From Lachnospiraceae bacterium (GTDB taxonomy: Bacteria; Bacillota; Clostridia; Lachnospirales; Lachnospiraceae), in contig JAFQLS010000018.1 in NCBI GenBank assembly GCA_017396555.1, positions 1 to 33,888 of the forward strand: a DNA stretch of 33,888 nucleotides, given 5' to 3'. The number at the start of each line of letters is the position of its first letter. The stretch's first letter is position 1. Under the pieces are notes generated by a model that did not search any database, was not told the DNA's origin, and saw only the letters and a list, made by a program, of their open reading frames with translations. Position numbers and translations under genes: made by a program. Positions 1 to 33,888 of the stretch are shown in pieces.

Positions 1-33
1 AAGTTTTTCGTTGGAATGGTTTTTCTTTTTCAT
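1..33 (-). CDS. Possible start of a minus-strand gene cut by the left edge
   Basis: An ATG at 33 reading leftward opens a frame beginning MKKKNHSNEKL and runs off the window. A GGAG motif lies 11 bases upstream, and a promoter-like pair (TTGACA, 18 bases, TATGAT) lies at 88-117, so transcription, ribosome binding and start codon line up. The lysine-rich N-terminus would suit a signal-bearing or membrane protein, but eleven codons are too few to identify it. It would be transcribed in the same direction as the protease gene upstream. Confidence 0.4.
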   Translation of the reverse strand, partial: MKKKNHSNEKL

Positions 34-38
34 TTGCT

Positions 39-106
39 AAAAATCTCCTTTGTTTTGATGTATTTAAAAGTCGCCAAACTTTCTTACATCATACTGGGAG
101 ATTTTT
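39..106. repeat. Long imperfect inverted repeat
   Basis: AAAAATCTCC (39-48) pairs with GGAGATTTTT (97-106). Inside, TGATGTA (56-62) pairs with TACATCA (85-91) and AAAG (67-70) with CTTT (79-82). On plus the outer arm runs into seven Ts (102-108), so it could end a plus-strand transcript. It also overlaps the minus-strand promoter candidate, so its role is open. Confidence 0.4.
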
Positions 107-117
107 TTAATTGTCAA
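88..117 (-). promoter_or_regulatory. Promoter candidate for the edge gene
   Basis: On the minus strand TTGACA (117-112) is separated by 18 bases from TATGAT (93-88). The predicted start near 81 leaves a leader of about 47 bases to the ATG at 33. Confidence 0.45.
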
Positions 118-205
118 ATTTCATGTTCTATAGGAATGCTTTTGCTACATTTATAAGGTATAAACAAGGTTTACAGTCAAGTATTTTTCTTGTTTTTTCA
201 AAAAA

Positions 206-3200
206 TTATAATTTCACAGTCTTTTTACCTGACCATTGGGAATAAAATGTTCCTACGCCCTTTACCTTTTTATAAGACTGTATCTGGACCTTATATGTTT
301 TTCTTTTAGTTAATTTTTTTATAAGCTTTGATGTTGTCTTACTACTTTTTATCGTATATGTTTTATACACTTTATTTCTTATAATAAGACGTATTCTATA
401 ACCGGTCACCTTTGAATTTTTCTTCCAGCTACATTTTATTGCTGTCTTACCAGACTTTTTCACACTCTTTAACGAACAAGTCGATAATCTTACTATTGTC
501 GCATCTTTTCCATTAGTTGAAAGTGTAATTCCTTTTACAGCACGCACTCTATATTTATATACGATTCCATTATTTTTCTTAATAGCTTTATCTGTATATG
601 TTATTTTTGAACCACCTTTAATAGTCGCAATCTTCTTCCAAGAACCTTTTCCGTTATTCTTACGATATATAATATATCCGGTAGCACCTGAAACCTTATT
701 CCAATTTAACTGTATTCCTGCTGAAATATTTGTAGTTTTTAAAGTTTTTGGTGCTGAAATATATGTAACATCGGGAACACTCGGTTTTTCCGTTTTTTTA
801 TCGTCGTCATTATCATTATCGTTATTGGTGTTATTACCGGTGTCATTTTCTTCTTCATTTTTGTTATTATTATCATCCGTATCTTTTTTGTTTACAACAA
901 TAGAACAGCTTGTTGTCAAACAACTTCCATCATATGTTCTTGCTGTAATTATAGTACTGCCGGTTCCAATAACTGTCACCACTCCATTATCATCTGCAAC
1001 GGCAACATTTACATTAGAGGACTCCCAAAGCACATCTTTGTATGTTGCATCTATTGGCAATATATTAACATCCAAATCATATTTCTTTCCAATAATATCT
1101 GTTTCCAATTGTGATACAGAATTTTCATTTAAAACAATTTCAATATTTTCAGCTAAAATCGGCGAAACAAACACACAACAATCATCACTCAGATTGCTTC
1201 CATCCTTTGTTGTTGCTGTTATAAATGCATAACCAATACCAACTGTAGTTACCACACCAGCTTCATTAACAGTGGCAACCTCTGTATTATCACTTGTCCA
1301 AATCACTTCCTTAATTGAAGTATTCTCAGGATAAATATCCACATCCAAATCGAATGTCTTACCTGTTCCATATATATCCCTTACTGCAATACTATTTCCA
1401 TCCTCAGTTATCTCTATACTTTGTGCAGGTATAGGATTAACCTTAACACTACATGATGCACTTAAATCGCTTCCATCCCTTGTTGTTGCTGTTATAACAG
1501 CTGTTCCTACACCTGTTGCTGTTACTTTTCCCTTCGAATCCACAGTTGCAACCAATGAATTATCAGTGTTCCAATCCACATTCAAATCCGTTACATTTAC
1601 AGGTGATATCGAAGCATATAATTGCATACTTTCACCATCAGTCAATGTAATGCTTGTCTTATTTAATTCTATCGAATTTGCTTTCACATCTTCAATAGCG
1701 GTTGTTCGTTCATTTGTAAATGCCTTGATTCTGGCATTTCTACCGGAAGCATACGATGTATTTGTAGGATTTAAATCCTGCAACGTATCAATACTGTTTC
1801 CGGCATAGCTTTCACCTGACTTTGCATATGAATGAAATTCAACCCAACTGTACGACTGCGACTCATCCACTGCAAGTCCTACATATTCGCCAGATTTCTT
1901 TAATGTTATTACTACAGCATATCTTTCTCCTTCTGATACATGTACTTTTTCATTTAATTTCACCGTATGATAGCCTATATATTCCACCTTACCTGATTGA
2001 GAATATACCAATATACCGGTATTAGGTAGTGCTTTTTCTTCAAGATTTCTATATATGCTAATATCATACTCAACATTTAAATCTGTTGTATAAAATCCAA
2101 CCGCTTCCAATGTTTCATTACTATCTGCAACAAATGCGTTAGCTCCGCATATCTGCCCTGCGCAAGAACCTGAAACATCACCATATAAATATCCACTACC
2201 ATCATATTGATAATTATTGTCATAATTATCACCTTCAACAAAATCAAAAACATATGCTTCCTCTGCAATAGTTTCGTCATAATAAGACAACCAGAAATAT
2301 CCACCTGCACCCCAAGAACTTCCCCAGCTATTCTTTACAAGCCACGCTCCATCGCCTGGTGCATCCTTAGCAAATGAAGTTTTTGAGATATTATCATTCC
2401 AGCCAACTATAGTTACCCCATGATTAGTTCCCAAACTATCATCATCAACATACTGATAACAAGATAAAAAATATTCAGAATCACTTGTTGCGTAATAACT
2501 AATTCCAACCGAACCATAATTATTAACCATCTGTTTTACAACATTCATATCTGCTGAATATGTAGAAGTGGACATATCCGGCATAGCAATAACATATGCA
2601 TTCTGCATATGTGCAGCATCATCATATCCCAGTATAGATTCAGGTGTTTGTCCATTATTTATCTGTGTATCTCCATAAGTACTCTGTGATGCACCGGATG
2701 CCCCCTGCCAATTAGCAAGGACACATAAAGAAATACTATTATGGCCACCCTGCTCTAATATGCTTGTACCTGTTGGGTTAGATAAATAGTCCCCACCAAA
2801 CAAATCAAGTGAATCACCGGCTGCACTATAAGCATAATGCACTAAATGATATTCATTTAAATCCAAAGCGTCTGAGGCAGTTTTCTTATTTATCATATAA
2901 CTACTTTCTGCCATACTCATAGCCGCATGTGCCCAACAGGTACCATACGGACTCTGACTTTTAACAGGAGATGTATGATCTTCTATTTGTTCGACAACAA
3001 TACTCTCAGGTATATTAGCAGACGCACTATAAGAAGATGGAAGAGTTCCTCTGACAGGTAAAAGCTCAGACTTTTCATCTGCAAAACTTTTACTGATATT
3101 TTCTCCCATATCACGATAATTCAAGAGCATACCCTTAGGTATAATTTCAGAGTTCTCATTTACCTGCTCTGCAAAAATAAAAAAATTTGTATTTGTTAAC

Positions 3201-3253
3201 AATAATACTAATGTCAGTATAACGCATAATATCTTTTTTATTATTTTTACCAT
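206..3253 (-). CDS. Secreted papain-like (C1) cysteine protease with Big2 and FN3-like domains
   Basis: This 1015-residue exported peptidase starts with a lysine-rich, hydrophobic signal peptide (about 1-29). The C1 catalytic domain spans roughly 80-340: Q100 of the oxyanion hole, C106 in GTCWAHA, H278 in TNHGVTIVGW and N308 in VKNSWG are all present. A beta-rich region (about 345-515) matches the position of the lectin-like domain that often follows such proteases. Three Big2 immunoglobulin-like repeats follow (about 524-606, 607-697, 698-788), then an Asp/Asn/Glu-rich linker (789-828) and two lysine-rich FN3-like domains to the end. There is no LPXTG motif, so attachment may be through the basic C-terminus, or the protein may be released. 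The start is fixed by the site GGAGAAGG. It is the last gene of the run beginning at 10931. The substrate is unknown; degradation of dietary or host protein, or processing at the cell surface, are options. Confidence 0.93.
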   Translation of the reverse strand: MVKIIKKILCVILTLVLLLTNTNFFIFAEQVNENSEIIPKGMLLNYRDMGENISKSFADEKSELLPVRGTLPSSYSASANIPESIVVEQIEDHTSPVKSQSPYGTCWAHAAMSMAESSYMINKKTASDALDLNEYHLVHYAYSAAGDSLDLFGGDYLSNPTGTSILEQGGHNSISLCVLANWQGASGASQSTYGDTQINNGQTPESILGYDDAAHMQNAYVIAMPDMSTSTYSADMNVVKQMVNNYGSVGISYYATSDSEYFLSCYQYVDDDSLGTNHGVTIVGWNDNISKTSFAKDAPGDGAWLVKNSWGSSWGAGGYFWLSYYDETIAEEAYVFDFVEGDNYDNNYQYDGSGYLYGDVSGSCAGQICGANAFVADSNETLEAVGFYTTDLNVEYDISIYRNLEEKALPNTGILVYSQSGKVEYIGYHTVKLNEKVHVSEGERYAVVITLKKSGEYVGLAVDESQSYSWVEFHSYAKSGESYAGNSIDTLQDLNPTNTSYASGRNARIKAFTNERTTAIEDVKANSIELNKTSITLTDGESMQLYASISPVNVTDLNVDWNTDNSLVATVDSKGKVTATGVGTAVITATTRDGSDLSASCSVKVNPIPAQSIEITEDGNSIAVRDIYGTGKTFDLDVDIYPENTSIKEVIWTSDNTEVATVNEAGVVTTVGIGYAFITATTKDGSNLSDDCCVFVSPILAENIEIVLNENSVSQLETDIIGKKYDLDVNILPIDATYKDVLWESSNVNVAVADDNGVVTVIGTGSTIITARTYDGSCLTTSCSIVVNKKDTDDNNNKNEEENDTGNNTNNDNDNDDDKKTEKPSVPDVTYISAPKTLKTTNISAGIQLNWNKVSGATGYIIYRKNNGKGSWKKIATIKGGSKITYTDKAIKKNNGIVYKYRVRAVKGITLSTNGKDATIVRLSTCSLKSVKKSGKTAIKCSWKKNSKVTGYRIRLIIRNKVYKTYTIKSSKTTSKLIKKLTKRKTYKVQIQSYKKVKGVGTFYSQWSGKKTVKL
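1196..1497. repeat. Near-identical DNA repeats inside the Big2 domains
   Basis: The 29 bases at 1196-1224 and at 1469-1497 differ at one position. They encode the same segment (around TTxDGS) of Big2 repeats 2 and 1, and a more diverged copy lies near 925-955 in repeat 3. This indicates fairly recent domain duplication within the gene. Confidence 0.75.
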
Positions 3254-3302
3254 AGCATCCTTCTCCTTTTATGTATTTTTACGTATTTCTCATCATCAAA
3301 GT

Positions 3303-3764
3303 CTATATTACATTTAGTAAATACATACTTCCTAATGTCACAATCATAGCTACAAGCAATATCAAAGCTCCATTAACTAAGCTTTCACCAGGAAGCCTGT
3401 CTGCATTACGTTTTCTAAAAATGTTGGCTATTACAAATGATATCAACATAAAAGTCACAAATGTAATAACTATATATCTACCAACAAAAAACGAACTCAT
3501 AATTAATACCTTAAGCACTCCTCCACCTATAGAATTTTTCATCATACCATACAAAATTATTGATGCTACAAATGAAGCTGCTAATGCAATACAAGACTCA
3601 ACTATCGGAACCATACCTTTTCCCATAATTCCAAAAATAATTGATACTACCAATCCTGCTATCCAAACAATTGGATTAATATTACTAAACTGTTTTTCTA
3701 ATATACTCGCTATAATTACTACTCCCAATAAAACTGCAATTAAAATAATATCAGTACTTTGCAT
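3303..3764 (-). CDS. Integral membrane protein resembling an inactive A24 prepilin peptidase
   Basis: 153 residues with about five hydrophobic segments (4-22, 31-48, 55-74, 86-116, 129-151). Its layout follows A24 (TadV/CpaA/PilD C-terminal) peptidases. E23-P31 (EKQFSNINP) sits where these have D-x5-IPN, GGGVLK (80-85) sits where they have GGGDxK, and LPGESLVNGA (124-133) sits where they have PFGP-x3-GA. Both catalytic aspartates are replaced (E23 and V83), so peptidase activity is not expected. No pilin or Tad genes are present. It follows a good Shine-Dalgarno site (AAAGGATG), 15 bases after the TPR gene and 49 before the protease. The family match is by pattern only; it could be an unrelated small membrane protein. 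Confidence 0.8.
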   Translation of the reverse strand: MQSTDIILIAVLLGVVIIASILEKQFSNINPIVWIAGLVVSIIFGIMGKGMVPIVESCIALAASFVASIILYGMMKNSIGGGVLKVLIMSSFFVGRYIVITFVTFMLISFVIANIFRKRNADRLPGESLVNGALILLVAMIVTLGSMYLLNVI

Positions 3765-3779
3765 AATCTCATCCTTTCA

Positions 3780-4607
3780 TTAATCCAAAACTAAATATGC
3801 GTTAAGTTCAAGAAATTGTTGCGCACGCCTTATCCTTCTAATAAATCCTAAATAAATTTTTCTATCAAGCCATCCACACTTTGTATTTATAAGCAGCATA
3901 TTTACAATCTTCTCAATGAACTCATTATAGACATTATCTGTATACAAATAACAAAATTGTTTGTATGCCGTTTTACAAGTATTCCATTCTTTATCTGCTT
4001 CACCCATTCTATGATAAAACATAGCCAATTGATAAAATAACCATATATTTTCCCCTTCCGATTTAACAGCTTTCCTATAAGCCTGTTCTGCTCTCATACT
4101 ATACCCCATAATTTCATATATCTTTCCATAATAATAATTCAATTCACTTGCATGTGTACAATATTTAACCTCTATCAATCTTAGATAATCTTCAATATCC
4201 TTGTATTTTTTGTTAAGCCACAAATACCTTATATTTTCCAAATGACGCTTATACATTTTATCCATATCCGACTCATCTTTTAGATATTTCTCTTCCTCTG
4301 ACATAATCATAAACCATCTCAAGTCAAAACGCTTTACATATAAAAAATCTTCTCCTATGTCAATAGCAATGCCGTTTATTTTATCACTGGACATAATAAT
4401 TCTAATATAGTCTTCAAACCCCATTTCAAATACATTGGGTTCTTTTTTTATTTCATAATCATAAAACACTGCGTACAGGTAGCTTAACCCTGATACATCT
4501 TCGATACATTTTAAATTATTGTTACCAATCCTTTCATTACTGTCAATTATCCTAAAAAGTAATTTTTTTTGAGATAAATCTTTTATTTCCTCTCTATCAA
4601 ACTTCAT
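3780..4607 (-). CDS. TPR-containing protein of unknown function
   Basis: 275 residues, soluble, no signal peptide. The first ~110 residues are a mixed alpha/beta region I do not recognise (SYLYAVFYDYEI, then GIAIDIGEDFLYVKRFD). From about 125 the protein is helical with TPR-like pairs: YYYGKIYEIMGYSMRAEQAY (about 158-177) and LFYQLAMFYHRMGEADKEW follow the usual TPR spacing. The start overlaps the end of the pseudouridine synthase gene by 11 bases, so translation is probably coupled. A scaffold or regulatory partner for neighbouring products is possible, but nothing in the sequence shows which one. Confidence 0.8.
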   Translation of the reverse strand: MKFDREEIKDLSQKKLLFRIIDSNERIGNNNLKCIEDVSGLSYLYAVFYDYEIKKEPNVFEMGFEDYIRIIMSSDKINGIAIDIGEDFLYVKRFDLRWFMIMSEEEKYLKDESDMDKMYKRHLENIRYLWLNKKYKDIEDYLRLIEVKYCTHASELNYYYGKIYEIMGYSMRAEQAYRKAVKSEGENIWLFYQLAMFYHRMGEADKEWNTCKTAYKQFCYLYTDNVYNEFIEKIVNMLLINTKCGWLDRKIYLGFIRRIRRAQQFLELNAYLVLD

Positions 4608-5220
4608 CCCTATACAGCCTCTCCCTTTCTTCTTCCGTCAGTTTCCTATATTCACCTTCTTGTAGTTTGCAATCAAGTTCTACTTCGCCTATTGCCACTC
4701 TTCTTAGCATAACTACATAACATCCAATCGCTCTAAACATCCTCTTTACCTGATGTTTCTTTCCCTCACTAATAGTTATGCACCCATTTCCAACCATTTG
4801 AAGCAGGGAATTGTGCCCTACTTCTTCACATTCTTCCCGTCTCATAATGTCGCTAAACTCTGAATATTTACCATATCTAATAATCTCTATCTCGCAAGGC
4901 TTAGATATAATTTCTTCACCTCGCCCAATATTAACGCCCTCCCTCAAAGCATCAAGCTTTTCCTTATTAATTTCTCCATACACCCAGAAATAATAGGTTT
5001 TCTTAACATGATGCTTTGGATGCATAAGATACTGGTCAAACTGACCATCATTAGTAAATAATAATAGTCCTGTTGTGTCTTTATCAAGTCTTCCAACCGG
5101 AAATATTTCTTCACGAAGCTCTTCTTCAAAATAATCCATAACTGTCTTATGTACCATATCTTTTCTGGCAGTTATGCAGCCTTTGGGTTTATTAAACATA
5201 TAATATAACAAATCACTCAT
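4597..5220 (-). CDS. rRNA pseudouridine synthase, RsuA/RluB/E/F family, without S4 domain
   Basis: 207 residues. The family signature is clear: the opening strand YYMFNKPKGCITA (6-18), the catalytic loop VGRLDKDTTGLLLFTNDG with Asp46, and the KKTYYFWV and EGKKHQVKRMFRAIG motifs. Most relatives carry an N-terminal S4 RNA-binding domain; here the catalytic domain starts at once, as in RluE-type enzymes. It should convert one uridine in 16S or 23S rRNA to pseudouridine; which position cannot be read from sequence. A short insertion (about 115-145) precedes the EGKKHQVKR motif. It begins two bases after the GH13 gene and overlaps the TPR gene downstream. Confidence 0.92.
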   Translation of the reverse strand: MSDLLYYMFNKPKGCITARKDMVHKTVMDYFEEELREEIFPVGRLDKDTTGLLLFTNDGQFDQYLMHPKHHVKKTYYFWVYGEINKEKLDALREGVNIGRGEEIISKPCEIEIIRYGKYSEFSDIMRREECEEVGHNSLLQMVGNGCITISEGKKHQVKRMFRAIGCYVVMLRRVAIGEVELDCKLQEGEYRKLTEEERERLYRDEV

Positions 5221-5222
5221 AA

Positions 5223-6506
5223 CTATTTTCTCATTATTATAGGAGCAAATTCAAGGTCAATTCTTCCTTCTTCTACCATAACCTCATCACCTGTTATAAG
5301 GTTAGTGTATATTCCATCTTCTATATCAGTCTCTATAAATCCATCCTGTCTCGCAAATGTAAATACACCTATAAGCTTGTCATCATTTCTCTCATAAGTT
5401 CCTATAACTGTATCAAATTCATCATATGCCTTAAGATTATAAGCACCATTAGCAAATATTTCTTCCTTCTTAATCTCATATAATTTGCTCATAAAACCTG
5501 ATATATCCTTACCTGTATTCCAGTCTACCTTGTCATATTCAAAAAGACTTGGACACTTGTCATTAAGCATTTCCTGTCCTGCATAAACAAGAGGTGTTCC
5601 CTTTTCAAAATACATAAATGCAGTATAATTTTTTATAATATGCTCATCATCAATATAACTGCATATTCTTCTTGTGTCATGATTTTCAACACATCTAAGC
5701 TTCACATAATTATTCGGATAAATACAATCCTGTAAATTCAACATTTTCACAAGACTACTCAATGGTGTTTTCTTTTCAAGATAAGCTTCAAAATCTTCTC
5801 TTACATCATATCCATAACAAATATCGAATGCTTCGTACATTTCGCTATCTGTATGCCCAACCATTCCATTATCTCTAAGATATTTTACAAATCCCGGATG
5901 AACACTCTCAGCAAGCCAGATACAATTTTCACGAACCTCTCCCACTTCTTTTCTTGCCTGTTTCCAAAATTCTATAGGTACCTTTGGTGCCACATCACAT
6001 CTAAATCCATCTACTATTTCTGCCCACATTTTAAGTGTATCAATCTGATACCTCCATAGCGCTTTATTTCCATAATCAAGGTCAATAACATCTCCCCAGT
6101 CACCCGCTCTGTTTCCAAATTCTCCTGCTTCGTTTCTGTAAAAATACTCCGGATTATGCTTTACTAACACTGAATCCGGCGAAGTATGATTATATACAAC
6201 ATCAATAATACATTTCATTCCCCTCTTATGTATCTCATCCACAAGTTTCCTAAAATCATCCATTGTTCCATAATACGGATTAACATCCCTGTAATTCTGA
6301 ATTGCATACGGACAGCCAAGGCTTCCTTTTTTCTTTTCAACTCCTATTGGATGAATAGGCATAAACCAAATGATGTCCGTTCCCAGTGCTTTTATTCTGT
6401 CAAGATCAGAAATAACCGCAAGAAATGTACCCTCCTGCGTGTGATTTCTAACATAAACAGAATAAATTACCTGATTTCTTAATGAAATATCTGTATTACC
6501 TGCCAT
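5223..6506 (-). CDS. Cytoplasmic alpha-amylase-family glycosidase (GH13)
   Basis: 427 residues, with no signal peptide and no carbohydrate-binding modules. The four GH13 regions are intact: DVVYNH (102-107), GFRCDVA with nucleophile D171, LAES with acid/base E200, and ENHD with transition-state stabiliser D277. The (beta/alpha)8 barrel fills most of the protein, followed by a short beta C-terminal domain. It should cleave or rearrange alpha-glucosidic bonds in imported maltodextrin or stored glycogen; exact specificity is not evident. GGAGG lies nine bases before the start. The PAP2 stop codon lies one base upstream and the pseudouridine synthase follows two bases after its end, so it is firmly inside the operon although its function differs. 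Confidence 0.92.
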   Translation of the reverse strand: MAGNTDISLRNQVIYSVYVRNHTQEGTFLAVISDLDRIKALGTDIIWFMPIHPIGVEKKKGSLGCPYAIQNYRDVNPYYGTMDDFRKLVDEIHKRGMKCIIDVVYNHTSPDSVLVKHNPEYFYRNEAGEFGNRAGDWGDVIDLDYGNKALWRYQIDTLKMWAEIVDGFRCDVAPKVPIEFWKQARKEVGEVRENCIWLAESVHPGFVKYLRDNGMVGHTDSEMYEAFDICYGYDVREDFEAYLEKKTPLSSLVKMLNLQDCIYPNNYVKLRCVENHDTRRICSYIDDEHIIKNYTAFMYFEKGTPLVYAGQEMLNDKCPSLFEYDKVDWNTGKDISGFMSKLYEIKKEEIFANGAYNLKAYDEFDTVIGTYERNDDKLIGVFTFARQDGFIETDIEDGIYTNLITGDEVMVEEGRIDLEFAPIIMRK

Positions 6507-6507
6507 A

Positions 6508-7056
6508 CTACTTTACCTCCTTGATTTTATTAGCAATTAAATTATAAAGCTTTATTGATAAGAGTGCACTAACTGCTCCCATTATAGCACCTACAATAAC
6601 ATCCGTTGGATAATGAACTCCTACATACAATCTTGAAAACGAAATTAATATACCTAATATCAATGCCGGAATTCCAAAACGCTTTGGTAACTCTTTAAAC
6701 ATTACTATTCCTGCTGCAATTGAACTTCCTGTATGCCCCGAAGGAAATGAAAAATCCGACTGCTTCCCTATCAGATTTTTAAGTCCTTCAACCACCTCAT
6801 ATGGTCTCGTTCTCTGAAATAAATTCTTAAGTATAAGATTATTAAAAATAATAGAGCCTATAAGTGCCATACCAACCATAATTCCAACTTTGCGTGTTTT
6901 CTTGAAGAATAACATAATAACTGCAAATAATATCCAAACAAAGCCTGCATCACCCAAACTTGTTATTATTTTCATTATCACATTCAAAAAATCATTCCTC
7001 AAATATTCTTGTATCCACAATAAAACATTTCCATCTAATTCAATTAACCAATCCAT
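6508..7056 (-). CDS. PAP2-family membrane phosphatase
   Basis: 182 residues with five or six membrane helices. The three-part phosphatase motif is complete: K77-x6-RP (K77 to P85), PSGH (105-108) and SR-x5-H-x3-D (S141, R142, H148, D152). Such proteins hydrolyse lipid phosphates, for example undecaprenyl pyrophosphate or phosphatidylglycerol phosphate, on the outer membrane face. Undecaprenyl-pyrophosphate recycling is the commonest role for a stand-alone bacterial copy, but this is inferred. GGAG stands eight bases ahead of the ATG. It lies 11 bases after the methyltransferase gene. Confidence 0.93.
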   Translation of the reverse strand: MDWLIELDGNVLLWIQEYLRNDFLNVIMKIITSLGDAGFVWILFAVIMLFFKKTRKVGIMVGMALIGSIIFNNLILKNLFQRTRPYEVVEGLKNLIGKQSDFSFPSGHTGSSIAAGIVMFKELPKRFGIPALILGILISFSRLYVGVHYPTDVIVGAIMGAVSALLSIKLYNLIANKIKEVK

Positions 7057-7067
7057 ATTTTAATCTC

Positions 7068-8372
7068 CTATAATAATTTTTTTCTAAGTCCCTTTGGATA
7101 ATGATTTTTCATTATCCCTCCCGCGAGCTTTCCCCATGCGATACTATATCCATCTACACAAATAAGATACCAGCCCTTTTCAGCTTCATATTCAAATGTT
7201 TCACCATTTATATATTTGTTAACTCTAACATCATCTGATTTTAAGTCTACAACCTGCTTGACCTCATCCTTTGTAAGTGCCAATGCAAGAGAATGTGATG
7301 GCTCAAACCTATTCTTCTTAAGTTCTCCCAAATGCAGTCCGGGACGTAATACCTTTAATCCTTTTAATGAAGGCGAATCCTTTGGCATAAGATAAATTTG
7401 TTCTCCAAATTTAACCACAACACCTTCAAATTTAATATTAAGAGCTTCATCTAAAAACTTAACACAATCCTTATATTCTTTTGAATTAACGCCTTTTTCA
7501 CAACCATTTTTCAAACCATTTTTCGCATTTGCAGGATTACCTTCTTTTTTAAGTACCGCTGCAAAATGCCCCTCACCCTTTACCTTATGTGGCCAAAGCC
7601 TTTCCATTTTCTCAATTATGTATTCCGGATATTTTTCCACAAATCTTTCAATTGTGCCTTCATTTTCTTCTCTTGAAAATGTACAAGTCGAATACACTAT
7701 TCTCCCACCGGGCTTAAGCATCTTGTGCGCATGACTTAAAATTTCGTCCTGTCGTTCTGCACATATTGCAACATTTTCCGGACTCCATTCATTACATGCA
7801 TCTTCATTTTTTCTAAACATCCCTTCACCTGAACAGGGTGCGTCGACCATTATTCTATCAAAATATTCAGTAAATATTTTAGCCAGTGAATTTGGGGATT
7901 CATTAGTTACAATAGCATTTCTTATCCCCATTCGTTCAATATTTTCTGATAAAATTTTTGCTCTTGCCGGATGGATTTCATTACATACAAGAATTCCTTC
8001 TCCTTTCATATAACTTGCAATATGTGTACTTTTACCACCGGGTGCCGCACACATATCAAGTATTCTTTCTCCCTGCTTTGCTTCCATCAGTTCACCCGGA
8101 AGCATTGCACTTGGCTCCTGAATATAATACACTCCTGCTTCATGATAACAATGCTTTCCCGGAGTATCAGTTTTATTATAATAAAAACCATTTTCACACC
8201 ACTTAACATTCTCCAATTCAAATGGTGAAGCTTTATAAAAATCTTCTTTATCAACTTTAAGAGTATTTACCCTAAGTGCCTGATATTTTTCGTCGTTAAA
8301 GCTTGTTAGAAATTCTTCAAACTCATCTCCCAGCATCTCTTTCATTCTGTCAATAAAAGCTTCAGGAAGCAT
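7068..8372 (-). CDS. rRNA m5C methyltransferase, NOL1/NOP2/Sun family (RsmF-like)
   Basis: 434 residues. The SAM-binding motif LDMCAAPGGKSTHIA (105-119) and both family cysteines are present: C180 in DAPCSGEG and C230 in STCTFSREENEG. In this family one cysteine attacks C6 of the target cytosine and the other releases the product. The N-terminal ~100 residues form the usual RNA-binding segment. The C-terminal ~190 residues resemble the RsmF/YebU tail, including the end motif (GWYLICVDGYSIAWGKLAGG). It should make 5-methylcytosine in 16S rRNA, but position and stage need experiment. It starts 12 bases after the GTPase-nuclease gene, giving two ribosome-directed products in a row. Confidence 0.93.
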   Translation of the reverse strand: MLPEAFIDRMKEMLGDEFEEFLTSFNDEKYQALRVNTLKVDKEDFYKASPFELENVKWCENGFYYNKTDTPGKHCYHEAGVYYIQEPSAMLPGELMEAKQGERILDMCAAPGGKSTHIASYMKGEGILVCNEIHPARAKILSENIERMGIRNAIVTNESPNSLAKIFTEYFDRIMVDAPCSGEGMFRKNEDACNEWSPENVAICAERQDEILSHAHKMLKPGGRIVYSTCTFSREENEGTIERFVEKYPEYIIEKMERLWPHKVKGEGHFAAVLKKEGNPANAKNGLKNGCEKGVNSKEYKDCVKFLDEALNIKFEGVVVKFGEQIYLMPKDSPSLKGLKVLRPGLHLGELKKNRFEPSHSLALALTKDEVKQVVDLKSDDVRVNKYINGETFEYEAEKGWYLICVDGYSIAWGKLAGGIMKNHYPKGLRKKLL

Positions 8373-8384
8373 TTATATCACCTC

Positions 8385-10931
8385 TCAATTAATAATCTCT
8401 CTTATCTGATTCTCAATTCTTTCAATTTCTTCTATAAATCCTTTTGCTGATAATCTTGTAGCACCATTTCCCCAAATAATACATTGCTCATGTCCGTCAG
8501 AGGTCGCTACAGTAACTCTATATTTCTTCCCAATTTCGTGCGTAACACGTTCAATGTAGGTGTCTGCCGTTTCAGCCTCTTTAGTATAGACTATATCAAC
8601 ATTGTTAAATCTTAGTATCTCTCCGGGATTTCCACTAACCTTATATGCATCAAATACTATAATTATATTAATTTGTCTATAGCCCTGATAATTAGAAACT
8701 TTTTCTATCAAGGCATCTCTTGCTCCCTGTAAATTAACTTTAGCTATATCCTTTAATTCATCCCATGCAAATATTATATTATATCCATCTATCAACAGAT
8801 ACTCCGGTTTGCTTGAAGACAAATGTGCAACACTATTTTTCTTTACATTAGCAATACTTGTGTTATCTCTTCTTGTCCATTTATTTCTATCTCTTTTAAT
8901 CGCTCCATATGTTCTTTCAAATATTGCTTCCAGCTCTTTTTCATCATAACATGTTGTCTTACAATTGTGAATATTCTTAGCTTCTTTTACCTTATCAGCA
9001 TTATTCTTCTTCAATTGATTTTCAACATGCATATATTCCTTAACCTTATCCCATTTTACCACAAATCCTGCTCCACCGGAACAAAAAATAGAAGAAGCCG
9101 GATCATTTATATCACTTTCAAAATCATAACCCTTTTGTTCTATAATTTCTTCTTCATTATGACATTTTCTATACCCATCTACATTGTAAAAAATCCGCCC
9201 CATACCTTTTGTGTATGCCATGACCTCTCTCTGATATCCATTCATTGTAACAACAGGCGCATACCCTGTAATTACCGTCATATTCCCTTCTGTATACGGT
9301 GTATCAAATTCTCCATACATACGTTGAATATCCGAAATTGCTCTTCCCACATTTTCAGTTGGAATTTCCAGTTTAAAACTATATACAGGCTCTAACAATA
9401 TACTTTTTGCATGTGCCAGTCCATTTCTTACTGCTCTATAAGTTGCCTGTCTGAAATCTCCACCTTCTGTATGTTTTTTATGTGCTCTTCCGGCAATCAG
9501 TTCAAATCTTACATCCGTTATCTGTGAACCGGTTAATACTCCTCTGTGCATTTTTTCTCTTAAATGAGTCATAATAAGTCTTTGCCAGTTCCTATCAAGA
9601 ACATCTTCACTACATGAAGTCTCAATATGAACACCACTTCCTCTTTTTAAAGGTTCAATAACAATATGCACCTCTGCATAATGTTTTAGTGGTTCATAAT
9701 GTCCAACTCCATATGCAGAATCCACAATAGTTTCTTTATACACTACATTTCCCGTATCAAATTCCACACTAATTCCGTATCTTTCCTCTATGACTGATTT
9801 TAGTATCTCAATTTGTATATCACCCATTACCTTGGCATGAATTTCACATAGCTCTTCATCCCATGTAATATTTAGCTCCGGTTCTTCCTCCTCAAGTTCC
9901 TTAAGCTTTGGAAGAATAACATTAACACTTACAGCCTCCGGAATAATTATTCTATAGTTAAGTACCGGTTCAAGCAGTGGTTGTATTTCTCCCGCCTCTA
10001 TTCCAAGACCTTCTCCTGCTCTGGTTTTATCAAGACCTGTTACTGCACACATACCGCCTGCTTCAATACTTGTAACCGTATTATATCCACCACCTGAATA
10101 TATTCTTATCTGATCAACCTTCCCTGCTTCACCAAGCATTTCCTTAACCTTAAGTTCTCCTCCGGTAACCTTTATATATGATAATCTATTCCCATTCTCA
10201 TCTCTTCCAATTTTGTAAACTCTTATGCCAAGCTTGTCAGGATATTCTCTCTCAATAAAATATTTCTCCATTCCCTTAGAAAGTTCTTCAACCCCTTCCT
10301 GCTTCAATGCAGATCCAAAGTAGCAAGGAAAAATCTTTCTGTCATTTATAAGATATGCTATATCCTCTTCACTTGGATTAATACCTTTAAGATACTCGTT
10401 CATAAGTCCCTCATCTGACATTACAATATTTTCAGTAAATTCATCACTATTTATATCAGAAAAATCAACACAATGTTCAGATAAATTCGCTTTAATATTC
10501 TTCATCAACAACTCTTTATCCGTACCTACCTGATCCATTTTATTTACAAAAATAAACACAGGTATCTTATACCTTAAAAGAAGTTTCCACAAGGTAAGGG
10601 TGTGTCCTTGTACACCATCCGAGCCACTTATAACAAGAATTGCGTAATCAAGAATTTGTAATGTTCTCTCCATTTCAGCTGAAAAATCAACATGCCCCGG
10701 TGTATCCACAAGTGTCACCTTAAATTTCCCCATATCAAGAACAGCCTGCTTAGAGTAAATAGTTATTCCTCTTTTTCTCTCAATCAGGTTATTATCAAGC
10801 AATGTATTACCATAATCAACTCTTCCTATATTTCTTATCTGACCATTCAGATATAACAAATTTTCTGATAAAGTTGTTTTACCCGAATCAACATGGGCAA
10901 GAATTCCTAAAGTCAACTTATCTGATATCAT
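8385..10931 (-). CDS. Tet(M)/EF-G-like ribosomal GTPase fused to a Rae1/YacP-type NYN nuclease
   Basis: 848 residues. The first ~640 are a translational GTPase of the ribosomal-protection class: G1 AHVDSGKTT (12-20), G2 RGIT (54-57), G3 DTPGH (76-80), G4 NKMD (130-133), G5 SAL (207-209), then EF-G-like domains II-V. The domain IV loop reads GRAHKKHTEGGDF (about 481-493) rather than the YSPVST loop of Tet(M), so tetracycline resistance is doubtful. After a basic linker (about 640-708), residues 709-848 match the NYN/PIN nuclease YacP (Rae1), which in Bacillus subtilis cuts mRNA in the ribosomal A site. Acidic residues D715 (LLIDGYNII), D761 (VFDAY), D790 (ETADTY) and D812 (ATSDG) are all kept. 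Both halves therefore belong to A-site-acting families. A Shine-Dalgarno-like GGGTG lies eight bases before the ATG. It heads the operon. Confidence 0.92.
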   Translation of the reverse strand: MISDKLTLGILAHVDSGKTTLSENLLYLNGQIRNIGRVDYGNTLLDNNLIERKRGITIYSKQAVLDMGKFKVTLVDTPGHVDFSAEMERTLQILDYAILVISGSDGVQGHTLTLWKLLLRYKIPVFIFVNKMDQVGTDKELLMKNIKANLSEHCVDFSDINSDEFTENIVMSDEGLMNEYLKGINPSEEDIAYLINDRKIFPCYFGSALKQEGVEELSKGMEKYFIEREYPDKLGIRVYKIGRDENGNRLSYIKVTGGELKVKEMLGEAGKVDQIRIYSGGGYNTVTSIEAGGMCAVTGLDKTRAGEGLGIEAGEIQPLLEPVLNYRIIIPEAVSVNVILPKLKELEEEEPELNITWDEELCEIHAKVMGDIQIEILKSVIEERYGISVEFDTGNVVYKETIVDSAYGVGHYEPLKHYAEVHIVIEPLKRGSGVHIETSCSEDVLDRNWQRLIMTHLREKMHRGVLTGSQITDVRFELIAGRAHKKHTEGGDFRQATYRAVRNGLAHAKSILLEPVYSFKLEIPTENVGRAISDIQRMYGEFDTPYTEGNMTVITGYAPVVTMNGYQREVMAYTKGMGRIFYNVDGYRKCHNEEEIIEQKGYDFESDINDPASSIFCSGGAGFVVKWDKVKEYMHVENQLKKNNADKVKEAKNIHNCKTTCYDEKELEAIFERTYGAIKRDRNKWTRRDNTSIANVKKNSVAHLSSSKPEYLLIDGYNIIFAWDELKDIAKVNLQGARDALIEKVSNYQGYRQINIIIVFDAYKVSGNPGEILRFNNVDIVYTKEAETADTYIERVTHEIGKKYRVTVATSDGHEQCIIWGNGATRLSAKGFIEEIERIENQIREIIN

Positions 10932-10961
10932 AAATATTTCACCCTTTACCTTTTAACAAAA

Positions 10962-10985
10962 GAGAGTTCCGTTTTCGGAACTCTC
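10962..10985 (-). terminator. Rho-independent terminator or attenuator between kinase and GTPase genes
   Basis: GAGAGTTCC (10962-10970) and GGAACTCTC (10977-10985) form a perfect 9-base-pair stem with a six-base loop. On minus the stem is followed by TTTTGTT. It ends the kinase-like gene 21 bases after its stop. It also lies only 30 bases before the GTPase start codon, leaving no room for a promoter in between. Confidence 0.88.
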
Positions 10986-11006
10986 ATATATAGATATATT
11001 AAATAA

Positions 11007-11606
11007 TTAATTATTCATAGTTTCTTCAAGAGTTTCTATAATTCTCTTCATAGACTCTTCAAACTCTTCGTTATTATTATTATTAAAAATCAAAAGACCA
11101 TCTTTACTATCAGGATCTTCAAGATTCTTAGGAATTTCAAAATTACATCTTGAAATATACTCGTCCCAATTCTCCAATTTCCATGTATCTCTATCTGAAG
11201 CTCTTGAAATCATTCTCTGATGTACTATCTCAGGATCTGTGCTAACCCAGATAATAACAAGTGTTGCTCCTTTCTGAGCCAAATCCTTTTTAAGCTTATC
11301 CATATATTCAAGATCTCTGATTTCCCTTGTAAATGGCGCATTAATTAATACCTTATCACTATATTCAAGTGCTTCTAATGCAAGATCCACTACACAATCA
11401 TATTCATAATCTCTTATATGTTCCTCAAAAAAATCACTACTTCTGTTATATGGCTCACCAGCTACAACAAATATCTGTTTAGATAATGTAATAAGTGTAT
11501 CCTTATCTAAATAAACTATAGGGTTAAGTCTCTTTGCAAGTTCTTTTGAAATATATGTTTTCCCACATGCAGGTGGTGAAGTTACTAATATAAGTTTCTT
11601 AGTCAT
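11007..11606 (-). CDS. P-loop kinase-like protein (AAA_33/zeta-like)
   Basis: 199 residues from the ATG at 11606, chosen because GGAGGT lies five bases ahead of it; a longer frame to 11639 would place this site inside the gene. A P-loop near the N-terminus reads SPPACGKT (10-17), with Ser in place of the first Gly. A later stretch (RMISRASDRDTWKLENW) resembles the arginine-rich lid of small-molecule kinases such as chloramphenicol phosphotransferase or zeta-like NTPases. The substrate is unknown. It has its own promoter and terminator, although read-through into the GTPase gene is possible. There is no adjacent antitoxin-like gene. Confidence 0.82.
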   Translation of the reverse strand: MTKKLILVTSPPACGKTYISKELAKRLNPIVYLDKDTLITLSKQIFVVAGEPYNRSSDFFEEHIRDYEYDCVVDLALEALEYSDKVLINAPFTREIRDLEYMDKLKKDLAQKGATLVIIWVSTDPEIVHQRMISRASDRDTWKLENWDEYISRCNFEIPKNLEDPDSKDGLLIFNNNNNEEFEESMKRIIETLEETMNN

Positions 11607-11642
11607 AATTACCTCCAAAATCTCTAATGACACTTTCAATAA

Positions 11643-11672
11643 AGTATATCATATAACAAGTACAAAAGTCTA
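11643..11672 (-). promoter_or_regulatory. Promoter for the kinase-like gene
   Basis: On minus, TAGACT (11672-11667), 18 bases, then the extended -10 TGATATACT (TATACT at 11648-11643). It sits between the histidine kinase stop and the GGAGGT of the kinase-like gene. Confidence 0.55.
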
Positions 11673-11678
11673 GCTTTT

Positions 11679-12977
11679 TTATCTTATTCCTTCAATATAA
11701 TCTTTTATTACATCATATAATTTTTCCGGCTTAACCGGTTTTGATAAATGTTCGTTCATTCCTGCCTTTAGTATCTCTGCCTTATCAGAATCAAAAGCAT
11801 TAGCTGTTAGTGCAACTATAGGAATACGTTTAGCATCTTTTCTTCCGCTTGCACGAATCCTTTGAGTTAATTCAATTCCACCCATAACAGGCATTCTTAC
11901 ATCCATCAAAATCATAGAATAATAATTTTCTTCAGATGATAAAAACAATTCCAAGCCTGCCACACCATTTTCAGCACAATCTACTATCAAACCTATTTTT
12001 TCCAATAGCTTTTTATAAATGATGATATTTATTTCATTATCCTCACACAATAATATATGTTTATCATTAAATATAATTTCTTCGCCCTTAATAATCTGCT
12101 CTTTTTCTTCTAAATATTTCTTATATTTTTCATCATATGAATGAGCATATCTGAATGATAACTTAAGAACAAATGTGGTTCCTTCACCTTTAACACTAAA
12201 CACTTCTATTTTACCATTCATAAGGTCAACAAGATTCTTTACAATTGCCATTCCCAATCCTGTTCCAACCATTTCATTATTATATTTATTATTTTCCTGT
12301 GCAAAAGGATCAAAAATATAATGCAAAAATTCCTGACTCATACCTATACCATTATCAGAAATCGAAATATTAAAATGAACAAAATCTCCTTCTCTATTTA
12401 CTTCATTAATATGAATAGATGCCTTGCCATCAGGCTTTGTATATTTAGATGCATTTGATAACAGATTGAAAAAAATCTGATTAAATCTTAACTTGTCCGT
12501 TATAATTATCAAATCATCATCAACCTTAATATTCATTTGGAAATTAATATTTCTACTATCAAACAACGGTTTTATAACCGCATTCAAATAATCCAAAAAT
12601 TCTTGCAGTTCATAATATTCTTCATGCAAAACTATCTTATTGGATTCAATCTTTGCCATATCAAGAATATCATTTAACAATCCTAACATGAACTCTGAAG
12701 ACAATTGTATCTGTTCCAGATATTCATGTACTTTGTCAATGTCATTTTCTTCTAATGCCAATGCTGTATTACCTATTATACTGTTCATTGGTGTTCTAAT
12801 ATCATGACTCATCTGTGACAAAAAATCCTGTTTGGCTGAATTAGCTTTTTCTAATGCTGCATATGCAACTTTTAGTTCCTTATGATGTTTAATATCTTTA
12901 AAATTTTTTAATATGTATCTTATAAGTAATATTATCAATACACATATGCAAAATATTCCTAAAACTATATATTCCAT
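11679..12977 (-). CDS. Hybrid sensor histidine kinase with C-terminal receiver
   Basis: 432 residues. One membrane helix (about 3-22) leads into a short coiled segment and then HisKA with phospho-acceptor H58 (SHDIRTPMN). The HATPase domain has its N box (N171/N175), DNGIG and GTGLGMAIVKNLV. The receiver domain begins at about 306 (acidic CEDNE), with phospho-acceptor D359 in MDVRMPVMGG and conserved K413. No extracellular or PAS sensor domain exists, so the input probably comes through the membrane segment or a partner. No DNA-binding or other output domain is attached, and no response regulator or Hpt gene lies nearby. The gene starts 24 bases after pgsA behind GGGG and shares its promoter. 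Confidence 0.92.
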   Translation of the reverse strand: MEYIVLGIFCICVLIILLIRYILKNFKDIKHHKELKVAYAALEKANSAKQDFLSQMSHDIRTPMNSIIGNTALALEENDIDKVHEYLEQIQLSSEFMLGLLNDILDMAKIESNKIVLHEEYYELQEFLDYLNAVIKPLFDSRNINFQMNIKVDDDLIIITDKLRFNQIFFNLLSNASKYTKPDGKASIHINEVNREGDFVHFNISISDNGIGMSQEFLHYIFDPFAQENNKYNNEMVGTGLGMAIVKNLVDLMNGKIEVFSVKGEGTTFVLKLSFRYAHSYDEKYKKYLEEKEQIIKGEEIIFNDKHILLCEDNEINIIIYKKLLEKIGLIVDCAENGVAGLELFLSSEENYYSMILMDVRMPVMGGIELTQRIRASGRKDAKRIPIVALTANAFDSDKAEILKAGMNEHLSKPVKPEKLYDVIKDYIEGIR

Positions 12978-13001
12978 ATTTCCCCTTTACCTATTCTTAA
13001 A

Positions 13002-13565
13002 TTATAACGTTGTCCTCTTGTTTCTTATTATTTTTGTATAATGTCTGATATATAATATAAAAGTTATTGTCATACATAATGTACAGCTAACTGCTAAAAT
13101 CACTAAATAACACCATTTCATATACGGAAAAAGAAATATTAATAGCATCGAAATATAAAAATATGCAGTATTTACTTTTCCATATATCTTTGCACCTTGA
13201 TTTTTCTTTTCCTTCTTAACCGCCAGAAATGCAAATATACTTATCGCAAGTTCTCTGACAATAAACAAACCAAATATTAATATTATCCATTTATTTTTAA
13301 TAATTAGGCAAATCAATAATATTAACTGTGTCAGCTTATCTGCAAACGGATCAAGTATCTTGCCTATCTCACTTATCATATTAAATCTTCTTGCTATCTG
13401 TCCGTCAATAAAATCCGTAAGTGCCGACAAAACTATAAGCGATGCAATAACAATAGTCTTATTATCAAAATCTATAAAAAGATATATAAACATTATTATA
13501 AATGCTAAAACTATTCTGGACATACTAAGTATATTAGGAATAGTCCATAATTTTTTATTTTCCAT
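13002..13565 (-). CDS. pgsA: CDP-diacylglycerol-glycerol-3-phosphate phosphatidyltransferase family protein
   Basis: 187 residues from the ATG at 13565 behind GGGAG; a GTG at 13577 in the same frame is possible. The CDP-alcohol phosphotransferase signature is complete (DFIDGQIARR, then G-x3-D-x3-D in GKILDPFAD), with about five membrane helices. This enzyme class joins CDP-diacylglycerol to an alcohol. N-terminal WTIPNILSMSRI is typical of PgsA, which makes phosphatidylglycerol phosphate. Another CDP-alcohol transferase is possible, since the acceptor cannot be read from sequence. It is the first gene of a two-gene unit with the hybrid kinase. Confidence 0.85.
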   Translation of the reverse strand: MENKKLWTIPNILSMSRIVLAFIIMFIYLFIDFDNKTIVIASLIVLSALTDFIDGQIARRFNMISEIGKILDPFADKLTQLILLICLIIKNKWIILIFGLFIVRELAISIFAFLAVKKEKKNQGAKIYGKVNTAYFYISMLLIFLFPYMKWCYLVILAVSCTLCMTITFILYIRHYTKIIRNKRTTL

Positions 13566-13601
13566 CGTTTCTCCCACTTTTTTACATTTAAATACTTATG
13601 T

Positions 13602-13629
13602 ATTATATCATAAAATATAATCGTTTCAA
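13602..13629 (-). promoter_or_regulatory. Promoter of pgsA
   Basis: On minus, TTGAAA (13629-13624), 16 bases, then TATAAT (13607-13602) with an extended -10 (TGATATAAT). It lies about 37 bases upstream of the pgsA start. Confidence 0.75.
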
Positions 13630-13686
13630 ATTGTTTCGTATTTTTTTAGCAATATATCGTTAATTTATTTTAAAACACTACAAAAA

Positions 13687-13710
13687 TACCGACTCTTTTA
13701 CAAGCCGGTA
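13687..13710 (-). terminator. Terminator of degV
   Basis: On minus an 8-base-pair stem with one G-U pair is formed by TACCGGCT and AGTCGGTA around an eight-base loop, followed by TTTTTGT. It begins ten bases after the degV stop codon. Confidence 0.85.
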
Positions 13711-13720
13711 CGATTCATTA

Positions 13721-14551
13721 TTATACTTCAAATCCAATTAATGTTCCACCATCTTCTGCATAAAAACTGCATAAACCTCTGCAATGTGAAATCTTTATAT
13801 CTACATTCGGAACAAATTCCATAATCTTAGATTTTATTGCTTTTGCTATCTCTTCATTATTACAATGAGTAATTCTTACTTTTCCATTAGTGTATCCAAG
13901 GTTTTTCATATTCTCTATTATACTTAAAACACTCTTTTTCTCACCACGAACCTTGTCTACAGGCTGCAAGGTTCCTTCCTCACTGGCTATTCCTACAAGT
14001 CTTATATTCATAATACCTGCCACAGTAGCAACAGACTTACTAACTCTGCCATTTCTTGCAAGATTAAGTAATGACTTAAGTGCAAATGCAAGCTTTGTTC
14101 TTTCTTTATATTTATCTATTGCATTAGCTATTTCTTCAAATTCTTTTCCTTCATTTATCAATTCCGCTAATTTCTCAACTATCATCGCCATTTCCGGTCC
14201 TGCTGATAACGAATCTATTACATAAACCTTTTTGTTAGGATAATCACTAATATACTGATTTTTAGCCACCATTGCCGAATTATAACTACCCGATAAATTA
14301 CTTGAAATAGTTACTACAAATACCCAATCTGCTCCATCAAACGCAGAGATATAATCTCCCACACCCGGACATGCAGTGCTTGACTTTCCCTTATTATCTC
14401 TCATTTCTTTGACAAACTGCATAACATCAAGATTCTCATCATCTATGTATTCCTTAGTATCTGTCAAAATTCTAAGAGGAGCAGAAGCAAACTCAACTCC
14501 ATCATAACTCAATAAATCTGCTGACGAATCAGCTACTATTCTAATACGCAT
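13721..14551 (-). CDS. DegV-family fatty-acid-binding protein (FakB-like)
   Basis: 276 residues from the ATG at 14551, placed behind GGAGG; an upstream ATG at 14563 would put the site inside the gene. DegV hallmarks are present: ADSSADL near the start, SSTACPGVGDY (57-67), TISSNLSGSYNSA (81-93), DSLSAGPEMAMI, and LNLARNGRVSK before the C-terminal domain. DegV proteins bind a fatty acid; FakB members present it to the kinase FakA so that it enters phospholipid synthesis. No fakA gene is in the window. The location right after the fatty-acid operon and its MarR regulator supports such a role. It is transcribed alone from its own promoter. Confidence 0.92.
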   Translation of the reverse strand: MRIRIVADSSADLLSYDGVEFASAPLRILTDTKEYIDDENLDVMQFVKEMRDNKGKSSTACPGVGDYISAFDGADWVFVVTISSNLSGSYNSAMVAKNQYISDYPNKKVYVIDSLSAGPEMAMIVEKLAELINEGKEFEEIANAIDKYKERTKLAFALKSLLNLARNGRVSKSVATVAGIMNIRLVGIASEEGTLQPVDKVRGEKKSVLSIIENMKNLGYTNGKVRITHCNNEEIAKAIKSKIMEFVPNVDIKISHCRGLCSFYAEDGGTLIGFEV

Positions 14552-14570
14552 ATATACCTCCATATATATT

Positions 14571-14608
14571 TCGACATTTTATATTCTCGTTCGACACTCT
14601 AGTCGACA
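14571..14608 (-). repeat. Three TGTCGA repeats in the degV leader
   Basis: Minus-strand TGTCGA occurs at 14608-14603, 14596-14591 and 14576-14571, between the predicted transcription start and the ribosome binding site; a fourth copy lies at 14685-14680, upstream of the -35. The first two also form an inverted pair, TCGAC and GTCGA, with six bases between. They may be protein binding sites or a leader RNA structure. Confidence 0.5.
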
Positions 14609-14635
14609 TAGTTTTGATTACTACATTTCGTTTTT

Positions 14636-14664
14636 ATAATAACAGTATATTAATACTCTGTCAA
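14636..14664 (-). promoter_or_regulatory. Promoter of degV
   Basis: On minus, TTGACA (14664-14659), 17 bases, TATTAT (14641-14636). It lies just after the terminator of the preceding operon, so degV is an independent unit. Confidence 0.8.
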
Positions 14665-14685
14665 CTGCTTTTTTATTCATCGACA

Positions 14686-14723
14686 AAAACAAAAAGGTAT
14701 AAGACATTACCATCTTACACCTT
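14686..14723 (-). terminator. Terminator of the fatty-acid operon and MarR gene
   Basis: On minus, AAGGTGTAAGA (14723-14713) pairs with TCTTATACCTT (14704-14694): 11 base pairs including one G-U, loop of eight, then TTTGTTTTT. The left arm overlaps the last codons and stop of the MarR gene. Confidence 0.9.
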
Positions 14724-15170
14724 AATATTCCTAATATCATCAAGCTCCGGCATAAGCTCCTCCGACATTACTCTTAATACTTTTTCAACAGTTTCAATCT
14801 CTTCTTCCGTAAATCTGGATTTTATTCTTTCTGACACCTCATCAATATAGGATGTTGAAAGATTATAATACGACAGATATTTATCCGTTACCTCAAGATG
14901 AAATTCTCTCTTATCGTCCTCTGACTGCACCTTTTTAAGATATCCTTTTTTAATAAGAGAATTAATCTTATATGCTGCATTTGGTGATGAAATGTTAATG
15001 AACGACGCAAACTCGCTAACTGTCGGATTATCCATCGCATATATCGTCTCTATACAAAAAGTCTCAACTGTTGTAAGTGAGGTTTCACGACTTTGAATTT
15101 TCTCAAACAAACTTTTATAAAATTTTAACTTAAACTTCATATACACTTTTACAAACTCTTTATTAAACAT
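14715..15170 (-). CDS. MarR-family regulator, FabT-like
   Basis: 151 residues from the ATG at 15170 (GGTGG five bases upstream); a GTG three codons earlier at 15179 is also possible. A winged-helix domain runs from about 32 to 97: recognition helix around ISSPNAAYKINSLIKKGYL, wing EDDKREFHL. In Firmicutes, MarR regulators within fab clusters are FabT, which represses fatty-acid genes when bound to acyl-ACP. Here the gene comes last after fabZ, not first as in streptococci. It has an internal promoter in the 64-base gap and probably also receives read-through from the operon. Autoregulation and control of acpP are inferred. Confidence 0.88.
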   Translation of the reverse strand: MFNKEFVKVYMKFKLKFYKSLFEKIQSRETSLTTVETFCIETIYAMDNPTVSEFASFINISSPNAAYKINSLIKKGYLKKVQSEDDKREFHLEVTDKYLSYYNLSTSYIDEVSERIKSRFTEEEIETVEKVLRVMSEELMPELDDIRNIKV

Positions 15171-15205
15171 AAAATCCACCCTGCCTTTTAGAAGTCATAA
15201 TTATA

Positions 15206-15234
15206 TACTATAGCAAAAGAAAATATTATGTCAA
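15206..15234 (-). promoter_or_regulatory. Internal promoter for the MarR gene
   Basis: On minus, TTGACA (15234-15229), 16 bases, then extended -10 TGCTATAGT (TATAGT at 15212-15207). The first 16 bases from the -35 match the acpP promoter at 13 positions (TTGACATnATATTnnC), which may reflect a shared control site. Confidence 0.55.
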
Positions 15235-15243
15235 ATATTTTTG

Positions 15244-15669
15244 TTATTGAATTGCAAATGTCAATTCAGCATTAACAGCAACTTCACCATCTACTTTTGC
15301 CACTGCGGTTCCAATGCCTACCTGACCTTTTTTATCTACAATCTCACAATATAACTCAAGCACATCACCCGGTACTACCTGTTTACGAAATCTTGCCTTT
15401 TTTATTCCACCAAAGAAAACAATTTTTCCCTTGTTTTCTTCCTCTGCAAGCATTGCAACTGCTCCCGTCTGTGCAAGCGCCTCAATAATAAGAACTCCCG
15501 GCATTACATGTTTTTGCGGAAAATGTCCCATAAACTGCATTTCGTTTGCTGATACACACTTTATACCCTTTGCCCATTTTCCTGGTTCAAAATCAATAAC
15601 CTTATCCACTAAAAGGAATGGATATCTATGTGGTAAAATTTCCTGAATCTGATTAGAATTTAATTCCAT
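15244..15669 (-). CDS. fabZ: 3-hydroxyacyl-ACP dehydratase
   Basis: 141 residues, usual family length, hot-dog fold. Catalytic H49 in [11 protein letters not shown] and E63 in LIIEALAQ are present, as is [14 protein letters not shown] near the start. It removes water from 3-hydroxyacyl-ACP to give trans-2-enoyl-ACP, the substrate of FabK. GGAGA precedes the ATG, 11 bases after fabF. No isomerase (FabM) or FabA accompanies it, so how unsaturated acids are made, if at all, is not shown here. Confidence 0.97.
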
Positions 15670-15680
15670 ATATTTCTCTC

Positions 15681-16910
15681 CTATTGATACTTCTTAACTA
15701 TTATACTTGCATTATGCCCACCAAATCCAAGTGAGTTAGACATTGCATATTCAATCTCTACATTTCTTCCTTCATTAGCTACAATATCAAGGTCACATTC
15801 CTCATCAGGAACACTATAGTTAATTGTAGCAGGGACAAATCCTTCTTTAACTGCTAATGTAGTTATAATAGCTTCAATCGCTCCACTTGCTCCTAACAAA
15901 TGACCTGTCATAGACTTAGTTGAACTCATCATTACACTGTTTGATGCATCTCCAAATGCAAGTTTCACAGCTCTTGTCTCCCCTTTATCATTCATTGGCG
16001 TGGAGGTTCCATGTGCATTTATGTAAGAAATTTTTGACGCTTCTATTCCTGCTTCTTTCATCGCTAATTGCATACATTTGGCTGCACCACTTCCATCTTC
16101 TAATGGTGCTGTTATATGATACGCATCACAATTTGCACCATATCCAACAACTTCACCATATATTTTGGCATTTCTGGCAAGAGCATGTTCAAGTTCCTCA
16201 AGAACAAGAATACCTGCACCCTCTCCCATTACAAAGCCATTTCTTTCTTTATCAAATGGAATAGATGCCCTCATTGGATCCTCACTCTGTGATAAAGCTT
16301 TAAGCGAAGTAAATCCGCCAATACCAGACTCTGTAATACTACTTTCTGTACCACCGCATAACATAACCTCTGCATATCCGTCTTTAATATATCTAAAGCT
16401 ATCACCAACAGCATTTGTACCACCTGCACAAGCTGTTACCACACTGTTACACATACCATGAATACCATGCTCAATAGCTATTCTTCCTGCTGCCATATTA
16501 GAAATAGACGCAGGTATAAAATAAGGTGAAATTCTATCAAATCCTTTTTCACTACCCTTACTATATTCTACCTCTATAGTACCAAGACCACCAATACCAC
16601 TTGATACTATAACACCGCATCTATCTGAATCTGTTTCAAATTTAATACCAGAATCCTCTACAGCCTCCCTTGCCGCAATAAGTGCAAACGCACAAAATTT
16701 ATCCATTTTTCTTAATTCTTTTTTATCTATGTAATCTTCAAAATTAAGATTCTTAACTTCACCGGCAACCTTGACTTTTCTGTTAGATACATCATAATGT
16801 GTAATCTTATCAATACCACATTTTCCTGCCTTAATGCTTTCCCATGTATCACTTACACTATTTCCTATAGGTGTAACTGCACCCATTCCTGTAATTACAA
16901 CTCGTCTCAT
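15681..16910 (-). CDS. fabF: 3-oxoacyl-ACP synthase II
   Basis: 409 residues from the ATG at 16910, which overlaps the fabG stop in ATGA with GGAGG upstream; a start at 16934 would add eight residues not found in the family. The Cys-His-His triad is complete: C161 in [11 protein letters not shown]300 in [12 protein letters not shown]337 in TGHLLGASG. It condenses malonyl-ACP with the growing acyl-ACP. Only one elongating ketosynthase is in the cluster, so it probably serves all chain lengths. Confidence 0.97.
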
Positions 16911-17650
16911 ACTGCCATTCCTCCATCTACACAAATTGTCTGACCTGTTATATAAGAAGCTTCCTTAGATGCCAAAAATGCCACTGCATTCGCAATGTCC
17001 TCAGGCTTTCCTGCTCTCTTTGCAGGAATTGCACTAAGCATTGCTTCCTTTACCTTATCTGATAGAACATCAGTCATATCAGTTTCAATCATTCCCGGTG
17101 CTATTGCATTAACGGTAATATTTCTTGATGCCAATTCCTTTGCAACTGATTTAGTAAGGCCAATAATTCCCGCTTTACTTGCAGCATAATTAGTCTGACC
17201 GGCATTTCCTCTCACACCAATAACACTGCTTATATTGATAATTCTTCCGTATCTCTGCTTCATCATTAATTTTGAAACCACTTTTGTACAGTTAAATGTT
17301 CCCTTAAGATTAATGTTAATTACAGCATCGAAATCCTCTTCAGTCATTGCCATAACAAGCTTATCTCTTGTAATTCCAGCATTATTAACGAGGATATCAA
17401 TATTTCCAAAGGCCTCTGCCGCCTTTTCAACCATACCATTGACTTCTTCTGTATTTGATACATCAGCCTTGTAGATAATAGCATTTACACCATATTTCTT
17501 ACATTCTTCAGCAGTTTCCTTTGCCGCTGCTTCACTTCCTGAATAGTTAACAAGTACATTTGCACCATTTTTTGCAAGTTCAATAGCAATAGCTCTTCCT
17601 ATTCCTCTGCTTGCTCCTGTAACTATAGCTGACTGACCTTTTATATCCAT
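16907..17650 (-). CDS. fabG: 3-oxoacyl-ACP reductase
   Basis: 247 residues, a short-chain dehydrogenase. NADPH motif TGASRGIGRA (11-20), NNAG (89-92), and catalytic S142, Y155 and K159 (ISS, then NYAASKAG) are present. The C-terminus [13 protein letters not shown] is typical of FabG. It reduces 3-oxoacyl-ACP to the 3-hydroxy form. Its stop codon overlaps the start of fabF, suggesting coupled translation. Confidence 0.97.
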   Translation of the reverse strand: MDIKGQSAIVTGASRGIGRAIAIELAKNGANVLVNYSGSEAAAKETAEECKKYGVNAIIYKADVSNTEEVNGMVEKAAEAFGNIDILVNNAGITRDKLVMAMTEEDFDAVININLKGTFNCTKVVSKLMMKQRYGRIINISSVIGVRGNAGQTNYAASKAGIIGLTKSVAKELASRNITVNAIAPGMIETDMTDVLSDKVKEAMLSAIPAKRAGKPEDIANAVAFLASKEASYITGQTICVDGGMAV

Positions 17651-17667
17651 ATTGTCACCATACCTTT

Positions 17668-18606
17668 CTATCTGCCAAACATCTCAATTACTTTATTTAT
17701 ATCTTCTATATTTTCAACAGCATAAGCCGTTATATTGTCAGATGTTCTCTTAACAAATCCGCTCAACGCTTTACCCGGACCAATTTCAATAACCGTATCC
17801 ACACCCTTTGCTTCAAGATATTCTATGGTTTTTTCCATATAAATACTGTTAGCAACCTGTTTAACTAATATATCTTTAATATTTTCATCAGCTTGTAATT
17901 CCTTAGCTGTAGTATTAAACACAACAGGATATTTCATTTCATTAAAATCCATATCTGCAAAATATTTATTAAGCTCCTCTGCTGCCGGATTCATATATTT
18001 AGTATGAAATGGTCCACTTACCTTAAGTGGCATACATCTCTTAGCTCCAGCTTCCTTAGCCTTCTCTTCTGCCTTGGACACAGCTTCATTATCACCACAT
18101 ACTACATACTGACCTTTGCAATTATAGTTAGATACCGCTACATATCCATTTCCTTCATTACAGATTTCTTCGCAAATCTTATCAAGAATCTCACTGTCTA
18201 ATCCCATAACAGCACTCATCTTACACTCTATACCCTTTGCAGCCTCTTCCATGGCATTTCCACGAAATGCAACTAATTTAACAAGTGTTTCCTCATCAAA
18301 TACTTCTGCACAATTAAGCGCGCTGTATTCTCCAAGACTTAGACCGGCTACATATTCAGGCTCTATACTATTTTCTTTAAGAACCTTTGTTACACCAGCT
18401 GCAAACGCTGCCATACATGGCTGAGTAAATTTTGTTTGCGATAAATCTTCCATAGGTCCTTCAAACATCAATTTCTTCAAATCAATATCTACTACTTTCG
18501 AAACCTTATCTATAACATTCTTAAATGTTTCATTATTATCATAAATATCTTTACCCATTCCTACCTTCTGACTTCCCTGTCCTGCGTATAAAAATGCCAG
18601 TTTCAT
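17668..18606 (-). CDS. fabD: Malonyl-CoA:ACP transacylase
   Basis: 312 residues from the ATG at 18606 behind GGAGG; this start matches the family opening KLAFLYAGQGSQ, and a start at 18636 would overlap fabK. Active-site S90 lies in GLSLGEY, R115 in FRGNAMEEA and H201 in GPFHTKYM. It moves malonyl from CoA to the phosphopantetheine of AcpP, linking the carboxylase genes to the elongation enzymes. Confidence 0.96.
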   Translation of the reverse strand: MKLAFLYAGQGSQKVGMGKDIYDNNETFKNVIDKVSKVVDIDLKKLMFEGPMEDLSQTKFTQPCMAAFAAGVTKVLKENSIEPEYVAGLSLGEYSALNCAEVFDEETLVKLVAFRGNAMEEAAKGIECKMSAVMGLDSEILDKICEEICNEGNGYVAVSNYNCKGQYVVCGDNEAVSKAEEKAKEAGAKRCMPLKVSGPFHTKYMNPAAEELNKYFADMDFNEMKYPVVFNTTAKELQADENIKDILVKQVANSIYMEKTIEYLEAKGVDTVIEIGPGKALSGFVKRTSDNITAYAVENIEDINKVIEMFGR

Positions 18607-18625
18607 CTGTAATTCCTCCATTCTG

Positions 18626-19552
18626 TTACATATCAAAATTTGATAATGTTACTTTTGCTCCTGTATACATATCCTCAAATATTTCTGATAAAGTACGAAT
18701 TTCCTTAAGCTGACCTGCTACCTGACCTGCCATAAGCGAACCTGTCTGTGTGTCTCCATCAATTACCGCTCTTCTAAGTGAACCAAGTGTATATTTCTCA
18801 AGTTCCATTTTATCCGCGCCTTCTTTTTCTCTTCTGACATATTCTCTAGCCATCTGATTCTTAAGAATTCTTACTGGTGTTCCGCCAATTCTTCCTGTTA
18901 CAACAGTATCATTATCCTTAGCTTTAATTACTGCATTCTTGTAATTTTCGTGAATTGGACATTCCTTACTGGCAAGCAAACATGTTCCAAGCTGAACGCC
19001 ACTGGCTCCGAGAGCAAATGCAGCAAGAAGCTGTCTTCCGTCCGCAATACCACCTGCTGCAATAACAGGTATATTTAAGTTATCCACCATCTGAGGAATA
19101 AGTGCCATAGTTGTCATTTCACCAACATGACCACCACTTTCAGTTCCCTCTGCTATTATGTAATCAACTCCACCTGCTTCAAGTCTCTTTGCAATTGCCA
19201 CACTTGACATTACAGGCATTACTATAGTTCCGTTTTCTTTCCACTTATTAACGTGCTTTCCAGGATTTCCTGCTCCGGTAGTTACAACCATAATTTTTTC
19301 TCTATATACAAGTTCAGCCATCTCATCCGCCTGAGGATTCATAAGCATAATATTTACACCAAACGGCTTATTTGTAAGCTGTCTACATTTATGTATATTT
19401 TCTTCAAGCATCTCAACTGTCATTCCGCCTGCGCCAATAAGTCCCAAGCCACCTGCATTTGATACCGCAGCAGCAAATTCTCCTGTTGCAATATTTGCCA
19501 TTCCGCCCTGAATAAATGGATATTTAATACCTAAACGTTCATTAATCATCAT
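18626..19552 (-). CDS. fabK: Enoyl-ACP reductase II (FMN-dependent)
   Basis: 308 residues, nitronate monooxygenase/FabK fold. Evidence: PFIQGGMANIATGEFAAAVS near the start, AEGTESGGHVGEMTT in the middle, and the phosphate-binding AAGGIADGRQ and GASGVQLGT motifs. In a fab cluster between fabH and fabD this is FabK, the flavin NAD(P)H reductase that completes each cycle, replacing FabI; no fabI is present. The Shine-Dalgarno site is modest (AGAAAGGT), and the ATG at 19549 is an equal alternative. Confidence 0.93.
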   Translation of the reverse strand: MMINERLGIKYPFIQGGMANIATGEFAAAVSNAGGLGLIGAGGMTVEMLEENIHKCRQLTNKPFGVNIMLMNPQADEMAELVYREKIMVVTTGAGNPGKHVNKWKENGTIVMPVMSSVAIAKRLEAGGVDYIIAEGTESGGHVGEMTTMALIPQMVDNLNIPVIAAGGIADGRQLLAAFALGASGVQLGTCLLASKECPIHENYKNAVIKAKDNDTVVTGRIGGTPVRILKNQMAREYVRREKEGADKMELEKYTLGSLRRAVIDGDTQTGSLMAGQVAGQLKEIRTLSEIFEDMYTGAKVTLSNFDM

Positions 19553-19573
19553 ATTTGTACACTACCTTTCTTA

Positions 19574-20512
19574 TTAACATTCAAGAAGCATTCCACCCCA
19601 GGTGAAACCAGCTCCAAATCCTACCATTATTATCGTTTTACCTTTTGCCAACAAACCTTTTTCATACATTTCATCAATAGCAATCGGTATGCTTGCAGCA
19701 GATGTATTACCATATTGTGACATATTCATGTAGAATTTATCAGTTTCACAATCAAACTGCTTAATAATAGTTTTAATTATTCTTTCATTTGCCTGATGAC
19801 ATATAACATAATCAATATCCTGAATAGTTTTATCTGTTTTTTCAAGCAGTTCATTAATAACATTTCCAACCGTACTGACAGCAAATTTAAAAACCTTTTT
19901 TCCATCCATATCAATATATTGATTTTCCATTGCCTGTCCAGGACATATAAGTGCGGTGGTATTACCATCCGAACCCATAACAGTTGCATAGTTGGCCGTT
20001 ACATTCTTTTCTATCACCGCCGCTCCTGCGCCATCACCAAATAATACACAGGTATTTCGGTCTTCCATATTAAGTCTGGTAGAAATCTGTTCACTTCCAA
20101 TTACAAGAGCATATTTTTCTCCCGAACTATTTAAGATTCCCTCCGCTACATTTAATGCATATAAGAACCCTGTACATGCAGCATTCAAATCAAATGCCAT
20201 TATGTCATTTCTAAGTCCTAATTCCTTCTGCACCAGACATGCCACCGAAGGAAATGCATAGTCCGGTGAAAATGTAGCAACTATTACCATTCCTATTTCA
20301 TTAATATCAATATCACCTTTTTCTATGGCTTTCCTTGCAGATTCTACAGCTAGCTGCCAGTTCATTTCTCCATCACAGAAATATCTTTGCTTAATTCCTG
20401 TTCTGCTGGATATCCATTCATCACTTGTATCTACAATTTTACTCATATCGTCATTTGTCATAACCTTGCCCGGCAATGCTCTTCCTGTAGATACTATTCG
20501 TATTGCACTCAT
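19574..20512 (-). CDS. fabH: 3-oxoacyl-ACP synthase III
   Basis: 312 residues. Catalytic C113 (NAACTGFLYAL), H239 (CHQANERI) and N269 (QYGNTSAASIP) are all present. It starts fatty-acid chains by condensing an acyl-CoA primer with malonyl-ACP; whether acetyl- or branched-chain primers are preferred cannot be read here. GAGGT precedes the ATG, 15 bases after accA. Confidence 0.97.
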   Translation of the reverse strand: MSAIRIVSTGRALPGKVMTNDDMSKIVDTSDEWISSRTGIKQRYFCDGEMNWQLAVESARKAIEKGDIDINEIGMVIVATFSPDYAFPSVACLVQKELGLRNDIMAFDLNAACTGFLYALNVAEGILNSSGEKYALVIGSEQISTRLNMEDRNTCVLFGDGAGAAVIEKNVTANYATVMGSDGNTTALICPGQAMENQYIDMDGKKVFKFAVSTVGNVINELLEKTDKTIQDIDYVICHQANERIIKTIIKQFDCETDKFYMNMSQYGNTSAASIPIAIDEMYEKGLLAKGKTIIMVGFGAGFTWGGMLLEC

Positions 20513-20527
20513 GAAGCTACCTCATTT

Positions 20528-21334
20528 CTATTTTTTTATCATTCCAAATTTTCTATCTATTTTTCTAAATTTCTGGTATCTGTGTTTTGCCAACGCATTT
20601 CCAGACATTCCTATATATCTCTTTAATTCTCTTCTTAAAAATTTATCAATAACTTCATATCCCCTACGTGGATTTGTTTGAATTCCACCCTTTGGCTCAG
20701 GTATTACCCTATCTATAATACCAAATTCCTTAAGTTCTTCTGCTGTCATCTTCATAATTTCACAGGCTTCAGCACTTCTAGCAGAATCCTTCCAAAGTAT
20801 GGACGCAAATCCTTCCGGAGAAAGTATTGAATATACCGCATTTTGAAGCATAACAACTGAATTTGCCACACCAATAGCTAAAGCTCCGCCACTATTCCCT
20901 TCACCTGTAATGATGGCAATAACCGGAGTCTTTAACGAACTCATTTTAGCAATCGACTCGGCTATGGCAATACTTTGACCATTTTCCTCTGCCTGTATAC
21001 CCGGATATGCCCCCGGCGTATCAATAAATGTTATTATTGGTCTGCTAAATTTCTCTGCCTGTTTCATAAGCCTAAGTGCTTTTCTATACCCCTCAGGCTG
21101 AGGCATACCAAAGTTACATCTTACTTTTTCTTCAATATCTCTACCCTTTTTATGACCAATAACTGTTACCGGTATATTGTGAAATAATCCTATTCCTCCA
21201 ATAATACCTGCATCTTCACCACCTAATCTGTCACCCTTTAACTCTACAAAGTCATCAAAAAGTGCTTCTATATAATCATCTATCTTAGGTCTGTTATTAT
21301 CTCTAACAATCTTTACCTTTTCATAAGCTTCCAT
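20528..21334 (-). CDS. accA: Acetyl-CoA carboxylase carboxyltransferase alpha subunit
   Basis: 268 residues from the ATG at 21334 (GGATGG eight bases upstream, family-like opening EAYEKVKIVRDNNRPK); an in-frame ATG at 21346 lies directly against the Shine-Dalgarno site and is less likely. The crotonase-type core shows IDTPGAYPG and GEGNSGGALAIGVAN. With AccD it transfers the carboxyl group from biotin to acetyl-CoA, making malonyl-CoA. The start lies inside the end of accD (14-base overlap), fitting equal subunit production. Confidence 0.96.
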   Translation of the reverse strand: MEAYEKVKIVRDNNRPKIDDYIEALFDDFVELKGDRLGGEDAGIIGGIGLFHNIPVTVIGHKKGRDIEEKVRCNFGMPQPEGYRKALRLMKQAEKFSRPIITFIDTPGAYPGIQAEENGQSIAIAESIAKMSSLKTPVIAIITGEGNSGGALAIGVANSVVMLQNAVYSILSPEGFASILWKDSARSAEACEIMKMTAEELKEFGIIDRVIPEPKGGIQTNPRRGYEVIDKFLRRELKRYIGMSGNALAKHRYQKFRKIDRKFGMIKK

Positions 21335-22205
21335 TACTATTTCCATCCTTTTTATGCAAACCTAATAATGTTCCTATTACATCTTTTAATTCTTCTCTTT
21401 GGACAATTCTATCTACAAAACCATGTTTCTCCTGAAATTCCGAACGTTGAAACCCATTTGGTAATTTTTCCTTTATAGTCTGTTCTATTACTCTTGGTCC
21501 TGCAAATCCTATTAATGCTTGTGGCTCAGCCAAAATAATATCTCCAAGCATTGCAAAGCTTGCACTTACACCACCCATAGTCGGATGTGTAAGAACTGAT
21601 ATAAATAGTCCGCCTTTTTCTGAAAACTTCTCTATTACCGCGCTCGTCTTAGCCATCTGCATAAGAGAAAACATTCCTTCCTGCATTCTTGCACCACCGC
21701 TGGCACTTACTGCCACAACCGGAAGATTATTTTTCATTGCATATTCTACTGCAAGCGTAAATTTCTCTCCCACCACTGTTCCCATACTTCCCATCATAAA
21801 TTTTCCGTCAAGAACAATTATCTCTGCCTTATATCCATTTATCTTACCAACACCGGTAATAATCGCATCATTATTTCCAGTTCTTTCCCTGCCTGCCTTT
21901 AGCTTATTTTCATATTCCGGAAACCCAATAGGATTTCCGGAACTTAAATTTGCTTTCTGCTCCTGAAATGTAGAATAATCTACTAACTGTACTACTCGTC
22001 TTCTAGCAGATATAGGCAAGTGGTAATTGCAGTTTGGGCACACGTATAATTTGCTTTTTAACAAAGCCCTGTTATATTCATTTTTACATGATGGACATTC
22101 AATATCCTTATGCTTTTCTTCCTTCTTATTGCCAGATATTTTTTCACTTCTAAGTTCTTTAAGACTTGTCAAATGATTTCTTCTGGCACCAAACAAATTA
22201 TTCAT
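21321..22205 (-). CDS. accD: Acetyl-CoA carboxylase carboxyltransferase beta subunit
   Basis: 294 residues. The N-terminal zinc ribbon is intact (C37, C40, C56, C59), followed by the carboxyltransferase core with SASGGARMQEG and GGVSASFAMLGD. It pairs with AccA. Its ATG shares one base with the accC stop (TAATG), so translation is likely coupled. The first ~30 residues are lysine-rich and poorly conserved. Confidence 0.97.
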   Translation of the reverse strand: MNNLFGARRNHLTSLKELRSEKISGNKKEEKHKDIECPSCKNEYNRALLKSKLYVCPNCNYHLPISARRRVVQLVDYSTFQEQKANLSSGNPIGFPEYENKLKAGRERTGNNDAIITGVGKINGYKAEIIVLDGKFMMGSMGTVVGEKFTLAVEYAMKNNLPVVAVSASGGARMQEGMFSLMQMAKTSAVIEKFSEKGGLFISVLTHPTMGGVSASFAMLGDIILAEPQALIGFAGPRVIEQTIKEKLPNGFQRSEFQEKHGFVDRIVQREELKDVIGTLLGLHKKDGNSNGSL

Positions 22206-23584
22206 TATTTGTTTTCTCCATTCTCAATATTCCACTCCAACAATTCTTCCATATGTTCTTCTAAAAAACCGGTATTATATTTTCCCATAATATATTCCGG
22301 GTGATACATTATGATATACTGAAAGGCTTCATTTGTTATTACGCCTTCTATGATAAATTCTTCAATAGCACACCGCATTTTTCTAATAGCTTCTAATCTG
22401 TTAGGTGCGTGAACTATGATTTTAGCAACCATCGAATCATAAAAAGGACTTATCTCATATCCCGAATATGCTGCTGTTTCAACCCTCACACCATTCCCCG
22501 CCGGCAAATGCAAAAAACCAATCTTACCGGGCGAAGGCTTAAATCCCTCCCTTGGATTCTCTGCATTTATTCTACACTCAATTGCATGACCTTTTAACAC
22601 AACATCTTCCTGTTTTACGCTAAGCTTAAGTCCTGCAGCTATTCTTATCTGTTCCTTCAATAGATCAATTCCGCTTACCATCTCTGTTACCGGATGTTCA
22701 ACCTGAATTCTTGTATTCATTTCAATAAAATAAAAGTTTTCATTGTCATCTAATACAAATTCTATTGTTCCGGCACTATAATAACCTGCTGCCTTTGCTG
22801 CTCTGACTGCGGCATCACCCATTTTCTTTCTGAGCTTTTCCGACAAAACCTTTGAAGGGGATTCTTCTATCATTTTCTGATTTCTTCGCTGAATAGAACA
22901 ATCTCTTTCACCTATATGAATTATATTTCCAAACTTATCACCTAAAATCTGAAACTCAATATGATGAGGCTTTAGGATAAGTTTTTCAATATACATATCA
23001 CCATTTCCGAATGCTGACTCTGCTTCAGCTTTGGCGGTATTAAATGCATTTTCTATTTCTTCTCGTGAAAATGCCTTTCTCATACCTCTTCCACCACCAC
23101 CTGCAGATGCCTTAATTAAAACCGGATATCCAATTTCATCAGCTATTCTTTTGGCTTCTTTTGAATCCTTTACCAAATCCCTTGAACCTGGTACCACCGG
23201 AACCTTATGTTCCATCATAAGCTTTCTTGCTGACTGCTTATCACCCATATTCTCAATAATTTCTGCACTGGGACCAATGAAAACTAATCCGTTTTCTTCA
23301 CATTTTCTTGCAAAATCTGCATTTTCTGATAAGAATCCATAACCCGGATGTACAGCTTCACATTCTGTCTTTAAGGCGATATCAACTATAATGTCTTTAT
23401 TAAGATAACTCTTAGCCGCATTGGCAGGACCTATACATATAGGATATGTAGCAAGCTGTACGGGCAAAGAGTCTTTGTCAGGTGTAGAATATACAAGAAC
23501 TGTCTCAATCTCCATTTCTCTACAGCATCTCAATATTCTTAATGCAATTTCACCTCTGTTAGCTATAAGAATCCTTTTAAACAT
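22205..23584 (-). CDS. accC: Acetyl-CoA carboxylase, biotin carboxylase subunit
   Basis: 459 residues, ATP-grasp fold. N-terminal FKRILIANRGEIALRI, ATP loop KASAGGGGRGMR (158-169), HHIEFQILGD, ERDCSIQRRNQK and catalytic FIEMNTRIQVEHPVTE (E288, N290, R292) are all present. It carboxylates the biotin on AccB using bicarbonate and ATP. It begins three bases after accB. Confidence 0.97.
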   Translation of the reverse strand: MFKRILIANRGEIALRILRCCREMEIETVLVYSTPDKDSLPVQLATYPICIGPANAAKSYLNKDIIVDIALKTECEAVHPGYGFLSENADFARKCEENGLVFIGPSAEIIENMGDKQSARKLMMEHKVPVVPGSRDLVKDSKEAKRIADEIGYPVLIKASAGGGGRGMRKAFSREEIENAFNTAKAEAESAFGNGDMYIEKLILKPHHIEFQILGDKFGNIIHIGERDCSIQRRNQKMIEESPSKVLSEKLRKKMGDAAVRAAKAAGYYSAGTIEFVLDDNENFYFIEMNTRIQVEHPVTEMVSGIDLLKEQIRIAAGLKLSVKQEDVVLKGHAIECRINAENPREGFKPSPGKIGFLHLPAGNGVRVETAAYSGYEISPFYDSMVAKIIVHAPNRLEAIRKMRCAIEEFIIEGVITNEAFQYIIMYHPEYIMGKYNTGFLEEHMEELLEWNIENGENK

Positions 23585-23587
23585 TAA

Positions 23588-24007
23588 TTATTTACCCCCA
23601 TCAATTACAATTAATACATCATCAAAGCTTACAAGTTCTTCATTAGATGCAACTATCTGAGACACAACTCCATCTTCCGGTGCAACAATGTCATTCATAA
23701 TCTTCATAGCCTCTATTAAACCGATTACATCACCCTTCTTAACTTTTTGCCCCACCTGTACAAACGGCTCACTTTCAGGCGAAGGCGCTCTATAAAATGT
23801 TCCTGCAATCTTAGCCTTTACTTCAATCCCGTTAGTAGCATCAACTGTCTTTTCCTCAGGTTCTTTTGTATGTCTTACAACTTTATACTCAGGTTCTTCG
23901 CTATTTTTCTTACACATAAGCTTTGCGCCATCTATTTCAAGCTGTAATTCTGATATATTTGAATTTTCAAATCTATCAAGCAAATCATAAACATCCTTAA
24001 TATTCAT
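23588..24007 (-). CDS. accB: Biotin carboxyl carrier protein
   Basis: 139 residues from the ATG at 24007 behind GAGGAGA; an upstream start at 24022 would put this site inside the gene. The biotin-accepting lysine is K102 in the invariant EAMKIMN. A flexible, charged linker (about 36-62) separates the N-terminal segment from the biotinyl domain, as in other AccB proteins. No biotin ligase gene is in the window. Confidence 0.96.
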   Translation of the reverse strand: MNIKDVYDLLDRFENSNISELQLEIDGAKLMCKKNSEEPEYKVVRHTKEPEEKTVDATNGIEVKAKIAGTFYRAPSPESEPFVQVGQKVKKGDVIGLIEAMKIMNDIVAPEDGVVSQIVASNEELVSFDDVLIVIDGGK

Positions 24008-24025
24008 TAACTGTCTCCTCACGAA

Positions 24026-24253
24026 TTATTTGTTGTTATCAATGTACTCAACAATATCCTTAACTGTCGTAAATGTCATTAGATCCTCATCAGAGATAGA
24101 AATATTAAATGCTTCCTCTAATGCCATATTAAGTTCTACAGCGTCAAGCGAATCTGCACCGATATCATCCTTTAAGCTTGCCTCTAATGTAATCTTATCC
24201 TCTGCGCAACTAAGTGTCTCCATAATAATTTCTTTTACTTTTTCAAATGTCAT
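24026..24253 (-). CDS. acpP: Acyl carrier protein
   Basis: 75 residues, acidic, four-helix ACP. Phosphopantetheine attaches to S35 in GADSLDAVEL. It carries the growing acyl chain for all Fab enzymes downstream. First gene of the operon; AAAGGAAG precedes the ATG. No acpS lies nearby. Confidence 0.97.
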   Translation of the reverse strand: MTFEKVKEIIMETLSCAEDKITLEASLKDDIGADSLDAVELNMALEEAFNISISDEDLMTFTTVKDIVEYIDNNK

Positions 24254-24286
24254 TTTTTTTTCTTCCTTTCAAATTTAATTTGTGTA

Positions 24287-24322
24287 AATAATTTTACTTA
24301 AATTTTTTTAACTAAAATTATT
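24287..24322 (-). promoter_or_regulatory. 36-base near-perfect palindrome at the acpP transcription start
   Basis: On plus, AATAATTTTA-C-TTAAA, four Ts, then TTTAA-C-TAAAATTATT: arms of 16 bases with one mismatch. It begins at the predicted start of transcription (about 24322). It may be a dimeric repressor operator or a stem at the very 5' end of the operon mRNA. The all-AT arms raise the chance of coincidence. Confidence 0.55.
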
Positions 24323-24328
24323 GAACTT

Positions 24329-24357
24329 ATTCTATGACATTGTTAATATAATGTCAA
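24329..24357 (-). promoter_or_regulatory. Main promoter of the fatty-acid operon
   Basis: On minus, TTGACA (24357-24352), 17 bases, TAGAAT (24334-24329). Within it TGACATT (24356-24350) and AATGTCA (24341-24335) form a perfect inverted repeat with eight bases between, covering the -35 and spacer; a bound repressor there would block RNA polymerase. Confidence 0.85.
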
Positions 24358-24381
24358 GTATTTTTTAGTTTAAAAAAACAA

Positions 24382-24417
24382 AAAAATAAGAATGGGTTTT
24401 TGTCCATCCTTATTTTT
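24382..24417 (-). terminator. Terminator of the GGDEF gene
   Basis: A 14-base-pair stem (24382-24395 with 24404-24417, one G-U on minus) and eight-base loop, followed on minus by a long T tract with one G. It starts about 24 bases after the stop codon and separates this gene from the acpP promoter. Confidence 0.9.
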
Positions 24418-24440
24418 ATAAATAGAATATTAAGTCCGAC

Positions 24441-27400
24441 TTATAACATTTCTTTAACTTCATCATAAAACAGATATCTGGACTTTTCAGTTCTCTTAAT
24501 ATAATACAGAACCTTATCCGCATAGCTTATTGCTTCATACATACTCTTTCTGAGTTCATGTAAATTAACTTCCGGAAGCAGATATATGCCTACTGATACT
24601 GATAACCTTCTATTCATCGGAACGTTTACATTTTCACCTAAAGCTTTACAAACTTCCGGTTCAAATCCTTCTTTTTCATCAATAGAACAATATATACTTT
24701 GTGCCATTTTATCTATTTCATCTTTATCACTTGAATTTATAATCATTAAAAATTCGTCGCCACCATATCTTACTGCAAAGCCTTTATTATCAGTACATAT
24801 CTTATCTATTATATTAGCAAAGCCGCATAGTACTATATCTCCTATATCATGACCATATGTGTCATTATAATATTTGAAATTATCTAAATCTGCATACATA
24901 ATTGCAAATTCATTCTTTTTATTCGTTTTTGCATTCATACAATAGTACTGATCCATCTGCTCACTTAGTCCTTGTCTGTTTAACAGACCAGTAAGCATAT
25001 CGGTGACAGCAAGCTGTGATAATCTCGCATTAGCCTTTTGTAATTTGAAATTAATCTGTTTGATTTCCTGCTTATCTTCAATTCTTTCAATCGTTGCTAA
25101 AAGCTCTCTAAAGAAAAACATAAATATCGGTAATTCATCTTTATCATATGCAATCTTACTATTAAGTGAATTCCAGCTATCCTTTAAAATAGAATATGTA
25201 ATAAATATGCTGTCCAAATTTTCGTTCTTATATATTGGTGCAAATATCACTGAATTAATCCTGTCACAATACAAAACATTATCAATTAATTCTTTATACT
25301 CATAATAATTGATTTCTGTTCGCGATGTAATTACTTCTGTTCTATTATTTTTGAAAAAGTCAACTACATAATTTAATTTTTCTTTATCTATAGCTCCGTC
25401 AGTATGTTTAATAACCGGTATACCTTTTTCAAACCTTATGAATAAAACATAATCCATATTAAAATAATTTTTAAATGTACCAATTGATGTCTCAATAAGC
25501 TTTTCTAATGTATCATCAAAGTTATCTGCTGTTTTCTGCCATACAGAAAGAAATTCCATATTATGTTTTTGTCTTTTATATGAATATTGCACAGCTAGTG
25601 ATTTAACATTACTTTCCACCTGTAACAACGTTATTCCTTCAAGTGACAAATTCCATACCGAAGGCTTATTTTCTGTTTTGCCGATAAATCTATATAACAT
25701 TTCTAATTTTGAAACATAACCTTTTTCCTCGCAAAACTTAATACATTCATTAATAATATTTTCAGCCTTTTCATTTTCACCCATATGCCTGTAAAGAATT
25801 GCTTTATCCATACAGAACTGGGTAGCCGAAAAGAATAAAAAGCCTGTAGATACTTCCATATATTTCTGTGCATTTTTAAACTCATCTAATGATTGCTCAT
25901 ACTTACCATCTTCCATCAGCATAAGCGCATTATTATAGTGACACAAAAATAAATCATCATCCCATAAATAAAATGCACTATCTCTCTTTGCATTAACATC
26001 TGTAGTATATAAATGATCAAGATACTGTAATGACGATTGAAGCGTCAACTTACAACTATACATCACACCCATTCTATAATAACATAATGCCAGCAAACCA
26101 AACAGTTTAGAAATATTACAAATTCTCAAGCTGTCTATTTTAAGAATTTTAACAATAGACAGACATACCTCTAAACACTCAGACGCTAACTTATATTCAC
26201 TTGCAAGCATTGCATTAATAGCTATATTATACAAAGTTTCACCCACATACTCAGGTTCATTTAACTTATCAAAAATAATAAGAGCCTTGTTATAATACTC
26301 ATTTGCCTTATCAAATTTCTCCGCTGCACAATTATTATATCCTTGGCCGTTATAGATATTTGCTATTTCAAACTCATTGTTTTTAATCAATTCAACTTTT
26401 GTTAATAAAATATAATAATAATTACAAACATCCAGTAACCCATTTGTAGATGCAAGCATTATATTTTTCTTGTATCCCTCTATCAAAAGTCTTTCATTAC
26501 CCATACTTTTAGCAAGATTGATACCTTTGTAAAAATACTCTAAGTTTTCTTCAAGCTTATCAATATCATTAAATTTATCTGCCGTATTATCAAAAGCAAA
26601 CACATATATATGCGCTAACTGATTATAATAACCATATTTTTTTGCATTTTCCAAAAGAATACTTGGAACCTCAGAGTGTCTGTCAAGAAACAATGTTTCT
26701 TTCCAGCCCGAGTATACTGCTACAAAATGAGCAAGTTCTGCTCTGAACATATCAAATTCATTTCCCTGCTCATTTGCTATATCATAACATTCCATAGCCA
26801 TTTTTTTAGCTTCTTCATTAAGTCCTGATAACATATATATCTTCGACCAGATATACCTATTCCTAAATTCCATTTCTTTATCATCAGGTGTTATTATACT
26901 CTTCATCGCTTCTGCATATATCATTGCATCAGAATTATTATCAAGCATAAGAGCAATTTCTGTGTATAATTCCATAAAAGAAAATGCATACTCCTGCGAT
27001 ATATCAAGCTTCTCTACCTCTATTTTTTTATAAATAATATTAAGGTAATATTCTGCCTGGCGAATTGCAAGTAAATGATACATATTGTATAACTTTTCCA
27101 AATATTCAGGCATTTTCTCCAACGAGAACACAAAGTTTCCTCTAAAATCAGAAATCATCTGTTCCTCATTAAAATTCCACTCAACAATACAATCCTCACG
27201 AGAAAGATAATCAATATACTCTTCCCATAATTCTTCTATATGCTCTGGCATACGGCTCATTTCATTGTAGGTTGACATAACAGAAATATTATTGTATTTT
27301 TTATTTCCAAGCATACCTCTTAGAATCCTTATAGTTGATTCACTTGCATTGTTAATTCTGTTAAATACAAAGACTATTTTTTCATCCAAAGAAATATATT

Positions 27401-27821
27401 CAAGCATATTATCAATGGATCTCTCCATCATACGACCTTCATATTTAATTTCACTTATAAGCACTTCATCCGCACGCTTACAAATTCCTGTCTCAAAAAA
27501 GGACTTAATAACAGATCTATGCAAATGATAAACTCCACATTTTTCAAGGAATTCATCCACAGATATATCATATTTTTCATAATATATGTCTTTAATGCAC
27601 GACAAAAATGGCTCATAGGCATTCGCCATAACAGAACCATCAAATTCATGATATACATATCTTATTCCATTATTATTAACAAAGCTTTTTTCCGCTATAT
27701 CCTGCTTTAAATCCAATGAATTATAATGCCGTATAAGCATTACCTCTGCCTTACCAATCAAAAGATTCTGCGTAACTGAATTAATTAAATTCGAAATATA
27801 TTCAGCATATTTATCTTTCAT
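24441..27821 (-). CDS. Diguanylate cyclase with degenerate NTPase-like N-terminus, TPRs and GAF-like domain
   Basis: 1126 residues, no signal peptide or membrane helix. The N-terminal ~230 residues resemble the AAA/STAND ATPase module that precedes TPRs in signalling proteins, but no Walker A motif is present where one would be expected (around LIGKAEVMLIRH); a hydrophobic strand IVFVFNRIN sits at the Walker B position. About 240-760 is a helical TPR array. About 770-915 resembles a GAF domain, then a short coiled coil (ANARLSQLA) leads to GGDEF (937-1110). Catalytic residues are intact: D978 in ADLDNFK and RYGGDEF (1018-1024). The RxxD inhibitory site that normally precedes GGDEF is absent, so product feedback is not expected. 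It should make cyclic-di-GMP in response to a ligand or partner. Single gene with own promoter and terminator. Confidence 0.92.
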   Translation of the reverse strand: MKDKYAEYISNLINSVTQNLLIGKAEVMLIRHYNSLDLKQDIAEKSFVNNNGIRYVYHEFDGSVMANAYEPFLSCIKDIYYEKYDISVDEFLEKCGVYHLHRSVIKSFFETGICKRADEVLISEIKYEGRMMERSIDNMLEYISLDEKIVFVFNRINNASESTIRILRGMLGNKKYNNISVMSTYNEMSRMPEHIEELWEEYIDYLSREDCIVEWNFNEEQMISDFRGNFVFSLEKMPEYLEKLYNMYHLLAIRQAEYYLNIIYKKIEVEKLDISQEYAFSFMELYTEIALMLDNNSDAMIYAEAMKSIITPDDKEMEFRNRYIWSKIYMLSGLNEEAKKMAMECYDIANEQGNEFDMFRAELAHFVAVYSGWKETLFLDRHSEVPSILLENAKKYGYYNQLAHIYVFAFDNTADKFNDIDKLEENLEYFYKGINLAKSMGNERLLIEGYKKNIMLASTNGLLDVCNYYYILLTKVELIKNNEFEIANIYNGQGYNNCAAEKFDKANEYYNKALIIFDKLNEPEYVGETLYNIAINAMLASEYKLASECLEVCLSIVKILKIDSLRICNISKLFGLLALCYYRMGVMYSCKLTLQSSLQYLDHLYTTDVNAKRDSAFYLWDDDLFLCHYNNALMLMEDGKYEQSLDEFKNAQKYMEVSTGFLFFSATQFCMDKAILYRHMGENEKAENIINECIKFCEEKGYVSKLEMLYRFIGKTENKPSVWNLSLEGITLLQVESNVKSLAVQYSYKRQKHNMEFLSVWQKTADNFDDTLEKLIETSIGTFKNYFNMDYVLFIRFEKGIPVIKHTDGAIDKEKLNYVVDFFKNNRTEVITSRTEINYYEYKELIDNVLYCDRINSVIFAPIYKNENLDSIFITYSILKDSWNSLNSKIAYDKDELPIFMFFFRELLATIERIEDKQEIKQINFKLQKANARLSQLAVTDMLTGLLNRQGLSEQMDQYYCMNAKTNKKNEFAIMYADLDNFKYYNDTYGHDIGDIVLCGFANIIDKICTDNKGFAVRYGGDEFLMIINSSDKDEIDKMAQSIYCSIDEKEGFEPEVCKALGENVNVPMNRRLSVSVGIYLLPEVNLHELRKSMYEAISYADKVLYYIKRTEKSRYLFYDEVKEML

Positions 27822-27851
27822 TGTAAACTCCTTATTGAGATAATTTTAAAC

Positions 27852-27874
27852 ATCGTAAATATACTACGATTATA
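27852..27874 (-). promoter_or_regulatory. Promoter and operator-like inverted repeat of the GGDEF gene
   Basis: On minus, extended -10 TGATATAAT (TATAAT at 27874-27869) with no good -35. Immediately downstream and overlapping it, ATCGTA and TACGAT (27852-27857 and 27865-27870) are perfect 6-base inverted arms seven bases apart, placed to control initiation. Confidence 0.5.
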
Positions 27875-27900
27875 TCATATATGTTCATTCTTTAAAAGGA

Positions 27901-29580
27901 CTATTTACCTAATCTTTTATCTATTAAACTTGAAAGTTTTCTCATTTCGTCCTTTTCAACTTTGCACACTTCCCTATCATAAGTATACAAGCCATTTATT
28001 TCCTCTTCCACATCACTAAGCTGAGTATAAATACATCCACACAAACCATTTTTTATCACTGGAATAACCATTGCTTTATACATATCAATTATGCGCACTG
28101 TCAATTCTCTGCTATCCTTGCAATTACCATATCCATAACTCTTATTTTCTTTAAATAAATGTCCTTCTACCTTATAGGTAAAGCCTCCACACTCAGATAA
28201 TAACATTGGGCGGTATTTAGGTTTTAATTTCTTATTTCTAAAATAGACATGTTCACTATCAAAATCACTCTTTCTTGTGGCAAACCATCCCGAAGCTGTA
28301 TCATACAATCTCGTTGGGTCTGTTTCTTTTGCCAGCTCATACATTCTGTCTCCATCAAACTGCCCCCAGCCCTCATTAAAAATAGTATATGCCACAACAG
28401 ACGGATGATTGTGCAGGTGATTTATTGTCTTCTTCATATATTTTTCAAAAAATACTTTTCGTTTCTTCTCTTTTGCAGATTTCTTCATATCATTTCTTTT
28501 TTTGAAACCAACAGTCGGAAGAGCTGTGTCCGTCAAAAAAGAATATTTGCCACTATTAACCATATCCTGAATCACAAGCATTCCATATTTATCACAAAAA
28601 TAATAAAATTGCTCAGGTTCAATTTTAATATGCTTTCTCAATGTATTTAAACCAAGCTCTTTCATGTATAAAACATCATTTTCATATGCTTTACTGCTCT
28701 CCGGTAAAAATATACCATCCATAAAATATCCCTGATCAAGAACTCCATGCATAAATATCGGTTCATCATTAAGACAAACACGTGGTACCAGATTAATTTC
28801 TTTAATTTCTATTTTTCTAAGTCCAAAATATGTCTCAACCTTGTCTTCACCTGACAAAATCGTCATATCATATAAGTAAGGATTTTTCACAGACCATAAT
28901 ATCGGAATGATTTCATTCCCATCATCATCCTTAACATTCTTAAATTCGATTCTTCCTTCTTTCGCACTAAAGCTTTTTGATAATTTTCTGCCATTTTCTA
29001 AATTAATAACCGCACTAAATCCATCAACATCTCCAACTATTTCTATATCAATTCCCGTCATATCAGGTGTGATTATAATATTATTGATATATCTTTCAGG
29101 TAGATTTTCAAGCCAAACCGTCTGCCATATACCACTAACCGGAGTATACCACATACCGGATGGATTCTTAGACTGCTTGCCATATGGATATTCTATTGAT
29201 AAATCATCTACCACCTTAACCAGAAGTATATTTTCTTTGTCTTTTTTCACAACGTCTGTTATATCAAATGAAAATGGTAAATATCCACCTTCATTATCTC
29301 CGAGGTATTCATTATTGAGCCACACCTCACATATTTGATCAACCGCTCCAAAATGCAATAAAATCTTAGGCAAAACAAAGTTATCCGGCACATAAAACTC
29401 ATACCTATATTCTAATCTGTCGTGTATTTCTCCTTCGTATTCCGATAATTCTGACTGTGGTGGAAAAGGTACTATTATCCTGTTGTCATTGAGTTTCCAC
29501 TCACCATTAAGAATTTTAAATATCTCCCTTTTTAATTGTGGTCTCGGATAATCCGACCATGGTATATTTTCTGAATTCAT
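27901..29580 (-). CDS. Glycoside hydrolase family 2 protein (beta-galactosidase/glucuronidase-like)
   Basis: 559 residues, no signal peptide, so cytoplasmic. Order: N-terminal sugar-binding jelly roll (about 15-160, with WYTPVSGIWQTVWLE), immunoglobulin-like domain (about 165-255), and TIM barrel (about 265 to the end). Acid/base E403 lies in FNEGWGQF and nucleophile E463 in SECGGF. It lacks the extra C-terminal domains of LacZ (about 1000 residues), as in short family members. The sugar released (galactose, glucuronate, mannose) cannot be read from sequence. AAAGGAAG precedes the start, 16 bases after the subtilisin gene. No clear terminator follows, so read-through into the GGDEF gene is possible. 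Confidence 0.92.
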   Translation of the reverse strand: MNSENIPWSDYPRPQLKREIFKILNGEWKLNDNRIIVPFPPQSELSEYEGEIHDRLEYRYEFYVPDNFVLPKILLHFGAVDQICEVWLNNEYLGDNEGGYLPFSFDITDVVKKDKENILLVKVVDDLSIEYPYGKQSKNPSGMWYTPVSGIWQTVWLENLPERYINNIIITPDMTGIDIEIVGDVDGFSAVINLENGRKLSKSFSAKEGRIEFKNVKDDDGNEIIPILWSVKNPYLYDMTILSGEDKVETYFGLRKIEIKEINLVPRVCLNDEPIFMHGVLDQGYFMDGIFLPESSKAYENDVLYMKELGLNTLRKHIKIEPEQFYYFCDKYGMLVIQDMVNSGKYSFLTDTALPTVGFKKRNDMKKSAKEKKRKVFFEKYMKKTINHLHNHPSVVAYTIFNEGWGQFDGDRMYELAKETDPTRLYDTASGWFATRKSDFDSEHVYFRNKKLKPKYRPMLLSECGGFTYKVEGHLFKENKSYGYGNCKDSRELTVRIIDMYKAMVIPVIKNGLCGCIYTQLSDVEEEINGLYTYDREVCKVEKDEMRKLSSLIDKRLGK

Positions 29581-29596
29581 TTATATCTTCCTTTCG

Positions 29597-31339
29597 TCAA
29601 TCCGGTATGCTGTCTCTTAAACACAACGCACCATACCCTTGTCTTTTTGAAGGCACATTTTCATTTCCGATTGGTACTGCTCCCTTTATCAAGTACGCTC
29701 TTACCTTTTCTCCATACAAATACGGATCATTATCTCTAACAATCCCCCATTCCATCATTAATGCTGCCGCCCCTGCAACAAATGGAGTTGCCATTGAAGT
29801 TCCCGTTCTATATGTTGTTCCTCCTCCCGGCGATGCAGACAAAATATCTACTCCCGGAGCAACTATATCCGGTTTCACATTATTATAAACCCTTGTGTAA
29901 CCCCTTCCTGAAAAATCTGCAACTGATAAATTATTTCCATCATACGCTCCAACAGTTATAACATTGTTCGCTGTAGATGGTATTGTCAGCGATATATCCG
30001 GATCAGGTCTTAAAAACTTAGTCCGTGCTGACAAAACACTATTTACAGGCATCCACATATCATATCTTCCTATGATAATATTAACTCCTGTAAGGCTAAT
30101 TGTCCATATACCCGGAGTAACAAATGAATCCTTAGGAATAAATTCTATAAAAACCTCCTGAAACTGACTATACGGACTCGGCTCACCATAATAAATAAAC
30201 AATATACTGTCTTCCATATCATATCTTCCAGAGCCAATAATATTGTCAATTCTTATGGTTTTGTTCATATCCGGCAAGCTTATATCAATCAATATATCAT
30301 CCGAATAACTTTTCCATAGTTGAATTGAAAAAGCACCCTGATATTCACCAACCCCAAATTCAACGTCAACTCTTTCTCCTGTCTGAACATTTCCACCCGC
30401 ATGCCCTGCATATGCACCTTCGTTTCCTGAGCCAACAGCCATAACAACCTTTCCATTATTGACTATATTATCTATAAATGTTTCGATTAATGTAGTTCCA
30501 TCATGAGAACCATATGTATTACCAAAGCTAACATTTATAGACATTGGAACATTTAATTTCAGTGCCTCCTCAATTGCATAATTTATAGCCTGCATAAGCT
30601 CGCTGGTTCTTGGGAACCCCTCTCTTCGCCCTTTACCTAATTTGATAACAAGCAATTTACTTCTGGTGGCAATTCCTATATTATTATTTTTATTCTGTGC
30701 AAAATTTCCAGCCATAATACCAGCCACATGAGTACCATGACCACTCAAATCTCTGGATGGCACAATTTCGTACATAGCACTCATACTGCCCTGATTAAGT
30801 GCTTTGTTAATATCTTCTTCTGTATATTCCGAACCTATTTTATAACCATCAGGCGGATTATCACTTTCTATAGTCTGATCCCATAATTTATATATTCTGG
30901 TTGTACCATCTTCATTTCTAAATGCAGGATGACTATAATCAATTCCGCTATCTATAACACAACAAATTACTCCTTCACCAAACAAACCACCCCCACCCAT
31001 CAGGTCCGTTTGAACATCGTTTATACATGAAACTCTAATTCCATTATTCACCTCATAAAATACTCTTTTAGGAATTTCTATATATATTATTTCTTCATAC
31101 TCAGATAACATTTCTATCATACTCTCTTCTACTTCGAGTATTGCGTAACCACCAATGAGATAAACAATATCTATTCCCATCTCTCGAAGAAAATCCAAAT
31201 CTCCATTATATCTGACAATCAGTTCCCATCTGTTTGTTTCTTTATCAAAAGCCTCGTTTACCTCTGTAAATTTATCTCTGGTATCATTTGTCATATCTAT
31301 TGCAAGATTAAGAACAGGTTCAAGTTTTTGATTTTCCAT
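29597..31339 (-). CDS. Subtilisin-like serine protease (S8), Csp-like
   Basis: 580 residues. Catalytic D130 (CVIDSGID), H201 (SGHGTHVAG) and S515 (GTSMATPFVAGAAA) are intact, with oxyanion N306 (GSGNEG). About 100 N-terminal residues look like a prodomain. A long beta-rich insertion (about 315-450) between the oxyanion asparagine and the serine matches the jelly-roll insert of clostridial Csp germination proteases. There is no signal peptide, as in Csp proteins. No sporulation or germination gene is nearby; many Lachnospiraceae carry several such proteases of unknown role. The Shine-Dalgarno site is weak (GGGTG), suggesting low or coupled translation, 32 bases after the AraC gene. Confidence 0.93.
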   Translation of the reverse strand: MENQKLEPVLNLAIDMTNDTRDKFTEVNEAFDKETNRWELIVRYNGDLDFLREMGIDIVYLIGGYAILEVEESMIEMLSEYEEIIYIEIPKRVFYEVNNGIRVSCINDVQTDLMGGGGLFGEGVICCVIDSGIDYSHPAFRNEDGTTRIYKLWDQTIESDNPPDGYKIGSEYTEEDINKALNQGSMSAMYEIVPSRDLSGHGTHVAGIMAGNFAQNKNNNIGIATRSKLLVIKLGKGRREGFPRTSELMQAINYAIEEALKLNVPMSINVSFGNTYGSHDGTTLIETFIDNIVNNGKVVMAVGSGNEGAYAGHAGGNVQTGERVDVEFGVGEYQGAFSIQLWKSYSDDILIDISLPDMNKTIRIDNIIGSGRYDMEDSILFIYYGEPSPYSQFQEVFIEFIPKDSFVTPGIWTISLTGVNIIIGRYDMWMPVNSVLSARTKFLRPDPDISLTIPSTANNVITVGAYDGNNLSVADFSGRGYTRVYNNVKPDIVAPGVDILSASPGGGTTYRTGTSMATPFVAGAAALMMEWGIVRDNDPYLYGEKVRAYLIKGAVPIGNENVPSKRQGYGALCLRDSIPD

Positions 31340-31371
31340 TTATACACACCCATAAATGCTATTAACCTATT

Positions 31372-32265
31372 TTATGACTCCTTATTATTTTTATGTGTAT
31401 TTCTGTACTCCTTTGGAGTTATTCCAAGCTTGTTTTTAAACACTTTATTGAAATAAGATATGTTATTATATCCACATTCCATAGCAATAGTTAGTATTGA
31501 TGAATCTTCATTTATCAGCTTATCTGTAGCCTTTGTAAGTCTATAGTCATTTATATATTCATTCGGAGTCTTCCCTGTGATTTTTTTAAATATATGGGAC
31601 ATATGATACACACTAATATTCGCACATTCAGCAAGATCTTCTAAATTTATTTTTTCTCCATAATAATCTTCTATATAATTTATAATACTTCTTATCTGTG
31701 CGGAGGTTCGCTTATTGGATGTACTATTTTCTATTTTGCTATACAAACCATTTTCATAAAAATAATGAATAAATTCCAATAAAAGAATCTTAATTTTAAG
31801 CTCATAAGCAATCTCTTTATGCAAATGCTGTTCTATAATATTTTCAATTATTCTTCCAAGGTATTCACTGTATTTTTCATTATGCTTTATAATTACCCTC
31901 AAGAAAATCTCATTATTAAATATAGGCATAATGTATTTCGTCGAACATGCATCTATAAAATTACTGTTTAACAGCTTCTGATTAATAATAAGTGTAGCCG
32001 CTACAAATTCTTCTTCATCTATTTGTTCAAATGAATGTAATGAACCTGGAGGAACTATTAATACATCCCTCTTTTCTACAACATAATCATTAAAATCAAC
32101 AGAGTATCTTGCCTTTCCTGAAGAAACATATACTATCTCTATTTCTTCATGCCAATGCATAGGAAAGCTTTTATAAAAATCAGGAATGCTTGTCTTATAA
32201 ATTTCATACGGCATATAATATGTTCCATGCATGTTTTCTTCTTTATTTGCACCTGTAGTTATCAT
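31372..32265 (-). CDS. AraC-family regulator with N-terminal cupin domain
   Basis: 297 residues from the ATG at 32265 behind AAAAGG; a GTG at 32271 is in frame. The N-terminal ~150 residues form the sugar-sensing cupin (PMHWHEEIEIVYVSSGKARY). The last ~100 residues carry two helix-turn-helix motifs: DLAECANISVYHMSHIFKK and the AraC signature through ECGYNNISYFNKVFKNKLG and TPKEYR. Such proteins bind a sugar and activate nearby operons; the GH2 gene in the same transcript fits. It may also act on the divergent MATE gene. Confidence 0.93.
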   Translation of the reverse strand: MITTGANKEENMHGTYYMPYEIYKTSIPDFYKSFPMHWHEEIEIVYVSSGKARYSVDFNDYVVEKRDVLIVPPGSLHSFEQIDEEEFVAATLIINQKLLNSNFIDACSTKYIMPIFNNEIFLRVIIKHNEKYSEYLGRIIENIIEQHLHKEIAYELKIKILLLEFIHYFYENGLYSKIENSTSNKRTSAQIRSIINYIEDYYGEKINLEDLAECANISVYHMSHIFKKITGKTPNEYINDYRLTKATDKLINEDSSILTIAMECGYNNISYFNKVFKNKLGITPKEYRNTHKNNKES

Positions 32266-32293
32266 AAACACACCTTTTTTCTCTTTTTTATAA

Positions 32294-32322
32294 ATTTTAG
32301 CAAGATAGTGTTATTTTTTCAA
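32294..32322 (-). promoter_or_regulatory. Promoter of the AraC-protease-GH2 unit
   Basis: On minus, TTGAAA (32322-32317), 17 bases, TAAAAT (32299-32294) with a TGC extension. It lies in the 137-base divergent region shared with the MATE gene, for which I see only a weak TATAAG at 32364-32369 without a good -35. Confidence 0.65.
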
Positions 32323-32402
32323 TTAAAAATAGTAGAATTTCCATTAATTTCTTATTAATATTGTATAAGATATTTAATATTTGTGATAGGAGGTCAACAA
32401 TA

Positions 32403-33743
32403 ATGGAAGTTAAAAAGATGTCTATATTTAAACTAGGCTGGCCAATATTTATACAAAGTTTGCTTGCTTTGTGTCTTGGTTATGCAGACACTTTAATGAT
32501 TACTCATTATTCAGATACTGCACTTGGTGGTGTTGGTAATGCCAATCAGATATTAGGTTTTCTTACATTGGCATTTACGATTATTTCAAGTGCTACAGGA
32601 GTAATAGTTGCGCAGTATCTTGGTGCAAAATTAAAGGATAAACTTAGTGAGATATACTCATTATCAGTATTTTTTAATCTGGCGTTAAGTTTATTAGTAA
32701 GTGCTATTGTATATATTGGCTGCGATATAATTCTTTCATTAATGCGTGTTCCTGACGGAATGGTTGTTGATGCAAGAAACTATATGCAAATAGTCGGAGG
32801 ATTCATGTTCCTTCAGGCATTAATTGATATCTTTTCTCAGATATTTAGAAATAATGGAAAAACCAAGATAGGTATGTTCATTTCTCTTGGAATGAATATT
32901 GTAAATATTACCGGTAACTATATATTCCTATATGGTCCACTTAAACATCTCGAATTAGGTGTAAGAGGTGTTGCCCTATCGACCACAATAAGTAGAACTG
33001 TAGCTGTAGTGTTTGCAATAATTTATTTTAAATATAAGATAGACGGACATATATCTATTAAATATCTTAAGCCATTCCCTATGGATACACTTAAGAAATT
33101 ACTTAAGCTCGGACTACCAACTGCCGGTGAAAATATTTCATATAATGTTGCTCAGATATTGATACTTGCATTTGTAAATTCCTTTAATTCAACAGTATTT
33201 ACTAATACAAAGTATGCCTGTTCAATACTTAGTAATTTTGCATTCTTGTATTCTGTAGCAGCTGCCTCAGCTACTGCTATTATAATAGGACATGCCGTTG
33301 GTGCAAATGAATATGATTACGCATACAAAAAAGTATTAAAGACTCTTAAGAGTGGTATGATAATATCTGTATCTATTGCGATATTTAACTATATTATCAG
33401 TCCTATAACTCTTGATTTATTTAAGCTAGATTCGGCTTCATTAGAGCTGGGACGACAGATAATGTTCATTTGTATATTCCTTGAGATAGGTAGAACTATT
33501 AATCTTATCGTAATATATAGTATGAGAGCTGCCGGAGATGTAAAGTTTCCAACCTATCTTGGAATGGCTTCAATGTGGGGAATATCCGTATTAGTTGGAT
33601 ATATTCTTGCAATAACATTTGATATGGGACTTATCGGAATATGGATTGCTATGGCAGCAGATGAAATTGTAAGAGGTATAGTGGTATTTATAAGATGGCA
33701 TAAAGGTAACTGGAGAAATAAATCTGTAGTTGCTAAAGTATAA
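32403..33743 (+). CDS. MATE-family multidrug/sodium antiporter
   Basis: 446 residues from the ATG at 32403, set by AGGAGGT eight bases ahead; a frame open to 32361 adds an unconvincing N-terminus. Twelve membrane helices in two homologous halves, opening with FKLGWPIFIQSLLALCLGYADTLM and containing the typical GVGNANQI and FRNNGKTKIGM segments. These pumps export cationic drugs or metabolites by exchange with sodium or protons; substrate unknown. It is the only plus-strand gene and is divergent from the AraC regulator. Confidence 0.94.
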   Translation: MEVKKMSIFKLGWPIFIQSLLALCLGYADTLMITHYSDTALGGVGNANQILGFLTLAFTIISSATGVIVAQYLGAKLKDKLSEIYSLSVFFNLALSLLVSAIVYIGCDIILSLMRVPDGMVVDARNYMQIVGGFMFLQALIDIFSQIFRNNGKTKIGMFISLGMNIVNITGNYIFLYGPLKHLELGVRGVALSTTISRTVAVVFAIIYFKYKIDGHISIKYLKPFPMDTLKKLLKLGLPTAGENISYNVAQILILAFVNSFNSTVFTNTKYACSILSNFAFLYSVAAASATAIIIGHAVGANEYDYAYKKVLKTLKSGMIISVSIAIFNYIISPITLDLFKLDSASLELGRQIMFICIFLEIGRTINLIVIYSMRAAGDVKFPTYLGMASMWGISVLVGYILAITFDMGLIGIWIAMAADEIVRGIVVFIRWHKGNWRNKSVVAKV

Positions 33744-33798
33744 AGTTAAAGGAGTAATCGGTAAATAACGATTTTTAACTTCTAAATAAAAAAAATAG

Positions 33799-33861
33799 AA
33801 CATCCTAGGAAAATCAACGTCTTCAAGCAAGGATAGGTGATTTATCTTAGGATGTTTTTGT
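33799..33861 (+). terminator. Long hairpin terminator after the MATE gene
   Basis: AACATCCTAGGAAAATCA (33799-33816) pairs with 33838-33856 over about 18 base pairs with one bulge or mismatch; the loop is 21 bases. Five Ts and further T-rich sequence follow. As runs before the left arm would also serve a minus-strand transcript entering from the right. Confidence 0.85.
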
Positions 33862-33888
33862 TATTGTTTCTTATTTTAGAGTATACGA

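Follow-up and report, generated by a model that had tools for sequence, protein, structure and literature searches.

A Tet-like GTPase fused to a Rae1-type nuclease may stand in for free-standing Rae1 in many Clostridia

The window, which is the whole stretch of 33,888 nucleotides of Lachnospiraceae DNA that was analysed, carries a gene whose product joins an EF-G-like GTPase to a nuclease of the Rae1 type. We consider it probable, though by no means assured, that this fusion is the Rae1 of its lineage, that it has replaced the free-standing rae1 gene, and that it is recruited to ribosomes by its GTPase half. This reading is based on an intact two-part protein, on nuclease residues that do not vary, on a recognizable Rae1 fold, on the near-exclusion of fused and free forms among genomes, and on the absence of rae1 from the place that it usually occupies.

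An earlier note on this DNA had proposed that the GTPase and the nuclease reside in one protein, and both halves proved to be as described (Table 1). The assignment of the GTPase half is supported by Pfam domains and by a structural match to ribosome-bound EF-G and TetM, and the half includes EFG_IV, the domain that reaches into the A site in EF-G and in Tet proteins. The reading frame continues without a break into the nuclease, which exceeds the cut-off of the NYN_YacP profile by a wide margin (161.4 bits versus 24.6) and is 41–42% identical to Bacillus subtilis Rae1 (PDB 5MQ8, 5MQ9) over the structural match. The conserved acidic residues of the Rae1 fold are present and are located within that fold, and the G motifs are likewise retained, as the note had held. 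Indeed, residues D715, N718, D761, D790, S811 and D812 are identical in all 95 full-length fused proteins that were aligned (20 from our scan of the class, including that of the window, and 75 from named records). The linker between the two halves ranges from 59 to 168 residues among fused proteins and, in the model of the window protein, is mostly of low confidence (pLDDT 31–56 in ten-residue blocks). Those unfused relatives that were fetched stop at or shortly past the C-terminal extension of the GTPase subfamily. The nearest named relatives of the window protein are mostly from Clostridia.

Table 1. Coordinates of the fusion gene and its encoded parts within the window.
Feature	Residues	Window position	Strand	Basis or remark
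GTPase-NYN fusion gene	848 aa	8385..10931	-	
G domain, GTP_EFTU	5-223	10263..10919	-	Pfam; G motifs kept
EFG_III	321-390	9762..9971	-	25.5 bits, slightly below the Pfam cut-off of 27
EFG_IV	394-508	9408..9752	-	Pfam
Domain IV loop GRAHKKHTEGGDF	481-493	9453..9491	-	GTPase subfamily signature
EFG_C	511-592	9156..9401	-	Pfam
Subfamily C-terminal extension	about 593-636	9024..9155	-	Comparison with unfused relatives
Linker	about 637-709	8805..9023	-	Predicted helices 640-652 and 664-675
NYN/Rae1 nuclease domain	710-848	8388..8804	-	D715, D761, D790, D812

The note's remark that no characterised example was known does not hold for the architecture itself. According to Atkinson 2015 (PMC4342817, BMC Genomics 16:78), a YacP-like NYN RNase domain has been gained by Tet proteins in ten Clostridiales species; the article describes the fusion briefly, as a possible new mechanism of resistance. 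The window protein matches that description, being a Tet-like GTPase with a C-terminal YacP-like NYN domain from the same taxonomic group. Compared with the passages of the article that concern these proteins, the additions made here are the near-exclusion with free rae1, the presence of the fusion in 104 of 293 genomes, and the scores of the window protein below the Tet cut-offs. Our search of the open-licence literature returned no functional test of the fusion. The architecture is already published, and what seems to be new, as judged from sequence, is its role as a stand-in for free Rae1.

The distribution of the two forms was assessed in a sample of 293 genomes of the class, including the genome of the window, among which NYN_YacP matches occur in 192 (191 above the cut-off). 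This search for the same architecture across Clostridia, which the note had suggested, recovered the fusion in 104 genomes, 99 by an open frame longer than 600 aa and five more in which the gene is cut by a contig end or split between frames. In one genome (G190), the fusion gene (L046) lies in two frames and is likely a broken or misassembled copy. Three loci of relatives from named records (L116, L128 and L171) give a GTPase frame lacking the nuclease, which may reflect true loss, a frame error or a contig effect. Free-standing rae1 is the only form in 87 genomes (frames of 160–342 aa), one genome has a 27-aa NYN fragment, and neither form is present in the remaining 101. A single genome, G284, carries both forms (L049 and L072); second NYN matches in three other genomes fall below the cut-off (about 21 bits). 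G284, in which the free gene remains at its usual place, is a natural intermediate.

This mutual exclusion is pronounced in the whole set (Fisher p 1e-19) and persists inside the 24 families in which the fusion occurs (Fisher p 3e-6), with both values uncorrected for kinship. The families were counted by hand, and for six of the genomes that lack a match no family was shown. Members of five families (f1, f21, f22, f26, f45) that lack the fusion carry the free gene. Unfused GTPases of the same subfamily occur in 20 of the 293 genomes, in one of them (G203) only as a 293-aa frame. Their co-occurrence with free rae1 is not significant (13/20 versus 74/169, p 0.10), so a partnership that preceded the fusion is unsupported. 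We had considered that the two fused genes might be former operon partners, and rejected this idea on the same non-significant co-occurrence and because the stretches around the 20 unfused GTPases yielded no NYN match.

The usual home of rae1 offers a second line of evidence. In relatives, the locus reads cysS-mrnC-rlmB-rae1-sigH, in which we take the second gene to be mrnC from gene order; MrnC was matched by no NCBIfam model. The rae1 gene lies between rlmB and sigH in 35 of 42 loci with a free copy. The best RlmB locus was inspected in 20 genomes with the fusion, and rlmB and sigH are consecutive in 12 of these. From 11 of the 12 the intervening rae1 is missing, including one locus (G022) with a gap of 584 nt, and the twelfth is the doubly endowed G284. 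For the other eight, rlmB lies elsewhere or the stretch is too short to judge. In the window's own genome (L182), just 10 nt separate the stop codon of rlmB from the ATG of sigH, with no rae1 between them, and the RlmB and SigH proteins each pass an NCBIfam cut-off. Taken together, the near-exclusion and these rae1-less loci suggest that the fusion took the place of rae1. However, the 101 genomes that have neither form demonstrate that loss of rae1 can be explained without the fusion.

A quick GTPase tree, built from 32 of the 95 fused proteins and 21 unfused ones, places all 32 fused rows in one group (SH-aLRT 80) that also contains L173, an unfused protein from a Ligilactobacillus salivarius plasmid. 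The other 20 unfused rows fall outside this group, and Tet(M) and EF-G are distant. L173 therefore likely represents a later loss of the nuclease, given its position in the tree. This copy (4968-6902 of its locus), the only one from L. salivarius that was inspected, lies beside rpsN (S14), and its domain IV loop has diverged. The unfused members from Clostridia and L. salivarius otherwise share the domain IV loop and the C-terminal extension with the fusion, but have neither linker nor nuclease. In a tree of 45 of the 95 fused nuclease domains and 42 free ones, 44 fused domains form a group (93/99) that includes three free Rae1 proteins (L019, L073 and L074), which come from the window's own order and, in one case, its own family. 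These three free proteins may mark the origin of the fused domain or a later fission. The unconstrained tree requires four changes to explain the origin of the fused NYN domains, and the data do not reject a single clade (p 0.376). The simplest account would be that a Rae1 was joined once to a GTPase that already existed, and that the free gene was lost afterwards.

The fused nuclease appears to have changed at its C-terminus. The window protein has 26 residues from its G-A-x-R-x-S-A motif to the C-terminus, and fused proteins have 24–82 (in the 81 of 95 for which the pattern was found) versus 54–57 in free Rae1 (24 of 42). This shorter C-terminal part in the window protein could alter or weaken the nuclease activity. 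A terminal L-R-R motif is present under a strict pattern in 31 of 42 free Rae1 proteins versus none of the 95 fused ones. Looser patterns recover it in 37–39 of 42 versus 8–16 of 95, and the looser matches printed for fused proteins are mostly in an earlier helix or read R-L-G. In the free protein L019 this R-R reads R-L, so that the second arginine is missing. R166 of B. subtilis Rae1 falls within this motif by its computed position, and R166P is listed among the B. subtilis yacO and rae1 mutations that the authors of PMC6613710 call loss of function in the portion of the text that treats them. The motif may dock free Rae1 to ribosomes, and the GTPase may have taken over that docking in the fusion. 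Relative to B. subtilis Rae1 (YacP), a small separate protein whose gene lies beside rlmB (yacO), the nuclease described here shares the fold and the four acidic residues, but is fused, encoded elsewhere in the genome, shortened, and devoid of the terminal R-R motif.

These data also bear on whether the two halves work together at all. The GTPase might have work of its own, for example in moving stalled ribosomes or splitting them, with the nuclease merely riding along and the two activities uncoupled. Such an arrangement would suit the existence of unfused members, seven of which occur in genomes without any Rae1 match, the nuclease-free plasmid copy within the fused group, and the low confidence of the linker. 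It is poorly reconciled with nuclease residues that are invariant in every fused protein aligned, and with the disappearance of the C-terminal motif of free Rae1, as if recruitment now depended on the GTPase. We regard an uncoupled role as quite unlikely.

The resemblance to Tet proteins raises another possibility, which is that the fusion confers resistance through ribosomal protection, such that the GTPase would eject tetracycline or some other drug from the A site while the nuclease cleared the stalled messages. Resistance with an added RNase is the idea put forward in the relevant passage of Atkinson 2015 (PMC4342817). The closest solved structures by sequence are indeed TetO and TetM (E about 7e-71), and the best NCBIfam model is tet_protect. 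Nevertheless, the window protein scores 428.8 bits against the tet_protect cut-off of 775, and falls far short of the models for Tet(M) (240.2 versus 1420), Tet(Q) (278.4 versus 1425) and Otr(A) (296.1 versus 900). In alignments, its identity is 28% to Tet(M) and 25% to EF-G from the same genome. The protein shares the EF-G-like multidomain organization and overall shape of Tet(M) and Tet(O), but differs in sequence, in its domain IV loop and in carrying the extension and the nuclease.

The loop was also a point of the earlier note, which took HKKHTEGGDF as a replacement for the drug-displacing loop of Tet(M). The Tet sequence of loop III is in fact not kept (GRAHKKHTEGGDF versus GLYYSPVSTPADF), but the loop type is common to the 20 unfused and 20 fused relatives that were fetched, with partial departures in two divergent fused proteins (L037 and L039). 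It therefore marks the whole subfamily, fused or not, and is uninformative about the nuclease. Within the loop, H484 aligns without gaps with a histidine of EF-G that presumably sits at the tip of domain IV. Tet(M) tolerates some loop changes, according to the mutants described in the pertinent section of PMC4750697, and the loop difference alone is therefore insufficient to exclude Tet activity.

Annotation and genomic context point in both directions. An Agathobacter rectalis protein of 933 aa is named as TetM/TetW/TetO/TetS-family resistance in its public record, as are 25 of the 27 listed L. salivarius plasmid records, including that of UCC118. When domains IV–V served as the query, however, the best 30 plasmid records were three from Clostridia and these 27 from L. 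salivarius, which is unlike a widely spread resistance gene. Among phage records, two unannotated faecal contigs exceed 50% identity. In the window's own family, 12 of the 13 genomes sampled carry the fusion, with one NYN match in each, a pattern that also counts against resistance. An enrichment of terminator-like hairpins was seen in the 90 nt that precede the gene: they occur before 12 of 94 fused genes, compared with 10 of 484 for control frames and 1 of 20 for unfused genes; an earlier, looser control (28/269 versus 21/93) was replaced by this cleaner one. In the window, a strong hairpin of this kind (10962-10985, minus strand) ends 30 nt before the fusion start codon, which leaves scant space for a promoter. 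These hairpins hint at transcription attenuation, which could be a sign of drug-responsive control. By the sequence tests available, the window protein is outside the Tet proteins, and drug resistance is an unlikely role for the fusion.

No Rfam model matched above its gathering score within the window, and a defence role was set aside because no PADLOC model matches the fusion protein. Elsewhere in the window, positions 206-3253 (minus strand) encode a papain-like peptidase with Lectin_like, Big_2 and fn3 domains that is likely a surface protein. A fatty-acid synthesis cluster occupies 15244-24022 (minus strand), with Pfam matches to FabA-like, ketoacyl synthase, short-chain reductase, acyl transferase, NMO/FabK-like and KAS III proteins, along with acetyl-CoA carboxylase subunits and a biotin carrier. 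A gene for a MarR-type regulator (14715-15179) lies beside it.

The fusion gene is followed in the window by a gene for an RsmF-type rRNA methyltransferase, a neighbour that would suit a factor for ribosome assembly or for rRNA or tRNA processing, in which the GTPase would sense ribosomes that are immature or damaged, leaving the nuclease to trim or nick rRNA. A function of NYN_YacP proteins in rRNA and tRNA maturation has been proposed, as quoted in a passage of PMC4342817. In a comparison with 20 other fusion loci, an RsmF relative nevertheless turned up at only one (L036), as it did at none of the 80 named loci (flanks of up to 5 kb), and the notion of an operon with RsmF and other rRNA-modifying neighbours was dropped because the neighbourhood is not conserved. 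Moreover, the nuclease falls in the branch of Rae1, a ribosome-dependent endoribonuclease that in B. subtilis is reported to act on mRNA on ribosomes (PMC10100781 and PMC6613710). We therefore consider a processing factor improbable.

If the fusion is instead the Rae1 of its lineage, its action could proceed as follows. In the A site, the binding of Tet-type GTPases overlaps both the EF-G site and that of tetracycline, and GTP hydrolysis is apparently required for their release (PMC8161019). By analogy, the GTPase would bind ribosomes with a free A site, where the tip of domain IV would probe the decoding centre, and GTP hydrolysis would allow it to depart or pull back. The nuclease, kept at very high local concentration by its tether, would then cut the mRNA either in the A site, now empty, or on the mRNA entry side. 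The GTPase would in this manner replace the ribosome docking that free Rae1 may accomplish through its own C-terminal motif, and the truncated message would leave its ribosome to be rescued. We infer that cutting takes place in the A site. The note's proposal of a machine that spends GTP to get into stalled ribosomes and cut there meets a steric obstacle. Because domain IV would itself fill the A site, and because the nuclease is held on a low-confidence linker, the two activities would have to be sequential or displaced from one another. A more specific proposal, whereby GTP hydrolysis sets the moment at which tethered Rae1 enters the just-vacated A site and this device replaced a diffusing nuclease in about a third of the Clostridia sampled, is offered tentatively and with some doubt. 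If this timing were true, a translation factor would destroy the very message that it inspects.

The findings matter for resistance surveys, in that some relatives carry Tet-family names although the window protein scores below the cut-offs of the Tet models. If the fusion is indeed the Rae1 of its lineage, a common gene of Clostridia would couple ribosome inspection and message destruction in one polypeptide, and the switch between free and fused forms would offer a naturally occurring test of the route by which Rae1 arrives at its site.
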